Positions 1 through 64,000 of a DNA stretch of 64,000 nt are shown piece by piece. The stretch covers positions 48,333 through 112,332 of the forward strand of contig CAMHNI010000008.1 of NCBI GenBank assembly GCA_946186505.1, written 5' to 3'. The translations under genes and the position numbers were made by a program. Numbering within the stretch: the first letter of the stretch is position 1; every line of letters begins with the position of its first letter. Source of the stretch: an uncultured Prevotellaceae bacterium (GTDB lineage: Bacteria; Bacteroidota; Bacteroidia; Bacteroidales; Bacteroidaceae). Under the pieces are notes generated by a model that was not told where the DNA came from, ran no database searches, and was given only the letters and a program-made list of their open reading frames with translations.

Positions 1-872
1 TCGGCAATCACGCGATAGTGGGTTTCCACCATCGGAATGATATCATTGAAGAGCACATTCTTAAAGCCCTCGGAGAAGCCTCCGAAGCCGCCACGACGGG
101 GACCGCCCTGACCAGGAGCGCCCTGCGGACGCTGTCCGCCAAAACCGCCAAAGCCACCGGCCTCACCCGGACGACGAGTGTTCAGGCCATTGTCCATGAC
201 GATGATGCAAGGAACGGCCTTGCCCTCGGCAATCAGGTTGTCAAGGATCTGAGCGGTATGTCCCTGCTCGGCCCAGCCATACTCGTTCTCACCCATACCG
301 TGCTGCAGATACAGAACAGGGAACTTCTTGGTGGGATTGGTGAAATACTCGTTAGGCAGATATATATGGCAGCGACGCATCTTCTCAGTGTAGGTTGACC
401 AGTAGAACACCTCGCTCACGGAACCCTGTGGGACATTCTTCACCTGCCAGAAATCCTGGTCTTCTGATGGAATCTCGATACCGCTGCCCCAACGGCTTGC
501 GCCATAGTAGTAGAGGCTGCCTGGATCGGGTACTGAGGCGCCATCAATGTTGAGCTGATAGTAGTGGAAACCTTCGTCCTGAGGTTCTGAAGTACCTGTC
601 CATACGCCGTTCTCGTCCTTAGTCATTGTATAAATCTTTCCTGCAATGTCAAGTCCTACGAATTTGGCATCAGGAGCTGAAATCTGAGCACGGACCATCC
701 GTTCTGAGTTCACCATCGGGTACTGCTTGTTGTCTTGATTGCTTGATGCCGGCTTAAAATCCTCAACAGTAGCAACTACAGAGGGAACGATGGGGTTTTG
801 TCTGGGAGCCCCAAATTGGGCTGACGCCGTCAAACTTGCGAGCGCCATCAATGAAAGAACGATTTTTTTCAT
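1..872 (-). CDS. Secreted CE1-type esterase, C-terminus cut by window edge
   Basis: This minus-strand frame is open from ATG at 872 to the window edge and is missing from the ORF track because it has no stop here. Translation begins MKKIVLSLMALASLTASAQ, a signal peptide. Next comes an N-terminal beta-sandwich-like part (AQISAPDAKFVGL...DENGVWTGTSEPQDEGFHYY), as in bacterial feruloyl/acetyl esterases. The alpha/beta-hydrolase part follows (FPVLYLQHGMGENEYGWAEQ, then IVMDNGL). A Gly/Pro/Gln/Arg-rich insert near residues 235-260 (GGFGGQRPQGAPGQGG) is unusual. The nucleophile Ser would lie beyond the edge. The ORF at 18..398 on the plus strand is its shadow. It is probably exported and acts on plant-polysaccharide esters; the second esterase at 6030-6908 is a paralogue. 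Confidence 0.85.
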   Translation of the reverse strand, partial: MKKIVLSLMALASLTASAQFGAPRQNPIVPSVVATVEDFKPASSNQDNKQYPMVNSERMVRAQISAPDAKFVGLDIAGKIYTMTKDENGVWTGTSEPQDEGFHYYQLNIDGASVPDPGSLYYYGASRWGSGIEIPSEDQDFWQVKNVPQGSVSEVFYWSTYTEKMRRCHIYLPNEYFTNPTKKFPVLYLQHGMGENEYGWAEQGHTAQILDNLIAEGKAVPCIIVMDNGLNTRRPGEAGGFGGFGGQRPQGAPGQGGPRRGGFGGFSEGFKNVLFNDIIPMVETHYRVIA

Positions 873-972
873 AAGTTAATGTTTAATTAGTTGACAATAT
901 TTCTTTCTATGACGTTCCTTATTAAGAATAGTAAAAAAGCAGCACCGCGAATTATGGAATATTAACAGTCTG

Positions 973-1034
973 TCAGAAGTTCACCCCCACATTGGCAAAG
1001 AAGCAGCCGGTATGCGCCGTATTGAAGTCGTCGC
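973..1034 (-). pseudogene. 62-bp duplicated 3' end of the outer-membrane barrel gene
   Basis: These 62 bases match 3569-3630, the last ~19 codons plus stop of the barrel gene at 3569-4243, with one visible mismatch. Nothing upstream in that frame continues the gene, so this is a relic of a duplication or a recombination scar. Confidence 0.8.
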
Positions 1035-1051
1035 AACTTGCATATTCCCCT

Positions 1052-1258
1052 AACCTCCTAACCTGATTGCTTGAATCGCCTTTGTAAAAAGGGCTTTCAG
1101 CGTGTTAAGTGTTGCCAAAACACCTAACATACTCCTAACCCCACTTATTTTACAAGGTGGGTTAGGAGTTGATTACCTGTTGGTTAGGAGTTCAGCAAAC
1201 TTCTAACCTTCCGAACCCCCTTTTTACAAAGGCGATTCGAGCAATTTGGTTAGGAGTT
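1052..1258. repeat. Large intergenic inverted repeat built from CCTAACC words
   Basis: Two ~40-bp arms (CCTAACCTGATTGCTTGAAT... and its near reverse complement ending at 1258) flank an interior with further copies of the word GGTTAGGAG / CTCCTAACC in both orientations. The arms share the exact core GAATCGCCTTTGTAAAAAGG. No credible gene lies here. The architecture, nested inverted arms made of an iterated short word, recurs with different words at 3430, 36390 and 54593. Confidence 0.75.
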
Positions 1259-1610
1259 GGCCATTTTTTGAAAAATTCCTGTATTCTCTCAACCGCAATG
1301 CATATTTATTTACAATTCGCATAAAAAATACACTCCAAGCCTCCTCAATAGTTTGCTCCGACCTACCCGGCGGGTTGAACGTACTAACTCGGCGGGTTGG
1401 TCCGTCCGACCAGCCGAGTTACTGCCCGCAAGTCGTAGTGTATAAACATGCATGCGGGGGCCTTATATCAAATAATGTGTTAAAAAGCACCCCCAACCGC
1501 TTTACTTTCAAACTTTTTTCGTATTTTTGCAGATGCATTGTGGCCGTCGTCCGAGTCGTGGTGCTGAGTTTGATCTTCCTGAAGTTGGGCTATCAAATAG
1601 GTTTGGAGCT

Positions 1611-2495
1611 ATGAGCAAGAAATCAATACGATTTTATAAAGACCACGAGGTCAGAGCCGTGTGGGATGAAGAAAAGTCCATATGGTGGTTCTCAATTGTG
1701 GATATCGTAGGTGCTATTACAGATAGCCCTAATCCTCGTAAGTATTGGAGCGTGTTGAAAACCAGACTAAAGAAAGCGGGAAACGAGTTGACTACACGTT
1801 GTAGTCAACTGAAGATGACCGCAGCCGATGGCAAACGATATGCAACAGACTGTTTTGCGCAAGACGACATCATCCAGTTAGTGAGGGTCATTCCGAGTAA
1901 AAAGACAGAAGACTTCCTCGACTGGTTTGTATATAGCGACAACACTATTGACGGACAAAGCAAGAAGAAAGCTTATACACTCATGGAGAGCGGGCTGCTC
2001 GACACGCTAAAGCCTGGAACCGTTAAGTGTCTGCAACAGATTCATGCATTTCTGTTTGGAGGACTTTATGACTTTGCTGGAAAGATACGTACAAAGAACA
2101 TTTCCAAGGGTAACACCATCTTCTGTCTGACTGAGCATCTGCACAGCTACCTAAAAACTGTGGAGACGATGCCTGAGACTTCTTTCGACGAGATTGTAGA
2201 TAAATATGTGGAGATGAATATGGCCCATCCGTTTATGGAGGGCAACGGACGTTCGACTCGTATTTGGTTCGACCTGATGCTAAAAAAGCGCCTCAGTATC
2301 TGCATTGATTGGAGCAAGATAGGCAAACGCGATTATCTTGATGCAATGATCGAAAGCGAAACTAACAGCGACAGAATACGTGAACTGCTCCGTCAGGCTC
2401 TGACTGACAAGATTGATGACCGCGAAACCTTTATGAAGGGTATCGACTACTCATACTATTATGAACAATCCGATTATGCGAGAGCAGATTTATAA
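1611..2495 (+). CDS. BRO-N / Fic (Fido) fusion protein
   Basis: Residues ~1-105 resemble the BRO-N DNA-binding domain of phage and mobile-element proteins (FYKDHEVRAVWDEEKSIWWF, then IVDIVGAITDSPNPRKYW). The C-terminal half is a Fic domain with the catalytic motif HPFMEGNGRSTR, the His and the GNGR loop needed for AMP or other nucleotide transfer onto target proteins. I chose ATG 1611, preceded by GGAG, rather than the ORF-track start at 1527: a good -7 element (TATTTTTGC) sits at about 1519-1527, so the 1527 codon would lie at or upstream of the transcript start. The stop overlaps the next ORF (TAATG). No inhibitory (S/T)xxxE(G/N) helix was identified with certainty, so an antitoxin partner is not assigned. 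Likely a stress or defence effector. Confidence 0.85.
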   Translation: MSKKSIRFYKDHEVRAVWDEEKSIWWFSIVDIVGAITDSPNPRKYWSVLKTRLKKAGNELTTRCSQLKMTAADGKRYATDCFAQDDIIQLVRVIPSKKTEDFLDWFVYSDNTIDGQSKKKAYTLMESGLLDTLKPGTVKCLQQIHAFLFGGLYDFAGKIRTKNISKGNTIFCLTEHLHSYLKTVETMPETSFDEIVDKYVEMNMAHPFMEGNGRSTRIWFDLMLKKRLSICIDWSKIGKRDYLDAMIESETNSDRIRELLRQALTDKIDDRETFMKGIDYSYYYEQSDYARADL

Positions 2496-2743
2496 TGCAA
2501 AAGGCGGTGGACTGGTCGCTGCTGAAGGCTCATCACATTGACTACTTCACTCGTTCGCAAAACAACGACTCTACAAACATCATTATCATCAGCCCTAACT
2601 ACCACCGCATCATCCACAAAAACAACCCACACTTCAACCGCAAGAACCAAAGGCCAACGGCTGAAAGGGAAGTCAAGTTCCAGTTCGAGTTTCAGAATGG
2701 TGAGGTATTGAGACTGAAGTTCAATGAGCATTTGAAAGTGTAA
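2495..2743 (+). CDS. Small HNH-endonuclease-like protein or truncated HNH C-terminus
   Basis: An 82-residue frame whose start overlaps the Fic stop by one base, suggesting coupled translation or a truncated fusion. The core HHIDYFTRSQNNDSTNIIII-SPNYHRIIHK follows the HNH layout (HH near the N-terminus, N-I-I strand, then PN-HR-IH). The usual Cys before PNxH is Ser, so a structural zinc site is absent. The remaining residues (FQFEFQNGEVLRLKFNEHL) form beta strands. It is shorter than a complete HNH protein and may be a relic of a larger nuclease. Confidence 0.5.
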   Translation: MQKAVDWSLLKAHHIDYFTRSQNNDSTNIIIISPNYHRIIHKNNPHFNRKNQRPTAEREVKFQFEFQNGEVLRLKFNEHLKV

Positions 2744-2763
2744 TACTAAAAACAGCAAAAAGT

Positions 2764-2982
2764 ATGAAGCGACCAAGAGTCACGCCAATAGATTTGTCAG
2801 AAGAACAAGAACAGTTCTTTATTGAGACATGGGATAATAATCAAAGTCTTTCTGCAATCGTAATATTACGAGATAAGTTAGGTCTTGGATCAGATGCATT
2901 ATACTCCGTTGCAAAACGATTAAGAGAGGAGGGAAAATTAAGAGACAAAACGCATGTTAGATATAGCGAGAAAGAGGTCTAA
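2764..2982 (+). CDS. Small predicted helical protein, possible winged-helix regulator
   Basis: A 72-residue acidic/basic protein, 20 nt after the HNH-like frame and in the same direction. The segment SLSAIVILRDKLGLGSDALYSVAKRLREEGKLRDK has the helix-turn-helix spacing of small DNA-binding proteins, but I do not recognise the family. Its position suggests co-transcription with the Fic/HNH genes. Confidence 0.45.
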   Translation: MKRPRVTPIDLSEEQEQFFIETWDNNQSLSAIVILRDKLGLGSDALYSVAKRLREEGKLRDKTHVRYSEKEV

Positions 2983-2984
2983 AT

Positions 2985-3352
2985 ATGTTTCATCTCAGCG
3001 TCAACCACAAAGATGTCACCTTCGGCATCAACGAGGACATTCTTGCTTTATGCAAGCGGCAGAGCCGAGCGGCGAGGAACAAGGTCCCATACTTCGTAGG
3101 TGTTGTTGGAATAGCGCCCCTAAGAGGCAGCCTTCTCAAACCCCAATGCTGCCATATAAGTGTCAATCATGATTTGAGTGGCAGGATGGGCATTAGCTAC
3201 TCTTGGTTGGATAATAACAGGTTGGACGGTACGACCATCGAAGCCCGCAAATCCATAGAACGAATAGGCTGTATCAGGGAAGATGAGGTTGTGCATCAGA
3301 ATCTTTCTAAGCAGAGCCAAGAATCAGACGGGACGGTTCTTCGTGATCATTT
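2985..3352 (-). pseudogene. Degraded polyvalent-protein kinase-like domain
   Basis: On the minus strand one frame reads SFYGFAGFDGRTVQPVIIQP, then ANAHPATQIMIDTYMAALGF, a stop, YSNNTYEVWDLVP, another stop, and NVLVDAEGDIFVVDAE. This order resembles the toxic Ser/Thr/Tyr kinase-like domain of polyvalent mobile-element proteins (QP-V, GF, Y-N, DL..NVL.D..G, D). The DL...NVLVD catalytic region is split by a hairpin micro-repeat (GCGGCAGAGCCGAGCG, ~3055) bringing the second stop. The plus-strand ORFs here (2954, 2985) are shadows. Confidence 0.6.
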
Positions 3353-3356
3353 CTGA
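3329..3356. repeat. REP-like end sequence of a RAYT/IS200-type element
   Basis: CGGGACGGTTCTTCGTGATC plus the following ATTTCTGA matches the sequence at 61641-61676 and, inverted, 63909-63944 at the ends of transposase relics. Confidence 0.5.
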
Positions 3357-3429
3357 TTGTCAAATAAGATTCTTGTTGTTGTGCCAACAGACATCGACGA
3401 TGCTATGATTGTTATTTACAGGAAACAAC

Positions 3430-3484
3430 TTGCACTTCCAGCACTTCTTGCACCTGCGTTGGTGCAAGGAGTGCTGGAAGTGCA
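3430..3484. repeat. Near-perfect 24-bp-arm palindrome, TGCACTTCC words
   Basis: Arms TGCACTTCCAGCACTT-CTTGCACC and their reverse complement flank the 6-nt loop TGCGTT with one or two mismatches. It lies between the kinase relic and the barrel gene. Arms contain an iterated word (TGCACTT / TTGCACC), as in the other members of this palindrome class. It lacks a T-tract, so it is not a standard terminator. Confidence 0.8.
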
Positions 3485-3568
3485 GCATAAAAAGTGCATA
3501 TAACAACTATATGGGGCAACAATTATCGTACAGGACGGATTATCGAGTAATGTCTTGTACTCCTTGAA

Positions 3569-4243
3569 TCAGAAATTCACCCCCACATTGGCAAAGAAGC
3601 AGCCGGTATGCGCCGTATTGAAGTCGTCGCGACTGACATTGGCCAGCCCGATGTCGTAGCCCAGCTCCGCATAGAGGTGGTCGAACTGCAGGCCGCAGCC
3701 AAGACGCACACCACCGTCGAAGCGCTTGAAGGCATCGTCGGAGAACGAGCTGTAGGACAAACGGCGGTCCTGCTCCTTGATGTTGCCGCTGATACCTGCT
3801 GCACAATAGACACCCAGGAAAGGCTGGATGCTCGTCAGGGGGTCGAAGTTATGCTGGTACTTTATCACGAGCGGCACCTCCAGGTAGTTCATGTTGTAAG
3901 AATACGCACCGTTCTTACCGCCCTTCTCCGCATACGACAAGCCCGTCTCCAAGTAGAGGGGCGTAGCCGGAGCCATCTGGATACCAGCCACAAAACCTAC
4001 GTTCAGCCCTGTTTTGGGCGAGCCGCCGTCTAAGTAGCGGTCGTCGGCATTGACCGTAGCCACATCCATACCAATACGGAAACCGAAGTAGCTGTCAACA
4101 ATAGAGTGACGGCGGTAGCCATTGTCATAATAGCTCAGACGGGCAGGAGCAACCGGACGTCCATGAGGACGCCCCACATATTGTGCCATCGAGGGCACGG
4201 CCGTCAGCACGGCCAGCATTGAAATCATCATTATCCTTTTCAT
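3569..4243 (-). CDS. Outer-membrane beta-barrel (porin-family) protein
   Basis: 224 residues with a signal peptide (MKRIMMISMLAVLTAVPSMAQ) and alternating aromatic strands ending in ...GCFFANVGVNF, a C-terminal Phe typical of outer-membrane barrels. The length and glycine/aromatic pattern fit the 8-strand Bacteroidetes 'outer membrane protein beta-barrel' family. The substrate is unknown. A minus-strand promoter TATCTTTGCA lies at about 4274-4283, ~35 nt before the ATG. Its last 62 bp are duplicated at 973-1034. The plus-strand ORF 3608..4033 is a shadow. Confidence 0.85.
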   Translation of the reverse strand: MKRIMMISMLAVLTAVPSMAQYVGRPHGRPVAPARLSYYDNGYRRHSIVDSYFGFRIGMDVATVNADDRYLDGGSPKTGLNVGFVAGIQMAPATPLYLETGLSYAEKGGKNGAYSYNMNYLEVPLVIKYQHNFDPLTSIQPFLGVYCAAGISGNIKEQDRRLSYSSFSDDAFKRFDGGVRLGCGLQFDHLYAELGYDIGLANVSRDDFNTAHTGCFFANVGVNF

Positions 4244-4433
4244 CGTCGTACAGTTTTAATTGGTTTGACGGTGCAAAGATACAAGAATGCCACGCTTCCG
4301 CCAAGACGACATCCCTACAATCCCAGGACAATTTCCCTAAACTTCAAGGGGAAATCCCCTAACTGAAGCACAGTACCACTTTTTGGGGTGGTATAAACAA
4401 TATAAATAGCAGAATTTCGTTATTCAAGTGGTT

Positions 4434-4548
4434 ATGGCTATACAGGTAACATGTAGGAGAACCAAGAGTCTGTCGATGCGCATCGTGAAAAAACGGCGAT
4501 ATGCATGTGCCGGCACCTGTCGGTATGTCGAAGAAAGAGGTGGCAGAG
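4434..4548 (+). pseudogene. 5' fragment of the YgjP-like metalloprotease gene
   Basis: The sequence from ATGGCTATACAGGTAACATG onward is a diverged copy of 5330-5445, the first ~38 codons of the intact metalloprotease gene, with an extra A in an A-run shifting the frame. The TauE gene now lies between fragment and intact copy. Confidence 0.8.
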
Positions 4549-4599
4549 AAATACTTTTTTCTTGACCAAATATGATAATAATTGGGAAATAAAGAGCTT

Positions 4600-5328
4600 A
4601 TGAGTAGTGTTGTCATAGCCATATTCCTGCTGAGCATCGGAGCCAGTTTTGTGCAGCGCACCACGGGCTTCGGCTTCGGCATCTTCATTATGACGATGCT
4701 GCCGTTCTTCCTGCCGACATACGGCGAGGCCACCACACTCTCAGGACTTCTGGCCATTACTACATCGGCTGTCATCGCTTGGAGACTGAAGACTTATGTC
4801 ACTTGGAAACGGTTGTGGCCGATACTGATGACGTTTGTTGTTGTCTCGACGATAGCCATCTTTGCTTTGACCCGTATCGAAGACCACATATTGAAGCAGA
4901 TCTTGGGAGTGGTGTTGATCGTCATCAGCATCTATTTTGCGCTGTTCAGCCAAAAGATTAAGCTGCCTACAACCAAGAAGGTGCAAGTAGGTGCTGGCAC
5001 ACTCAGCGGACTGTTGGGGGGATTCTTTGGGATGCAAGGCCCGCCTGCCGTACTCTACTTCATCCAGTCGGAACCCACCAAGGAGCACTATATGGCAATG
5101 ACTCAGACTTACTTCCTGATAGGCAATGTGATGATGACCTTCGTGCGTGCCTATAACGGTTTCTTCACTACGACCGTCCTGACAGATTACTGTTTCGGAC
5201 TTGGCGGAGTCATCATCGGCACAACCCTTGGAGCCTACGTCTTCAAGCGCATCCCTAACCGCATCTTCCGATATATCGTCTATGCGTATATTGCAGTGAG
5301 TGGCGTGATTATACTAATGACAAATTGA
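4600..5328 (+). CDS. TauE/SafE (TSUP) family membrane permease
   Basis: 242 residues from ATG 4600 (the track starts at an upstream TTG). There are about eight hydrophobic segments, with the family's repeated glycine motifs: FVQRTTGFGFGIFIMTMLPF in the first half and GTLSGLLGGFFGMQGPPAVLY in the second. TSUP proteins move organosulfur compounds, sulfite or small organic anions across the inner membrane; the substrate here cannot be read from sequence. It ends one base before the metalloprotease gene and is likely co-transcribed with it. Confidence 0.88.
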   Translation: MSSVVIAIFLLSIGASFVQRTTGFGFGIFIMTMLPFFLPTYGEATTLSGLLAITTSAVIAWRLKTYVTWKRLWPILMTFVVVSTIAIFALTRIEDHILKQILGVVLIVISIYFALFSQKIKLPTTKKVQVGAGTLSGLLGGFFGMQGPPAVLYFIQSEPTKEHYMAMTQTYFLIGNVMMTFVRAYNGFFTTTVLTDYCFGLGGVIIGTTLGAYVFKRIPNRIFRYIVYAYIAVSGVIILMTN

Positions 5329-5329
5329 A

Positions 5330-5875
5330 ATGGCTATACAAGTAACATACAGAAGAACCAGAAGACTGTCAATGCGCATCGTGAAGAATGGCGATGTGCA
5401 TGTGTCGGCACCTATTGGTATGCCTAAGTCTGAGGTAGAACGGTTCATTGAGGAACACCGCGACCGGATAACAGAGGCACGGAAGAAAACATACGAAAGC
5501 CAAAAGCGTCGGGCAGAGTTTTACAATCAGCTCCCGCTAAGGACGAGAGAGCAGGCCGATGATGCTCTTCGACGGTTAAAAGCCCTGATAGAACCGATGG
5601 TGGAACGTCACTCCAAGGAGATGGGCGTGAAACCCTCAATCGTTTATTACAAAGCCATGATTTCCCGATGGGGCGTGTGCCATGTCAAGGACAAGTCCAT
5701 TTGCTTCTCTGCATACATGTTGCTATTGCCGGAATGGTGCATCGAGCATGTGGTGGTTCACGAACTATGCCATCTGTTAGAACCCAGCCACAATGCCCGT
5801 TTCCACGCATTGATGGATAAGTTCTTCCCCCGTTGGAAGGAAGCCCGGAAAGAGACGCGGCTAAAAAGTAGGTGA
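5330..5875 (+). CDS. YgjP-like (DUF45/M48-type) zinc metalloprotease
   Basis: 181 residues. The C-terminal zinc motif is HELCHLLEPSHNARFHALMD: HExxH, with a downstream H-N-x-x-F-H supplying the third ligand, followed by the family signature FFPRWKEARK. The N-terminal half is strand-rich (QVTYRRTRRLSMRIVKNGDVHVSAP), as in YgjP. A cytoplasmic location is expected, as no signal peptide is present. The start follows the TauE stop by one base. A broken copy of its 5' end lies at 4434. Confidence 0.88.
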   Translation: MAIQVTYRRTRRLSMRIVKNGDVHVSAPIGMPKSEVERFIEEHRDRITEARKKTYESQKRRAEFYNQLPLRTREQADDALRRLKALIEPMVERHSKEMGVKPSIVYYKAMISRWGVCHVKDKSICFSAYMLLLPEWCIEHVVVHELCHLLEPSHNARFHALMDKFFPRWKEARKETRLKSR

Positions 5876-5939
5876 AACGGGGAAAAACGGGGGTCAAACG
5901 ACAATCGGAGCAAGTATTCCCAAAAATGTGTTAGCAGAA

Positions 5940-5979
5940 AGCGGGCGAGGATGCCATTGACGGCTGATCCTCGCCCGCT
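5940..5979. terminator. Bidirectional hairpin between convergent genes
   Basis: AGCGGGCGAGGAT and ATCCTCGCCCGCT form a 13-bp perfect stem with a ~14-nt loop between the metalloprotease and the convergent esterase. U-tracts are weak, so termination is inferred from placement and stability. Confidence 0.7.
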
Positions 5980-6029
5980 ATGTTTAGATATGGAGGCTCC
6001 CACAATTGTTGTGGGGCGCTCATGAGTGT

Positions 6030-6920
<891 letters not shown>

Positions 6921-7029
6921 CTAATTAGTTTATATAAATGCTTTTTTATTTATAGATAGTTTTTTTTTCATTTGGTTTAATACGATCATTATTTTTCCTC
7001 TCTTATAATTTGGATGTCCTGCTTACAAT

Positions 7030-7147
7030 TGGGTGATGCCCATGATGCGGCGCACGTCCTTCTTGAGACCACTTCGTTGAACAAGCGTCTTCTTTGTCGA
7101 CGAGCGGTCGTCCATGCCCATTTCGTAGAGGATGAGGAAGAAGGTGC
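7030..7147. repeat. Family C repeat, copy 1
   Basis: From GGGTGATGCCCATGATGCGG to GATGAGGAAGAAGGTG; ~118 bp nearly identical to copies at 8230, 9424 and 10440. Read on the minus strand it encodes a fragment like ILYEMGMDDRS...LKKDVRRIMGITQ, possibly from an old coding sequence I do not recognise. It lies just downstream of the Abi-like gene. Confidence 0.85.
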
Positions 7148-7207
7148 CCAAAGGCTGTTTTGATGTCATCGTATAGCATCTTGCCCCTGAAAGGTGCGGT
7201 GAATTAT

Positions 7208-7942
7208 TCACGAGTTGATAATGCCCTCGGTTTTGGTTATTTCTGCCTGGACATTATCCAAAGCCTCTTGAGCCATTGTCGGAATGATATTCGGATTAAT
7301 CCACGTTAAAAAATCGCTAATCAAAACATACATTTGCTTCACATATGTCAAGTCAAACTGCCGATTATCAAAACAGAGAGGTTCATTGTGGCTCACCCTA
7401 TTTCTCATAATTCTGATATCTTGGATGATTGCGTTTATCTCTTTTCGTCCATAACCTGTAGGTAGTCCTCTGAATATTGTGCAGGGCACGCCCTGCAATA
7501 ATGCGTAGTGGTGAGTTTCATACAGACTGTTCCAAAAACCAAGATTCAATTCCGCTATCACCCTTCCTGCAGTCACGTTACGTCTTTTCCCCAGTAATGT
7601 CTTTTCTGATTTTTCAACCTCTTTTTTCAAGAAATCATTCGTTCTGGTTTTTCCTGTCTTCTTGACAATGTGAGTAAGCGAAGGTGCTGACATAAAGCCA
7701 TTCTTCTGGTTTATCAGCCACTGCACATCACCGAAATGTTTCGCTATGGCATAATGAAGTTGGTTACGAAGAACAACTTCAAAGAAACTAATCAGAGGTT
7801 GAAATGCCCGTGCTAATCTGGCATTGGCATAATACATCTGCTGAGCTTTCTTTTTATTGCCTTTAGAGGCTTTCAGATACCTTGATATACGTGAATATGA
7901 GTATAATCTCGTAATTTTTGATAATTCATTTGGAAATTTCAA
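7208..7942 (-). CDS. Abi-family protein with HEPN-type RNase motif
   Basis: 244 residues, lysine-rich and helical. The segments FFEVVLRNQLHYAIAKHFG, LNLGFWNSLYETHH and IRIMRNRVSHNEP match the Abi_2/AbiD-F-like layout. RNRVSH is an R-x4-H HEPN motif, the active site of many abortive-infection and toxin RNases. It acts in the cytoplasm and probably cleaves RNA when triggered by phage. No partner antitoxin gene is adjacent, and family C repeats lie on both sides (7030, 8230), so it is a one-gene cassette. Base composition is more AT-rich than flanking sequence. Confidence 0.75.
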   Translation of the reverse strand: MKFPNELSKITRLYSYSRISRYLKASKGNKKKAQQMYYANARLARAFQPLISFFEVVLRNQLHYAIAKHFGDVQWLINQKNGFMSAPSLTHIVKKTGKTRTNDFLKKEVEKSEKTLLGKRRNVTAGRVIAELNLGFWNSLYETHHYALLQGVPCTIFRGLPTGYGRKEINAIIQDIRIMRNRVSHNEPLCFDNRQFDLTYVKQMYVLISDFLTWINPNIIPTMAQEALDNVQAEITKTEGIINS

Positions 7943-7951
7943 TTTTATTGC

Positions 7952-8052
7952 TTACCTTTGCATCCGTAATGCTTGGTCAAGCCTCTGCTATCAAAGTACG
8001 TAACCAAGTTTCCGAATACCCGCCACTATCAAAGTCGGCGGGTTGTTTTTTC
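7952..8052 (+). ncRNA. Candidate short transcript: promoter plus intrinsic terminator
   Basis: A strong -7 element (TTACCTTTGCA, 7952-7962) is followed ~60 nt later by ACCCGCC-N12-GGCGGGT and a T-tract (8018-8052), an intrinsic terminator. The transcript would be ~85 nt, divergent from the Abi gene. ATG 7969 could encode MLGQASAIKVRNQVSEYPPL, running past the terminator, so RNA function is at least as likely as a peptide. It could be an antitoxin or regulatory RNA for the neighbouring HEPN gene; that is inference. Confidence 0.5.
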
Positions 8053-8172
8053 TGTACCACGATACTGGCTGCAAAAATACAAAATATTTTAGATATAGTT
8101 ACTATACAATCAAAAAAAATCTTAACACTTTTCATATTCTTCTGATTGCGGGTCACACTTCAACCATCGAGG

Positions 8173-8226
8173 CGCTCGACCTTTAGTCGCTCTTGCTACC
8201 AACGGGACGCAAGAACGGGACGCAAG
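8173..8226. repeat. Family B hairpin micro-repeat
   Basis: CGCTCGACCTTTAGTCGCTC then TTGCTACCAACGGGACGCAAG with the last 11-13 bases doubled. It sits directly before AATGCGG of the family C copy at 8230, the same junction occupied by a B element at 22718 and empty at 9424. Confidence 0.75.
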
Positions 8227-8229
8227 AAT

Positions 8230-8429
8230 GCGGATGGCCTCTTGGGTGATGCCCATGATGCGGCACACGTCCTTCTTGAGACCACTTCGTGGAACAAGCG
8301 TCTACGTTGTCGCCGAGCGATCTTCCATGCCCATTTCGTAGAGGATGAGGAAGAAGGTGTTCTTTGCAGGACCTCTGCGGAGCGACTGAGCACCCACGGA
8401 GCGCAAGAAAGCGACCAAAGGTCGAGCGG
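8230..8429. repeat. Family C repeat copy 2 plus family H/B tail
   Basis: Family C proper runs 8230-8366. It is followed by tail H (GGACCTCTGCGGAGCGACTGAG) and a B-type hairpin (GCAAGAAAGCGACCAAAGGTCGAGCG). The same C-H-B order is found at 9424-9624; H-B alone occurs at 22520-22590. Confidence 0.85.
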
Positions 8430-8546
8430 TGGACGGTCTTGGGCTACTATTGTATATTATTTGTTAAATAACGAGAGAAAAAAATGAAAAGATTCCCGAA
8501 TTTGGGAATTTATTCGTATCTTTGCCGCAAAGTTAGTAATTGAACT

Positions 8547-8867
8547 GTGCAAATTATCTTTGAAGATAAGGATTTAGAAGAGCTCATCACGACGGGGAGT
8601 AATAGCAAGTATAAGAAGTACACCCGCAATACAAAGTTTATGAAGGCACTTGCAACTGCATATAACTACTTGCGGTTGTCAGAACGTGCCACCGACCTCC
8701 GTTCTGTCTCTTTCCTCCACTACGAACAGCTTAAAGGAACCAATGGCCAAAGTTCCATAAGAGTTGTCAACGGAATGGTGGAGCGCATACTTTTCCGCGA
8801 GTTTGATGGCGGCATTAGAATAACAGTTTTAAGTTTAGACGATACTCACTATGGCAACAAGAAATGA
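8547..8867 (+). CDS. higB: HigB-like RelE/ParE-superfamily toxin
   Basis: 106 residues from a GTG start. FEDKDLEELITTGSNSKYKK at the N-terminus and ALATAYNYLRLSERATDLRS in the centre are characteristic of HigB (PF05015-like) ribosome-dependent mRNA interferases; IRVVNGMVERILFREFDGG is the core beta-sheet. A -7 element TATCTTTGC lies at ~8517-8525. The antitoxin start overlaps the 3' end by 17 bp, in the toxin-first order typical of higBA. Confidence 0.85.
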   Translation: MQIIFEDKDLEELITTGSNSKYKKYTRNTKFMKALATAYNYLRLSERATDLRSVSFLHYEQLKGTNGQSSIRVVNGMVERILFREFDGGIRITVLSLDDTHYGNKK

Positions 8868-9228
8868 AAATCCAGCACCTTTCATGGCAGTTCATCCAGG
8901 CATGATGATCAAGCCAGAACTCGAAGAACGTGGTATTAGCCAGAAAGAATTTGCCAAGATACTTGGCACCCAGCCTTCACATCTGAGCGAGGTACTCAAT
9001 GGCAAGCGTGCTCTCACAACAGAATTGGCAGTTAAGATAGAGAACGCTATTGGGCTTCCGGCAAAGATTCTGCTGTCGGCCCAGACACAGTATGAACTGG
9101 AATCAACTAATAATAGTACATTAACAGACGACAATCAACACGAGACCATTGCCGTCACTATCCCCGTCCGTGACCGCAACCTGCTACGTGAACTTGTCCG
9201 TAAGTTCGGGTGGGCTTGTATGCTGTGA
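8851..9228 (+). CDS. higA: HigA-like XRE antitoxin
   Basis: 125 residues. HPGMMIKPELEERGISQKEF starts the HTH (Q-x-x-F-A-x-x-LG, PSHLSEVLNGKR recognition helix) typical of HigA, which binds toxin and represses the operon. The C-terminus RDRNLLRELVRKFGWACML is an extension seen in Bacteroidetes HigA-like proteins. Overlaps higB by 17 bp, implying translational coupling. Confidence 0.88.
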   Translation: MATRNENPAPFMAVHPGMMIKPELEERGISQKEFAKILGTQPSHLSEVLNGKRALTTELAVKIENAIGLPAKILLSAQTQYELESTNNSTLTDDNQHETIAVTIPVRDRNLLRELVRKFGWACML

Positions 9229-9360
9229 AGGTATACGGTGTTATAATGGGCGGGAAGCAGAGGTCGGTTGTCGGCACTGCTTCCCGCTTTTTCTATCCCA
9301 CCATTCCATGTACCATTTCACAGTTTTACCATACTATATAAAAAATTGTCCCTTACCTTT

Positions 9361-9624
9361 TCCCATTCTGCTGACTCCTGTACCTTGTGGAAAGGCTACG
9401 GGTAGGCGAGCTTGCTCGGGAATGCGGATGGCCTCTTGGGTGATGCCCATGATGCGGCACACGTTCTTCTTGAGACCACTTCATGGAACAAGCGTCTACG
9501 TTGTCGCCGAGCGGTCTTCCATGCCCATTTCGTAGAGGATGAGGAAGAAGGTGTTCTTTGTTGTACCTCCGCGTAGCGCCTGAGCACCCAAGGAGCGCAA
9601 GAAAGCGACCAAAGCCGAGCGAAG
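9361..9624. repeat. Compound repeat: A micro-repeat, family C copy 3, H tail and B hairpin
   Basis: Leading CCTGTACCTTGTGGAAAGGC, then micro-repeat A (9393-9424, core GGCGAGCTTGCTCGGG), family C (9424-9560), H tail with hairpin CTCCGCGTAGCGCCTGAG, and a B-like hairpin (9594-9624). It separates the two HigBA-type modules. The ORF 9353..9766 on the minus strand is a repeat artefact. Confidence 0.85.
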
Positions 9625-9701
9625 ACCTCTTTTTCGTGAAATAATTACTTTTTTGCATTAAAAGTTGCTTGATTTGAAAACTTTTTTGTATCTTTGCGGC
9701 C

Positions 9702-10037
9702 ATGAAACGCGAAAGAATCATATCAGCGTACAAGACGTACTTCAAGGACTTCATCGACACTCTCAATGAGGCAGATGCCCGAAAGGTGTTCTACGTCATC
9801 GATATGCTGAAGACGCAGGAGCGGGTCAATGCAAAGTTCGTCAAATACCTACGCGATGAGATATTTGAACTCCGAGCTGAACATGGCGGAAACATCTTCC
9901 GTGTGTTCTTCATCTTCGACGACGGCAATGTGGTGTTACTCTTCAACGGCTTCCAGAAGAAGACACAGAAGACACCCGAAAAGGAAATCAACAAGGCGAT
10001 ACAATTAAAAAAAGAATATTATGCAGGAAAGAAATGA
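9702..10037 (+). CDS. RelE/ParE-type toxin (phage Gp49-like HigB)
   Basis: 111 residues. IFELRAEHGGNIFRVFFIFD and VVLLFNGFQKKTQKTPEKEI are the classic signature of Gp49-like HigB toxins: Arg-rich beta strands, then LFNGFQKKxxKTP. A cytoplasmic ribosome-dependent mRNA interferase is expected. The -7 element GTATCTTTGC (9688-9697) ends only ~5 nt before ATG, so the message is leaderless or nearly so. The antitoxin overlaps by 17 bp. Confidence 0.9.
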   Translation: MKRERIISAYKTYFKDFIDTLNEADARKVFYVIDMLKTQERVNAKFVKYLRDEIFELRAEHGGNIFRVFFIFDDGNVVLLFNGFQKKTQKTPEKEINKAIQLKKEYYAGKK

Positions 10038-10329
10038 CATAATGAGCGTTGACGCCATGATGGACGAACGCTTCGGAAAGGTGGGAACGCCCGAACGTGA
10101 GGCATTCCGCAAGGAAGCCTACGCTTATTGTGTTGGTCAGATTATCAGCGATGCACGTAAGCGTGAGAAGGTTACTCAGCAAGAACTCGCTCAGCGTGTA
10201 GGTACCAACAAGTCGTATATCTCACGTATCGAGAATGGCAGCGTAGAACCTGGTGCAGGCATGTTCCTTAGAATCCTCAGTGCCCTCGGCCTGCGCTTCG
10301 AGGTCTCACAACCTCTGGCGCTTGGATAA
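10021..10329 (+). CDS. XRE-family antitoxin for the 9702 toxin
   Basis: 102 residues with a C-terminal HTH (KVTQQELAQRVGTNKSYISR, then IENGSVEPGAGMFLRILSALG). The N-terminal part (MMDERFGKVGTPEREAFRKEAYAYCVGQII) is the toxin-binding helix region usual for partners of Gp49-like toxins. Overlap with the toxin frame indicates coupled expression. Expected to neutralise the toxin and autorepress. Confidence 0.9.
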   Translation: MQERNDIMSVDAMMDERFGKVGTPEREAFRKEAYAYCVGQIISDARKREKVTQQELAQRVGTNKSYISRIENGSVEPGAGMFLRILSALGLRFEVSQPLALG

Positions 10330-10346
10330 GGTCCTCCTCTACTTCC

Positions 10347-10571
10347 TCCCATTCTGTGAGATCCTGTACCTTGTGGAAAGGCTACGGGAAAGGCCACGGG
10401 TAGGCGCGTCAGCGGGAATGGGCGAGCTTGCTCGGGAATGCGGATGGCCTCTTGGGTGATGCCCATGATGCGGCGCACGTCCTTCTTGAGACCACTTCGT
10501 GGAACAAACGTCTCCTACGTCGCCGAGCGATCTTCCATGCCCATTTTGTAGAGTATGAGGAAAAAGGTGTT
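10347..10571. repeat. Compound repeat with nested A micro-repeat and family C copy 4
   Basis: Same leader as 9361 (GATCCTGTACCTTGTGGAAA). The A element is interrupted: GGCTACGGG, then a complete second A unit 10391-10420 (GGCCACGGGTAGGCGCGTCA...), then GGCGAGCTTGCTCGGGAATG. Family C follows at 10440-10571. The uninterrupted form is at 9393. Confidence 0.85.
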
Positions 10572-10639
10572 AATCTATATTACCATTATCGCTTCTCTCA
10601 CGAATTATTCGTACCTTTGCACCCAAAACATCATGGCGT

Positions 10640-11224
10640 ATGGAACAACGATTCAAGAAAACAGACAATGGTATTGACCTGCGGGCGCTACGCGAGTTCT
10701 GCAGGAAAGAGGGTGAGGCGGTCGCTTACCGCAAGTGCGACCAGCTGGAGCGTGAGGGCGACCCCGCACGTTGGTTCGCCTACGTCACCGAAGGATGCTT
10801 CAAGTATATCAATCATGGCGTAAGCAACGACCTTCCGCACATCACGTGGTTCTCGTTCGAGGGCGAGTTCGTGGGCGACTACCCCATGTTCCTCTACGGC
10901 CGTCCGGCGCAGACCATCATCGAGGCCATGCTGCCCAGCCGCGTGTTGAGGGTCACCGGCGAACAGATGAAGGAGTTCTTCAGCCGGGACTTGGAGCACA
11001 TGGAACTGCGTGCCAACATCGGCGAGCACATTCTCTGCCAATTCCGTTCGCGCTATATTGACCTCCACTGCGCCACCGCCAGCGAGCGCTACGTCCAGTT
11101 GATGCAGCGCTGCCCCGGCATCGTTAATCTGCTCGACCTGCAGGACATCGCCTCGTTCCTCAACATCTCGCCGCAGATGCTCTCCAAAATTCGCAAAAAC
11201 ATCTCTTTCGGAGCACAAAAATAG
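10640..11224 (+). CDS. Crp/Fnr-family regulator, paralogue 1
   Basis: 194 residues: an N-terminal cyclic-nucleotide-binding-like beta barrel (FVTEGCFKYINHG-type turn; here AYVTEGCFKYINHGVSNDLP, then ITWFSFEGEFVGDYPMFLYG) and a C-terminal winged HTH ending IASFLNISPQMLSKIRKNIS. No obvious cAMP or FeS ligands are visible. The promoter TACCTTTGCA is at 10612-10621. It is almost identical to 27123-27737 and related to 29504-30115. It is followed by the D-type palindrome/terminator. The minus ORF 10688..11227 is a shadow. Confidence 0.88.
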   Translation: MEQRFKKTDNGIDLRALREFCRKEGEAVAYRKCDQLEREGDPARWFAYVTEGCFKYINHGVSNDLPHITWFSFEGEFVGDYPMFLYGRPAQTIIEAMLPSRVLRVTGEQMKEFFSRDLEHMELRANIGEHILCQFRSRYIDLHCATASERYVQLMQRCPGIVNLLDLQDIASFLNISPQMLSKIRKNISFGAQK

Positions 11225-11244
11225 CATTTTTACAAAAATTCACT

Positions 11245-11305
11245 GAAACTAGTTTCAGAGTTTCACCCTCGGCGACCTTTTTCTTGGTTTCGCCGAGGTT
11301 TTTTC
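11245..11305. terminator. D element 1: palindrome GAAACTAGTTTC plus terminator hairpin
   Basis: A perfect 12-bp palindrome at 11245-11256, then CCTCGGCGA/TCGCCGAGG stem (11267-11298) and a T-tract. Same arrangement at 16141, 27736 and, with altered palindrome, 26885 and 30305. Confidence 0.8.
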
Positions 11306-11329
11306 GTGTTACTTTTTGTAACTTCGCGG

Positions 11330-11445
11330 CAAAAATCTTCGAGTAAGCGAGAAGAGAGTGAAGCGTCTTCGTTTCTAGCTTTCTTTAATAGGTGCTCAGG
11401 CGAGCAAGCTCGGAGGTCTTCGACTCTTTCGAGCGGAAGAAGATT
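11330..11445. repeat. Imperfect long inverted repeat with H-type core
   Basis: AATCTTCGAGTAAGCGAGAA pairs broadly with the region TCTTTCGAGCGGAAGAAGATT. The inner segment GGTGCTCAGGCGAGCAAGCTCGGAGGTC is the reverse complement of family H, with hairpin core GAGCTTGCTC instead of CGC-n3-GCG. No gene is seen. Confidence 0.6.
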
Positions 11446-11471
11446 CGATTGAAATCAATTTTATAAAAACA

Positions 11472-11531
11472 ATGAATATGAACAAGAAATCTATCATTAC
11501 CGCATTGCTCGCCCTCGGATTAAATTACTGA
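11472..11531 (+). pseudogene. Truncated signal-peptide start beside a TA cassette
   Basis: ATG 11472 reads MNMNKKSIITALLALGLNY then stop. The first 15 codons match the starts of the intact genes at 12461 and 20875; the frame ends at the junction with the family E end of the zeta-toxin cassette. Confidence 0.7.
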
Positions 11532-11603
11532 AATGAAACACCAGACACGATATCGCCAAAACGAAATATCCCTCTCGCCGGTGAGGGGGAAAGGGATGGT
11601 GTA
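11530..11603. repeat. Family E copy 1 (3' end of a minus-strand TA cassette)
   Basis: GAAATGAAACACCAGACACG... followed by CCCTCTCGCCGGTGAGGGGG, a hairpin that on the minus strand is followed by an A/T-rich run and probably terminates the toxin operon. Copies lie at 20171 and 21706. Confidence 0.85.
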
Positions 11604-11613
11604 TAGGGGTGGA

Positions 11614-12213
11614 TTAAGGGATTATCGTATGAACCCAACTGGGCAATTCTTTAACGTATTGTTTGAACACCTTACCGTCAACCATGCGGAAGAGCAGACG
11701 CGCTTCTTGGTCATCAACAGAGTTGTCATAAATATAAGTTCGGTCTACAAGTCTGCTTACTCGCTTACAATTAAGGATGGACTTATAGTAGCGGGAAATA
11801 ACTTTGGTGATTGGTACGTCGTGACCACCTTTCATCACCCGTCTGGCAATACGAGAAGCATTGATGGAAGGATGATTGGTGGCTACGAAGAAGAATCGAA
11901 TAAAGAATCCCGCCTCATGGGCACGACGGATGTAGTCAATCTTATCATCAGCAGAAAGAACGGTTTCAAAGATCAGGCTTTTCTTCTCGAGCAGACACTC
12001 CTCACGCAATGCCTCGCAATAATTCACCGATTGCATGATAGCCTCTTGAGAGTTCCAGTCACCAAACTTATCGTTGGCAATTTGGTCTGGGTTGATATAT
12101 ATGGCATTCTCCATCCACTCATGATGCAATATTTGAGTGGTTATGGTTGTCTTGCCCGAACCATTTGGTCCGGCGATGACAATAAGAACGGGCTTGTGAA
12201 CAGTGGCTACCAT
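11614..12213 (-). CDS. Zeta-toxin-like P-loop kinase
   Basis: 199 residues. Walker A IAGPNGSGKTT at the N-terminus, then YINPDQIANDKFGD and LIFETVLSADDKIDYIRRA, match zeta/AAA_33 kinases that phosphorylate UDP-GlcNAc-type sugars and poison wall synthesis. The C-terminal part has FFVATNHPSINASRIARRVMKGGHDVP, the R-x-x-x-R-V-x-x-GGHxVP motif of this class. The preceding antitoxin overlaps by 7 bp. The plus ORF 11533..12426 is a shadow. Confidence 0.88.
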   Translation of the reverse strand: MVATVHKPVLIVIAGPNGSGKTTITTQILHHEWMENAIYINPDQIANDKFGDWNSQEAIMQSVNYCEALREECLLEKKSLIFETVLSADDKIDYIRRAHEAGFFIRFFFVATNHPSINASRIARRVMKGGHDVPITKVISRYYKSILNCKRVSRLVDRTYIYDNSVDDQEARLLFRMVDGKVFKQYVKELPSWVHTIIP

Positions 12214-12383
12214 GTGGCTGAAATCTTCTGCGCATCCTCTCGCATCTGTTCAAAGAAGCGGGTGGTAGCCTCTTCATTTGTACGTTTAGCCTCCTCGGCA
12301 GCCTCCTTCATCAACTGTGAAAGCACAGCATCCGAAGGCTCCTCCATACTTGTCAACCGATATGTGTCAATTGTAGGATTCAT
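12207..12383 (-). CDS. Antitoxin-like partner of the zeta toxin
   Basis: 58 residues from the ATG at 12383 (MNPTIDTYRLTSMEEPSDAV). The track start at 12440 lies upstream of the promoter and is rejected. The protein is acidic and helical (LSQLMKEAAEEAKRTNEEAT), the usual character of zeta-neutralising partners. The start choice is supported by the shared leader: the same CAT AATCGTAATC position is used as start by the antitoxins at 20799 and 22333. Confidence 0.75.
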   Translation of the reverse strand: MNPTIDTYRLTSMEEPSDAVLSQLMKEAAEEAKRTNEEATTRFFEQMREDAQKISATW

Positions 12384-12420
12384 AATCGTAATCTTTTTGT
12401 TCTCGGGGGCAAAATTACGA
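12381..12420 (-). promoter_or_regulatory. Shared TA promoter/leader L1
   Basis: On the minus strand, TAATTTTGCCCCCGAGAACA then AAAAGATTACGATTATG. The -7 element and the ~24-nt leader are nearly identical before the antitoxins at 20799 and 22333, and similar before 26394. Confidence 0.8.
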
Positions 12421-12460
12421 AAATAATCCGAAATAATCATTCTAAACAGGAAATATTTTT

Positions 12461-13159
12461 ATGAACAAGAAACTTATCATCAACGCACTGCTCGTCTTCG
12501 TCGCAATGACGGGGCAGGCACAGAGCATAGAAGTAAAGTATTCCGTGTATTCCAAGAAACGAGTGGAAGCCATCAACAAGATAAAAGGTGCAAAGGAGAA
12601 TCAGGGGTATCAAGGGCTGTTGTCTGGAATGACCGCAGAGAAAAAGGATTCTTTCTGCCTTGTGGTCAAAGGTAGAATGTCATCATTTGAACAGATAGAG
12701 CCAGAGGAGGAACTATCAGACGACCACGGACCGAAAATCATCCTTGTGAGTTCCGATTACAGTGAAGAAAGCGTATCCGTGTATAAGAATCTTGCGGATA
12801 TGAATGTAACGGAATTGAAGGACTTTCTGGCACGAACTTATTCCATAACGCATCCATTACCCCGCTATCAGTGGAAAGTCAGCACAGAGATGAAGAATAT
12901 TATGGGGCTTGAAACTCACAAGGCCACCATTGGCGACTCAATTACAGCATGGTTCTGCCCGACAATCCCCGTGCAGGACGGACCGGGCTTGTACTGCGGG
13001 CTTCCTGGTCTTATCCTCGACTTGGAGGACGGGCAGACCATCTATTCATGTACAGCTATCAATACCAACTCCACACGCGAGGTAGAAAAGCCCAAAAGAG
13101 CTAAGGTGGTTACGGCTGAAGAGTTTGAGGAGTTGAGAAAACGCGAATTCAGCAGATAG
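12461..13159 (+). CDS. GLPGLI-family secreted protein
   Basis: 232 residues with signal peptide MNKKLIINALLVFVAMTGQAQ and the defining motif YCGLPGLILDLEDG near residue 184. Members are periplasmic or surface proteins usually encoded beside a TonB-receptor-like barrel, as here (4-nt gap to 13164). Function is unknown; co-occurrence suggests a partner of the barrel protein. RBS AGGAAA precedes ATG. Confidence 0.88.
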   Translation: MNKKLIINALLVFVAMTGQAQSIEVKYSVYSKKRVEAINKIKGAKENQGYQGLLSGMTAEKKDSFCLVVKGRMSSFEQIEPEEELSDDHGPKIILVSSDYSEESVSVYKNLADMNVTELKDFLARTYSITHPLPRYQWKVSTEMKNIMGLETHKATIGDSITAWFCPTIPVQDGPGLYCGLPGLILDLEDGQTIYSCTAINTNSTREVEKPKRAKVVTAEEFEELRKREFSR

Positions 13160-13163
13160 GAAC

Positions 13164-15764
13164 ATGAAGGATAAGACGATAGCTCTCATATCGTTGTTTA
13201 TGCTCTTTGCTGCAAGCTGTCATGCGGAAGGCATCAAGTTAAGCGGAACGGTTGTTAATGCTGATGACGGTTCCGCGGTGTCTTTTGCCAACATTATGGC
13301 CTATAGCCTCCCTGACAGTACACTTCTGGGATATGCCATTTCTTCTGACAACGGGACTTTCTCGGTTGACACGTCACCATCCGTTAAAGATTTGTTCATT
13401 AAGGTTTCTTGTCTGGGCTTCAAAGGCCAGTCCATTACAACAATGACAGGAGCCGATAGTCTGCAGATTAGGCTGGAGCCTGACAGCAAGATGCTGGAAA
13501 CCGTTGTTGTCACAGGGCGTTCCCCTAGCATCAAGGTCAGCGGCGACACCATCGATTATAACATCGGGAAATACACCACAGGAAACGAGAAAGTCCTGAA
13601 AGATATTCTTGCCAAGTTACCGGGAATGGATGTCGATGAGAAGGGGCAGGTAACGGTCAATGGCGAGGCGGTGAAGAAGATTCTTATTGACGGCCAGGAT
13701 TTCTTCGGCAATCAGAACGAGCAGATTGCGAATAATCTCCCAGCCAAGATCGTCGATAAGATTCAGTTGCAGAAGAACTACAGCGAGTTCTCACTGCTCA
13801 GTGGTTTCAACACCCGTAAGGCCAATGCCTTGAATGTAAAGATAGACTCCCTGCACCGTGGCCGTTTGACAGGCAACGCAGAACTGCTTGGCGGATGGCC
13901 AAGCAACTATCGGGGAATCATGAACGCCTATTCGTTTGGCAACAAGGCCATGCTGGGCTTCAATGCCAAATACTTCAACACGGGCGAGGAAATCATGACG
14001 CTTATGGACTACATCAAACTGCTGGGTAGTGTGAATGACTATGCCCGCTCGTTTGGTGGGCAAGACCGGGTGATAGACAACGGTGTCAACTTGCCGACGT
14101 TCTTGTCAAACAACATCAATTCCTACGAAAGACGGAATGCACTCATATCATCCAACATCGCATGGAATCCCAATGAGCGGTTGAAGCTCAATGCCTACTA
14201 CATGTATAACTTCGAGGCCAGCAGGGGACAGTATGACACTGACAGAACTTATATGGAAACCGGCAGGACCGAGTCGTTTACTGAGACATCAGACACCAGG
14301 CGCAGCTTCCATCACTTCGGAGTGAATATGAAGTACATGCTGCCTAATAATGCGGCTTTTGACAGCCGCACCACCATTACGGCCATGCCGCAAACAGGTT
14401 ATAGGCATATTGACAAATACAACACCGAGGACAGGTTGCAGGAATGGGACATCAGCCATCGTATGTCGCTGGTGAAGAATTGGAACAACAGAAACCTGCT
14501 GTCGCTGAGTGGAGAACTGGGCTACCACAATCGCCAACGACACCTGCAGGTGGAATCAGGTAGCGTACTTTATGACCTCCCGGAATACATACACCTTGTC
14601 AGCCAAGAGCAAAGAAACTCAATGCTGGATGCACTGCTCTCTGTCTCATGGTCTCACAGACTTTCCAAAGTCTGGCAGATGGGTATGTCAGGCGGATGGA
14701 ACATGATTCGTAACGTCGTTTCGGCTGACGCATCCATCGAACGCTTCAACGTAATCGCTCAGAGCCTTACGACAAATGTCTATGACTATTCCCTCTCGTT
14801 CTCAAAGAAGAAAGGCTTGTTGCGTCTGAATAGCGGTCTGACCTTGGCAAGCATAAACAGCCGTTATGATGACAACAGAATCGTTCTGCTGCCAGATGTC
14901 AGTCTTGAACTGGCGTTCAATTCCACCAACTCCATGTCGTTATCCTATAGTAGTTCATACGAGGCTGACGACGATGTGTTTATGAACGGCACGGTGATGG
15001 ATGACTATCGGCAATATACCGTTTTCAGTGGACAGCAGAACATCCTGCATCGAAAAGACATGTTGCAGTTTGGCGTGAACTATTTCGACATTCTAAACGA
15101 CTTCACTCTTATTATGAATGTAGGATGCTCTTTTACAGACAAACCTTATATCTCGGACTTTCAGAACACTGGAAGCGGAGTAAAGGTTGACTTGTTGAGA
15201 ACAGACCGCGACAGCCGAACTCAACATGCCTATTTCAATATCAAGAAAGGCTTTCGCGTGCCGTTTGTGCTGACGTTCAAGGCAACCGCAACCAACTCCT
15301 TGTACCAGACGTCCTATCAGCACGTTCTCAGTGACAACCGCTCCTCGCTAATGGATGGATCATTGTCCATAGCCAGTAAATTCAAGTCCCTGTTCAACGT
15401 TGAGGTAGGCTATAAGCTCATATTGCAACAAAGCAAGATAGGAATCAGCGACCAAACGATTAATTTCGCTCAACACGAGGTTTATGTCAAGCCCATACTT
15501 TTCAGGAAGGAGTCCTTTGAGCTGAATGTCCCCGTGTCATTCGTCCTTGACCATTCAGGGCAGGATGAGTTTCAAAACTTTGACCTGGGGCTGTCTGCCA
15601 TGTTCTCCCTCAGACGATGGTCTTTCTCCGTCGAAGGACATAATCTGCTTCACACCCGAAACTACCGCCGACTTCGGGTAGAATCCCAAAACGATTACAA
15701 CGAGGTTATCACAGAAAACAGACTGCCCGGTTATATTATCGCAGGCGCTAAATTCATGTTCTAA
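13164..15764 (+). CDS. TonB-receptor-like outer-membrane barrel with CarboxypepD-reg domain
   Basis: 866 residues. After the signal peptide comes a carboxypeptidase-regulatory-like domain (KLSGTVVNADDGSAVSFANI...), a plug-like domain (DTIDYNIGKYTTGNEKVLKD, then ILAKLPGMDVDEKGQVTVNG and KKILIDGQDFFG), and a long beta-barrel ending in ...YIIAGAKFMF with terminal Phe. It is the usual partner of GLPGLI proteins. The ligand is unknown. No TonB box was identified with confidence. Confidence 0.9.
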   Translation: MKDKTIALISLFMLFAASCHAEGIKLSGTVVNADDGSAVSFANIMAYSLPDSTLLGYAISSDNGTFSVDTSPSVKDLFIKVSCLGFKGQSITTMTGADSLQIRLEPDSKMLETVVVTGRSPSIKVSGDTIDYNIGKYTTGNEKVLKDILAKLPGMDVDEKGQVTVNGEAVKKILIDGQDFFGNQNEQIANNLPAKIVDKIQLQKNYSEFSLLSGFNTRKANALNVKIDSLHRGRLTGNAELLGGWPSNYRGIMNAYSFGNKAMLGFNAKYFNTGEEIMTLMDYIKLLGSVNDYARSFGGQDRVIDNGVNLPTFLSNNINSYERRNALISSNIAWNPNERLKLNAYYMYNFEASRGQYDTDRTYMETGRTESFTETSDTRRSFHHFGVNMKYMLPNNAAFDSRTTITAMPQTGYRHIDKYNTEDRLQEWDISHRMSLVKNWNNRNLLSLSGELGYHNRQRHLQVESGSVLYDLPEYIHLVSQEQRNSMLDALLSVSWSHRLSKVWQMGMSGGWNMIRNVVSADASIERFNVIAQSLTTNVYDYSLSFSKKKGLLRLNSGLTLASINSRYDDNRIVLLPDVSLELAFNSTNSMSLSYSSSYEADDDVFMNGTVMDDYRQYTVFSGQQNILHRKDMLQFGVNYFDILNDFTLIMNVGCSFTDKPYISDFQNTGSGVKVDLLRTDRDSRTQHAYFNIKKGFRVPFVLTFKATATNSLYQTSYQHVLSDNRSSLMDGSLSIASKFKSLFNVEVGYKLILQQSKIGISDQTINFAQHEVYVKPILFRKESFELNVPVSFVLDHSGQDEFQNFDLGLSAMFSLRRWSFSVEGHNLLHTRNYRRLRVESQNDYNEVITENRLPGYIIAGAKFMF

Positions 15765-16140
15765 AACAATAATTCCGGCGCAACAGATAACAGGAAAGTC
15801 AGTGCAAGCCGAGAGCAGAGTCAAGCTTGCTTGCTATGCCGAGGCGCAGCCTGACTTCGCCCGATAGGGCAATGTAGAACCAAACAAGAAAGGACGGTGA
15901 ACGGCACGCCGCAGATGCTCTCCAGAATCCGCAAAGAAATCTCTTTCGGAGCACAAAAATAGCATTTTTACAAAAATTCACTGAACTTTTTCGATAAGCC
16001 AGAAGAGCAGAGTGAAGCTCGCTTCGACTCTGCCTTGGCGAGAAAAAGTCAAATAAACTATTAACTTTTTCGTCAAGCCAGAAGAGCAGAGTGAAGCTCG
16101 CTTCGACTCTGCCTTGGCGAGAAAAAGTCATATAAATTAT
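15765..16140. repeat. Repeat block: F1, Crp 3' relic, tandem hairpins
   Basis: No gene. It holds family F (15823-15889, same as 20092-20157: CTATGCCGAGGCGCAGCCTG...), a copy of the last ~55 bp of the Crp gene plus trailing sequence (15907-15983, CGCAGATGCTCTCC...), and two tandem ~77-79-bp hairpin units (15986-16064, 16065-16140; GAAGAGCAGAGTGAAGCTCG...). The tandem units split the sequence CACTGA|AACTAG that is continuous after Crp copy 1. Confidence 0.85.
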
Positions 16141-16196
16141 GAAACTAGTTTCAGAGTTTCACCCTCGGCGACCATTTTTCCGGCTCCGCCGAGGGT
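16141..16196. terminator. D element 2: GAAACTAGTTTC plus hairpin
   Basis: Palindrome 16141-16152 and ACCCTCGGCG/CGCCGAGGGT stem (16161-16196). The following TAATTTTGCA serves as the -7 element of the LuxR gene. Confidence 0.8.
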
Positions 16197-16238
16197 AATT
16201 TCGTAGAAATTTTGTAATTTTGCAACCGAGATACGGAT

Positions 16239-17027
16239 ATGGCACAGATAGACGAATTCTTCTTTGACACGAACCGCGTGGAGGGCATCACCGAGGCCGA
16301 CTACCAGCGAGCGCAGCCTTACATCGAGGCGGCGCAGGCTTTCGCGCAGTCCACCTACCAGAGCATCTATATCATCGACTACTTCCGCAAGAACTTCCTC
16401 TATGTGTCGGACAATCCTCTCTTCCTCTGCGGCCACACCGCCGACGAGGTGCGACAGATGGGCTACGGTTTCTACATCAACAACGTGCCTGCCGACGAAC
16501 AGCCGATGCTCACCGAACTGAACCGTGCGGGCTTCCGTGCTTTCGACGACGTGCCGCTGGCCGACCGCCGACGCTGCGTGATGTCCTACGACTTCCACAT
16601 CCTCACCTCTGACCGTCCCCTGCTCATCAACCACAAGATTACGCCCCTTGTGCTCACGGCTGAAAGGCAACGGGTAGGCGACGGTACGTCGGGAATTGGT
16701 CGTGCCTGGCTCGCCCTCTGCACCGTTTCGCTCTCATCGCACAAGGAGGCCGGGCAGATTCGTTTCCGCATTCTGGGGCAGAGCGGCTATCGCCAGTATT
16801 CGCTCACCGCCCACCGTTGGCAACCCTGCGAGGGCATCACGCTCACCCCCGAGGAGAAACAGGTGCTCACCCTCTCGGCACAGGGCTACACGATGAAGGA
16901 AATCAGCGACCATATCTGCCGCTCGTTCGACACCGTGAAGTTCTACCGTCGTCAATTGTTCGAGAAACTCGACGTCGCCAACATCACCGAGGCCATCGCC
17001 TTTGCCACCAACTACGGCCTTTTGTAA
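16239..17027 (+). CDS. LuxR-type regulator with PAS-like N-terminus and an 11-codon insert
   Basis: 262 residues. The N-terminal part resembles a PAS fold (YFRKNFLYVSDNPLFLCGHT, then DEVRQMGYGFYINNVPADEQ). The C-terminal HTH is LTPEEKQVLTLSAQGYTMKE...SFDTVKFYRRQLFEKLDVAN, the LuxR/GerE pattern. Residues ~143-153 (RQRVGDGTSGI) are encoded by an exact 33-nt hairpin micro-repeat (16665-16697) between LTAE and GRAWLALC, extending a loop without breaking the frame. It lies just upstream of a TonB receptor with two operator-like sites between them, so it probably controls that receptor. Promoter TAATTTTGC at ~16215. Confidence 0.85.
   Translation: MAQIDEFFFDTNRVEGITEADYQRAQPYIEAAQAFAQSTYQSIYIIDYFRKNFLYVSDNPLFLCGHTADEVRQMGYGFYINNVPADEQPMLTELNRAGFRAFDDVPLADRRRCVMSYDFHILTSDRPLLINHKITPLVLTAERQRVGDGTSGIGRAWLALCTVSLSSHKEAGQIRFRILGQSGYRQYSLTAHRWQPCEGITLTPEEKQVLTLSAQGYTMKEISDHICRSFDTVKFYRRQLFEKLDVANITEAIAFATNYGLL
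16665..16697. repeat. Family A hairpin micro-repeat inside a gene
   Basis: AGGCAACGGGTAGGCGACGG then TACGTCGGGAATT; 33 nt, core stem GACG-GTA-CGTC. In-frame in the LuxR gene. Confidence 0.85.
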
Positions 17028-17070
17028 GCCTCACGTCCCCGCCATTCCCCCGATTTTAACATCTTTTGTT

Positions 17071-17121
17071 ACCCAAATGGGTGATTTTTCATCCCCGCGA
17101 TGCAGAATTACCCATTTGGGT
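17071..17121. promoter_or_regulatory. Paired palindromic operator-like sites
   Basis: ACCCAAATGGGT (17071-17082) and its reverse complement ACCCATTTGGGT (17110-17121), starts 39 bp apart, sit just upstream of the receptor promoter (TTACTTTGC ~17147). Likely binding sites for a dimeric regulator, perhaps the LuxR protein upstream. Confidence 0.7.
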
Positions 17122-17175
17122 AGTGGATTTATTTGGCCGTTTCATTTACTTTGCAGGCAAAAACTCGTAAAGGAT

Positions 17176-19485
17176 ATGAAAAGACTGATTCTATTTTCTA
17201 TGGTGTGCCTTGTGGCGATGGCCTCGAATGCACAGGGTGTCAGCGGACGGGTGATCGACGAGCAAGCCCAGCCGATGCCGTTTGCCAATGTCGTACTGCT
17301 CAATCGTGCCGATTCCGCTTTCATCGTGGGAACCGTGACCAAGGATGACGGAACTTTCAGCATCAATACCGATAAGCAAGATGGTCTGCTGAAAGTATCG
17401 AGTATAGGATATATAACAAAGTATATCGACGCACGACAGGGCAACGTAGGTGACATTCAGATGCACCCTAACACGCAGACACTCAGTGAGGTCGTTGTGA
17501 AAGGTCATGTCCCCCAGTTCCAAATGGGCAGCGAGGGATTCGTGACAAACGTCACAAACACCCCGCTCAGCCAGATAGGTACTGCCGACGATGTGCTGAA
17601 ACACGTGCCTGGCATCATAGCCAAGGACGGAGTTTACGAAGTCTTCGGCAAAGGCTCGCCAATCATTTACATCAATGGCAGGAAGATGCGCAACAAAAAA
17701 GAACTGGAGCAATTGAAATCCACTGACATCAAGAGCGTAGAGCTTATCACCAATCCTGGTGCAAAGTATGATGCAACCGTGGGAGCCATCGTGAAGATTC
17801 AGACTATTCGTAGGGCTGGCGATGGTTTCAGTATAGATACATGGGGGCGCTGGCGACAGGGGCGCAAAGCCCAGAAGTCCGCCTCGCTTGACATGAATTA
17901 TCGTCACAATGGACTTGACATCTTTACCTCTCTATGGGTCAGCAAAGGGAAGTATCTGCAACAGTCGGCACTCACGCAAGAAGTACAGAGCGATACGCTA
18001 TGGCAGCAAAAGAATGAGATGCAGACGGATATTGTCAACCGTGAATATAGCATTGAAGGCGGTTTCAACTACATGCTGAACGAGCATCACAGTTTCGGTA
18101 TGAAGTACGAGGCGACATTACCATCCACTTCTGATGAAATGACCGTACTGACAAGCGATGTAATGGCAAACGGCCAATTCTACGACAAATGGAAAAACTT
18201 GACCAACAAGCAGACCAAGGGAATTGCAGGTCATAAAATGAATGCTTATTATTTAGGCAAGATTGGAAAGCTGGACGTTGACTGGAACTTTGACTATCTG
18301 CGCAGTGGCTACGACGAGCAAAGTAAGATTGAAGAGACTTGCCAAATACAAGACAATCGTCTGATTGATGCCGAAAACAGGGTGAGAAACAATATGTTCG
18401 CATCGAAACTCACGATGACCTATCCTCTGTTTGGCGGTTCTCTGGACTTTGGCGCAGAATACATCAATACCGACCGACAGGATGACTATGCGAATCCGCA
18501 GAACTTTGTCGCCTCCAGTTACAGCACACTGAAAGAGCAAAGCATCAGCCCCTATGTGGAATATTCCAAGATGTTACCCAAGATTGGTATGTTGCGGGCT
18601 GGGCTTCGCTATGAACACGTGAAGTTCGACTATTATGAAAGTGACAACCTCGTGGAAGAACAGAGCCGCAGTTATGGGAATCTCTATCCGTCCCTCTCCT
18701 TTGCTACACGTCTTGGCAAGGTACAGGCACAGATAGCCTATTCTGCCAAGACCACACGCCCCACTTACCGCCAGTTGAGCAACGACGTGTTCTATGTTAA
18801 TCGTTACAGCATGCAGCGGGGTAATCCATTGCTTGACAATTCCATCATCCACAACATCTCCCTTCAAGGGATGTGGAAATTCCTGCAGTTCTCCATCAGC
18901 TATTCCGACGAGCGCGGACGTATTATCCACTGGACGGAGCAGATTGACAATTCAAGCACAACGTTGGTGACGTACAAAAACATCCGCAGTCTGAAATGGA
19001 TAGTGCCCTTTGTGACTGTCGCTCCAACGGTTGGCATCTGGCACCCGCAGTTATCTGTAGGCATGCGCAAGCAATGGCTCACAATGCAAACGACAGCAGG
19101 AGACATCACACTTGGCAAGCCGATGCTGATAGTTCAAGCCAGCAATACTTTTGCCTTCAACAAGACGCTGACAGGTGAAGTAGATTTCAGATATCAAGGC
19201 CCAGGTCATTATCAGAACATCTATTTGGACTACCACCAGACCGTTCTTAACGTTAGTTTAGTCAAAACCTTCTTCCACGACCGGCTGAGTATCAAGTTGG
19301 CTGGCGAGGATTTGCTTGACCGCAGCCGTGATGGGAACAGAGTCTATAATCAACAGGTACAGCTTTATCAAGGGAATTACTACGACCGTCGCCGTTTCGT
19401 AGTCACTCTTCGCTACAAGTTCAACACCACCCGCTCAAAGTACAAAGGCGAGGGTGCAGGTAACGCAGAAAAGAACCGCTTCTAA
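17176..19485 (+). CDS. TonB-dependent-receptor-like outer-membrane barrel
   Basis: 770 residues from ATG 17176 (RBS AAGGA; promoter TTACTTTGC 17147-17155); the track start at 17002 lies inside the LuxR gene and is rejected. Signal peptide MKRLILFSMVCLVAMASNAQ is followed by a carboxypeptidase-regulatory-like domain (GVSGRVIDEQAQPMPFANVV), a plug-like domain (DDVLKHVPGIIAKDGVYEVF, GSPIIYINGRKMRNKKELEQ) and a barrel ('outer membrane beta-barrel family'). C-terminal strand RRRFVVTLRYKFN is followed by a short polar tail. The ligand is unknown. Confidence 0.9.
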   Translation: MKRLILFSMVCLVAMASNAQGVSGRVIDEQAQPMPFANVVLLNRADSAFIVGTVTKDDGTFSINTDKQDGLLKVSSIGYITKYIDARQGNVGDIQMHPNTQTLSEVVVKGHVPQFQMGSEGFVTNVTNTPLSQIGTADDVLKHVPGIIAKDGVYEVFGKGSPIIYINGRKMRNKKELEQLKSTDIKSVELITNPGAKYDATVGAIVKIQTIRRAGDGFSIDTWGRWRQGRKAQKSASLDMNYRHNGLDIFTSLWVSKGKYLQQSALTQEVQSDTLWQQKNEMQTDIVNREYSIEGGFNYMLNEHHSFGMKYEATLPSTSDEMTVLTSDVMANGQFYDKWKNLTNKQTKGIAGHKMNAYYLGKIGKLDVDWNFDYLRSGYDEQSKIEETCQIQDNRLIDAENRVRNNMFASKLTMTYPLFGGSLDFGAEYINTDRQDDYANPQNFVASSYSTLKEQSISPYVEYSKMLPKIGMLRAGLRYEHVKFDYYESDNLVEEQSRSYGNLYPSLSFATRLGKVQAQIAYSAKTTRPTYRQLSNDVFYVNRYSMQRGNPLLDNSIIHNISLQGMWKFLQFSISYSDERGRIIHWTEQIDNSSTTLVTYKNIRSLKWIVPFVTVAPTVGIWHPQLSVGMRKQWLTMQTTAGDITLGKPMLIVQASNTFAFNKTLTGEVDFRYQGPGHYQNIYLDYHQTVLNVSLVKTFFHDRLSIKLAGEDLLDRSRDGNRVYNQQVQLYQGNYYDRRRFVVTLRYKFNTTRSKYKGEGAGNAEKNRF

Positions 19486-19497
19486 ACCGCAACAACT

Positions 19498-19881
19498 ATG
19501 CACAACAGTTTTAAATACATAAATCTCTCTTGGGCCGTGGTGGGCATTTGTGAAAGGCCACGGGTAGGCGACCAAAGGTCGGGAATGAATGCTCGCCAGC
19601 CCCTCTTGTTTCATATCCCAGGCATCGACAAGGACGAGGCCGCTGCCGTAGAGCATTACGTCATCGGCTACCTAGCCTTCTGGCACATTGCCTTTGTGGA
19701 TGAAAAGCAGTTACAGCCCTGCCACGACGAGGCCCTGCGCGAAGCAGCCCGCCAGAAGATAGACCGCTACATCGCCGACCATCCGCCCGTCGAGACCTTC
19801 CCCCGCTTCTACCTCGTTCTGCTCCGTCAGCAGATTGCACCGATGGAGTCCGACGGCATGAGCCAGATATATCAGGTTTGA
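19498..19881 (+). CDS. Hypothetical protein with hairpin micro-repeat insert
   Basis: 127 residues, 12 nt after the receptor gene and probably co-transcribed. Not recognised. The central region AVEHYVIGYLAFWHIAFVDE is amphipathic and helical; no signal peptide is seen. Residues 20-30 (RPRVGDQRSGM) come from a 33-nt micro-repeat (19555-19587), the same family and length as that in the LuxR gene. Without it the protein would read ...VVGICENARQPLLF. No good RBS is visible, so expression is less certain. Confidence 0.55.
   Translation: MHNSFKYINLSWAVVGICERPRVGDQRSGMNARQPLLFHIPGIDKDEAAAVEHYVIGYLAFWHIAFVDEKQLQPCHDEALREAARQKIDRYIADHPPVETFPRFYLVLLRQQIAPMESDGMSQIYQV
19555..19587. repeat. Family A hairpin micro-repeat inside a gene
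   Basis: AGGCCACGGGTAGGCGACCA then AAGGTCGGGAATG; 33 nt, core stem GACC-AAA-GGTC, in-frame. Confidence 0.85.
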
Positions 19882-19927
19882 AAATTCCTTTAGGGACAAA
19901 ATCATGACGTTTTGCGCCCCAGACTCT

Positions 19928-20170
19928 GAAACTAGTTTCAGACTTTCACCCTCACTGCCTTTTTTCTTGTTATTACCAATGTAAAAATCGTTTTTTTGTT
20001 TGTAACTTTGCAGGCATGGAACAGAAATGACGAACGAAGCAAGAGCAGAGCCCGCTCGACCTCTGGTCGCTTGCTACCAACGGGACGCAAGAAGCTTGCT
20101 TGCTATGCCGAGGCGCAGCCTGACTTCGCCCGATAGGGCAATGTAGAACCAAACAAGATGGAAAGGTTTT
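19928..20170. repeat. Repeat block: D3, Crp-like start relic, B and F2
   Basis: No gene. GAAACTAGTTTC palindrome (19928-19939) with a decayed hairpin; promoter TAACTTTGC then ATGGAACAGAAATGA (20016-20030), resembling the Crp start ATGGAACAACG but stopping after four codons; B micro-repeat 20053-20091 (CGCTCGACCTCTGGTCGCTT...); family F 20092-20157. Confidence 0.75.
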
Positions 20171-20275
20171 GAAATGAAACACCTGACACCATATCGCCAA
20201 AACGAAAAATCCCTCTCGCTGGTGAGGGGGAAAGGGATGGTGTTATTGTCTAAGGAGGCAGGGAGGAAAGGAGGG
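20171..20275. repeat. Family E copy 2
   Basis: GAAATGAAACACCTGACACC... with hairpin CCCTCTCGCTGGTGAGGGGG. Identity with copy 3 (21706) continues through the non-coding region into the toxin 3' end, to about 20337. Confidence 0.88.
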
Positions 20276-20548
20276 CTACTTGTCGTCGTAATGCCCGTAG
20301 GCCGAAAGCACATCCACATAAACCTCAGTCTCAAAGATTTCGTAAATCAAGCGATGCTTCTTTGTGATGGTACGGCTCCATTGGCCATTGCGGTCGCCTT
20401 TCAGTGGCTCAGGATGACCAGTGCCCGTTTTGGGATGCTCTTTCAGTTCCTTAATAAACTTATCGGCTTTCTTGTAGGCCGCAGGCTTAGAACGTTTCAG
20501 TTTCTGAAGGTCTTCAATAGCCTTTGGAGAATAGATAATCTTATACAT
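20276..20548 (-). CDS. YoeB/Txe-type toxin
   Basis: 90 residues. GTGHPEPLKGDRNGQWSRTI, then KKHRLIYEIFETEVYVDVLSAYGHYDDK, is the Txe/YoeB signature (G-PE-L, W-R-I---HRLVY, terminal Y-HY). Expected ribosome-bound mRNA endonuclease. The last ~20 codons are identical at DNA level to the second YoeB-type toxin, although the N-terminal halves differ. Downstream of its antitoxin, one-base overlap. Confidence 0.9.
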   Translation of the reverse strand: MYKIIYSPKAIEDLQKLKRSKPAAYKKADKFIKELKEHPKTGTGHPEPLKGDRNGQWSRTITKKHRLIYEIFETEVYVDVLSAYGHYDDK

Positions 20549-20799
20549 CAGCCCACTCTTTGTAGAAATTCATCTAACGACTCATCAGGCAACATCTCAA
20601 CACCTTCTCCACGCTTGATTTGTTCTCTTGCCTCATCTACACGGGCAAAGAACTCCTCTTTGGTGAGAAGAGTTGGGTCTACTTCTTTCTCAGAAACGAG
20701 TTTCCGCAAATATTTGGCGGCTCGCTTCAGCAGGTTTTCATCTTCAGCAATGATACTCATATTGCGAAGAATCTCTGCATTCATCTGCATTGCTGTCAT
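20548..20799 (-). CDS. Antitoxin of the YoeB-type module 1
   Basis: 83 residues, helical and acidic (MTAMQMNAEILRNMSIIAED start; TKEEFFARVDEAREQIKRGE toxin-binding half). The layout matches Bacteroidetes antitoxins paired with Txe/YoeB toxins; the paralogue at 22076 shares the sequence pattern. Starts at the ATG of the shared TA leader. Confidence 0.82.
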   Translation of the reverse strand: MTAMQMNAEILRNMSIIAEDENLLKRAAKYLRKLVSEKEVDPTLLTKEEFFARVDEAREQIKRGEGVEMLPDESLDEFLQRVG

Positions 20800-20832
20800 A
20801 ATCGTAATCTTTTTGTTCTCGGCGGCAAAGAT
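20797..20832 (-). promoter_or_regulatory. Shared TA promoter/leader L2
   Basis: Minus strand TATCTTTGCCGCCGAGAACA then AAAAGATTACGATTATG; matches L1 and L3. Confidence 0.82.
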
Positions 20833-20874
20833 ACAACAAATTAATTAGATAATGCAAGAAAAAGGGGAAAAACA

Positions 20875-21642
20875 ATGAAAAAGATTATCATCACCGCACT
20901 ACTTGCCCTCGTCGCATTGGCGGGGCAAGCTCAAGAGGCACGAATAGATACTATTGTGCCGAAGTATTTGATCAACGGCTATTTCTTCCGCGAAATGCCG
21001 AAACTTCCTGATGCTGTGCCAAGCGTGACACGACTGAAGGACAAGGAAGGAAATAGCCTGGTAGCCATTGGGCTGAATGTCGATTTGCCCAAGTCGGTCA
21101 TCCGTCAGGCTATCCCACGTGAGCAGGTTCACAACGCCGAACAGTTCCTGAATGGTGTCAACATGATGGCAACGATGCAAGAACTGACACAGGCGAAGGT
21201 AAAGGCCGACGGCACATTCTACTCGCCCAAGGCCGGTGAGCCGTTCCCTCAGTTCAGCGAGAAGGATATTGACGGGCAAGTATGGACGAACGACAGCGTC
21301 CGAGGCCGCGTGATGGTGCTCAACCTGTGGTACTCCGGCTGCGGCCCCTGCCGTGCCGAAATGCCCGAACTCTCCACGTGGAAGGAGCAGTTACCCAATG
21401 TGATGTTCTTCTCTGCCACCTACCACGATGCAGATCTGGCCAAGAGGATAACCGACAAGCACCACTTCACGTGGACACACCTCGTCGAGGCCAAGGACAT
21501 GATGTCGTGGATAGGCACCGAGGGTTTCCCCTTCACCGTCGTAGTCGATAAGGAGGGCATCGTCCGCTATGCCGTCCACGGCACGAGCGAGGATAAACGT
21601 GCGGAGTTGTTGGCAAAGATTAAAGAGGCAGATGCAGAATAG
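20875..21642 (+). CDS. TlpA-like periplasmic thioredoxin-fold protein
   Basis: 255 residues. Signal peptide MKKIIITALLALVALAGQAQ; N-terminal uncharacterised part; then FSEKDIDGQVWTNDSVRGRV and VLNLWYSGCGPCRAEMPELS, the TlpA/ResA active site CGPC, with the cis-Pro region in GTEGFPFTVVVDKEG. A periplasmic disulfide reductase is expected. It diverges from YoeB module 1. Its 5' end is the same signal-peptide sequence found truncated at 11472, 21654 and 26205. RBS AAGGGGAA. Confidence 0.9.
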   Translation: MKKIIITALLALVALAGQAQEARIDTIVPKYLINGYFFREMPKLPDAVPSVTRLKDKEGNSLVAIGLNVDLPKSVIRQAIPREQVHNAEQFLNGVNMMATMQELTQAKVKADGTFYSPKAGEPFPQFSEKDIDGQVWTNDSVRGRVMVLNLWYSGCGPCRAEMPELSTWKEQLPNVMFFSATYHDADLAKRITDKHHFTWTHLVEAKDMMSWIGTEGFPFTVVVDKEGIVRYAVHGTSEDKRAELLAKIKEADAE

Positions 21643-21653
21643 ATGTCAAATGC

Positions 21654-21700
21654 AATAAACTAGAAACTTGTCATCATCGCATTGCTCGCCCTCTCTTAAA
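21654..21700 (+). pseudogene. Decayed signal-peptide start
   Basis: ATAAACTAGAAACTTGTCATC then ATCGCATTGCTCGCCCTC matches the 5' end of 12461 with the ATG destroyed; it abuts family E copy 3. Confidence 0.65.
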
Positions 21701-21705
21701 GTACT

Positions 21706-21810
21706 GAAATGAAACATCTGACACCATATTGCCAAAACGAAACATCCCTCTCGCCGGTGAGGGGGAAAGGGATGGTGTTATTGTCTAAGGAGGCAGGGAG
21801 GAAAGGAGGG
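21706..21810. repeat. Family E copy 3
   Basis: GAAATGAAACATCTGACACC..., hairpin CCCTCTCGCCGGTGAGGGGG; nearly identical to 20171-20275 and continuing into the toxin 3' end to ~21874. Confidence 0.88.
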
Positions 21811-22086
21811 CTACTTGTCGTCGTAATGCCCGTAGGCCGAAAGCACATCCACATAAACCTCAGTCTCAAAGATGCGATATATCAGTCGGTGCTTCTTCGT
21901 AATCTCCCTGCTCCAGCGTCCTTCGGGTTTGCCCTTCAGCGGTTCGGGGTGGCCCAAACCTGTCTTGGGATGTTCCTTCATCTCTTCGATGAATCGATTG
22001 GCCTTGGCGAATACCTTGGGCTCACTCTTGGCGAGCCGCACCAAGTCAAGTTTTACCTGGTCGGACAGTCTAATTTCATATATCAT
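21811..22086 (-). CDS. YoeB/Txe-type toxin, module 2
   Basis: 91 residues. GLGHPEPLKGKPEGRWSREI and KKHRLIYRIFETEVYVDVLS carry the Txe/YoeB signature. The N-terminus (MIYEIRLSDQVKLDLVRLAK) differs from module 1, while the C-terminal ~20 codons are the same, so the genes are mosaics or the 3' ends recombine. Overlaps its antitoxin by 11 bp. Confidence 0.9.
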   Translation of the reverse strand: MIYEIRLSDQVKLDLVRLAKSEPKVFAKANRFIEEMKEHPKTGLGHPEPLKGKPEGRWSREITKKHRLIYRIFETEVYVDVLSAYGHYDDK

Positions 22087-22333
22087 AGCCCAGTCTCTTC
22101 AGATGCGTGGTCAGATCTTCACCAGGAAGCATTACGGAATACTCACCGCGTTCCATCTGCTGCTCTGCCTCGTCCAACTTGGCAAAGAACTCCTCTTTCG
22201 TCATCAGCGTCTGGTCAGTCTTTTTGGCCACCAGCTTCTTCAGATATTTTGCAAGCTGCTTCATCAGCGGCTCGCTGTCGGCTATCTCGGCCATGTCGCG
22301 CCATATCTGCGCATTCAACTCTATTGCTGTCAT
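22076..22333 (-). CDS. Antitoxin of the YoeB-type module 2
   Basis: 85 residues (MTAIELNAQIWRDMAEIADS; MTKEEFFAKLDEAEQQMERG). Paralogue of the antitoxin at 20548 with matching overall pattern. Start at the shared leader; the overlapping toxin start implies coupling. Confidence 0.82.
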   Translation of the reverse strand: MTAIELNAQIWRDMAEIADSEPLMKQLAKYLKKLVAKKTDQTLMTKEEFFAKLDEAEQQMERGEYSVMLPGEDLTTHLKRLGYDI

Positions 22334-22370
22334 AATCGTAATCTTTTTGTTCTCGGCTGCAAATTTACGA
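22331..22370 (-). promoter_or_regulatory. Shared TA promoter/leader L3
   Basis: Minus strand TAAATTTGCAGCCGAGAACA then AAAAGATTACGATTATG. Confidence 0.82.
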
Positions 22371-22949
22371 ATAATTTCTGAATAATCAAATTTTGGAACA
22401 GCGAAAATAGAGAAAATTTATTTTCATTATTGAGTCGTGACAAAATTCGATGACAATCAAATAATTCGCATAAAATAACATGAAGTTGAACCCTTTAACA
22501 CCAAAAACTCTTTACCTAGGTTCTTTGCAAGACCTCCGCAAAGCGCCTGAGCACCCATGGAGCGCAAGAAAGCGGCAGAGCCGAGCGAAGACTTTCACCC
22601 TCGGCGCCCGAATTTAGGGTTTCGCCGAGGGTCTTTCGTATGACTTTTTCCTACTTTCTAACATTTGTGAGATCCTGTACCTTGTGGAAAGGCTACGGGT
22701 AGGCGAGCTTGCTCGGGCGTTCGACCTTGGTCGCTTGCTACCAGCGGGACGCAAGAATGCGGATGGACTCTTGGGTGATGCCCATGATGCGGTGTACGTC
22801 CTTCTTGAACCCTTTTTTTCTTTACTAACGACGGAAACATGTCAAAAACGTAGTAAAACTACGAAAAATAATAGGATTTTCTTGCAGAAAAGAAAAATAA
22901 TCGCTATTTTTGTAGCCAAATTACAAGAATTATATAAAGGAGACCATCT
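22371..22949. repeat. Gene-free repeat block before the defence operon
   Basis: Contains an H-B unit (22520-22590; hairpins CTCCGCAAAGCGCCTGAG and GCGGCAGAGCCGAGCG), a D-type hairpin (CCCTCGGCG/CGCCGAGGG, 22598-22631), an A micro-repeat (22690-22717), a B micro-repeat (22718-22755) placed exactly before AATGCGG, and a truncated family C copy (22759-22808). The defence-operon promoter CGCTATTTTTGTAG (~22900) follows. Confidence 0.8.
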
Positions 22950-24230
22950 ATGATAAGAGATTTTTGGGTAAAGAATTACCTTTCCATCCGAGACAAGCAG
23001 GAATTGAACTTCGTAGCAAAAGGACCTGCATCAGAACTCGTCACCGAGGTTACCGAAGGAGTTTTTTTGTATAAGTTAGGCATTCTATACGGCTCCAATG
23101 CATCCGGTAAATCAAACATGCTGATTGCCTTAAATGAGGTATTCAGTATATTAGTACATCCCAAGTCAAATGCAAACAAAATAATCAATGGTAGTATTCC
23201 TTTCATACTCACAAAGGATGATCCTATTGAAATGCACGTGTCATTCTATGCAAATGGCATCAGATATGATTATGACGTAAAGTTCAACGAGAAATACATT
23301 TTGAATGAAGTCTTATATTATTATCCCAACAAGTCAAAGTCTTTATTCTATGAGCGTTCATTTGTTGGCGAAAACATACAGGCTGATGTAAAGTTTGGCA
23401 CAAGCCTTAAGCTACAGGTCAAGACCCAGGACAGCATTCGTGAGAACACCTTGAACAACCATAGCGTCCTGTCTGTTTGCAGCAAGGCAGCCTTGAAAGA
23501 AGACATAGCCCCATTCAATATTCTTCACAAGTGGATTATGGTCAATTACCATGATGTGGATGGCGATGGGAACAAGGGGGTCGTTGAAATCTTGAAGAAT
23601 GCATATAACGATCCCAAGATGCGTAAGTTTTATAACACTATGCTACAAAAGGCTGATCTGAACATCCTGGAATTCCGGCCAGTTGTAGAAGATCGTATAA
23701 TACCAACGGAATATCGTGAACGCATTCAGAAGGAAAATATCCCCGATGAGATGAAGGAAGCTCTGCTTAAACCGACGGCTGATTCTGTGGCGTTTGTCAA
23801 TCATTCTGAAGATGGAAATTTTGATATTCCTCTCAATTGGCAGTCAAAAGGTACGATAAAATACATACGCATCCTGGATGCTTTATACGATATGATTACC
23901 GATTCTCATGTGTACTATCTTGATGAATTAGGCGAGGATTTGCACAATGACCTGTTGTATTATTATCTTAACGTCTTCATTTTCAACTCAGATAAATCAC
24001 AGTTGATTATCACGAGCCAGGAGACGACGCTCCTGTCTCAGGATTTGATCAATGAGAACAGAGGCGTTGTGTGGTTTGTGGATAAGAACAAAGAGACAGC
24101 CTCATCCGAGTATTCTCGTGGCGATTCATTTGGCTTGCACAAAAATCTGTCTCTATATAATTCTTATCGCATTGGTCGTCTGGGAGCAAAACCAGAATTG
24201 GGTAGTATCTTTATAAATTTGGAGGACTGA
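22950..24230 (+). CDS. AAA-type ATPase of an AbiL/Rlo-like defence operon
   Basis: 426 residues. The N-terminus IRDFWVKNYLSIRDKQELNF and Walker A ILYGSNASGKSNMLIAL are typical of SMC-like AAA_15/AAA_21 ATPases; the late segment VYYLDELGEDLHNDLLYYYL is the Walker B/D-loop region and SQLIITSQETTLL the H-loop equivalent (the usual TH is SQ). Such ATPases power phage-sensing systems (AbiL, OLD/Septu-like). RBS AAAGGAG. The next gene starts one base after the stop, and the three genes form an operon that is more AT-rich than its surroundings. Confidence 0.88.
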   Translation: MIRDFWVKNYLSIRDKQELNFVAKGPASELVTEVTEGVFLYKLGILYGSNASGKSNMLIALNEVFSILVHPKSNANKIINGSIPFILTKDDPIEMHVSFYANGIRYDYDVKFNEKYILNEVLYYYPNKSKSLFYERSFVGENIQADVKFGTSLKLQVKTQDSIRENTLNNHSVLSVCSKAALKEDIAPFNILHKWIMVNYHDVDGDGNKGVVEILKNAYNDPKMRKFYNTMLQKADLNILEFRPVVEDRIIPTEYRERIQKENIPDEMKEALLKPTADSVAFVNHSEDGNFDIPLNWQSKGTIKYIRILDALYDMITDSHVYYLDELGEDLHNDLLYYYLNVFIFNSDKSQLIITSQETTLLSQDLINENRGVVWFVDKNKETASSEYSRGDSFGLHKNLSLYNSYRIGRLGAKPELGSIFINLED

Positions 24231-24231
24231 T

Positions 24232-24840
24232 ATGGGAAAACTACGACAGACAGCACTCATCCTGGGTGAAGGGCCAACGGAATTCTTCTATTTCAAGTCC
24301 CTATGCGACGTATTCAAGCGTTTAACCATCAAGCCAGACTATCCCAAGCACACCAACCTCAAGGAACTTGAAACCAAGATAGAAGAGGGCATTACCATGG
24401 GCTACAGCCATATCTTCTGCATCATTGATATGGACACGAAGGACAAGGAGCCTGAGCGCACCCAATATCAAAGGTTGAAGGCGAAGTATTCCAACCCCAT
24501 CAACAAGCCAAGGAAAGGCATTTACTGTAAGGTCGAGTTCTTTGAGACCCACCGCTGCACTGAACTGTTCTTCCTCTACTTTTTCCGATACACATCGCGT
24601 CCTTACGATGACCAAGAATCTTTGCTGAAAGATTTGAACCAATGTGTGGAATACCGAAAAACTATCGACTTCTTTATGAAGAGCAAGGGCTTGCATAATT
24701 ACTTTGAACGCAATGGTGGTTCGTTGACGATTGCTACAGCCAATGCCAATCACTCTATGGATGAGAAGCAAGCGAGTGGCAGAGATTATACTTACTCTGA
24801 ACTTGGACAACTAATGAATATATTGGAGAAAATAAAATAG
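24232..24840 (+). CDS. RloB-like (TOPRIM-type) protein
   Basis: 202 residues. ALILGEGPTEFFYFKSLCDV carries the E-G-x-T-E motif and SHIFCIIDMDTKD the D-x-D motif of TOPRIM-like folds; the rest fits RloB (AbiLii-like) proteins that follow an AAA ATPase. Likely nuclease or nucleotide-binding effector. Starts one base after the ATPase stop. H-x-C-TELFF and the C-terminal NANHSMDEKQ segment contribute conserved polar residues. Confidence 0.85.
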   Translation: MGKLRQTALILGEGPTEFFYFKSLCDVFKRLTIKPDYPKHTNLKELETKIEEGITMGYSHIFCIIDMDTKDKEPERTQYQRLKAKYSNPINKPRKGIYCKVEFFETHRCTELFFLYFFRYTSRPYDDQESLLKDLNQCVEYRKTIDFFMKSKGLHNYFERNGGSLTIATANANHSMDEKQASGRDYTYSELGQLMNILEKIK

Positions 24841-24847
24841 GTATAGT

Positions 24848-25957
24848 ATGATTTCAAAAGAGCAGATTGAACAGCTTAGCCAGTTGATTCAAAATGTCAA
24901 CCCCGACAAGCACTACTGGTTCTTCCGCACAATGGGAGGACACTTTTACGACGAATTCGTTTCCATGGGTTTTATTGCCATTGGATATGATGATATACTG
25001 ATGAAAGACTTGAAGGATCTCCCAGAACAGGACTATATGGCCAGGGCTTTCATAAAAATCAGGCTTCACGAGTTGAAGAATGAGATGACAGACTCGCAGA
25101 TAGCGAAAGCTGCAGGTCAGATTGTCAAATTCTACAAAGAGCTTCATATAGGAGATATCATTGTCGCTCCTGACCGCCAGTCCAGGAAGTTTGCCATTGG
25201 TGTTATCGCAAGTGACATGTACGAGGACAGCAGCAAGCATGGAGAGACGGAATGTCCGTTCGTAAAAAGAAGAAGTGTCAAGTGGATAAAAGAGGTGTGG
25301 CGCCTCGAATTGGACGCGAAGGCCATCCTTGCCTTCGGTAACCAGCAGACTATGTCCTCAATAGATGACTATGCCGACTATATCGACCGTAAGATGGATC
25401 AGCTATACACCAAGGGAGATGCCTCTTATCTAGTGCTTAGGGTGAATCAGGATAAGGAATTGTCGTGGGAGGATTTCATGTTTATCGGTGAACTTGGTGC
25501 ATTCTTCAAAGAGTTTTCGAAAGAGATAGAGCTGGGCGCAGATCTGAGTAGGATAAAGATGAAAATCAATGTCCAGTCACCAGGCGATATTTTACTGATG
25601 ATTCCAGACGGAGGCGGTTGGATCCTGGTTATCGTACTATTAATACTTATGGTTATCAGAGGTGGTAAATCTCATATTAATATAAATAGTAACGGATTAG
25701 ATGCAGGAGTAGAGGCAGAAGATATGGGAGATACGCTTAGAAAAGTACTTGAAGCCATCTCTGATTTCAGAGACAGAAACGTTGAACGTTCATTACTTAT
25801 AAAACGGAATCTGGAGAATATGGATATTGAGCAGCCTAAGGATACTCAGAACGTCATCTTGTTAGACGAATCTGAAACCATAGCCCTTCCTCCTTCTCTT
25901 TCTGAGTCAGAGGATAGCACCGAACATGACGAACTACCAGAACTACCGCAAAAATAA
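24848..25957 (+). CDS. EVE/PUA-like protein with a transmembrane segment, third gene of the defence operon
   Basis: 369 residues. The N-terminal ~150 residues (HYWFFRTMGGHFYDEFVSMG, then GDIIVAPDRQSRKFAIGVIA and PFVKRRSVKWIKEV) resemble EVE/PUA-like or restriction-associated 'wrapped' beta-barrel domains that read modified bases or nucleotides. A single hydrophobic helix (GGWILVIVLLILMVI) occupies ~257-272, followed by a charged ~95-residue tail with an acidic end. I do not know a named family with this arrangement. Its operon position, 7 nt after the RloB gene, suggests a sensor or membrane effector. No signal peptide is seen, so the EVE-like domain probably faces the cytoplasm. Confidence 0.7.
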   Translation: MISKEQIEQLSQLIQNVNPDKHYWFFRTMGGHFYDEFVSMGFIAIGYDDILMKDLKDLPEQDYMARAFIKIRLHELKNEMTDSQIAKAAGQIVKFYKELHIGDIIVAPDRQSRKFAIGVIASDMYEDSSKHGETECPFVKRRSVKWIKEVWRLELDAKAILAFGNQQTMSSIDDYADYIDRKMDQLYTKGDASYLVLRVNQDKELSWEDFMFIGELGAFFKEFSKEIELGADLSRIKMKINVQSPGDILLMIPDGGGWILVIVLLILMVIRGGKSHININSNGLDAGVEAEDMGDTLRKVLEAISDFRDRNVERSLLIKRNLENMDIEQPKDTQNVILLDESETIALPPSLSESEDSTEHDELPELPQK

Positions 25958-26393
25958 AGGCCAAGATACTGGACATGTATGAAGCAACATCAGAATGAGA
26001 AAATGCAACTGATGCTAGCTTGCCACAATTATTTGTCGAGGAAGATAAAGGCAAGGCCTGTCACGCATGTATATAAGAGTATCTGATCAAGTCTATTTTT
26101 CGTACACCCACGATGTCTATATGGTGACGACAAAATGACAAACCATAAATACTCTCTCGATAAGGGCAGATATCAGTATCAATCTGGCACTGCCTTATAT
26201 CACAATGAACAAGAAAACCATCATCACCGCACTACTTGCCCTCGTCTGGGTGGTAGGACAAGGGATTTCTGAGTGAAAGTAATGTTTTCAACAGGGCAAA
26301 AACGGGTCATTTCACCTAAAATAATGTGAAAGCGAGCATAATATCAAAAAGATTTTGTAACTTTGCAGCGAGAGAACAAAAAATTGAATAGAT
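25958..26393. other. Intergenic stretch with a signal-peptide relic and TA promoter
   Basis: ATG 26205 reads MNKKTIITALLALVWVVGQG then ISE-stop (26205-26276), a third truncated copy of the signal-peptide start. At 26352-26385, TAACTTTGCAGCGAGAGAAC then AAAAAATTG is the promoter/leader of the YafQ module and resembles L1-L3. No other gene is seen in 25958-26200. Confidence 0.65.
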
Positions 26394-26597
26394 ATGGCAA
26401 CTTACACAATCACATTGAACGAGCGAACCACCAGCGGTAAGGCATTGATGGCTTACTTGCAGGCATTGGGCGTATTGATGCATAAAGTGTCACCCAAGGC
26501 CAAGAGCAGTTACTTGCGTTCACAAGAAGACAAGAAGGCCGGGCGCATTGAGAAATTCTCCTCGTCGGAAGAAATGTTCAAGTCGTTAGGCATCTGA
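26394..26597 (+). CDS. Antitoxin of the YafQ module
   Basis: 67 residues (MATYTITLNERTTSGKALMA; C-terminus FSSSEEMFKSLGI). Small RHH/Phd-like N-terminus followed by a toxin-binding tail; family not certain, but placement 4 nt before a clear YafQ gene makes the antitoxin role likely. Confidence 0.75.
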   Translation: MATYTITLNERTTSGKALMAYLQALGVLMHKVSPKAKSSYLRSQEDKKAGRIEKFSSSEEMFKSLGI

Positions 26598-26601
26598 GCA
26601 T

Positions 26602-26877
26602 ATGTATGAAGTAAGAATGACCAAGACGTTCCGAAAGGATACGGAACGTTGTCGCAAGCGGGGCTATGACATGGAACTGCTGAAGACAGCCATCCGGATT
26701 CTTGAGGCAGATGGGAAACTCCCAGCAGAATATCGTCCTCATAAACTGTCGGGCGACTATGTCGGCTGCTGGGAATGTCATCTGAAGGGAGACTGGCTTC
26801 TGATATGGGAGCAGAATGACACGGAGCTGGTGTCGCTATTCACTGGTACAGGTACACATTCCGACTTGTTCGGATAA
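26602..26877 (+). CDS. YafQ-type toxin
   Basis: 91 residues. YRPHKLSGDYVGCWECHLKG, then DWLLIWEQNDTELVSLFTGT-GTHSDLF, is the complete YafQ signature (H-L-G---G--E-H---DWLL-Y/W, TGTHSDLF). Ribosome-associated mRNA endonuclease expected; the catalytic His positions (HKL, CH, TH) are intact. Followed by a D-type element. Confidence 0.92.
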   Translation: MYEVRMTKTFRKDTERCRKRGYDMELLKTAIRILEADGKLPAEYRPHKLSGDYVGCWECHLKGDWLLIWEQNDTELVSLFTGTGTHSDLFG

Positions 26878-26884
26878 AATCTCT

Positions 26885-27122
26885 GAAACTGTTTCAGACT
26901 TTGGATAAATCGCTCACGCTCGGCCATCTGTAAGCAAGCTTGCATGGCACTCGCTTAATCGCGATTTTTACCCTCGGCGATAAGTTTTTTAGCTTCGCCG
27001 AGGGTAATTTCGTAGAATCTATATAACTCTGCGACAAGTCGCGAAGGTAGGCTGTATCTCAAAAATGAAAATAAAATCTAATTTATTTTGCATTTTATTC
27101 GATTTGCACTACTTTTGCAGGC
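26885..27122. repeat. D element variant and Crp promoter
   Basis: GAAACTGTTTC (26885-26895), an inserted hairpin segment (CAAGCTTG ~26956), the stem ACCCTCGGCGA/TCGCCGAGGGT (26970-27005), and the promoter TTATTCGATTTGCACTACTT (27095-27114) reading into the Crp gene with an almost absent leader. Confidence 0.75.
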
Positions 27123-27737
27123 ATGGAACAACGATTCAAGAAAACAGACAATGGTATTGACCTGCGGGCGCTGCGCGAGTTCTGCAGGAAGGAGGGCGAG
27201 GCTGTCGCTTACCGCAAGGGCGACCAGCTGGAGCGCGAGGGTGACCCCGCACGGTGGTTCGGCTTCGTCACCGAAGGATGCTTCAAGTATATCAATCATG
27301 GCGTGAGCGACGACCTTCCGCACATCACGTGGTTCTCGTTCGAGGGCGAGTTTGTGGTCGACTATCCCATGTTCCTCTACCACCGTCCGGCACAGACCAC
27401 CATCGAGGCCATGCTGCCCAGCCGCGTGTTGAGGGTCACTGGCGAACAGATGAAGGAGTTCTTCAGTCGGGACTTGGAGCACATGGAACTGCGTGCCAAC
27501 ATCGGCGAACTCATTCTCAGCCAGTACAGGAACCGTTATCATGACCTCCACTGCGCCACCGCCAGCGAGCGCTACGTCCAGTTGATGCAGCGCTGCCCCG
27601 GCATCGTTAATCTGCTCGACCTGCAGGACATCGCCTCGTTCCTCAACATCTCGCCGCAGATGCTCTCCCGAATCCACAAAGAAATCTCTTTCGGAGCACA
27701 AAATAGCATTTTTACAAAAATTCATATAAAATACTGA
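27123..27737 (+). CDS. Crp/Fnr-family regulator, paralogue 2
   Basis: 204 residues, almost identical to 10640-11224 over cNMP-binding barrel and HTH. Differences include VVDYPMFLYH and LSQYRNRYHDLH. One A is lost at the old stop (GCACAAAATAG instead of GCACAAAAATAG), so translation continues ten residues (NSIFTKIHIKY) into what is 3'-flank in copy 1. Promoter box TACTTTTGC is ~10 nt before ATG. Confidence 0.88.
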   Translation: MEQRFKKTDNGIDLRALREFCRKEGEAVAYRKGDQLEREGDPARWFGFVTEGCFKYINHGVSDDLPHITWFSFEGEFVVDYPMFLYHRPAQTTIEAMLPSRVLRVTGEQMKEFFSRDLEHMELRANIGELILSQYRNRYHDLHCATASERYVQLMQRCPGIVNLLDLQDIASFLNISPQMLSRIHKEISFGAQNSIFTKIHIKY

Positions 27738-27791
27738 AACTAGTTTCAGAGTTTCACCCTCGGCGACCTTTTTCTGGGTTTCGCCGAGGGT
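27736..27791. terminator. D element 6: GAAACTAGTTTC plus hairpin
   Basis: Palindrome 27736-27747 overlaps the extended stop of Crp 2. Stem ACCCTCGGCGA/TCGCCGAGGGT ends at 27791. Confidence 0.82.
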
Positions 27792-27805
27792 TCGTATATG
27801 CTAAG

Positions 27806-27925
27806 AAATAAGCAGGTTATTTATGCAGTTTTATGCTTATTTCTGTAATTATGAGGAAATAAGACTGTAAATTCATGCTTATTTCTGTTAAATTTAGGGA
27901 AATAAGTGCAATTTCTTTGATTTTT
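27806..27925. promoter_or_regulatory. Cluster of GAAATAAG / CTTATTTC half-sites
   Basis: Two adjacent inverted pairs (CTTATTTCTGTAATTATGAG-GAAATAAG and CTTATTTCTGTTAAATTTAGG-GAAATAAG), plus an upstream GAAATAAG, precede the ATPase gene. Likely operator. A promoter TACATTTGTG lies at ~27951. Confidence 0.6.
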
Positions 27926-27980
27926 ATTTTTATTTCCTGATTATTTTGTGTACATTTGTGGCCAATAAACATAAAAGCGT

Positions 27981-29441
27981 ATGAATAATAGGGCACCGTA
28001 TTTAAATGAACAGATAATAAAAAGGATGAGGAATGACAATCCGTGGTGGGAAACAAATGCCATTCCTCAAGATTTCCATGAGATGCGACATAGACTCTAT
28101 CTGGATAGTTTTTATCAAGAAGTAACCAATAGAGACGTTCGTCGTGGAGTCATATTGATGGGACCGAGACGTATAGGAAAAACGGTCATGATATATCATG
28201 TCATTGAAAGACTAATTAATGATGGTGTGTCCGCACAACGTATTATCTATCTGTCTATTGATACTCCTATCTACAATAATATTTCATTAGAAGAACTCTT
28301 TTCTTTGGCAAAAGAAGCATTGAATAGTGCCAATACCCAAGACGACTATTATGTGTTTTATGATGAAATACAATATCTGAAAGACTGGGAAGTCCATTTA
28401 AAATCAATGATAGACACATTCCGAAGCGCCAAGTTTATCGCTTCAGGTTCCGCAGCTGCAGCACTGAAGATGAAAAGCAATGAAAGTGGTGCCGGACGTT
28501 TTACCGACTTTATGCTACCTCCATTGACTTTCAATGAATATATACATTTGCTCAATCTTAACAGTATCATAACAAAGAAGTCTAAAGATGCTGATGACCC
28601 GTTGAGTTCTTATGTTGACACGCTGGATATCGGTAAGCTTAACAGTTATTTTATTGACTATATCAATTTTGGCGGTTATCCGGAAATCGTATTTTCAGAA
28701 AGGATGAGGCAAGATCCGGGCCAATATATCCGTCACGACATTGTAGATAAGGTGTTACTTAGAGATCTTCCAAGTTTGTACGGTATCCAGGACACGCAAG
28801 AGTTGAACCGCCTTTTTATATATATCGCATATCATTCCGGAGAAGAATTCTCATACGAAGTCATATCCAGAGAATCGGAAATCAGGAAAGACGTGCTTAA
28901 GAAGTATTTGATGTATCTTGAAGCGGCATTCCTCATAAACATAGTTTATAAGGTAGATGCAAATGCAAAAACGATGCAGCGCATAACATCGTTTAAGATA
29001 TATCTTACTAATCCGTCACTCCGTTGTGCTCTCTTTTCACCACTTACAGAGACCGATCCGGCGATTGGAGGAATGGTGGAAACGGCTATCTTTGCACAAT
29101 GGTTACAAACGCGTACATCTATCATAAAATACGCCAATTGGAATAAGGGGACAGCACCTGGAGAAGTCGATATCGTAGGCATTGATATAGCAAAACAAAA
29201 AGCCGACTGGGCGGTAGAGGTAAAATGGTCAGATCGTTATTTCGATAGACCGGCAGAGTTAAAGTCACTCCTGTATTTCATGGAGAATAATCATATGGAA
29301 AGAGCGTTGGTAACGTCGTTAACCAAACGTGGTGTAAAGCAATTAAGATCGGTAAGATTAGAGTTCATACCGTCTGCGATTTATGCATATACTGTTGGCT
29401 ATAATAGGTTCAAAGCCTTTTTGACCTCACAGAAACTATAA
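27981..29441 (+). CDS. AAA_14/DUF4143 ATPase
   Basis: 486 residues. Walker A GVILMGPRRIGKTVMIYHVI, Walker B YYVFYDEIQYLKDWE, sensor segment FIASGSAAAALKMKSNESGA-GRFTDFMLPPLTFNEY, and a C-terminal DUF4143/PDDEXK-like part (PGEVDIVGI...WAVEVKWSDRY, an E/D...ExK nuclease-like core). Common in Bacteroidetes genomes with unknown function, often near mobile DNA. AT-rich relative to the flanking Crp genes. Confidence 0.85.
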   Translation: MNNRAPYLNEQIIKRMRNDNPWWETNAIPQDFHEMRHRLYLDSFYQEVTNRDVRRGVILMGPRRIGKTVMIYHVIERLINDGVSAQRIIYLSIDTPIYNNISLEELFSLAKEALNSANTQDDYYVFYDEIQYLKDWEVHLKSMIDTFRSAKFIASGSAAAALKMKSNESGAGRFTDFMLPPLTFNEYIHLLNLNSIITKKSKDADDPLSSYVDTLDIGKLNSYFIDYINFGGYPEIVFSERMRQDPGQYIRHDIVDKVLLRDLPSLYGIQDTQELNRLFIYIAYHSGEEFSYEVISRESEIRKDVLKKYLMYLEAAFLINIVYKVDANAKTMQRITSFKIYLTNPSLRCALFSPLTETDPAIGGMVETAIFAQWLQTRTSIIKYANWNKGTAPGEVDIVGIDIAKQKADWAVEVKWSDRYFDRPAELKSLLYFMENNHMERALVTSLTKRGVKQLRSVRLEFIPSAIYAYTVGYNRFKAFLTSQKL

Positions 29442-29503
29442 TCACTGAATTTACTTTTTATTCGATTTACACTACCTTTGCACCCACAAAAAAGAAAAAC
29501 AAT

Positions 29504-30115
29504 ATGACACACCAACAGAAAAAGCACTTTAACACCTACAAGGAGGGACTCGATTTGGAGGTCCTGCGGAAATATTGTGAGGAGCATGGCGAGGAGAGGA
29601 CGTTCGAGCGGGGCGAGACGCTGGAGGACGTGGGCGAGCCGGCTCAGTGGGTGGCGTTCGTGGAGCGCGGATGCTTCAAGTACATGGTGCATAACGATGA
29701 GGAGGGCAAGGACTACTGCACAGGCTTTGCCTTCGAGGGCGAGTTCGTGGCCGACTTCCCCTACTGCCTGGATGGTGATGTGTCGGAGGTGACCATCGAG
29801 GCGGACATGCCCTGTCTGGTGCGCATCATCAGCGGCGCGGAGCTGCAACACCTCTTCGACAACGACCCGTCGATGGCGAAGATGGACGTGAAGATACTGA
29901 AGAACCTGTTCAAGATGGTCTATCGGCGCGACCTTGACCACTACCGCTACACTGCCCGTGGCCGCTACCGTCGGCTGCTCGACCGCTGTCCGCAGGTGGT
30001 GCAGATGCTCTCGCTGAAGGACATCGCCTCGTTCCTTAAAATATCACCAAGCTATCTTAGCACACTTCGTAAAGAAATGACGTTCGAAACAAGAGCAGAG
30101 GGAAAGCGTTGTTAA
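29504..30115 (+). CDS. Crp/Fnr-family regulator, paralogue 3
   Basis: 203 residues; same architecture as the other two (AQWVAFVERGCFKYMVHNDE; IASFLKISPSYLSTLRKEMT) but clearly diverged, with more acidic residues. Promoter TTATTCGATTTACACTACCT then TTGCA at ~29459-29483, nearly identical to that of paralogue 2 and to 33478-33502. Followed at a distance by D element 7. Confidence 0.88.
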   Translation: MTHQQKKHFNTYKEGLDLEVLRKYCEEHGEERTFERGETLEDVGEPAQWVAFVERGCFKYMVHNDEEGKDYCTGFAFEGEFVADFPYCLDGDVSEVTIEADMPCLVRIISGAELQHLFDNDPSMAKMDVKILKNLFKMVYRRDLDHYRYTARGRYRRLLDRCPQVVQMLSLKDIASFLKISPSYLSTLRKEMTFETRAEGKRC

Positions 30116-30541
30116 CTACGTTTTCCTCCTTTTCGCTCAGCATAGCCCGAACAAGTTCGACTCTGCATTCACTCATGTGTCGGTTGCACCATGCCTTGTA
30201 AGGAGGAATAAGGCGAAGCCAAATTACCTTCGGGCAAGGATAAGCCCTGTATCACGTTTTTGGCTCAAAAAGCATCAGGATGAGCCAAAAATCACCTTCA
30301 TTTCTTTAACTAGTTAAAGAGACGCACCCTCGGCGACCTGTTTTCGGGCTTCGCCGAGGGCTTCTTTGTTTCTTTTGCTGTAACTTTGCGACAAAAAACA
30401 GCGAAGTATATGGATTCAAAGAACATTATTCAAAAACAAGGGTTTAGTGGAGACCACAATGAAAATGCAAACAAAATGCAAAATATAACTCACGAAACAA
30501 TGTTTTATTATTGGTAATTTTGCAGCTTAAAAACAAATAAA
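30116..30541. other. Gene-poor region: inverted repeat, D element 7, small ORF relic
   Basis: Holds TTTTTGGCTCA/TGAGCCAAAAA (30259-30292), the palindrome TTTAACTAGTTAAA (30305-30318) and hairpin ACCCTCGGCGA/TCGCCGAGGG (30326-30360). A promoter TAACTTTGC (~30381) drives a 35-codon ORF from ATG 30410 (MDSKNIIQKQGFSGDHNENA...), probably a relic. Confidence 0.6.
30467..30483. promoter_or_regulatory. Two GCAAAN repeats 11 bp apart
   Basis: GCAAAC at 30467 and GCAAAA at 30478, upstream of the regulator gene; same motif and period as 31569-31607. Confidence 0.45.
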
Positions 30542-31561
30542 ATGAAATACATACTATTATTATTGAGTTCATGTCTTGCTCTTGGATGTACTTCCAACAC
30601 GGACAACAGCAGCAAGAAATATCTACTCCAAGGAGTTTGGACGCTACGGCAGATGGATCATCCCGCTGGAAGCACTAAGACGTTTGCGGAAACAGAGGAA
30701 ACGCTCCTCCGGCTATACGACGGCGACAGCGTGATGTATCAATACTGGCTGACCAGAGCAGAGACTGGGCTGAGTATAAGGCCCATCGGACAGCAGCGAG
30801 TGGTGCTGTTTGACAAAGGAAACGGAGAGCTTCTTTATATGGAAGATGACTCCCCATGTCCGTTGACGGTGAAAGATGATTCCACCATCGTCATCCAGCA
30901 AGACGGCGTTCTTCATTATTGGCATTGCGCTGATGACATTGCGAATGAATGGAGCTCAGAAATCAGGGAGATTATGGCTGCAGACATGCAGCAGGGTAAT
31001 AGAGGCGATCAACGTTGCTATATGCTTTCTCCCAAGGAGCGTAGACAGGCCAGTTATATCCAGTGGCTCCTTGCATCCATCGCCATCATCATCACCCTTG
31101 CAGTGTCAAACTATGTCGTCAGTCGTCGCCGTCGTCAACAGCTACAGCTGCAGCTACGGCAGATTCAGGAGGTGCAGCAAGAGCGTCCGCAGGTTGTCAG
31201 ACAGGCCATTGAGTCGGTAGAGGCGGCCTATTTCGTGTCCGATGAGTACCAGGCCCTGCAACGCCGCATTTCCACAGGCAGTATGCTGAAGGATAACGAT
31301 TGGCTCACTATAGAGAGTCAAATCAAGAAGGTGTATCCTGGCTTCAGCAGCCAATTGCGAAATCTCCACGCGATGTCTGAACTGGAATATCAAGTATGCC
31401 TACTTATTAAACTCAGGATTGCTCCGTCGGACATCGCTGTTGTACTGGCTCGCGATGCAAGCACCATCAGCACCGTGCGCAGCCGACTCTATAAAAAGGT
31501 GTTCGGCCAAAAAGGCGGAGCTAAGGAATGGGACGAATTCGTCCTTTCCATCGGCACTTAA
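30542..31561 (+). CDS. Membrane-tethered lipoprotein with C-terminal HTH-like domain
   Basis: 339 residues. Lipobox CLALGC near residue 16; N-terminal lipocalin-like sensor part (LLQGVWTLRQMDHPAGSTKT); a transmembrane helix (WLLASIAIIITLAVSNYVV) near 180-198; Arg/Gln-rich coiled coil; and a C-terminal HTH (SELEYQVCLLIKLRIAPSDI, DASTISTVRSRLYKKVFG). The C-terminal domain is shared with the protein at 55066. It may sense an envelope signal and control the small secreted-protein genes downstream. Promoter TAATTTTGCAG ~30515. Confidence 0.75.
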   Translation: MKYILLLLSSCLALGCTSNTDNSSKKYLLQGVWTLRQMDHPAGSTKTFAETEETLLRLYDGDSVMYQYWLTRAETGLSIRPIGQQRVVLFDKGNGELLYMEDDSPCPLTVKDDSTIVIQQDGVLHYWHCADDIANEWSSEIREIMAADMQQGNRGDQRCYMLSPKERRQASYIQWLLASIAIIITLAVSNYVVSRRRRQQLQLQLRQIQEVQQERPQVVRQAIESVEAAYFVSDEYQALQRRISTGSMLKDNDWLTIESQIKKVYPGFSSQLRNLHAMSELEYQVCLLIKLRIAPSDIAVVLARDASTISTVRSRLYKKVFGQKGGAKEWDEFVLSIGT

Positions 31562-31568
31562 ACGGCAT

Positions 31569-31607
31569 GCAAACATTTTGCAAACACTTTGCAAAGTGAA
31601 TGCAAAC
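31569..31607. promoter_or_regulatory. Four GCAAA(C/G) repeats at exact 11-bp period
   Basis: Starts at 31569, 31580, 31591 and 31602, all on one helix face, ~30 bp before the -7 element TGTACTTTTGCA (31637-31648) of the next gene. Confidence 0.65.
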
Positions 31608-31699
31608 TCAAAAGGTTGGTGGAATGGCGTAAAGCATGTACTTTTGCAACCGAAAACGTAATTCACTCAATGTCTAACCAATTTAAAAACGTAAAACTT

Positions 31700-32194
31700 A
31701 TGAAAAAGGTATTTTTAGTTATGGCAATGGCACTTATGGGAGCCATGCAGATGAGTGCACAGAATGTGAAGGTGGACGACAAGGAACTCATCGGTACTTG
31801 GGTCATGGAGTCCATGCAGTGGGAAGGAGAGAAGAAAACTGTCTGTGGCAAGGAGAGTGGCTACACGCAGTTCAAGTATTATGGTGCCAATGGCGAGTAT
31901 GCTTGTGCGGAATTGGCTCTGACCAAGGAGGGCAAGGTGGTGGTCATGCCCCATGAGTATGGTAAATACACGTTCAAGGACGGCTGGTACTCGGAGATGG
32001 GACGTGAGGCCATCAAGGATGCCATCGTCTGGGTTGACAAGACCACGACGAAAGGCACGTGGATGAAACGCCATGACATCTGGAAGAAGGTCACCCTGCC
32101 CGACAAAGTGGTGAAGTACATCATGGACTGCTGCAAGACGAAGAACACGCCTGCCGATGTTCAGCAGCTTATCAAGCAGAACATGTTTAAGTAA
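31700..32194 (+). CDS. Small secreted lipocalin-like (DUF4488-like) protein
   Basis: 164 residues from ATG 31700 (MKKVFLVMAMALMGAMQMSA signal peptide); the track start at 31589 precedes the promoter. DDKELIGTWVMESMQWEGEK, FKYYGANGEYACAELALTKE and YGKYTFKDGWYSEMGREAIK fit a lipocalin-like barrel of the DUF4488 type. Function unknown; probably controlled by the upstream regulator and co-transcribed with the TonB-like gene. Confidence 0.7.
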   Translation: MKKVFLVMAMALMGAMQMSAQNVKVDDKELIGTWVMESMQWEGEKKTVCGKESGYTQFKYYGANGEYACAELALTKEGKVVVMPHEYGKYTFKDGWYSEMGREAIKDAIVWVDKTTTKGTWMKRHDIWKKVTLPDKVVKYIMDCCKTKNTPADVQQLIKQNMFK

Positions 32195-32207
32195 AACAGA
32201 TCGACAT

Positions 32208-32702
32208 ATGAAGAAGTACACAATCATTGCCATTGCTGCAGCAATAGTGCTCGTGGCTGGCACAGCAAAAACCATAGCTAATGAACAGCCCCTTGTCGAA
32301 ATAGAGCAACAGGGTGAGCGTGTGTTTGACATCTGCGAACAGATGCCCAGTTTCCCTGGTGGCGATGCAAAGCTGATGGAATTCCTCATGAGAAACGTGA
32401 AGTATCCCGAACAGGCGGAAGAGTACGGTGTCCAAGGCCGTGTGAAAGTGCAGTTCATCGTCGAGAAAGACGGTAGTATTTCAAAACCCAAGGTTGTGGA
32501 AACATCTCAAGATGCAAATGACCCCCAAGTGGTAGTAACCAAGGCCACAGTAAGCGAGAAAGACTATAAGGCCGGTGTTCAAGCCCTGAAAGACGAGGCC
32601 ATCCGCGTGGTCAAAGCCATGCCTAAATGGACCCCTGGCAAGCAACGGGGCAAAAGCGTGCGAGCGAAGTACACCATCCCAGTAACTTACAGATTGAATT
32701 AA
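32208..32702 (+). CDS. TonB C-terminal-domain protein
   Basis: 164 residues from ATG 32208. N-terminal hydrophobic anchor or signal (TIIAIAAAIVLVAGTAKTIA), then EQMPSFPGGDAKLMEFLMRN-VKYPEQAEEYGVQGRVKVQFIVEKDGS, the TonB C-terminal fold, ending in MPKWTPGKQRGKSVRAKYTIPVTYRL. It lacks the long Pro-rich linker of true TonB. Likely envelope energy-transduction or partner protein. Confidence 0.88.
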   Translation: MKKYTIIAIAAAIVLVAGTAKTIANEQPLVEIEQQGERVFDICEQMPSFPGGDAKLMEFLMRNVKYPEQAEEYGVQGRVKVQFIVEKDGSISKPKVVETSQDANDPQVVVTKATVSEKDYKAGVQALKDEAIRVVKAMPKWTPGKQRGKSVRAKYTIPVTYRLN

Positions 32703-32809
32703 GCTTTAAGAAAAAGTATAGTAAAGTTAGTAAAACGAGTAGTACCCGGGACGTACAGGAGGCCGCAGTGATGCTCCCTCCTGTTTTCAAACCTAAAACA
32801 CATTAAATT

Positions 32810-33325
32810 AAATCTGCATTGTTTCTTGCTGTTGATTTCTCCATGTGTGTCTAGGCGCAGGAAAAGGTTAAGGAAAACACCAATCGCCCTGAGAGAACCA
32901 TCGCTCTATGGGGGCACGTTAAATACTCCGTGACACGGCAGGAACGCAGACTCAGAGAGAAATAACCATCACGGGCGACGTGAAGGACGGATTCCTAAAG
33001 ACTCCGCTAACCGATGCCCATGTGTCAATATGCAAAGCCGACAGCAGAGTGCTGGCCAATTAGTTAAGGATGACCCTCTACATGCGCAACGACAAGCCGT
33101 TTCTGGCCGTGTATTCGGCGAAGGTGGAGACGGACGCAAACGCCTTGCTCGTTCATGCATGGAAGGTAGGCTACGATGACGAATGACAGTGCGTGAGTAT
33201 CGGCAAAGAGACAGAGGTGGAAGTGCCGAAGATTGAGATGCGCAAGATGCGGGAATTGTGCCTGAACGAAGTTGTCGTGAAGGCTACGCATCCTACGTCT
33301 GAAACTCACCCGTACTGCCCTGCTC
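32810..33325 (+). pseudogene. Decayed outer-membrane receptor N-terminal region
   Basis: One plus frame reads ITGDVKDGFLKTPLTDAHVS, a stop, DKPFLAVYSAKVETDANALL, another stop, and KIEMRKMRELCLNEVVVKAT, i.e. a carboxypeptidase-regulatory-like domain leading to the N-E-V-V-V-K plug boundary of receptor-like barrels. Stops, and the absence of a barrel, show it is broken. Confidence 0.7.
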
Positions 33326-33477
33326 AGATTGACATCTAAGTCGAAAGAGATATCATATTGTTGAACCCTTTAAACAAAAAATACTATGAGTCCATAAATA
33401 AAAGCAAAAGTTTTGGATGCGTGAAAGATAAGTTGCAACAGGAAAATACTTAGAAAAAATGATATTTCTTTGGTGTT

Positions 33478-33502
33478 TTACTCGATTTGCACTACCTTTG
33501 CA
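33478..33502 (+). promoter_or_regulatory. Promoter of the structured leader
   Basis: TTACTCGATTTGCACTACCT then TTGCA matches the promoters of Crp paralogues 2 and 3 (27095, 29459). Confidence 0.7.
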
Positions 33503-33725
33503 CCTCGATTATATAGTAGAAAGAGCAACAGCTTTCTGAACTTCTCCTAAATAGCCAATAGAAATAGTATACAGAAAGACTGCTGTTAGCTCACATCGCA
33601 TAGCAATATGGATGTGGGCTTTAGCGGTTTCACCTGTATACGAGGTACGGCTATACCTAGAGAAGAGATGTTCCGCTATTGTCCCGCATCCTTTTTTTAT
33701 TAGAGTCTACTATATTTTTTTATTC
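33503..33725 (+). ncRNA. Structured ~215-nt leader or ncRNA with competing helices
   Basis: P1 ATATAGTAGA/TCTACTATAT (33511-33520 with 33706-33715); P2 GAGCAACAGCTTTCTG with CAGAAA..GCTGTTAGCTC (33523-33592); P3 CACATC-CATA-GCAA-TATG-GATGTG with a GNRA loop (33592-33616); P4 GGATGTGGG...AGCGG with CCGCT..CCCGCATCC and T7 (33610-33698), a terminator. P3 and P4 share GGATGTG and cannot both form, as in attenuators and riboswitches. I cannot assign a known class. Confidence 0.65.
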
Positions 33726-33746
33726 ACCATTTAATACTATGCAATT

Positions 33747-34265
33747 ATGAGCAATGAAGAAGAATCTTTATTGGCTCTCCTGTGCGAGAGTCTGGGCAAT
33801 GGCCAGCGCGGCAATGCGCCGATATTTATCAATTTCAACAGTTTCAATGGCCCCGTCGGGCAGCATAACGAAAACGCAGACACCGTGAACTTCTCGATGG
33901 ATAAGGACGGGGGCATCAGCTTCCAGCACATCCGGCGGACAGGCAAGAGCATCATTCAGCCCGAGGTGATGGCAAAGGCACTGGAGCGGACGATGGAAGA
34001 AGGCTACTGGTGGGCCAGCACGGCATGGGCCGTGGCATTCCGCATCTACCAGATGGAGGGCTTCACAGGCAGCATCCGCCAGTTTGTGCGTGAGGTGCAG
34101 GAATGGCCTTGGCAGAAGACGCTGGCATTTCCCTGTACTTATGACAGCATACAGAAACCAATAGTCAGCGGGAAACTGTCGGGCAGCATCGACAAATGGA
34201 AGGAGGACGGTGCACCGGAGCAGATGCAACGACTGGCTCAGCGGCTGCTCGACCTTCTAAATTGA
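33747..34265 (+). CDS. Hypothetical accessory protein
   Basis: 172 residues, no signal peptide, not recognised. ALERTMEEGYWWASTAWAVA and FTGSIRQFVREVQEWPW suggest a compact helical protein. First gene downstream of the structured leader and of an intrinsic terminator candidate, so its expression may depend on read-through. Followed by a terminator at 34313. Confidence 0.65.
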   Translation: MSNEEESLLALLCESLGNGQRGNAPIFINFNSFNGPVGQHNENADTVNFSMDKDGGISFQHIRRTGKSIIQPEVMAKALERTMEEGYWWASTAWAVAFRIYQMEGFTGSIRQFVREVQEWPWQKTLAFPCTYDSIQKPIVSGKLSGSIDKWKEDGAPEQMQRLAQRLLDLLN

Positions 34266-34312
34266 CTTCTGAATGTTCTAAAAAACATTCTAAACCTTCT
34301 AATAATGCTTCT

Positions 34313-34346
34313 AAGGCTCCGACAATTTTTGCCGGAGCCTTTTGTT
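34313..34346 (+). terminator. Intrinsic terminator
   Basis: AAGGCTCCG-N11-CGGAGCCTT followed by TTGTTTTG; then TAACTTTGCC (~34351) is the promoter for the next gene. Confidence 0.85.
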
Positions 34347-34401
34347 TTGTGTAACTTTGCCATGTAGCTGCAAAAAGTCTAACCTTTAAACAACAAGAAC
34401 A

Positions 34402-34989
34402 ATGGAGAGAGATTATTTGTCGAACATGAATGATGTGAGTTTTTATGGGATTGCTTCGAGTCTGGAACTTGGAGAGCACAGATATGTGCGGACGGACGAA
34501 GTGGCAATCTGTGTTGCTGAGGCCATCAAGCAGAACCATTTCTTAGTGAAGTACGATAAAACGACGGCACCGATGATTGATGCAGCCGTGATGCGCAACA
34601 TCGGATACAAGGAAGAGGAGGAACTGCAGAGAGACCGGCTCGACGGACTGGGCTCGGGCGAGTTCATCATCCTGTTCAACGTAGATAGTCTGCCGTTAAG
34701 TCTGACGGAAGCGATGGACAACGAGGCGTGGTCAGCGGACTTCCTGACATACGACGACTGTGTGGAGAAAGCGGAGTTCACGCTGAACGATCTGCTGCGT
34801 TTCAGCGACTTCGAGTACGACTATTATTACCTCTATGTCGGCGCAGCCCTGGCCATCGCGCAGGCTGAGCATCCCGACTGGTGCTACGAGACTTTTATAG
34901 AATGTTTTCGCAAAGATGTGGTTGACAAGATGGCTGAGCGGACGGAGAACTACTTGGGGTATAAAGCATTTGCAGATGAAGAAGGATGA
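34402..34989 (+). CDS. Hypothetical protein upstream of the VirE-like ATPase
   Basis: 195 residues, acidic; not recognised. The segment FEYDYYYLYVGAALAIAQAE is aromatic-rich. It overlaps the VirE-like gene by 14 bp, so the two are translationally coupled and probably act together in the mobile or accessory module. Confidence 0.65.
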   Translation: MERDYLSNMNDVSFYGIASSLELGEHRYVRTDEVAICVAEAIKQNHFLVKYDKTTAPMIDAAVMRNIGYKEEEELQRDRLDGLGSGEFIILFNVDSLPLSLTEAMDNEAWSADFLTYDDCVEKAEFTLNDLLRFSDFEYDYYYLYVGAALAIAQAEHPDWCYETFIECFRKDVVDKMAERTENYLGYKAFADEEG

Positions 34990-36355
34990 GAGAGACCCCG
35001 CCACGGCCTCCGGCCACCCCGCCCCTAAGAGGGGTGGGGAGTCGCGGGAGCGGAAGCCAAACTGGAAGGAATATACTGCCACGGTGGAGGACATCCAGAA
35101 CTTCCTGATGGACAGGATTCTGCTGCGGCATAATGTGATCACGAGGAGGGTGGAGTACCGTATTCCCGAAGGGGACCTTTGGGAAAGTGAAAAACGAAGA
35201 GTGATAAGTGAAAAAATTCTTGAGACCTTCGGAACAAGCGACCAAGGTCGAGCGGCGACCGCCGGCACGGAGTGGGAGCCAATCTCCGACCGGGTGGTGA
35301 ACTCGCTATGGGCGGAACTGTCGGCCGAGAAGGTGGTGCGGGCGCAGGACATCTACCGCGTCATGGAGTCGGACTTCGTGCCGGAGTTCAACCCGTTCCA
35401 GTTCTACCTGGAGCACCTGCCTCCGTGGAACGGGGAGGACTATATCTTAGCCATGTCGGTGAGCGTATCGGTGAAGGGGGAGATGGAGGAGCAGATGCTG
35501 TTCGCGCAGTACCTGAAGAAGTGGCTGGTGGGGATGGTGGCGGGATGGATAGACCCGGTGGTGGTGAACAACGTCATCTTAGTGCTGATAGGCGAGCAGG
35601 GCTCGTACAAGACGACGTGGTTCAACTACCTGCTGCCGCCCGAGCTGCGGCAGTACTTCTACACAAAAACTAATTCAAATAAGATGGGGCGCGACGACCT
35701 CTTGACCTTGGCGCAGTACGGGCTGGTGTGCTGTGAGGAGCTGGACACGATGCGGCCGTCGGAGCTGAACCAGCTGAAGGCGGCGGTGACGATGCCGTCG
35801 ATAGACGAGCGGGCGGCCTACGCCCACTACCACGAGCACCGCCCGCACATAGCGTCGTTCTGCGGCACGGGCAACAACATGCAGTTCCTCTCGGACCCGA
35901 CGGGCAACCGCCGCTGGCTGCCCTTCGAGGTGGAGAGCATCACGTCGCCGCGCGAGGTGCCCTTCGACTACGAGGGCATCTATGCGCAGGCATATGCGCT
36001 GTACGAGCAAGGTTTCCAGTTCTGGTTCTCGAAGGCAGAGATAGAACGGCTGGCGGAACATAACCGGCAGTTCGAGACACCGCGATTAGAGAGTGAGCTG
36101 GTGGATGTGTACTTCCGTCGGCCTCAGGGTCAGGAGCCTGGCGAGTACATGCCTGTGAGCCGTGCCCTTCAGATCATCGGCGGCAACACTGTGCAGCAAC
36201 TCAGTGCCGTACGGCTGGGCCGTGCCTTCATGGAACAGGGCTTCCGACAGGTGCGGCAGGCCCATTCGCGCGGCTATGTGGTAGTGCGCCGGTCGGCAGA
36301 GGAGATTCAGGCACATTTGCGCGGCATGGCCTACGGTGCGGATGAACCCTTTTAA
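34976..36355 (+). CDS. VapE/VirE-type SF3-like helicase/ATPase
   Basis: 459 residues from ATG 34976 (the track start at 34916 lies within the upstream gene). Core: NNVILVLIGEQGSYKTTWFN (Walker A GEQGSYKT), LAQYGLVCCEELDTMRPSEL (Walker B), GTGNNMQFLSDPTGNRRWLP (sensor/Arg finger region), as in virulence-associated E/primase-helicase proteins of mobile elements. The first ~95 residues are littered with repeat-derived insertions: PATASGHPAPKRGGESRE, SEKRRVISEKILE and TSDQGRAATAG (the last from a B hairpin at ~35234). No primase domain is fused here. Confidence 0.85.
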   Translation: MKKDERDPATASGHPAPKRGGESRERKPNWKEYTATVEDIQNFLMDRILLRHNVITRRVEYRIPEGDLWESEKRRVISEKILETFGTSDQGRAATAGTEWEPISDRVVNSLWAELSAEKVVRAQDIYRVMESDFVPEFNPFQFYLEHLPPWNGEDYILAMSVSVSVKGEMEEQMLFAQYLKKWLVGMVAGWIDPVVVNNVILVLIGEQGSYKTTWFNYLLPPELRQYFYTKTNSNKMGRDDLLTLAQYGLVCCEELDTMRPSELNQLKAAVTMPSIDERAAYAHYHEHRPHIASFCGTGNNMQFLSDPTGNRRWLPFEVESITSPREVPFDYEGIYAQAYALYEQGFQFWFSKAEIERLAEHNRQFETPRLESELVDVYFRRPQGQEPGEYMPVSRALQIIGGNTVQQLSAVRLGRAFMEQGFRQVRQAHSRGYVVVRRSAEEIQAHLRGMAYGADEPF

Positions 36356-36389
36356 AGTGAAAAGTGAAAAGTGATGAGTGAAGAATTGG

Positions 36390-36506
36390 ATGACGGAATG
36401 ACGGATGTGACGGTAAAAAACATAAAAAGCCTCCTGCGTACCTGCGCGCATGTATGTACGCAGGAAATATTTCCTGGAATTATCTGTCATATCCGTCATC
36501 TGTCAC
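36390..36506. repeat. Nested inverted repeat with TGACGGA words
   Basis: TGACGGAATGACGGATGTGA... pairs with CTGTCATATCCGTCATCTGTCA; the interior has CCTGCGTAC/GTACGCAGG. Same architecture as 1052, 3430 and 54593. The ORF 36371..36589 is not credible. Confidence 0.65.
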
Positions 36507-36539
36507 TGGATAAAGGAAAAATGAAAAGACAAACCATAG

Positions 36540-36645
36540 AGTTAGACAACGGAAACAATATACTTAGACAACGGAAACAATATACTTAGACAACGGAAAC
36601 AATATACTTAGACAACGAAAACAATATACTTAGACAACAAAAACC
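36540..36645. repeat. Five direct 22-bp iteron-like repeats
   Basis: Unit CTTAGACAACGGAAACAATATA; first three near-identical, fourth with one change, fifth diverging into the DUF4248 start codon. No spacers, so not CRISPR. Downstream of the VirE-like gene. Confidence 0.9.
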
Positions 36646-36647
36646 AT

Positions 36648-36857
36648 ATGATTATCAAAAGTTATCCCAAAAGTGAACTGGCACTGCTTTATTTTCCAGA
36701 TAGTGACCCGCATGTAGCATTGAACCACCTGAACAGTTGGATAAAACGGTGCCAGCCATTGTTAGAAGCCCTCGCAGGATGCTACCAGAGTCGCCACGCC
36801 AAATACTTCTCGCCACAGGCAGTAAGGCTGATAGTGAAATACCTCGGTGAACCGTAG
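36648..36857 (+). CDS. DUF4248 protein
   Basis: 69 residues: SYPKSELALLYFPDSDPHVA-LNHLNSWIKRCQPLL and FSPQAVRLIVKYLGEP match DUF4248, a small Bacteroidales family often encoded near VirE/primase genes and polysaccharide loci. Probably DNA-binding or regulatory (inference). Its start codon follows the last 22-bp repeat directly. Confidence 0.85.
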   Translation: MIIKSYPKSELALLYFPDSDPHVALNHLNSWIKRCQPLLEALAGCYQSRHAKYFSPQAVRLIVKYLGEP

Positions 36858-36894
36858 GGTCATCACGAAAGTGAGACCCCCCTGCGAAACTTTG

Positions 36895-37291
36895 TGGAGC
36901 TGGAGGGAGTCGAACCCTCGTCCGCACAAGGAAACCATACGCTTTCTACACGCTTATCCCGGCCTTCATTTTCGAGCTGTGACAAGACCCGGGCCACCAA
37001 TCACAGCCTTATCCTCTAAAGTTTCACCAAGGCATCGAGGCCTGCCAAGGCTATTCCCGATTTAACCTGCGCCGCTTGATCTCCGGATTCGGAACAACAT
37101 CCTCGGAGCGACGTCTCGTTCTCCTACCTTGTAAGAGAATTAAGCTCGTAATCTACTGTACTTCGATTAAGCAGCGAGAGCATACTCATTGTTGCCAATT
37201 AAATTTGCGCTGACTCAGATTTAGGAGGAAACCAACGAGCCTCCGCGTGCTTACGTACCATTTCATCTCGCCGTCAAATCCAGTCAACCCC
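36895..37291 (-). ncRNA. ssrA: tmRNA
   Basis: Minus strand starts GGGGTTGACTGGATTTGACG and ends GGGTTCGACTCCCTCCAGCT-CCA. The acceptor stem GGGGUUG/CAGCUCC pairs, and the T-loop GGTTCGACTCC is present. The tag frame after a GCA resume codon reads ANLIGNNEYALAA-stop. CCA is not fully encoded. Rescues stalled ribosomes with SmpB. Promoter TACCTTTGC at 37349-37357 lies ~55 nt upstream, implying 5' processing. Confidence 0.97.
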
Positions 37292-37292
37292 G

Positions 37293-37340
37293 ATAACAAA
37301 CGATAACGTCAACGATAACGATAACGTGAACGGAAACGTA
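37293..37340 (-). repeat. CGATAACG micro-repeats in the tmRNA 5' leader
   Basis: CGATAACAAACGATAACGTC, AACGATAACGATAACGTGAA, CGGAAACGTAA: short tandem variants between promoter and mature 5' end. Confidence 0.6.
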
Positions 37341-37399
37341 ATTTCGGCGCAAAGGTACACTTTTTTCTAAATACCGCAAAACTTTTCTAAAAAAAATGC

Positions 37400-37410
37400 T
37401 TACCTTTGCA
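37400..37410 (+). promoter_or_regulatory. Promoter of the exopolysaccharide operon
   Basis: TTACCTTTGCA, ~75 nt before the export gene; divergent from the tmRNA promoter. Confidence 0.75.
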
Positions 37411-37484
37411 CCGTTTTTACCCTTTTAGCACAATATTTCGTGCTGTCGGTGGTTATACATTATATATAATATGATAGTATTGGT

Positions 37485-40010
37485 ATGAAACGATTAGTCA
37501 GTTTTCTGCTGTATTTCGTGCTCACTGCCACCATGGCATGGGCACAATCCAGCATGACCGATAACCAGGTGATGGACTTCGTTGTGGAGCAGAACGCCAA
37601 AGGCGTATCGCGCCAGCAGATAGTGACACAACTGATGCAGCGAGGTGTGACGATTGACCAGATACGCCGCATCCAGAAAAAATACCAGCGCCAGATGAAG
37701 AACGGTGCTTTAGGAGCCGAGGACATTACAGCGGGCTCCAAAGAGGTGAAGAACCGCATGCGTGAAGCCAACGGCGAGAGGCGTGCCGATGAAATTGAAC
37801 GTGAGAAACGTAACGCCTCGAACTACCGCATAAAGGACAACCGCAAAAAAACCAAGAAACACACGTATGACGAGGAGGACGAGGAGTTCCTGGAGATGGA
37901 CGATGCCATGGACTTTATGATGCCCGACTCGCTGAAGTACTACTACGAGGAAGAAAAGGAAGAAACTGGCCGCAAGATATTCGGCCATGATGTATTCAAC
38001 AACAAGAACATGACCTTTGAAAGTTCTATGAACATCGCCACCCCCCAAAGTTACCGGCTCGGAGCAGGTGACGTAGTGAACATCGACATCTGGGGAGCAT
38101 CGCAGGAGAGTATCACAGAGACCGTCTCGCCAGACGGCACCATAACCGTCGAAGGCGTGGGTGTTGTGCAGTTAGGCGGACTCACGGTGAGTCAGGCCAA
38201 GAGCCGTTTGCGCCAGGTTATCGGTCCACGCTATCAGGATTCGCGTATCGAACTGACCCTTGGGCAGACCCGTACCATCACTATCAGTGTGACGGGTGAA
38301 GTAAAGATGCCGGGCACATACACCATGTCGGCCTTTGCAACCGTCTATAATGCCCTCTACATGGCGGGTGGTCCCAACAATATCGGTACATTGCGCAGCA
38401 TTAAGGTGTTCCGTGGCGGCAAGCAGATTTCGAGTGTCGATGTCTATGCTTTTCTGCTGAACGGTAACCTGACAGGCGACGTGCGGCTTCAAGACAACGA
38501 CATCATCACCGTCGGTCCTTATGAACAGTTGGTGTGCATTGCCGGTAAGGTGAAGCGCCCCATGTACTACGAAATGAAGAAGAACGAGAGTGCAGCCACC
38601 CTGTTGCGTTATGCCGGCGGCTTCACAGGCGATGCCTTCACCAAGTCTATCCGCGTCCACCGCAAGGCCGGCGCACAGTATTCGGTGTTCAATGTGGGTG
38701 AGTTTGACACCAACGACTTCCGGTTGATGGACGAGGACTCTATCACTGTCGATTCTACCATAGTACGCTACCAGAACATGGTTGAAGTCATCGGTGCAGT
38801 TTTCCGTCCTGGCATGTATCAGGCTGGAGGCCACATTGGTACTGTCAAGGCACTCATTGAAGCCTGCGGCGGACTTACCGAGGAAGCCATAGGCCAGCAT
38901 GCCGTGATGCACCGCACAAAGCCCGACCGCTCATTAGAGGTTCTGAGTATTGACATCAGCGGCATACTGGAAGGTACTGTACCCGACATTCCCATCAAGA
39001 ACGAGGATGTGCTCTACATTGCCACGAACGAAGAGCGGGAGTCAGACAAGACCATCACCATCCACGGCGAGGTGCCCTACCCCGGCATCTACAAATATGC
39101 CGCCAACCAGACTGTGGAGGACGCCATATTACAGGCCGGCGGTCTGACCAACGCCGCCTCACTGGCCAAGGTTGACGTTGCCCGCCGTATCATTGACGCC
39201 GAGGCAACAGAGGCCAGCGACACTCTGGCTTTTACCTATAGCTTCAGTATAGACAAGGACTACCGGATTCAAGAAGGTGAGCACTTCACCTTGCAGCCCT
39301 ACGATGAAATCTACGTCCGACGGAGTCCTAAATACAATGAGCAACAGAACGTCTTTGTCGAAGGTGAAGTGCAGTTCAGCGGCAACTACACCCTGACAAA
39401 CAGTCGCCAGCGTCTGAGCGAGATTATCGAGCAGGCCGGCGGACTGACCAAGCGTGCCTTCCCCGAAGGAGCCAAGCTACTGCGCAAGATGACACAGGAG
39501 GAGCGCGAGCAGATGGAAACCATGCTCCGTACAGCCCAGCGCAACTCGGGCAATGACTCTATCGACGTCAAGAAACTGCTGACCATGACCACTTTTCCCG
39601 TGGCCATCGAGTTGGACAAAGCATTGGCCAACCCCAGGAGTGACGACGACCCCTTCCTGCGTGAAGGCGACCGCATCGTCGTACCCCGTTACACCAGTAC
39701 AGTGAGCATCAACGGCGAGGTGCTCTATCCCAACACCGTACGCTACAAAGCAGGAGAGAAGGCAGACTACTACATCGACCTGGCAGGTGGCGTCAGTTCG
39801 TCAGGCAAACGCAGCCAGACCATCATCATCTACATGAACGGTATGGTAGCCAAGGCAGACCGTAAGCACCGTCCCGCCCCCGGATGTCAGATTGTGGTTC
39901 CGACGAAATCCAAACGCCGTGCCCTGACGCTGCCCGAGATACTGAGTATCGGCTCCAGCACCGCTTCAATAGCCACGATGATAGCCACTATTGCCAACCT
40001 CATCAAGTAA
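37485..40010 (+). CDS. Polysaccharide export channel, Wza-like with multiple SLBB domains
   Basis: 841 residues. Signal peptide MKRLVSFLLYFVLTATMAWA; an N-terminal helical charged region (residues ~20-150, Bacteroidetes-specific); the Poly_export domain (YRLGAGDVVNIDIWGASQES, GTITVEGVGVVQLGGLTVSQ); then a series of SLBB repeats (TISVTGEVKMPGTYTMSAFA, VEVIGAVFRPGMYQAGGHIG, ITIHGEVPYPGIYKYAANQT, VFVEGEVQFSGNYTLTNSRQ, VSINGEVLYPNTVRYKAGEK). A C-terminal helix is present. It forms the periplasm-spanning/outer-membrane conduit. First gene of the locus. Confidence 0.92.
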   Translation: MKRLVSFLLYFVLTATMAWAQSSMTDNQVMDFVVEQNAKGVSRQQIVTQLMQRGVTIDQIRRIQKKYQRQMKNGALGAEDITAGSKEVKNRMREANGERRADEIEREKRNASNYRIKDNRKKTKKHTYDEEDEEFLEMDDAMDFMMPDSLKYYYEEEKEETGRKIFGHDVFNNKNMTFESSMNIATPQSYRLGAGDVVNIDIWGASQESITETVSPDGTITVEGVGVVQLGGLTVSQAKSRLRQVIGPRYQDSRIELTLGQTRTITISVTGEVKMPGTYTMSAFATVYNALYMAGGPNNIGTLRSIKVFRGGKQISSVDVYAFLLNGNLTGDVRLQDNDIITVGPYEQLVCIAGKVKRPMYYEMKKNESAATLLRYAGGFTGDAFTKSIRVHRKAGAQYSVFNVGEFDTNDFRLMDEDSITVDSTIVRYQNMVEVIGAVFRPGMYQAGGHIGTVKALIEACGGLTEEAIGQHAVMHRTKPDRSLEVLSIDISGILEGTVPDIPIKNEDVLYIATNEERESDKTITIHGEVPYPGIYKYAANQTVEDAILQAGGLTNAASLAKVDVARRIIDAEATEASDTLAFTYSFSIDKDYRIQEGEHFTLQPYDEIYVRRSPKYNEQQNVFVEGEVQFSGNYTLTNSRQRLSEIIEQAGGLTKRAFPEGAKLLRKMTQEEREQMETMLRTAQRNSGNDSIDVKKLLTMTTFPVAIELDKALANPRSDDDPFLREGDRIVVPRYTSTVSINGEVLYPNTVRYKAGEKADYYIDLAGGVSSSGKRSQTIIIYMNGMVAKADRKHRPAPGCQIVVPTKSKRRALTLPEILSIGSSTASIATMIATIANLIK

Positions 40011-40018
40011 GTAGCAGT

Positions 40019-41068
40019 ATGGAAGAAAACAAGACACAGCAACAACCTGAGGTCATCGACCTGAGGCAAGTGTTCAGAAAAATATGGGCCAGCCGACGTC
40101 TGTTCTACAAGACACTGCCCACCGCCTTTGTTCTGGCATGTATATATATATTAGGTGTACCCCGTACTTATACATCGGAGGTCAAGCTGGCTCCCGAAAT
40201 GGAGAATTCCGGTGCTGGTGGTGCTTTGAGTTCTCTTGCCTCGTCGTTCGGTTTCGACCTCGGCGACATGCAGACCACCGATGCCATCACTCCCCTACTC
40301 TACCCCGACCTGATGGAGGACAACGGATTTGTCACCAGTATGTTCGGTATCAATGTCAAGACGCTTGACGGCGATGTCAGTACCACTTATCACGACTATC
40401 TGCAGAAATACACCCAACCATCTGTCTGGAGCAAGCCGATGATATGGGTTAAGCAGCTCCTAAAGCCCTCTGGGAAAGGAGGTGACTCAAAGTTTGATCC
40501 TTACCAGTTGTCCCGTATCGAAAATGAGGTGGCAGAGGCTATCCGCGGCAATGTCAAGATTTCCGTGGACAAGAAGAACGGAGTCATCACCATTAATGTG
40601 CAGGCACAAGACCCTCTTGTCTGCAAGACCATGGCTGACTCCATCAAGGAACGTCTGCAGCTGTTCATCACTGAATATCGCACCAACAAATCGCGCACCG
40701 ACTACGAATACTATAAGAAGCTGACCGAACAGGCCAAGCACGAGTATGAGAAAACCCGGCAGATGTATGGCAGCATGGCCGACGCAAACTCGCGCATAGC
40801 ACTGAAAAGTGTAGAACTGAAAATGGAAGACATGGAGAACGACATGCAATTGAAGTTCAATACCTATACGTCCATGAATACACAACTACAGGCAGCCAAG
40901 GCCAAGGTTCAGGAACGCACGCCGGTATTCACCGTCATCAAGGGTGCTGCCGTCCCCGTCAAGCCATCAGGCCCCAAGCGCATGATTTTTGTCCTGGCCA
41001 TCACTATCGTCACTTTCATCGCCACTTCACTTTACATTGTCCGCAAGGACTTGCATTTCCAATTCTAA
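40019..41068 (+). CDS. Wzz-type chain-length determinant
   Basis: 349 residues from ATG 40019 (the track start is inside the upstream gene). N-terminal TM (TLPTAFVLACIYILGV), periplasmic coiled-coil region (~200-290; YKKLTEQAKHEYEKTRQMYG) and C-terminal TM after the PxxP-like motif VPVKPSGPKRMIFVLAITIV. It regulates polymer length with Wzy. No cytoplasmic tyrosine-kinase domain is fused. Confidence 0.9.
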   Translation: MEENKTQQQPEVIDLRQVFRKIWASRRLFYKTLPTAFVLACIYILGVPRTYTSEVKLAPEMENSGAGGALSSLASSFGFDLGDMQTTDAITPLLYPDLMEDNGFVTSMFGINVKTLDGDVSTTYHDYLQKYTQPSVWSKPMIWVKQLLKPSGKGGDSKFDPYQLSRIENEVAEAIRGNVKISVDKKNGVITINVQAQDPLVCKTMADSIKERLQLFITEYRTNKSRTDYEYYKKLTEQAKHEYEKTRQMYGSMADANSRIALKSVELKMEDMENDMQLKFNTYTSMNTQLQAAKAKVQERTPVFTVIKGAAVPVKPSGPKRMIFVLAITIVTFIATSLYIVRKDLHFQF

Positions 41069-41083
41069 AAGACAGGAGGGGGA

Positions 41084-42430
41084 ATGATAATACTGCAATC
41101 ACTGGCCAACAGATTAGGTATTTCCAAGACAAAAGAGGTTATCGCCGAAAACTTGTTCTGGTCTGTACTTGGTAAGATTGTAGCCCTCTTGGGAGGTCTT
41201 CTGGTGGGCATTATCGTTGCCCGCTATTTAGGGCCAGCCCAATATGGCCTGATGAGTTATGTCATCAGCTATGTGACATTGTTCCAGACATTTGCCTTGT
41301 TAGGGCTTGACTCCATTGAGATCAGAGAAGAGTCACGGGGCAAATACCCCTTTCAGACTATCATCGGAACAGCCTTCGGCTTGAAATTATGCTCTGCCAT
41401 AGTGTGCATAATATTGGTATTGGGCACGTCCTGGTATATGGAGGCCGATTCCGACACGACGCTGCTTATAGCCATTTATGTGCTGACAATTATACTCAAC
41501 TCCTCTAACGTCATCAGAAACTATTTCACGGCCATTGTTCAGAACAAGCACGTTGTCAAGGCAGAGATTAGTCGCACTTTGATAGGAATCCTGATAAAGT
41601 CTGCCTGTCTTCTGGCGCATGCCCCACTTGTGTGGTTCGTTGCTGCTTCGATGTTCGATGCCGTATTGCTGGCCAGCGGCTATTACATGGCCTACCATGC
41701 TAAGGTAGGTAGCATAAGGGAGTGGCGTTTTGACTGTCAGTATGCCAAGTTTATGCTCAAAGAGTCGTTCCCGTTAATGATTAGCGGTGCTGCCATCATC
41801 CTGTATCAGCGCATAGACCAGGTGATGATAGGACAGATGATCGACAAGGAATCCGTCGGCTATTTCTCCGTTGCCTCCAAATTTGTCGAGATTCTGATAT
41901 ACATCCCGATGATGCTTGCCCAGACCATCATGCCTGTCCTTGTCCATATCCGGGAAAACGATGAAGCAACCTATATCAGGAAAGGGCAGCAATTCATGAA
42001 CATTTCCCTGTGGAGTTCCCTGCTGCTGTCAGCCCTTATGTCGGTCTCTTCCTATTGGATTATCATCCTTACGTTCGGACAAGCTTATTTACCGGCTGTT
42101 GCCGTATTACAAATATTATCGTTTAAAGCTGCGGGGCTGGCACTCTCCAATACGGCTGGCACGATGTTGGTGGCCGAGGGGCTTCAACGCTATGCTATTA
42201 TCCGCGACCTTTTAGGATGCACTGTCTGCATTGCCCTGAACTATTTCCTATTACCCCGTTACGGCATCATCGCCGCAGCGTGGATAGCCATTGCCAGTAA
42301 TGTCATTGCAGGCTATGTGGCCGATGCCTTTATCCCTGCCTATCGGCACTTGTTCTTCCGTCAAACTCATGCTTTGTTCATGGGTTGGAAAAGCATGCTA
42401 ACAGTGAAGTCGTTGTTCAAGTCCAAATAA
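41084..42430 (+). CDS. Wzx-type oligosaccharide flippase
   Basis: 448 residues with about 12-14 hydrophobic helices; N-terminus AENLFWSVLGKIVALLGGLL-VGIIVARYLGPAQYGLMSYV is typical of PST/MATE flippases. SFPLMISGAAIILYQRIDQV-MIGQMIDKESVGYFSVASKF matches the second half of the family. Flips the lipid-linked repeat unit across the inner membrane. Confidence 0.92.
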   Translation: MIILQSLANRLGISKTKEVIAENLFWSVLGKIVALLGGLLVGIIVARYLGPAQYGLMSYVISYVTLFQTFALLGLDSIEIREESRGKYPFQTIIGTAFGLKLCSAIVCIILVLGTSWYMEADSDTTLLIAIYVLTIILNSSNVIRNYFTAIVQNKHVVKAEISRTLIGILIKSACLLAHAPLVWFVAASMFDAVLLASGYYMAYHAKVGSIREWRFDCQYAKFMLKESFPLMISGAAIILYQRIDQVMIGQMIDKESVGYFSVASKFVEILIYIPMMLAQTIMPVLVHIRENDEATYIRKGQQFMNISLWSSLLLSALMSVSSYWIIILTFGQAYLPAVAVLQILSFKAAGLALSNTAGTMLVAEGLQRYAIIRDLLGCTVCIALNYFLLPRYGIIAAAWIAIASNVIAGYVADAFIPAYRHLFFRQTHALFMGWKSMLTVKSLFKSK

Positions 42431-42442
42431 TCCCCTGTTACC

Positions 42443-43687
42443 ATGACTGTCATTCCCCTACTATACTTTACCTTTTTGGCCGCCTACTTCTATTACAAGA
42501 ATCGGGGCTGGGGCATGGACGTGGCAGCCTCATCGCTACTCATTGCTATATCGGTGGCTGCCGTCATGATTGACATCAATGACATCTACGGTGAATACGG
42601 CATCAACGAGTATGCTATCACTCTGCCCACAGTCCTGCTTTACTGTCTCCAGTGGACCTTGGTATTGATTCCCATACACCATCTGTCGAGACTGCCACTC
42701 GAAAAGCATTTCCCCGTCAAGCAGACCATGCTCTATCTTTACATGGTCATCATTGTCGTCTCTTCCTTTATCATAATTCTTTCGAAGGTCTCCGATATCC
42801 GCGACGCACTGCTTATGGATATGATTGACGTCCGTCATGAACATTACAAAGACCTGGTTGAGGGAGAAGGCGGGCAGGCGAATCCCCTGCTTATCATCCC
42901 CACCATCTTCATATCCACCCCATTCCCTACCCTTGCCTTGTGCTTCTGGTTCTACACAAAAGCCTTCACGAAATTCTCGATATTCCTGCGCACAGGCATA
43001 CTGATAGCCTCCATTGTCCAGGCCATTACGGCAATCATCGTGGCTGGACGTTCGGCTATCGTGTTCTGGCTTTTCGACTTCTACATCCTATACAGCTTGT
43101 TCTACCGCTATCTGTCGAAGAAAGCCAAACACCGCATCAACATGGCCGCCTTAGTCATGGTTTCCATCATTGGTGTGCTCTTTATGGCCATCACTATATC
43201 ACGTTTCGACGAAGCAGGCAGCAAGTCCACCCCGTTCGACTCACTATACGGATACGCCGGACAGCACGTTAACAACTTCTGTACGATGTTTGTCAATGGC
43301 AGCAATCCAGAACCACTCTACGACCGTATCTTCCCGTTTACCTCACGTCTGATGGGACATCCTTATGACATGGTGGAGCACTATGACACACTGAGGAAAC
43401 ACACTGACGTTCTGGTCAATGTCTTTGACACTTTCGGCGGCGAGATTTTTCTGGATTTAGGGTGGATAGCCTATATCCTTTTCTTCTTTGGATGGATAGT
43501 TCTCACACTTTATGTCAGGTATAATTGGCAGGAAATCTCTTTCTACCGTATCTTCCCGTTAGTCATCATCATCGCTTTCTTCACACGGGGACTCTTCGCA
43601 TGGCCGTTCACTGGGCATGTTACAAGCATGGCACTTGTGCTGGTACTCATGAACACCTACCTCTTCAGATATGCATTCAAAATATAA
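42443..43687 (+). CDS. Wzy-type polysaccharide polymerase
   Basis: 414 residues, ~11 TM helices, with a large periplasmic loop (~270-340: TPFDSLYGYAGQHVNNFCTM...MGHPYDMVEHYDTLRKH). It is identified by topology and its place after the flippase; sequence conservation in this family is low. Polymerises repeat units at the periplasmic face. Confidence 0.8.
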   Translation: MTVIPLLYFTFLAAYFYYKNRGWGMDVAASSLLIAISVAAVMIDINDIYGEYGINEYAITLPTVLLYCLQWTLVLIPIHHLSRLPLEKHFPVKQTMLYLYMVIIVVSSFIIILSKVSDIRDALLMDMIDVRHEHYKDLVEGEGGQANPLLIIPTIFISTPFPTLALCFWFYTKAFTKFSIFLRTGILIASIVQAITAIIVAGRSAIVFWLFDFYILYSLFYRYLSKKAKHRINMAALVMVSIIGVLFMAITISRFDEAGSKSTPFDSLYGYAGQHVNNFCTMFVNGSNPEPLYDRIFPFTSRLMGHPYDMVEHYDTLRKHTDVLVNVFDTFGGEIFLDLGWIAYILFFFGWIVLTLYVRYNWQEISFYRIFPLVIIIAFFTRGLFAWPFTGHVTSMALVLVLMNTYLFRYAFKI

Positions 43688-43705
43688 CATCCTTACGATA
43701 GACCT

Positions 43706-44590
43706 ATGAAAATATTCGCCGTTATTGTCACCTATAATGCCATGTACCGGGGTTGGATAGATCGCTGCATGAAGAGTCTGAGCGAGAGCACCGTCCCCGT
43801 CACAGCCATTATTGTCGATAATGGCTCCTGCGACGGCACCCGCGAACATGTCCCCTCTGCCTACCCCGAAGCCGTATGGATGCCTCAGGAAAACAATTTG
43901 GGCTTCGGGCAGGCCAATAACCTGGGACTGTGTTACGCCTTAGAACATCAGGCCGACTATGTACTGCTGCTCAATCAAGACGCAGCCATCTCTCCTGACG
44001 CCATCCAGCAGATGTTGGCTGTTAGTGACGGCAAGTCGCTGTTGTCGCCACTTCACCTTAACGGCGACGGCACCCGTCTCGACGAACTGTTCCGCATCAC
44101 ACTGAAGGATGCCCATAACCTGATGAATGACGACCTGCTGATACACCACACTTTAGCCGACTGCTACGAGACGGGCGAGGTCTGTGCCGCGTGCTGGCTC
44201 ATGCCTGCTGCCTTGCTACAATGCGTCGGCGGTTTCAATCCCCTCTTCTTCCATTATAGCGAAGACAACAACTATTACCACCGGCTGGTCTATCACCACA
44301 TCAGGACCCTTATTGTACCTCATGCCTATATGTACCACGACAGGAAACTGTTTGGTAATCAGAAAGCCCATGACCACGGCCTTGTCAGACGTGAGTTGAC
44401 GCTGGCTGCCTGTAATATCAATCACTCTTTGGCTCAACGGGTCGCCGACTATCTGCGTGTCTTATTTCGCCATGGCTTGTCTGTTTCCTTTTTCTCTGGT
44501 ATAACTTGGCTACTGCTACATCTGCGCTCAATCTATCACTCCAGAAAGGAGGAAAGGCAGTCTGGCCTCACGTGGCTTAACCTCTCATAA
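43706..44590 (+). CDS. GT2-family glycosyltransferase
   Basis: 294 residues; IFAVIVTYNAMYRGWIDRCM, VTAIIVDNGSCDGTREHVPS, ENNLGFGQANNLGLCYALEH and VLLLNQDAAISPDAIQQMLA (DxD equivalent NQD) are classic rhamnosyltransferase-like GT2. Cytoplasmic, adds a sugar to the repeat unit. Confidence 0.92.
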   Translation: MKIFAVIVTYNAMYRGWIDRCMKSLSESTVPVTAIIVDNGSCDGTREHVPSAYPEAVWMPQENNLGFGQANNLGLCYALEHQADYVLLLNQDAAISPDAIQQMLAVSDGKSLLSPLHLNGDGTRLDELFRITLKDAHNLMNDDLLIHHTLADCYETGEVCAACWLMPAALLQCVGGFNPLFFHYSEDNNYYHRLVYHHIRTLIVPHAYMYHDRKLFGNQKAHDHGLVRRELTLAACNINHSLAQRVADYLRVLFRHGLSVSFFSGITWLLLHLRSIYHSRKEERQSGLTWLNLS

Positions 44591-44602
44591 CCCTTTACTG
44601 AC

Positions 44603-45760
44603 ATGAACATCCTGTTAGACTTCATACCTTTCCAACATATAGGCGGTGTCAGTGGTGCTGCCAGTTTCACAAAGGCCGTCACTGACGAGGTCATCCGACA
44701 TAGGCCAGTGGGTACACATCTCTTTGCCGTCTATGACTCCACGCTTCCTGTAACAGGGCGCTATCATTGCCACGAAATGGCAGAACACAACAACATCAAG
44801 CTGATTGACATCAGGCAAGCCACCCTGGCCGACATCGTCAGCCACCACGCCATCGATGTGTTCTTCATGGCTATCGCCCAACTCTACAAGCACTACAATC
44901 TGAACGGCATCAGGTGCAAGACGGTGATGTTCATTCACGACATATTCGATGCAGAGCGTGCCGACAACTACGTCGATGCCACCATCCACGACACGGGACT
45001 GGAAAGCCGTTGGAGTCGTTGCAAACGCCTCGTCAACATTTTCTCTGGCCGCAGCCAAAGGCTGGCCCGCCAATGCTATGCCAGTCTGATGCCCCTTTAT
45101 ACAGCCCCAAAGACAGTGCCTTATACGGTTTCCGACTATTCTCGCCACGCCCTTTGCTATCATTTTCCCGCTATCAAGAAGGAAATCAAAGTGTGCTACT
45201 CGCCACTCAGGCAAGTAACAAGGAACCATACTATTGAGAATCCCCAATTACAGGAAATAGTCAGAAGCGGGAAGCGTTACCTGCTGATGGTCTCGGCCAA
45301 CAGACTATACAAGAACCCCCATACCTTGGCCAAGGTATTCAAACGTCTGAACGATGAGCGAACAGACCTCCACTTGTTAACACTGAAGATGGGACGCAAG
45401 ATATCTCCACAACATACAGACATCGCTTTCTTGTCAGACAGCGACCTCTGCTACGCCTACGAGCACGCTCTTGCACTGGTGTTTCCTTCTTATTTTGAGG
45501 GTTTTGGCTATCCTCCTGTCGAGGCAATGGAGTACGGCACACCTGTAGTGGCGTCGAACGTCACCAGCATTCCCGAGATATTGGGCGATGCCGCATTCTA
45601 CTTCTCACCGTTCTACCCTGCTGACCTGTATAGGGCTCTTCACGAAGTGCTGGATCATCCCGATGTCAAAATCGACAAGATGAGGCGCAGACTTGCGGAG
45701 ATACACCAACGACAGGATGACGACTTGAAACAACTCATCAATGACCTGCTAACTCCATAA
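44603..45760 (+). CDS. GT4-family glycosyltransferase
   Basis: 385 residues. GT-B fold; C-terminal domain [56 protein letters not shown] has the E-x7-E donor-binding motif. Retaining transferase for the repeat unit; sugar unknown. Confidence 0.92.
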
Positions 45761-45767
45761 GAAGAAC

Positions 45768-46415
45768 ATGACACTGACCCGAAGACTCCGACTATGGACT
45801 GAACCGCTCGTGAAAATGCCGTGCAGACTGTTTGGCCTGCTTTACAGCTACAATGCCAACCGCCGCTTGGCACTTTTGCGAAGCTATCTCTATACCCAGT
45901 GGTTAGCTCCCAGTCTGGCAACGGTCGGCAAGGGTTGCCTCATCTACCGTCCTGTCAAGATTGTCGGTGGTCACCACATCTCAATTGGCAACATGTCTGT
46001 GATTGGCGCCCATGGTACGCTTACTACTTGGGAACACTATCGTGGCGAGACGTTCGCTCCCAGGATAGAAATAGGTGAGCACTGCGATTTCGGCGAATAC
46101 ATACACATCACTTGTGTCGAGCGTATAAGCATTGGCAACGGCGTACTCACTGGCCGCTGGGTCACCATCTCAGACAACGACCATGGCGAGGTTATCCGCG
46201 AACAGCTGGACACTCCCCCAGCCGACCGTCCGTTGCATGTCAAAGGTCCGGTCACTATCGGTTCAAACGTCTGGATTGGTGACAAGGCCACCATTCTCAG
46301 TGGAGTCACCATCGGCGACGGGGCCGTCATCGCCGCCAACAGCGTCGTCACTAAGGACATTCCAGCCTACACTGTTGCTGCGGGCAATCCCGCCCACGTC
46401 ATTAAAGCATGTTAA
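45768..46415 (+). CDS. Left-handed beta-helix acetyltransferase
   Basis: 215 residues. Hexapeptide repeats [20 protein letters not shown]..., catalytic-type [15 protein letters not shown], and [40 protein letters not shown], ending GNPAHVI. Typical of WcaF/CatB-type O-acetyltransferases. It probably acetylates the repeat unit. Confidence 0.92.
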
Positions 46416-46419
46416 GACT

Positions 46420-47679
46420 ATGAACAAGAAATGCGCTTTTACCATCGTTGCCAAAAACTACATAGGCTTGGGACAGATTCTCGGACTATCGCTCCGAAAG
46501 CACAACCCCGATGTGGACTTCTATATTTTCATGGCTGACGAGTTCGATACCGAACCTGCCGACCTGCCCGACTGCGTACTGAAGGCCCGGGACGTGACTG
46601 ATTACACAGGAACGGAGTGGACGGACATGACCTTCAAGTACAACCTGACAGAATTCTGTACGGCCATCAAGCCTGCCTGTTTCCAGCACGTATTCAAACT
46701 GGGTTACGAGGCTGCTATTTACTTTGACCCTGACATCTTTGTATTCTCGTCCATAGACCGTGTTTTCCTCCAGCTCGAGCAATACGACGTAGCACTGACA
46801 CCACAGGTGGCCGGCCTGCATGTTGATTATCAAGGTGAGCATCCGGAGTGGGCCATGAACGTCAACGGCATCTTCAACCTCGGTTTCTGTGCCATGCGCC
46901 GCTCTGAACTCACAGCGAGGGTGCTCTGCTGGTGGAGGCGACGATTGACTGACAACGCCTTCGCCGACCGCAGCACCGGCAACTTCACCGACCAGAAGTG
47001 GATGGACTGGATGCCCGGACTCCTGGGCAACGATCACCTCTACGTGTTCCACGAACTGGGCATGAACATGGCACCCTGGAACTTCTTTGAACGGCAGCTG
47101 TTCCAGAGCGACGGTCGCCTCATGGTGCGCTACCGCACAGACGACTGCACACAGCGTGAAGACCCGCTGCTGTTCATCCATTTCGCTGGCTACGACTATC
47201 AGAAGCTTAAGCAGGGCATCGTTGAGCGCAAGCGCATAGAGAACCTGCAGGAGTATGAAGACCTGGCACTGGCCACCGACATCTACCGCCAGGCCATGGT
47301 CAACAGCCACGACCTGTTCGACCGTTTCATCGGCCAGCATTATTCCTATGCCACCTTCGACAACGGCCTGCCCATTGACAATTTCCACCGCCGACTCTAC
47401 CACGGACTGACTCTTCAAGGCGAAACCATACCAGCCCCTTTCACTACAGGCAAAGGCACCTACTATGACAGGCTCCGGAAGAAAAACTTACTGACCAAAC
47501 AACGTTTCGACAACCTGAACCGCCGTAATATTGAGGGACTCGACCGTAAACGCCGCCTTATCGGCCTGCTCTTCGGAACCCTTTACCGACTTATGGGCTA
47601 TCGGCGTTACGCTATGTTTGTGAAAAGCCTCTATCACTACTGCCGCCCAGAGCTGCATACCTTCCTCATCAAGAAATAA
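46420..47679 (+). CDS. Glycosyltransferase, GT8/nucleotide-diphospho-sugar transferase-like
   Basis: 419 residues from ATG 46420 (the track start lies in the upstream gene). CAFTIVAKNYIGLGQILGLS-LRKHNPDVDFYIFM and AIYFDPDIFVFSSIDRVFLQ (DPD as DxD) are GT-A features; NFTDQKWMDWMPGLLG and LFIHFAGYDYQKL fit a family of Bacteroidetes capsule glycosyltransferases. Donor sugar unknown. Confidence 0.82.
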   Translation: MNKKCAFTIVAKNYIGLGQILGLSLRKHNPDVDFYIFMADEFDTEPADLPDCVLKARDVTDYTGTEWTDMTFKYNLTEFCTAIKPACFQHVFKLGYEAAIYFDPDIFVFSSIDRVFLQLEQYDVALTPQVAGLHVDYQGEHPEWAMNVNGIFNLGFCAMRRSELTARVLCWWRRRLTDNAFADRSTGNFTDQKWMDWMPGLLGNDHLYVFHELGMNMAPWNFFERQLFQSDGRLMVRYRTDDCTQREDPLLFIHFAGYDYQKLKQGIVERKRIENLQEYEDLALATDIYRQAMVNSHDLFDRFIGQHYSYATFDNGLPIDNFHRRLYHGLTLQGETIPAPFTTGKGTYYDRLRKKNLLTKQRFDNLNRRNIEGLDRKRRLIGLLFGTLYRLMGYRRYAMFVKSLYHYCRPELHTFLIKK

Positions 47680-47691
47680 AAACAGAACGAC

Positions 47692-48666
47692 ATGGAGGAG
47701 AAGAAACGGATACTGTTCATCAGACGGACACCCAAGAACAAGTATAGCGGTATTGCCAACTACTGCCGTGCGCTGTACGCTATGTTCAGTGGCGACTCCG
47801 AACTGCAGCCGCTTGACATCGTGGACTATCCTGCACGCCACTCTGCACTGTTCCACTTCTATTACCGTCTCAAACCGCTCTACCAGGCTATCCGGCAAGC
47901 TGACATCGTCCACGTCAACGGCTACACGGAACTGGGAGCCGCACAGGCACTCCTCATGGCAAAGTGGATGGGGAAGAAGACCGTATATACCGCCCACTGG
48001 CACCCCTTTGAAAACCTGAGTCACCCAACGGGCGGAAAACTATTCTTCAACCTCTTCGTAAAGCCCGCCATCAAGTGCTGCGCAGATGTCGTCACGACCA
48101 TCAATAACGAAGACACCCGCTTTTTCCAGACCTTTCACCGTCATGTAGTGCAAATTCCCCACTGGTATGCACCGCTTTCCGATGGAGGTGATATCCGGAA
48201 ACGAAGCAACATGGTGTTGTTTGTCGGACGATTGTCAGACCCCGTTAAGGGGGTGGACTACTTGCAGCGACTGCCAGAAGGCCGCTACGACATCCATCTT
48301 GTGGGTAATGGCCCCAAACCATCGAGAACCGACATGACGCAACACTGCAATATTCCCGCCGATGAGTTGGCACACCTTTATCGCGAAGCATCCGTGCTGG
48401 TTATTCCCTCCAAGTACGAGGCCTTTTCTTACGCCGCGCTTGAGGCCTTAGCCTGTGGTACCCCCGTCCTCATGTCCGACCGTGTGCGTATTGCTGACTA
48501 CTTAGATGGCGTGGCTGGCTTCCGCATATTCCATTACGGTGACTATGACGGTTTTGTGAAGGCTATCGACAAGACTATCACGCTGCCTGTTGACAGCCAA
48601 CGCGTGACAGAGATTTTTTCTCAGACCGCTATCAGGGAACGATATAAGAATGAAGTCTATCTATAG
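47692..48666 (+). CDS. GT4-family glycosyltransferase
   Basis: 324 residues. N-terminal KRILFIRRTPKNKYSGIANY, then YTAHWHPFENLSHPTGGKLF; C-terminal VLFVGRLSDPVKGVDYLQRL and SVLVIPSKYEAFSYAALEAL (E-x7-E). Ends within the LicD start (17-bp overlap). Confidence 0.92.
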   Translation: MEEKKRILFIRRTPKNKYSGIANYCRALYAMFSGDSELQPLDIVDYPARHSALFHFYYRLKPLYQAIRQADIVHVNGYTELGAAQALLMAKWMGKKTVYTAHWHPFENLSHPTGGKLFFNLFVKPAIKCCADVVTTINNEDTRFFQTFHRHVVQIPHWYAPLSDGGDIRKRSNMVLFVGRLSDPVKGVDYLQRLPEGRYDIHLVGNGPKPSRTDMTQHCNIPADELAHLYREASVLVIPSKYEAFSYAALEALACGTPVLMSDRVRIADYLDGVAGFRIFHYGDYDGFVKAIDKTITLPVDSQRVTEIFSQTAIRERYKNEVYL

Positions 48667-49474
48667 ATACCATTTTACAATGACAGAACTACAACACCTT
48701 CAACAAGTACTACTCAGCATGGCCAAGGACATTGACCGTCTCTGCCGCGATAACGGCATACGCTATCATCTGAATGGCGGGTCGGCCATCGGGGCAGTGC
48801 GACATCACGGATTCATTCCCTGGGACGATGACTATGATATCGAGATGACTCCCAGTAACTACTACCGCTTCATCGAGGTTTGCCGCCAGCAGCTCGATCC
48901 CGCCAAGTACTACGTGCAGGAGGGACTCAAGGACTGGCCAATGGACTCCACAAAAATAAAGCTGTTAGGAACGCGCTTCGGCGAACTGGAGTCACACGCT
49001 GATGACGAAAGCCACAAGGGCATCTTCGTTGATGTCTTCCGCATAGACCATGCCGCCCCTACCCGCTTAGGCAGACTGTGGCAATATGTCTGTGCCAAAT
49101 ACCGTCTGTGCTACCTGCTGTCAAAACGCACCTACCGCAGTGCCACGTTACCCAAACGCCTCATGATGCTCTTGGCCGCGCCACAGCGCATAGGTTTCAT
49201 CCGCCGATACTTCGAACGCCAGCAGACCGGCTATAACAATCGGCCGACCGGCTACTACGGGCTGCTGACGCAAAGGACCAAATACCCTCACTGCATCGTC
49301 AAGGCCGAGGCTGTCGCCACCACCTGCTACATGCCCTTTGAAGACACACAACTACCTGTGGCAGGCAATTACGACGAATACCTCTCCACCATCTTCGGCA
49401 ACTATATGCAGCTGCCACCAGAAGACCAACGCCATTGTGGGCACTTGGAGAGCATCGATTTCGGTCCCTATTAG
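48650..49474 (+). CDS. LicD-family phosphotransferase
   Basis: 274 residues. CRDNGIRYHLNGGSAIGAVR-HHGFIPWDDDYDIEMTPSNY is the LicD nucleotidyltransferase-like motif (GG-IGA-RH-G-IPWDDD-D). LicD proteins attach phosphocholine or other phospho-substituents to glycans. It probably decorates the repeat unit; no choline-activation genes are in the window. ATG 48680 is an alternative start. Confidence 0.92.
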   Translation: MKSIYRYHFTMTELQHLQQVLLSMAKDIDRLCRDNGIRYHLNGGSAIGAVRHHGFIPWDDDYDIEMTPSNYYRFIEVCRQQLDPAKYYVQEGLKDWPMDSTKIKLLGTRFGELESHADDESHKGIFVDVFRIDHAAPTRLGRLWQYVCAKYRLCYLLSKRTYRSATLPKRLMMLLAAPQRIGFIRRYFERQQTGYNNRPTGYYGLLTQRTKYPHCIVKAEAVATTCYMPFEDTQLPVAGNYDEYLSTIFGNYMQLPPEDQRHCGHLESIDFGPY

Positions 49475-49491
49475 CCCAAACACATAAGCCT

Positions 49492-50640
49492 ATGAAAAAT
49501 CTATATATAACAATCACCACATGCCTGCTGCTAACCCTTTTTTCAGCCAATTGCTCGACAGAAGATGACTATCTGCCCGCCTATACCCGGGAACTCAGGT
49601 TCGAGGAAGAAACCGATACAGCCAATGAAATAGCCTTTCTCCACCTCTCCGACATCCACGCCAGCACGGCAAGCCTCGCACCCGCGGTCTATTATCTTAC
49701 TGGCAGTGACAGCAACTTTGCACTGCTGACCGGCGACATCATGATCGCCGACAACGTCATCAATACGCTAAAAAGCTCCCCCAAACCCTGTCTGCTCATA
49801 CCTGGCAACCACGACATCTATAGGGTTTACGCGCGCTCCGTGGGGCAATGGGCCTTCCGGAAAACAATTCTCAATGCTATCGGGCAGGAGAGTTACGCTC
49901 ATTTCGCTGATGAAGCCCATAACTACTGGTACAGCGATTTCACCCAAGGAGGGCACACCCTGCGTGTCATCGGTATCGACCAGTATGAGGCACAGAGCGT
50001 AGCACATCCTATTGACTCGTGGGACCACATACAAAACCTCTATTCGCAGGGACAGGTCAACTGGTTCATAGACCTGCTGGAGCACTCGGCCGATGCCGAC
50101 GGCATCATCATTGCCATCCATAACGGTTTCGGAAACGACAAAGTAGGTGTTCGGGACACCACACGCACCGGTCCTTTCACATCCATTCTCGCCTCCACCA
50201 CAACCGAGGGTTACGGCTATTACGGCACGGGCAACACCCTGATGATTCCCGACATTGTAGAGGCATACATCACGGGCAACAACCTCACAGAGCGTAAATA
50301 CCCCAACTCCACCGTCGCCTGTGATACGCTGACCGTTACCACACACTTCACCCGGCCCGCCAACAACTTCATTGCCTACTTTGGCGGACACCTTCACTAC
50401 GATATAGCCGAACCACTGCCAGGTTATCCGCGTCAGTTGCAAATACTCATCACTGAGTGCGGAAAGACCGGACATACCCAAGGCCTGGACGATGCACCAA
50501 AGGGTAAGTTTGGCAACCCTTCCTACTGTTTCAATCTCAACACCGTCAACTTTATCCGCAGACAGCTCTGTATCAAGCGTATTGGAGCCTGCCATAAGAT
50601 AGATGGTACGCTGCGCGACAGCATTATCTTCAACTACTGA
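49492..50640 (+). CDS. Metallophosphoesterase lipoprotein
   Basis: 382 residues from ATG 49492 (MKNLYITITTCLLLTLFSAN then C). The lipobox-like FSANC is followed by calcineurin-type metal motifs: FLHLSDIHAS (DxH), LLTGDIM (GDxx), LIPGNHDIY (GNHD), IIAIHNGFG and FGGHLHYD (GHxH). An exported phosphohydrolase within a polysaccharide operon, beside LicD, suggests action on phosphorylated glycan or lipid-carrier substrates. Confidence 0.85.
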   Translation: MKNLYITITTCLLLTLFSANCSTEDDYLPAYTRELRFEEETDTANEIAFLHLSDIHASTASLAPAVYYLTGSDSNFALLTGDIMIADNVINTLKSSPKPCLLIPGNHDIYRVYARSVGQWAFRKTILNAIGQESYAHFADEAHNYWYSDFTQGGHTLRVIGIDQYEAQSVAHPIDSWDHIQNLYSQGQVNWFIDLLEHSADADGIIIAIHNGFGNDKVGVRDTTRTGPFTSILASTTTEGYGYYGTGNTLMIPDIVEAYITGNNLTERKYPNSTVACDTLTVTTHFTRPANNFIAYFGGHLHYDIAEPLPGYPRQLQILITECGKTGHTQGLDDAPKGKFGNPSYCFNLNTVNFIRRQLCIKRIGACHKIDGTLRDSIIFNY

Positions 50641-50729
50641 CAGACATTCCACTGCAAAAAAAGACTGAGCAAAGCACAAAAATGCAAGGATTGTTACGGA
50701 ATTGATAAATATTTCGTACCTTTGCAGCC

Positions 50730-51551
50730 ATGAAAGATTTTTCCATGCTTATCTCCGTTTACAAGAACGAGAAAGCGGAGCACCTGAAGCAATGTTTTGA
50801 CAGCGTGGCCCAACAGACCTTGCAGCCTACTGAAATTGTACTTGTCGAAGACGGACCCCTGACTCCACAGATAAACGAAGCCATTGAGCAAGAACAACAA
50901 CGCTTTAACAATATCATACGGGTCAAACTGGAACGAAACAGCGGGCTGGGGACAGCTCTGCGAGAGGGATTGAAGGTATGTCACTATGACATTGTTGCCC
51001 GCATGGATGCAGATGATATATGCCAGCCTCAACGATTCGAGTTGCAAATGCAACACCTGGAAGCCCACCCCGATGTCGATGTCATCAGTTCATGGATTGC
51101 CGAATTCTATGACTCGCTTGATAACATCATCGCCATCCGCGACCTGCCAGAGGAACATGCCGACATCTACGAGTTCGGGAAAATACGCAACCCCATCAAC
51201 CATCCTGCCGTCATGTTCCGCCGACAAGCCGTCATTGACGCTGGCAGCTACCAGCCATTCCCATTGTTCGAAGACTACTATCTGTGGGCACGGATGCTCA
51301 ACGGCGGGAACCGCTTCCACAACATCCAACAGCCGCTGTTACTCTTCCGCCGCTCTTCACAGATGATGCATCGACGGGGCGGATGGCGCTATGCCAAGAA
51401 TGAGATTCTTTTCCAACGGGCACTCCATGAGATGGGCTATATCACCGCATGGCGCATGACGAAGAACATCATCCTGCGCTACGGCATCCGCCTCGTTCCC
51501 AACTCTGTCCGCAGTTGGATCTACAGCCGTTTCCTGCGCCGGCAGTTCTGA
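50730..51551 (+). CDS. GT2-family glycosyltransferase with its own promoter
   Basis: 273 residues. FSMLISVYKNEKAEHLKQCF, EIVLVEDGPLTPQINEAIEQ, ERNSGLGTALREGLKVCHYD and IVARMDADDICQPQRFELQM (DADD) are GT2 features as in EpsE/WaaE-type enzymes. Promoter TACCTTTGC at 50716-50724, ATG only ~5 nt later: leaderless or nearly so. Confidence 0.93.
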   Translation: MKDFSMLISVYKNEKAEHLKQCFDSVAQQTLQPTEIVLVEDGPLTPQINEAIEQEQQRFNNIIRVKLERNSGLGTALREGLKVCHYDIVARMDADDICQPQRFELQMQHLEAHPDVDVISSWIAEFYDSLDNIIAIRDLPEEHADIYEFGKIRNPINHPAVMFRRQAVIDAGSYQPFPLFEDYYLWARMLNGGNRFHNIQQPLLLFRRSSQMMHRRGGWRYAKNEILFQRALHEMGYITAWRMTKNIILRYGIRLVPNSVRSWIYSRFLRRQF

Positions 51552-51630
51552 GTTTACTGTCACTCTATCCCAACACCGCAAAGGTTTCACGAAAGTAAAA
51601 AATCACACTAACTCTTGGTGCGATGAAGTT

Positions 51631-51753
51631 TTTTTCGTACCTTTGCACCCGTTTTGCAGAAAAATGCAGAAAAAAACGCATTTAGCTGCAATAAAACGGA
51701 CGGTGTGCCGTTGATATAATAAGTAACGGAACAATACTTCGAAAACAATATAT
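51631..51753 (+). promoter_or_regulatory. Promoter and ~110-nt leader of the sugar transferase
   Basis: TACCTTTGCACCC near 51639, then a leader with ATGCAGAAAAAAACGCATT and ACGGACGGTGTGCCGT (short inverted repeats) before ATG 51754. Confidence 0.55.
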
Positions 51754-52383
51754 ATGACAGTTCACAAGAGTGGATATGTAATAGACGGTATGAACGGATT
51801 TGAGCGCAACGTGAAGCGTGTGTTCGACTTGATTGTTGCCATGATATGTCTGATCATATTCTCTCCGCTTTTCCTTTATTGCTATATAGCCATACGGCGT
51901 GAGAATAACGGGCCTGTCATATACAAGCAGGAGCGCATAGGCCGTTTCGGACGTCCGTTCTATATCTATAAGTTCCGCAGTATGGTCGTTGGGGCCGAAG
52001 ATCAGGGACCGCAGTTATGCGACACCGACGAGGATGCCCGACTGACCAAGATCGGGAAGTTCCTTCGTAACCACCATCTGGACGAACTGCCCCAGTTCTG
52101 GAACGTCTTCAAGGGTGAAATGTCTTTCGTAGGTCCCCGTCCTGAGCGGAAATTCTTTATCGACCAGATTATGGAGCACGATAACCGCTACAAGTATCTC
52201 TACCAGATACGTCCGGGCATCACGTCGATGGCCACCCTTTATAATGGCTATACAGACACTATGGACAAGATGCTGAAGCGTTTGGAGATGGATCTCTACT
52301 ATCTGGAGAACCGCTCATGGCTGCTCGACTTCAAGATTCTTGGCCTGACGTTTGCCAAGATAGCCTTTGGCAAGGTTTTCTAA
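51754..52383 (+). CDS. Initiating undecaprenyl-phosphate sugar transferase
   Basis: 209 residues. One N-terminal TM (LIVAMICLIIFSPLFLYCYI), then GPVIYKQERIGRFGRPFYIY-KFRSMVVGAED, KIGKFLRNHHLDELPQFWNV-FKGEMSFVGPRPE, the bacterial sugar transferase domain of monotopic PGTs. It transfers phospho-sugar to undecaprenyl phosphate, starting repeat-unit assembly. Its stop overlaps the stop of the convergent lipoprotein gene. Confidence 0.94.
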   Translation: MTVHKSGYVIDGMNGFERNVKRVFDLIVAMICLIIFSPLFLYCYIAIRRENNGPVIYKQERIGRFGRPFYIYKFRSMVVGAEDQGPQLCDTDEDARLTKIGKFLRNHHLDELPQFWNVFKGEMSFVGPRPERKFFIDQIMEHDNRYKYLYQIRPGITSMATLYNGYTDTMDKMLKRLEMDLYYLENRSWLLDFKILGLTFAKIAFGKVF

Positions 52384-52814
52384 TACTTCCGGAAACTTAA
52401 CCTCACATCTTCTTTATCGAGTACCATATTGTCGCTGTCGAGCCTATAGACTCTGTACGACTGGTCTGACCGGTCGATGCCGTAAGGTTTCAGGTTCTCG
52501 ACTTCATGTTCGGGCAGTTCACCGTTTTCCCCGCTCTCGTCAAAATAGGGAGACCTGAGCAGCAGCGAGTCACCGACGAAATTGAAGCGAAACAACACAT
52601 TCTCATGCTTGCCCTTCATGTTTCTGACCTCTAAGAGGTGGACCTGTACCGCCCAGTACTCACCTGAGGTATGCATATCGGCCTTGTACCCGCTCTGCAG
52701 CGAGTCAATAGCCGTCAACTGCCACAAACCGTCGAAGTCGCCGTTTTCTGACACCCTTACCTCACAGGCTCCCACCCCCAGGCACAACGCCATCAGTCCG
52801 AGTAGTTTCTTCAT
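52380..52814 (-). CDS. Small lipocalin-like lipoprotein
   Basis: 144 residues from ATG 52814 (MKKLLGLMALCLGVGAC), with a lipobox ending at Cys 17. The body FDGLWQLTAIDSLQSGYKAD and VLFRFNFVGDSLLLRSPYFD is lipocalin-like (DUF4488/DUF5004-type). Function unknown. Promoter TACCTTTGCCG on the minus strand at ~52830-52840. Stop codons of this and the sugar transferase gene overlap (CTA/TAA). Confidence 0.75.
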   Translation of the reverse strand: MKKLLGLMALCLGVGACEVRVSENGDFDGLWQLTAIDSLQSGYKADMHTSGEYWAVQVHLLEVRNMKGKHENVLFRFNFVGDSLLLRSPYFDESGENGELPEHEVENLKPYGIDRSDQSYRVYRLDSDNMVLDKEDVRLSFRKY

Positions 52815-52982
52815 TGTTGATAACATTTGGCGGCAAAGGTACACAAAAAAAACGAGAAAAACAAAGATGTAGGGATTTTCCCCCATGTGTTTAGGGAAAA
52901 TCCTTTGCAGAAGTCAGGAAAAAGTCGTTTCTTTGCAACAGAAAAAAGAAATAACATGTTGAACCGATAAAACTTTACGATT

Positions 52983-53960
52983 ATGAAAAAGATGATATTC
53001 GCACTGATTATGATGCTGACCGCAAGCGTGTCGGCAAGTGCAATGAGCTACGAGCAGGCTCGCAACGAGGCCCTGTTCCTCACCGACAAGATGGCCTATG
53101 AGCTGAATCTGACAGATGCCCAGTACGAGGCAGCCTATGAAATCAACCTCGACTATCTAATGGGCGTGACAGGTCAGGGCGACGTGTTCGGCACCTACTG
53201 GGAGCGCCGTAACCTCGACCTGAGCTACATCCTCTACAGCTGGCAGTGGGAGGCATTCCGTGCAGCCACCTATTTCTACCGTCCGCTCTATTGGGATGCC
53301 GGCTACTGGCACTTCGGCATTTACGCCCGCTATCCGCACCGTGACTACTTCTACTTCGGACGTCCTCATTTCTATGCAACTTATCGGGGCGGACACAGCT
53401 GGCACATGAACGGCGGTCGCAGCTTCTATCACGGACGCGACAGCCACTTCCGCCCAGCCCTGCCCCCAAGCCGTCAGCACTTTGGAATGCGCAACGGATA
53501 TGACCGGGGAGACTACCGGGGAGCACGTAACGGCAGCTCAACCCGTGTCACAGGTCACCACGACTCAAGAATGAACGGAAACGGTCATCACAGCAGCAGC
53601 TACGACAACAACCGCAGCGGACGCTTTGGCAGCAACAGCGGCCGTCCGTCAGGAAAAGTCAACCGGGAGAGCAACATGGGTAACCGTCCGTCTGGAAACA
53701 ACGGTGACAACCGTCCATCTGGCAGCAATATGGGAAACCGTCCGTCTGGCAGCAATATGGGAAACCGTCCGTCTGGTAGCAGCATGGGAAACCGTCCGTC
53801 TGGAAGCAGCATGGGAAGCCGTCCGTCTGGAAGCAGCATGGGAAGCCGTTCGTCCGGTAGCATTAGCAGGGGAACCCATTCCTCAGGTGGATCCAGCGCT
53901 GGCAGCCGCTCCTCTGGCAGCAGTTCAAACAGCCACGGCCACTTCGGCGGTCGCCGCTAA
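52983..53960 (+). CDS. Secreted protein with aromatic core and Gly/Ser/Arg-Pro repeat tail
   Basis: 325 residues. Signal peptide MKKMIFALIMMLTASVSASA; residues ~25-75 form a helical domain resembling periplasmic stress-sensor folds (EALFLTDKMAYELNLTDAQY); ~85-150 are rich in Tyr/His/Trp; the tail has tandem copies of PSGSxMGNR encoded by ~30-bp DNA repeats (53680-53870). It is likely surface or periplasmic. Repeat number may vary by slippage. RBS unclear. Confidence 0.75.
   Translation: MKKMIFALIMMLTASVSASAMSYEQARNEALFLTDKMAYELNLTDAQYEAAYEINLDYLMGVTGQGDVFGTYWERRNLDLSYILYSWQWEAFRAATYFYRPLYWDAGYWHFGIYARYPHRDYFYFGRPHFYATYRGGHSWHMNGGRSFYHGRDSHFRPALPPSRQHFGMRNGYDRGDYRGARNGSSTRVTGHHDSRMNGNGHHSSSYDNNRSGRFGSNSGRPSGKVNRESNMGNRPSGNNGDNRPSGSNMGNRPSGSNMGNRPSGSSMGNRPSGSSMGSRPSGSSMGSRSSGSISRGTHSSGGSSAGSRSSGSSSNSHGHFGGRR
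53680..53870. repeat. In-gene ~30-bp tandem repeats
   Basis: AACCGTCCGTCTGGCAGCAA-TATGGGA and variants, about seven units. Confidence 0.85.
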
Positions 53961-54466
53961 AGTTCCAGGATGCGCACCTCGCAGTTAGTCATGCGCTCCA
54001 CCTCACGCATTTGCTTGCCGTAGTACACCGCTTGTATCGCCTTGTTGATGATACCGTGTCCTACGGCAAGCACTGTTTTTCCTGCATAGTTCTTGCGCAC
54101 AAAATCCAGAAACGCTCCGGCTCTGGCCATCAAAGCATCAAGCGACTCAATATCATCTGACCAGGCTACGCCCTTCAAGTCAGGGATGTAGCGACCGGTG
54201 AACGCCCCCCAGTCGCGCTCCCTCAGTAGTGGAGTGGTATCCACGCCGAGGCCGTGGGGCTCTGCCAGGATACGCGCCGTGTCCGCAGAACGTTTCAAGT
54301 CGCTGGCCACAAAGGCATCAATGGGGACTGCCGCCATTTTGTCACGCAACTGCTGGGCCTGCCTGATGCCCACGTCGTTCAGCCGTCCCTGAGTCTGTCC
54401 CTGCATCACCTGGTTGGCATTATCCACCGTCTCGCCGTGACGCACCAAATACAACGTCGTTTTCAT
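53957..54466 (-). CDS. Histidine phosphatase (phosphoglycerate-mutase-like)
   Basis: 169 residues from ATG 54466, with promoter TAACTTTGCAG on the minus strand at ~54485-54495; the track start at 54517 is upstream of that promoter. LYLVRHGETVDNANQVMQGQ (RHGE catalytic His), FVASDLKRSADTARIL, LRERDWGAFTGR and VLAVGHGIINKAIQ (second His) are all present. Cytoplasmic phosphatase; substrate unknown. Its stop overlaps the convergent gene's stop by 4 bp. Confidence 0.92.
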   Translation of the reverse strand: MKTTLYLVRHGETVDNANQVMQGQTQGRLNDVGIRQAQQLRDKMAAVPIDAFVASDLKRSADTARILAEPHGLGVDTTPLLRERDWGAFTGRYIPDLKGVAWSDDIESLDALMARAGAFLDFVRKNYAGKTVLAVGHGIINKAIQAVYYGKQMREVERMTNCEVRILEL

Positions 54467-54592
54467 CTTCTTGCAATCAGACTGCAAAGTTACAACTTTT
54501 TCACGAGACACAAGCACGGACAGACAAATTTCCTGAACCTTTTTTCAAAAGCCCGCCACATCATGTATTTTCAGCCATCCGAAGTCCATTTT

Positions 54593-54758
54593 CCTGCACT
54601 GACTACTGAGTGTCAGACAGTTAGGTAAAAAAAGCGAGAATTATCCTGCACTGAATCCTGAAAATACCTGCACTGAATCCTGAAAACACCTGCACTTGAT
54701 GCCGAAAGGTATCTAACCATCTGAAAAACAGTAGTCAGTGCAGGAAGTGCAGGATAAT
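54593..54758. repeat. Nested inverted repeat with CCTGCACTG words
   Basis: CCTGCACTGACTACTG (54593) pairs perfectly with CAGTAGTCAGTGCAGG (54729-54744); ATTATCCTGCACT (54640) pairs with AGTGCAGGATAAT (54746-54758); two direct CCTGCACTGAATCCTGAAAA copies lie inside. No gene. Confidence 0.85.
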
Positions 54759-54929
54759 GTCACGCATAAATAATTGGCAGGGCCAAATCGTCGGTTCTGG
54801 TAATCAAAAAAATCACAGCAGCACAAAGTCCGTGCCCGTCCGTTCTGTCCGGTGCCAAATAAGAAAAATCCTTAAGTCCTGTAGTCCGATGCCGAAAAAG
54901 ATCAAGAGGGTTCTTTGCTTTCTTGCTCT

Positions 54930-55060
54930 GGCAAGCGTCTCCTATCGTCGCCGAGCGGCAAAGCAAGCGAGCTCGAGCGCTGCCGATCATTTTTCGTCCA
55001 ACTAATTTGGTAGTTTAAGAATATGTTATTACTTTTGCAAAGTCTAACAAGTCTTTTTCG
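54930..55060 (+). promoter_or_regulatory. Micro-repeat cluster and RAYT-like promoter before 55066
   Basis: Family C/B scraps (GCAAGCGTCTCCTATCGTCG, AAGCGAGCTCGAGCG) then GATCATTTTTCGTCCAACTA and TTTGGTAGTTTAAGAATATG-TTATTACTTTTGCA, the same block as 61665-61730 and 63707-63770. Confidence 0.75.
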
Positions 55061-55065
55061 ACGCC

Positions 55066-56697
55066 ATGTTGCACAGGATTTGTTTCTTACTCTTCGCTAT
55101 AGTCCTGTTGGCGGGCTGTACTGACGGGACTGAGCGGCGGCTCCAGCTGGAGGAACTGGAGCGGCAGAACCGTGCCGACAGCCTGATGACCAACGACTCG
55201 CTGGCTCGCGACCTCGTCCTCTGGTTCGACCGTTACGGCACGCCCAACGAGCAGATGCGTGCCCACTACATCCTCGGCCGCACCCACTACGACCGCGGTG
55301 AACTGCCCCAGGCTCTTGAAGCCTACAAGGATGCCGCCGACCGGGCCGACACTTCTTCCGCCGACTGCGACTTCCGCACGCTGAGCCGCGTCCATGCCCA
55401 GACCGCCCAGCTCTACTACAGTCAGCTGTTGCCCGATAATATGATACGCCATGAGCGTCTTGCCATGAAGTATGCGAAGGTGGCGAAGGACACGATGCAA
55501 TACCTCTATTGTCATGGAATGTTGGCGGAAGGATATGAGATGAAAAATATGCCTGACTCCGCACTAATTATTCTGTCAGAGGCATATACATTATATGAAA
55601 ATGCAGGATGTGATAAACACGCTGCTTCACTTTGCTGCTCTATGGCAGACATCTACAGGCAGCTCAAAGACTATGCACAGGCAGGAATTTATATGCTGAA
55701 GTATGAAAGTCAAACCGGATACTTTAATAAAAATGGTGACATAAATCCTGGCAAGGAAATGTATTATTCTTGCAAAGGCCATCTCTGCCTCGATAATTCT
55801 GACAAAGACAATGCAGAACACTATTTCCGAAAACTGCTTGGCGTTGCCAACAATTACGACTTGAAGATTGCCGCTCTTAATGGCCTTCAGCAGTTTTATG
55901 CCAAATATCATGATAAGGACTCACTTATAAAATATAGTTATCTCAGGGACAGCATCTGTAGCATAGCGCACAATGACATTGAAATACAGAAGACCCTCCA
56001 GGTACAGGCCTTGTACGACTATACACGCAGCGAACTGATTGCAATCCAAAAAAGCCGCGAAGCTGACAGGTTGCGTTACGTTCTTGTCATTCTCGTTTCG
56101 CTCAGCATAATCCTCACATTACTCTCCATCATTGTCTTTATCCGTCACCAGAACGCTCAGAGACTGCTTCAAAGCAAATACCAGGCAGAGATGGAAAAAA
56201 TGGCTCAGGCACAGACCGACTTGTTGGCGTTACGGTCAGAACAAACAGTGTCTCAAGCATTGCTCTGCCAGAAAGAGCAGGAGATAAAATCCTTACAGGA
56301 CACAACCGAGCAATACCGCCACAAGATACATACGCTACAGAGCTATGCCATCAACGAGCGGCTACAGAAAGCTCCTGTCACACTCAGGTTGCAGCAGTAC
56401 TTGAAGCATGACCCCAACCAGCTTCCTGCCTTCGAAGATTGGAGAGACCTGAAAGTTCTCATCAACCACGAAATACCATCCTTCTACGACACCCTCGTCA
56501 AAGACAACAAGCTAAACAGTTTCGAGTACGATGTCTGTGTACTCCTCAGACTGCAATTCTCACCTACCAATATTGCTAAGTTGAAGAGATGCACACCCTC
56601 TTATATTACCCAGATTCGCAAGGGCATATACAAAAAGCTTTTCCAAAAAGAAGGGCGTGCAGACGATTTAGATGACTACGTCCTTTCGTTGTCATAA
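55066..56697 (+). CDS. TPR lipoprotein with transmembrane helix and HTH-like C-terminus
   Basis: 543 residues. Lipobox IVLLAGC; TPR-like helices in ~30-310 (HYILGRTHYDRGELPQALEA, MADIYRQLKDYAQAGIYMLK); TM helix YVLVILVSLSIILTLLSIIV ~338-358; coiled coil ~365-430; C-terminal HTH NSFEYDVCVLLRLQFSPTNI-AKLKRCTPSYITQIRKGIYKKLF, shared with 30542. A membrane-bound sensor-regulator is inferred, perhaps for the DUF3244/T9SS/C25 operon that follows. GC content drops abruptly at about 55500, suggesting a mosaic gene. Confidence 0.75.
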   Translation: MLHRICFLLFAIVLLAGCTDGTERRLQLEELERQNRADSLMTNDSLARDLVLWFDRYGTPNEQMRAHYILGRTHYDRGELPQALEAYKDAADRADTSSADCDFRTLSRVHAQTAQLYYSQLLPDNMIRHERLAMKYAKVAKDTMQYLYCHGMLAEGYEMKNMPDSALIILSEAYTLYENAGCDKHAASLCCSMADIYRQLKDYAQAGIYMLKYESQTGYFNKNGDINPGKEMYYSCKGHLCLDNSDKDNAEHYFRKLLGVANNYDLKIAALNGLQQFYAKYHDKDSLIKYSYLRDSICSIAHNDIEIQKTLQVQALYDYTRSELIAIQKSREADRLRYVLVILVSLSIILTLLSIIVFIRHQNAQRLLQSKYQAEMEKMAQAQTDLLALRSEQTVSQALLCQKEQEIKSLQDTTEQYRHKIHTLQSYAINERLQKAPVTLRLQQYLKHDPNQLPAFEDWRDLKVLINHEIPSFYDTLVKDNKLNSFEYDVCVLLRLQFSPTNIAKLKRCTPSYITQIRKGIYKKLFQKEGRADDLDDYVLSLS

Positions 56698-56752
56698 TAT
56701 CAAAAATTGCCGGTTTCATCGTTACTTTTCGCTTTTCTGTCATTTTTCTGCA

Positions 56753-56790
56753 CTCACTTAAATATATTTACTAAAATCATTTAAGTGAAG
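56753..56790. promoter_or_regulatory. Inverted repeat CACTTAAAT...ATTTAAGTG upstream of DUF3244
   Basis: Nine-base half-sites separated by ~16 bp, ~30 bp before the -7 element TATCTTTGG (~56819). Operator candidate. Confidence 0.6.
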
Positions 56791-56858
56791 TTTTTTTGCT
56801 CAATATCAAGATTTGAGGTATCTTTGGGGCATCATTTATGTCAAACAAAAGTACAGTT

Positions 56859-57206
56859 ATGAAACAGCTATTTTTATGCATCTCGATGCTCTTATGCATT
56901 AGCACTATTGCTTTTGCAGGAAACTCAGTACCATTAACCCATCAACCTAACGGCTCCACCCATGAAGGTAATGGCAAGGCTCCCGCCCGTCCGTGGTACA
57001 TCTCTCAGGACGCGAGCGTGCTCACCATGTCAGCCACCCCGTGCGCCTACACCCTCGTGCTCTGCGACGAGGCTGGCGTCGTGGCCTACACTGCCGTCCT
57101 GCCCGCCGCCACCACCATGGTGACGCTGCCCGCTACACTCAGCGGCGACTACGAAATCCGCTTCGTGGCCGACACCTATTATTATTATGGATACATAACT
57201 CTGTAA
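56859..57206 (+). CDS. DUF3244 secreted small protein
   Basis: 115 residues from ATG 56859 (MKQLFLCISMLLCISTIAFA). TPCAYTLVLCDEAGVVAYTA and LSGDYEIRFVADTYYYYGYITL match DUF3244, an Ig-like small domain of Bacteroidetes. Followed by a hairpin that may attenuate expression of the next gene. Confidence 0.85.
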   Translation: MKQLFLCISMLLCISTIAFAGNSVPLTHQPNGSTHEGNGKAPARPWYISQDASVLTMSATPCAYTLVLCDEAGVVAYTAVLPAATTMVTLPATLSGDYEIRFVADTYYYYGYITL

Positions 57207-57218
57207 AACAATCTCTCT

Positions 57219-57247
57219 CAGGCTGTGCCCTGACGGGCACAGCCTAA
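57219..57247 (+). terminator. Hairpin between DUF3244 and the T9SS gene
   Basis: AGGCTGTGCCC-TGAC-GGGCACAGCCT, 11-bp perfect stem; followed by AACGCTAAAAAAAA, with no T-tract on this strand, so it may be a partial terminator or RNA-stability element. Confidence 0.75.
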
Positions 57248-57278
57248 CGCTAAAAAAAATATTAATAAGATTAAGGCT

Positions 57279-58532
57279 ATGAAAAAGTATTATTCCTTAT
57301 GTGTGTTACTGCTCGCCCTGGTTCCACAGGTTGGATTTCCTCAGTTTAGAATAGTTGATAATGGAAATATAGCTATTAATACGACAGCAACACCAAAATC
57401 GCTTATTTCTGTCAATTGTGCTGGCGATACCTTATATGGTGCTTACTTTAAGGCACAAACCCAAAATGGCGTTTACTTAAAGACTGATGGACTACATGGG
57501 CTTAAGATTGACAATGAGGCCACAGATACGTCATATTTCTGCGCCGTCAATATGGGTATTAGGACTGATGTCGGACGATTTCTTCCAGAGGAGCATTCAG
57601 GCCGACATTTTGGCATCGTCGGATGTGCCGACAATGCGACCAGGTCTTTCGGCATATTCGGGAAAGTCCAGAACGCCTCTAAAGGAGCCGCTATCTATGG
57701 CACAACATTCGCCGATTTTGGTAACAGTTTGACGGATTCACACCTATATGCAGGTTACTTCCATGGTGATGCTAAAGTCACAGGCGACCTCATGGTCAGC
57801 GGCGGTATTAGCGGCGTCATTTTGGGAGAGTCAGCCCAAGCTACCCGTGCAACTAACTCAAGTCAGCATTTTGCGACATTGCCAGCCTGTGAAATGATAA
57901 AGGGCCTTTATCCCTACACGATTCAGCTTAAAGAGCCGCAATATAAAACTGAAACAGAACCATTGCCTGGAGTTGACGAGAGTCTGAGCGGGGAAACTGA
58001 AGAAGAGTACGAACCTGGTATTATAGAAAAGCAATACTATGGAAAGAAACATTTCACCTTGTCTGCCGAAAAGCTGGAAGAGGTCTTTCCCGATCTGGTA
58101 TATGAGCGAGAAGATGGTACTAAAGGTGTAAACTATGTGGAGATGATACCTATACTCGTCCAGTCTATCAATGAACTGAATGGCAAAATTGAACAACTGA
58201 CCAAGGAGAAAGCAAGCCTTACCCGCTCGATAGACAATAAAGAGAGTGTAGAAGAGTCACACATATCAGAGAACCGAAACATCCTCTATCAGAACACGCC
58301 GAACCCCTTCAAAGAGCAGACCATCATCCGCTTTTCACTTGCAGAAAACACTACAAACGCTACCATCTGTGTCTTTGACATGACAGGCAAGATGCTCAAA
58401 CATATACCCGTGACGGCTAGTGAACACAGTGTCACCGTCAATGGGTGGGAACTCGGAGAAGGTATGTTCCTCTACTCTCTCGTGGTAGGTGGACATGAAG
58501 TTGACACCAAACGTATGATTATTACAAAATGA
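57279..58532 (+). CDS. T9SS-exported protein with S74-like chaperone segment
   Basis: 417 residues. Signal peptide; beta-rich body (GVYLKTDGLHGLKIDNEATD, GIFGKVQNASKGAAIYGTTF) like phage tail-fibre regions; KKHFTLSAEKLEEVFPDLVY then GVNYVEMIPILVQSINELN, the S74/intramolecular-chaperone-like helix; C-terminal type A sorting domain YQNTPNPFKEQTIIRFSLAE...GMFLYSLVVGGHEVDTKRMI. Probably surface-displayed via the type IX secretion system. Overlaps the next gene by 4 bp. Confidence 0.85.
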   Translation: MKKYYSLCVLLLALVPQVGFPQFRIVDNGNIAINTTATPKSLISVNCAGDTLYGAYFKAQTQNGVYLKTDGLHGLKIDNEATDTSYFCAVNMGIRTDVGRFLPEEHSGRHFGIVGCADNATRSFGIFGKVQNASKGAAIYGTTFADFGNSLTDSHLYAGYFHGDAKVTGDLMVSGGISGVILGESAQATRATNSSQHFATLPACEMIKGLYPYTIQLKEPQYKTETEPLPGVDESLSGETEEEYEPGIIEKQYYGKKHFTLSAEKLEEVFPDLVYEREDGTKGVNYVEMIPILVQSINELNGKIEQLTKEKASLTRSIDNKESVEESHISENRNILYQNTPNPFKEQTIIRFSLAENTTNATICVFDMTGKMLKHIPVTASEHSVTVNGWELGEGMFLYSLVVGGHEVDTKRMIITK

Positions 58533-58564
58533 CGTTCCATGGTATGTGTAAAATGGATTTAAGT

Positions 58565-60733
58565 ATGAAACATTTTTCCCTTCTTGGCCTCATGTTTTTT
58601 GTGTCAATGGTAATGCTCGGGCAAACAACTAAAGATGTTACTGTTAAATTCAGTATGGACGATTTTATACTAAAAAACGGTTACGGAGAATATTCAATAA
58701 TCCCTAAGAGATATCCGTATATCTATATAGATGATGAAACCCAACCAGCGCTACCCTATATATGTCTTGATATAGAAATCAGTGAAGAAGAGGAGTTTTT
58801 GAATGTGTCTTATGAAGAATGTGAAAGTGTAGTTTTTCGAAACATTGATATAGTGCATAACAAAAAAATCACTCCAATAGCTTTATGTGATAATTATTAT
58901 CAAATCTCTAATCAAGTAGGTGGTAAGAAAAATATTAAGGAAAATATTCAATATACAGGAACCCACATTACCAACAAGGAGAAACATCTCTCGTTTGTAA
59001 TATGCCCGTTTAGATATGATGAATTAAATAAGATTCTGTATCTAAGGGAAGAGATAAATTTAGTCATAAAGACATCTCTTTCAGAACAAAAGGAGTTAAA
59101 AAAAGAAGCAAACAGAACCCTTTTTCTTCCTGACACTTACAAATATGTTATTATAACTACCAATAATCTCAAAACAGCATTTCAAAAACTGGCTTTATGG
59201 AAAAGCATTAAAGGAGTAAAATCTAAAGTGCTTACAATTGAGCAAATTGACAGCACTTACTCAGGCAAATCTTTGCAGCATAAAATAAAGAATGCATTAT
59301 ATAACTATTATTTAAATGGTATGGAATATGCTCTACTTGGAGGAGATATAAATATTGTCCCTGCAAGAATATGTAAATCGCCATTCATAACATCAGACAC
59401 AAATGATATGCCTGTTGACTTATACTATTCTTGTTTTGACAACGACTTTGAGTGGGATGCCAATGGAAATGGCATATATGGTGAAGAAAGTGACAATGTT
59501 GATTTAGCCCCAAACATTATCCTAACAAGGGCTTCATTGTCCAATGACAGTGAAGCTGAGACTTTTGTTGACAGGATTATAAGTTATGAAAGGAATCCAC
59601 TAACAGACAATTGGTCTAACAGCATTCTAATGTGTGGTGCTCAGATTAGAGATTATGATCAATACTATAATGGAATCCTACCTATGCCAAGTCAGAGCGA
59701 TGCACAGATTTATAGTGAGATGATGTACGATAATGTCATACATCCAATTTGGCCGTATGGGGCAAGGTTTAGATTATACGACACATATTCAGACCACCCT
59801 TATGGTGCTGATTATGAATACAGCAAGGATCATCTGCGAATAGAATTAGAAAAAGGCTACACATTTGTGGATATTATGAATCATGCTTGGACAACAAGAT
59901 GGGGATGGCTAGAAAATTGGTGGTCATTTGATAATACTGATGCAATGTCATTGAATAATCGAAGCTATAGTATTATAACAACTTTTTCTTGCTATAGTAA
60001 TGCTTTTGACAAGCCTGAAATCTGTATGAGTGAAGCTTTTCTTAGAAATCCCAATAGTGGTATTCTTGCATACGTGGGACTATCGCGAGAAGGGTGGTTT
60101 CCAACTCTGTATACTATTAGTAATCAATTGTATCACTGCCTGCTGTCGAATAAGGATAAACAATTTGGAAGAGCAATCTATGACACTCAAAACGCAATAG
60201 CGGGATTATTAGCAACCTCAAGTTACCTTAAAGGTATGCATATGTCATTAAACCCCATGGGTGACCCGGAGATGTCTATTTACACGTCAGAACCATTGCA
60301 TTTCACGAATGTGGAACTCGATTTTTCAAATGGTATTTTGAATGTATCTACAGCGGTTGATAGTTGCAGGATTTGTGTGTCAAGTGCGCTTGATGGTGGC
60401 ACAAACAACTACGAAGTCGCAAATAACTGTAACAACTATTCATTCAGTGGTATTGAGGATGACTGTATAGTATGTGTTAGTAAGCCAGGCTATATCCCTT
60501 TTGTCGCAAGAATTGGAAATTCAGTCGTTTTGCAGAAAGAAAATATTGACTATGACTTAAGTGTATTTGCAGACACTGTCAATATCGGGAAAAATGTCAC
60601 TACAGACAGGCTTGAGGGGGTTGTTGAAATTAGCAAAGGAAAGACAACGATAAATTTCAATAACAGCGTGATAATAAAAAATGGTTTTTTACTGAAAAAA
60701 GGTGCGATGCTGGACGTTGCACCAATTAATTAG
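58565..60733 (+). CDS. C25 (gingipain-like) cysteine protease
   Basis: 722 residues from ATG 58565 (signal peptide MKHFSLLGLMFFVSMVMLGQ); 58529 is an alternative start overlapping the previous gene. Propeptide-like N-terminal region; catalytic domain with YVIITTNNLKTAFQKLALWK, YALLGGDINIVPARICKSPF, EKGYTFVDIMNHAWTTRWGW (catalytic His) and YSIITTFSCYSNAFDKPEIC (catalytic Cys); an Ig-like C-terminal module. No clear type A sorting domain at the end (NSVIIKNGFLLKKGAMLDVA). Strikingly AT-rich compared with neighbours. Confidence 0.88.
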   Translation: MKHFSLLGLMFFVSMVMLGQTTKDVTVKFSMDDFILKNGYGEYSIIPKRYPYIYIDDETQPALPYICLDIEISEEEEFLNVSYEECESVVFRNIDIVHNKKITPIALCDNYYQISNQVGGKKNIKENIQYTGTHITNKEKHLSFVICPFRYDELNKILYLREEINLVIKTSLSEQKELKKEANRTLFLPDTYKYVIITTNNLKTAFQKLALWKSIKGVKSKVLTIEQIDSTYSGKSLQHKIKNALYNYYLNGMEYALLGGDINIVPARICKSPFITSDTNDMPVDLYYSCFDNDFEWDANGNGIYGEESDNVDLAPNIILTRASLSNDSEAETFVDRIISYERNPLTDNWSNSILMCGAQIRDYDQYYNGILPMPSQSDAQIYSEMMYDNVIHPIWPYGARFRLYDTYSDHPYGADYEYSKDHLRIELEKGYTFVDIMNHAWTTRWGWLENWWSFDNTDAMSLNNRSYSIITTFSCYSNAFDKPEICMSEAFLRNPNSGILAYVGLSREGWFPTLYTISNQLYHCLLSNKDKQFGRAIYDTQNAIAGLLATSSYLKGMHMSLNPMGDPEMSIYTSEPLHFTNVELDFSNGILNVSTAVDSCRICVSSALDGGTNNYEVANNCNNYSFSGIEDDCIVCVSKPGYIPFVARIGNSVVLQKENIDYDLSVFADTVNIGKNVTTDRLEGVVEISKGKTTINFNNSVIIKNGFLLKKGAMLDVAPIN

Positions 60734-60791
60734 TGTTAATTCTTTTGGAACACTCCCTCTTTTATAGTATTTTTGCAACATAATAACAACT

Positions 60792-61547
60792 ATGGAAAAG
60801 ATGAGATTGTATTTTTCGCTATTGGCCCTCGCCTGCCTGACCGCCCATGCACAGAGGACCATGATAGAGGAGGGGCGGACGTGGAACTGCGAAGACCTTT
60901 ACCCTTCACCCCCCGCAGGCGCAGAGCAGGCGTATTTCGACGAGAGCAAGTCGGTGTACGTGGTACACTGCACCTACCGGCTCTGTGGCGACACGGCCAT
61001 AGCCGGGAACACCTATAAGAGGATGCTCAGAAACGGACAGTACCTCTGCGCCATGAGGCAGGAGGGACAGAGGGTGACACTGGTGGCCGACGGCGAAACG
61101 GACGAGAAGCTGGCCTTCGACTTCAGCCTCGGGCAGGGCTCGGCGGTTGTGCAGAAGACGGAGGCCACCGGCTACGGCATAGACGTGGAGGCCGTGGACC
61201 AGGTCGTCGTGGACGGTGTTGCCAGGCTACGGCAGATGCTCTATACGGACTATGGCATGCTGGCCGACATCTGGGTGGAGGGCATCGGCAGCATGGACGG
61301 CCCCCTGCCCTATTGGCGTAATGGCTGGGCTACGCCCGTTCACCGCTTCATCTCATGCAGCCAGGACGGTGAGCGGATTTTCAGCGCCTCCGACTTCTTT
61401 GTCACACAGTCCGTCCAAAAGCCTTACGTCGGAGACTCCAGGACGGCTCCCCGACAATACGACCTGCAGGGCCGCCGAATCAGCGGACAACCACAGCGGC
61501 CCGGAATCATGATAACAGGCGGACGGAAAATCGTGGCGAGGCCATGA
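60792..61547 (+). CDS. Secreted protein with short Prevotella-type C-terminal motif
   Basis: 251 residues, signal peptide MEKMRLYFSLLALACLTAHA. Not recognised; body TYRLCGDTAIAGNTYKRMLR resembles domains of secreted Prevotella proteins. The C-terminus QYDLQGRRISGQPQRPGIMI-TGGRKIVAR matches the YDLQGRR...P-G-YI--GRK-V pattern common in secreted Prevotella proteins, likely an export or anchoring signal. Promoter TATTTTTGCA at ~60768-60777. High GC, unlike the preceding gene. Confidence 0.75.
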   Translation: MEKMRLYFSLLALACLTAHAQRTMIEEGRTWNCEDLYPSPPAGAEQAYFDESKSVYVVHCTYRLCGDTAIAGNTYKRMLRNGQYLCAMRQEGQRVTLVADGETDEKLAFDFSLGQGSAVVQKTEATGYGIDVEAVDQVVVDGVARLRQMLYTDYGMLADIWVEGIGSMDGPLPYWRNGWATPVHRFISCSQDGERIFSASDFFVTQSVQKPYVGDSRTAPRQYDLQGRRISGQPQRPGIMITGGRKIVARP

Positions 61548-61640
61548 GAACGGCCAATATGCGCCCCCCAGTTTCAGGTACGACGTCAGGATGCTGAGCG
61601 TTTACCGTTAAAAACCGTTAACAGATGGTATACCTCTAGA

Positions 61641-61735
61641 GTCACGGGGACGGTTCTAGTGATCATTTTTCATTCGAATAATTTGGCAGTTTAAGAATAT
61701 GTTATTACTTTTGCATAGTCTAACAAGAAAACGAC
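61641..61735 (+). repeat. RAYT/IS200-type 5' end with REP-like sequence and promoter
   Basis: GTCACGGGGACGGTTCTAGT then GATCATTTTTCATT, followed by TTTGGCAGTTTAAGAATATG-TTATTACTTTTGCA and TCTAACAAGAAAACGACGTA; same as at 63697-63788. Confidence 0.75.
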
Positions 61736-61740
61736 GTAAG

Positions 61741-62796
61741 ATGCCACGACAGGCAAGAAAGCTTTGTGCAATGCAGCTTCGCTATGCGAAGAGCCGCTCC
61801 CATGATTTGGGGATTAAGCTGACAGCAGCCCTATGCAGCATGGTGGCTGTTCTTACAGGCTGCTCATCACAGGTGTATTCTGATTTATATACCTATGAGT
61901 ATGACCCGCTGCCGAGGGACTCGGTGGCTGTGGTTGCAGCCGGCGACAGCACTATTGACAATGCCTTGGTTATCGGCAAGGTCATTGTCAGCCATACTGC
62001 AGTCGGCACACAGCAACAGTATGACCGCGTGCTCTTCCGGGCCATAGACGAAGCCGCACGCTACGGCGGCAACCTGCTCGTTGTAGAACAGCTGGCCCCT
62101 GCCAATGGAAAGCAGGGGACCTGGGCAACCATTGCCCGTAGTTCAAAACCTGTCAGGACAGTTACTGCCCCGTCGTTCAGCAGTCTGGCAGAAGCTTCCG
62201 ACAGACACACGGCCAGCACACAGAACCTTAAAACGGGAAAACAAGGAAGCAGCCAGTCACACACGTCGCAACCGTCCGGCTGTCTGAAGTTCAATGTCGG
62301 CCCTATGTGGAACACCTCCAAAATATATTACAGCGACAATGGTGATTTCAAACGAGGTGTCAGCGGTGTGGCCTTTGATGCATCAATAGCCAATATGGGT
62401 GGGGGCTGGTACGGATATGGTTTCGACTTCTATGGCTACCATGCGACAATGGAGGGCAGGAAGACGGGTGGGCGTCAGGAAACGTTTGACTTCACCCAGT
62501 TCTATATAGGCTTGGCATTGGTCATTGGTGGCCAACTGGCCGACAGGTTGCGCATAAACGCCTCCATTGGTCTGGGGCTTGGCATCCATACCAATAGCGG
62601 TGACAGCGAGGCTGGCGTGGCATTTCGTTCGACCGTGGGTTTGGAGTATATGGTGTCGCACAAAATCGGTATCGGTCTTGATCTGGTCAGTCAGCGCCTG
62701 CTGCTAACAAAGCCCGAGGGCTTCAATCTGGCGGATGACGAGTTCTACGGTTTCCAGCAACTAGGATTTATGCCGGGGTTGCGGGTGTATTTCTAA
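61741..62796 (+). CDS. Barrel lipoprotein starting with a captured transposase N-terminus
   Basis: 351 residues from ATG 61741. The first seven codons (MPRQARK) are those of a RAYT transposase, joined to a hairpin-derived stretch and then a lipoprotein signal (IKLTAALCSMVAVLTGC). The body has a periplasmic domain (ALVIGKVIVSHTAVGTQQQY) and a C-terminal barrel-like domain (FNVGPMWNTSKIYYSDNGDF...GFMPGLRVYF). ATG 61771 may be the native start. Surface or outer-membrane lipoprotein of unknown function. Confidence 0.7.
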   Translation: MPRQARKLCAMQLRYAKSRSHDLGIKLTAALCSMVAVLTGCSSQVYSDLYTYEYDPLPRDSVAVVAAGDSTIDNALVIGKVIVSHTAVGTQQQYDRVLFRAIDEAARYGGNLLVVEQLAPANGKQGTWATIARSSKPVRTVTAPSFSSLAEASDRHTASTQNLKTGKQGSSQSHTSQPSGCLKFNVGPMWNTSKIYYSDNGDFKRGVSGVAFDASIANMGGGWYGYGFDFYGYHATMEGRKTGGRQETFDFTQFYIGLALVIGGQLADRLRINASIGLGLGIHTNSGDSEAGVAFRSTVGLEYMVSHKIGIGLDLVSQRLLLTKPEGFNLADDEFYGFQQLGFMPGLRVYF

Positions 62797-62825
62797 GGTT
62801 CAGAAGAATTATACATAAAAATCAA

Positions 62826-62974
62826 ATGAAAAGACTTGTAAAGACATTCGGTATTGCGGCAACAGTGGCGACGACCTCGGTACGAACTGCGTCAGTAAAC
62901 CTGCGCAGACGGAGTTCACCATAACGCCCAAGCCAAAAGTACAGAAGGAAGCTACGAAGGAGGACAAAGAGTAA
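62826..62974 (+). pseudogene. Frameshifted small lipoprotein
   Basis: MKRLVKTFGIAATVATTSVR in one frame; after one shift, GTNCVSKPAQTEFTITPKPK then VQKEATKEDKE-stop in another. The parts fit one short exported protein with a broken signal region. Confidence 0.5.
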
Positions 62975-63052
62975 CCGGAGTACACACCGGTGTTCGAGCT
63001 CGCTCGCTTGCCAAGAACCGACTTCGTGTGTACATTTAATAATAATGAAACT

Positions 63053-63670
63053 ATGAAACGAATTCTATTTATTTTTGTAGCTATAGCGGTTACGATGACC
63101 GCTACGGCACAGGTGCGCCCGTTCATTCAGGCAGGAATTGGCGGCAGTGAGTTCTGGCTACAGAATGCCGAGGGGACAGAAGCGCGATTCTCCTACCTCG
63201 TAGGTGCAGGAGTTGAGATTCCCGTCAAGAATCAATTTGGGATTCAACCCGCGTTAATGTTGGTATCGAAAGGTGCCGATGCACCTCCTTCGAAGAACGA
63301 CAATATAGAGACCAACATCCACCTCGTATACTTGGAAATGCCACTGGATGTCACATACCGCGCTACCATCAGTGACAATTGGCAGGCAAAGCTGGCCGCA
63401 GGTCCCTACTTTGCCTATGGCATCGGGGGTGACACAGAAGTAAAGAGTTCTCGCCTTCACACCACTAATGGCAGTTTCAGCGGGAAGAGCCCAATGAGGC
63501 GATTCGATGCCGGATTGAATGCCCAAGTACTGTTCGAGTACAAGCGGGTGTTTATGGGTATGAACTGGGACATGGGCTTCATTCCGATTCACAAGAAGGA
63601 ACCTGCCCTTGACAACAAGACCTTTCCCTGCAATAGCACAGGTGCCTTTACAATAGGTCTGATTATGTAA
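63053..63670 (+). CDS. Outer-membrane beta-barrel (porin-family) protein
   Basis: 205 residues from ATG 63053 (MKRILFIFVAIAVTMTATAQ signal peptide). QPALMLVSKGADAPPSKNDN and VYLEMPLDVTYRATISDNWQ-AKLAAGPYFAYGIGGD match the PorT/OmpA-like beta-barrel domain of Bacteroidetes. Just upstream lies a hairpin scrap (TTCGAGCTCGCTCGCTTGCC). Function unknown. Confidence 0.85.
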   Translation: MKRILFIFVAIAVTMTATAQVRPFIQAGIGGSEFWLQNAEGTEARFSYLVGAGVEIPVKNQFGIQPALMLVSKGADAPPSKNDNIETNIHLVYLEMPLDVTYRATISDNWQAKLAAGPYFAYGIGGDTEVKSSRLHTTNGSFSGKSPMRRFDAGLNAQVLFEYKRVFMGMNWDMGFIPIHKKEPALDNKTFPCNSTGAFTIGLIM

Positions 63671-63696
63671 CTCCAATAAATTATACTATAAAGAAT

Positions 63697-63944
63697 CTCG
63701 GGGACTACCAATCATTTTTCGTCCGAGCAATTTGGCTATTTAAGAATATGTATTACTTTCGCATGGTCTAACAAGAAAACGACATACGATGCCACGACAA
63801 GCAAGAAAGGTTAGTGGTAATGGAATCCGTCAAAGGCTTCGGCGCTGGTATTCGACAGCTTGCAAGACTGACGGGTGTCTCTTTCGGAGTAATACTAAAA
63901 TTGTAGCAAATGAAAAATGATCGCAAGAACCGTCCCCCCGTGAT
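63697..63944 (+). pseudogene. Deletion derivative of a RAYT (IS200-like, REP-associated) transposase
   Basis: Promoter block as at 61665, then ATG 63789 MPRQARKVSGNGI; after a large internal deletion the C-terminus continues in the +1 frame: GAGIRQLARLTGVSFGVILKL-stop (63906). It is followed by the inverted REP-like end (AAATGAAAAATGATCGCAAG then AACCGTCCCCCCGTGAT). Both element ends are kept without the catalytic HUH/Tyr region, so it resembles a non-autonomous element. The last ~55 bases of the window show no recognisable gene. Confidence 0.7.
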
Positions 63945-64000
63945 TAGGCACTGTGTGGACGGGCCGTGTTGTACATCATAATGGCGTTGGCCACAGCTTT

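Follow-up and report, generated by a model that had tools for sequence, protein, structure and literature searches.

The window, that is, the whole 64-kb stretch of DNA analysed here from the genome of an uncultured Prevotellaceae bacterium (G000), carries copies of a short folded repeat, termed B. The canonical B is 39 nt long (CTTGCGTCCNNNYGGTAGCAAGCGASCNNAGSTCGAGCG), consists of two back-to-back hairpins and stands immediately 3' of TT. On the strand on which TT comes first, it reads TT|CTTGCGTCCCNNYGGTAGCAAG CGACCNNAGGTCGAGCG. The first 22 nt are foldable as CTTGC...GCAAG with an inner CC/GG pair and the remainder as CGACC-NNA-GGTCG plus AGCG, and the hairpins fold better than shuffled sequences (z -2.2 to -2.6). 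A 20-mer of B with up to three mismatches had no match in 100 shuffles, which places the copies far above chance. The window was scanned with a covariance model (R1, built from 14 copies) with the filters off.

A copy at 22718-22755 on the minus strand (58.4 bits; CGTTCGACCTTGGTCGCTTGCTACCAGCGGGACGCAAG) lies between two other repeats, families A and C, and is followed by the target AA at 22756-22757. The family A unit (GGCTACGGGTAGGCGAGCTTGCTCGGG; 22691-22717, plus strand, from sequence comparison) is the left half of the occupied junction, and the start of family C (22756-22808, plus strand, from self-comparison) is the right half. Family A recurs at 9394-9420 and, in a copy interrupted by an internal insertion, before 10437; other copies of family C begin at 8227, 9421 and 10437. 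The preliminary description had proposed that this 38-nt unit sits exactly between the halves GCTCGGG and AATGCGG, which are continuous elsewhere, and the sequence agreed on both points: matches to the empty junction GCTCGGG|AATGCGG run unbroken on the plus strand at 9414-9427 and 10430-10443, with the joins at 9420|9421 and 10436|10437. The difference is +38 and not +39 because the 22718 copy has lost one base of a loop. A longer copy at 8173-8226 on the minus strand (55.1 bits) has a 2-nt insertion between the hairpins and a repeated CGGGACGCAAG tail at its 3' side, which makes up most of its surplus length. It is directly followed by AATGCGG and family C, as had been described, but its left flank is CATCGAGG and not GCTCGGG, so this copy does not represent the occupied state of that junction.

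The sole full-length canonical copy in the window, the third that had been listed, is present at 20053-20093; it comprises the element at 20053-20091 on the minus strand (71.2 bits, the best score in the window) and the target AA at 20092-20093, and family C does not adjoin it. Two further copies were absent from the earlier list. One is a decayed copy of 38 nt including TT (35217-35254, plus strand, 33.3 bits) within a gene of 479 aa with a VapE-like domain (34916-36355, plus strand; PF05272, E=3e-36), and the reading frame stays open across the copy, which encodes about ...ILETFGTSDQGRAA... The other is a short form of 30 nt (CTTGCTTTATGCAAGCGGCAGAGCCGAGCG; 3042-3071, plus strand, 27.1 bits), also preceded by TT.

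The homology between the occupied and empty sites reaches far past the junction. In the self-comparison of the window, 22651-22808 aligned to 10339-10489 and 22673-22808 to 9376-9473. The occupied and empty junctions are thus copies of one composite repeat, and the window pair alone would be compatible with loss or with recombination between repeat copies. Two other features of this region were observed. The minus strand of family C (7029-7146, 8227-8428, 9421-9621, 10437-10571 and 22756-22808) resembles a fragment of coding sequence (NTFFLILYEMGMED...LKKDVCRIMGITQEAIRI) and not a simple hairpin repeat, and a neighbouring pair of segments with 85% identity (20170-20445 and 21705-21980) was read as encoding a YoeB/RelE-like toxin from the minus strand.

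Occupied and empty sites in genes of related genomes

That B elements insert, as the preliminary description had concluded from the junctions of the window, was borne out by the comparison at the DNA level of orthologues with and without B. Six independent occupied/empty pairs were found in other genomes, in genes for a zinc-ribbon protein, a DUF1294 protein, RNase HII (rnhB), MnmA, a SpoIIE-type phosphatase and an outer-membrane barrel protein, and each occupied gene is longer by exactly 39 nt. In the zinc-ribbon gene, AGCACA[39]AATTTCGAC in the occupied genome (G034) corresponds to AGCACNAACTT in six other genomes, including that of the window. The DUF1294 gene reads GTGG[39]AAG when occupied and GTGGAAA when empty, and mnmA reads ATCAATT[39]ATCCATT and GTCAATTCTCCATT, respectively; the rnhB, phosphatase and barrel genes likewise differ by +39. 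In all six pairs, there is no target duplication and no host base was lost. B is shown to insert whole, directly 3' of a TT dinucleotide.

The residues that flank the insert in RNase HII are near-invariant across 23 species, indicating that B truly lies within the conserved enzyme. A predicted structure of the B-bearing RNase HII has a mean pLDDT of only 66 and places the insert in a low-confidence stretch (residues 120-137 below 50); it is compatible with a loop, the model being too weak to use. The loop that follows DGNRFKPY in this enzyme (alignment A3, columns 143-188; L267-L296) is highly variable in length and sequence in the genus between near-invariant flanks, and several species hold different repeat-derived inserts there. 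An ABC-2 type permease gene (L025:1030-2217) was also seen to carry an extended form of B in frame, with the flanks CTCGGCT...GCCGCTTGG, and the gene after it has another short in-frame repeat (SRSALPLRSSKNGTQKP).

At 39 nt, B is exactly 13 codons long and is open in all but one of its six frames, so it can land inside genes. To judge from the reading frames, B can add 13 predicted residues without breaking the frame. Only frame +0 has a built-in stop (TAG). We took as intragenic the sites flanked on either side by a long open frame, the element itself being ignored, and 43 sites qualified. Frame +2 (SCVPSVASDQRSSA) was used at 16 of them, -0 (RSSSARLLPEGRK) at 11, -2 (PLELCSLATEGTQE) at 10, and +1 and -1 at three each. 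Frame +0 was never used, against 6.4 sites expected from the availability of TT/AA in the same genes (p 0.001), and the overall usage departed from this availability (chi-square p 4e-8). Truncating insertions are thus eliminated. Some of the B-encoded peptides are apparently better tolerated than others.

TT precedes B at essentially all sites, which is equivalent to a position 5' of AA on the other strand. The scan of genome contigs specified TT, so those sites are no independent evidence for the rule; the copies on viral contigs, which were searched with a pattern without this requirement, have TT at -2,-1 in 12 of 12 cases. Outside TT, position -4 is weakly biased towards C or A and position +1 towards C or G. 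Tandem arrays with a period of 7 nt lie within 30 nt of B more often than expected (27 against 2.0). The flanks of B match each other at offsets of both 7 (z 8.1) and 14 (z 6.8), and in mnmA and rnhB the heptamer array is already there in the empty orthologues. A 7-nt target duplication was thus ruled out; B lands in arrays, and the arrays account for the similarity of the flanks. Such period-7 arrays (CTTCACT, GAACATT, CTCAATT, GACAATT and others) occur in and between rumen Prevotella genes, often in frame as three units make 7 codons, both around B (L129, L131, L133, L147, L192, L253 and others) and at L108. They look like independent insertions and resemble the heptanucleotide STRR arrays of cyanobacteria.

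One position in the DUF1294 gene was found occupied repeatedly. Four genomes (G100, G056, G088 and G000) carry B at this same position, a second G000 paralogue has a partly deleted copy and G028 a diverged 39-nt insert, and the position is empty in 25 others. A single clade for the six occupied genes was rejected (p-AU 1e-13), and the tree, which is weakly resolved, requires six changes. The scattered occupancy indicates that insertion or precise excision recurs: either repeated insertion at a preferred nucleotide or precise excision has occurred, with horizontal transfer as a further possibility.

Host range of B and candidate enzymes

The genome of the window gave about 48-63 covariance-model matches, depending on filters and threshold, and 17 of its best matches are exactly 41 nt each, including the leading TT. 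B was present in 65 of the 120 genomes sampled from the genus, at 1 to 53 copies each, and in 32 of 251 genomes of the family, spanning 12 of its 30 genera; the relatives surveyed are mostly MAGs, and the site counts rest on a stringent pattern. A further 395 genomes from the phylum sample had no B. The named carriers are ruminant-gut Prevotella and their relatives (Xylanibacter brevis ATCC 19188, Prevotella communis E15-14, Prevotella sp. ne3005 and MA2016), and many rumen MAGs also carry it. Among the IMG/VR contigs, B was found in 12 stretches, and no match was found in the named phage and plasmid records searched. We found no precedent for B in Prevotella in the open literature searched; repeats from Bacteroidetes may be listed in the supplements to the REP papers.

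Across 162 distinct sites, 23 of which carry one identical sequence, the stem pair 26-32 is C-G at 81, G-C at 75, T-A at four, T-G at one and C-A at one; because the search patterns hold most other columns constant, no other stem pair could have shown covariation here. Variants with a different second hairpin were also found (CGGC-AAA-GCCG and CGTCACCC-TTC-GGGATGCCG), and one genome (G041) has ten copies with equal score.

It had been suggested that a RAYT-like or other HUH enzyme matching the hairpin might be found. For RAYT, this was not the case in the genome of the window, where a profile search for PF01797 (Y1) gave nothing, the genome being 93% complete and the absence not absolute, nor in five other B-rich genomes, and no enzyme gene consistently adjoins B. 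PF04986 (IS91-type Y2) had no match in this genome, but its control also matched nowhere, which leaves this search uninformative. A linked REPtron-like gene was looked for by clustering the proteins within 2.5 kb of B; the widest family occurred at five loci and did not look like a recombinase, and this candidate was discarded.

Y1 proteins were present in 72 of the 120 genus genomes, and in 21 of the 27 with at least ten copies of B as compared with 29 of the 55 with none (p 0.03). This is a weak association with copy number, and dependence of B on Y1 (RAYT) was rejected. The six B-rich genomes without Y1 include G032 (97% complete, 33 copies) and G000 (48 copies). Of about 26 Y1 loci examined, about 24 have no B nearby; the exceptions, in G034 and G025, are near a B or B-like copy and encode different Y1 subclasses. 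In G034, which has 53 copies of B, a RAYT-like Y1 protein of 183 aa with the motifs NHLH and YIHQNP (L107:4164-4712) is encoded about 120 nt away from a copy of B. By its motifs, this protein fits the Bacteroidetes subclass 2.6 (PMC6006769), the hairpins of which are reported to be atypical and to lack GT[AG]G (PMC6006769). It is the best named candidate for the enzyme, despite being flanked by its own, different palindromes (GCCGAATTTGCAATTCGGC / GGCGAATTGCAAATTCGCC).

The orientation of B relative to the replication strand was also determined. IS608-type insertion targets the lagging-strand template. The counts for B were 15 of 24 in a complete chromosome and 78 of 138 by local skew, neither of which is significant.

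Relation to known systems and mode of mobility

In Rickettsia and Wolbachia, the palindromic repeats RPE and WPE lie in frame inside conserved genes, have empty orthologues in relatives, are suspected to use hot spots and have no known transposase (PMC3767692, PMC2229807). B is likewise palindromic and in frame inside conserved protein genes, with empty orthologues. Unlike RPE proper, which are about 100-150 bp long and alphaproteobacterial (RPE-4/6 being shorter CGTC types), it has 39 nt, a fixed TT and a constant 13 codons, and belongs to Prevotella/Bacteroidales. GTAG and CGTC REPs have intragenic copies in many phyla, and CGTC repeats have been reported from Bacteroidetes, among other phyla, without a dedicated transposase (PMC3733652). 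B shares short hairpins, many copies, a GTAG and some intragenic copies with the GTAG REPs that have a RAYT (PMC3733652). However, its GTAG is internal (positions 15-18 of 39, 4 nt from hairpin 2) and not at the foot or end of a hairpin, no RAYT gene is consistently linked to it, its two adjacent hairpins form one strict unit, and its intragenic copies are common and not exceptional. CGTC REPs are defined by a terminal CGTC, an 8-9 bp stem, a 4-5 nt loop and a CCA-like tail (PMC3733652), and B does not fit this definition: it has a CGTC and intragenic copies, but the CGTC is internal (positions 5-8), no 8-9 bp stem with AT at the first two pairs follows it, and there is no CCA tail. With both tetranucleotides internal, B belongs to neither REP class. 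With IS200/IS605 elements, B has in common the oriented insertion 3' of a short fixed target without target duplication, end hairpins and precise empty sites. It differs in that the target is only TT and no matching transposase ends are known, and the 39 nt leave no room 5' of hairpin 1 for a guide tetranucleotide of the IS200 type; a lagging-strand bias did not reach significance in the counts given above. Palindromic repeats that lie in frame within genes are thus already known from Rickettsia and from GTAG/CGTC REPs. The novelty lies in the unit as such, in its length of exactly 13 codons, in the TT rule, in the clean proof of insertion in several genes and in the recurrent DUF1294 site.

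We consider it very probable that B is a non-autonomous, folded 39-nt mobile element. It would be mobilised in trans by an unlinked enzyme recognising the two-hairpin single-strand form. By analogy, this would most likely be an HUH-type single-strand transposase acting like those of IS200/IS605 or like RAYT, because the insertion is oriented and 3' of a short fixed target, leaves no target duplication, involves subterminal hairpins and has precise empty sites. The intragenic copies that survive would be those in permissive loops, often in pre-existing heptamer arrays.

Other explanations were weighed against this. The junction in the window is compatible by itself with an ancestral B and empty forms arisen by deletion, as there are two places (8173 and 22718) at which family C follows B, and precise excision could contribute to the interleaving of occupied and empty DUF1294 genes. 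However, the zinc-ribbon gene is occupied in one genome and empty in six, the window's own among them, and ancestral presence with exact loss everywhere else is not credible for near-identical 39-mers at 162 sites in unrelated contexts; deletion as the only process is refuted in general, and we regard an ancestral B as extremely unlikely. As little can be said for a regulatory or RNA element held in place by its function and not mobile, which we judge highly improbable: the compensatory stem change and the strict conservation of the sequence would fit it, but the sites are mostly not conserved between species, occur in either orientation, are both intergenic and intragenic, and use five reading frames. 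Passive spread by recombination, gene conversion or template switching between repeats, with no dedicated recombinase, would explain the many copies in repeat-rich junctions and heptamer arrays. It is improbable in view of the constant ends, the constant length, the obligatory TT and the clean insertion into unique gene sequence without a shared flank (zinc-ribbon, DUF1294 and outer-membrane protein genes).

It is also conceivable, if rather unlikely, that B is a REP of the ordinary kind whose mobilising RAYT (TnpA-REP) was lost or left unassembled here. A GTAG with a hairpin 4 nt later, the frequent RAYT-type proteins in the genus and the subclass 2.6-like gene close to a B copy in G034, from a subclass with hairpins without GT[AG]G, speak for it; the internal position of the GTAG, the Y1 loci without B, the two exceptions of different subclasses, the G034 gene's own palindromes and the absence of Y1 from B-rich G032 and G000 speak against it. 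A further reading, which we hold tentatively and with more doubt than belief, is that B is a minimal protein-compatible element, its length and sequence shaped so that most of its landings in genes do no harm. An enzyme beyond the known RAYT/IS200 set would insert it, and perhaps precisely excise it, at preferred nucleotides, and one and the same site in a gene would thereby switch between the occupied and the empty state from species to species.

The movement of very short palindromic repeats has been a standing question ever since no transposase turned up for RPEs and CGTC repeats. For B, the ends and the target are defined to the base, and several empty orthologous sites are in hand. Mobility and enzyme are directly testable, as B is carried by the complete genome of a cultured host (P. 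communis E15-14) and by sequenced isolates (X. brevis ATCC 19188, Prevotella sp. ne3005 and MA2016). Inserts of 13 residues in the proteins of rumen Prevotella should be recognised as element-derived.
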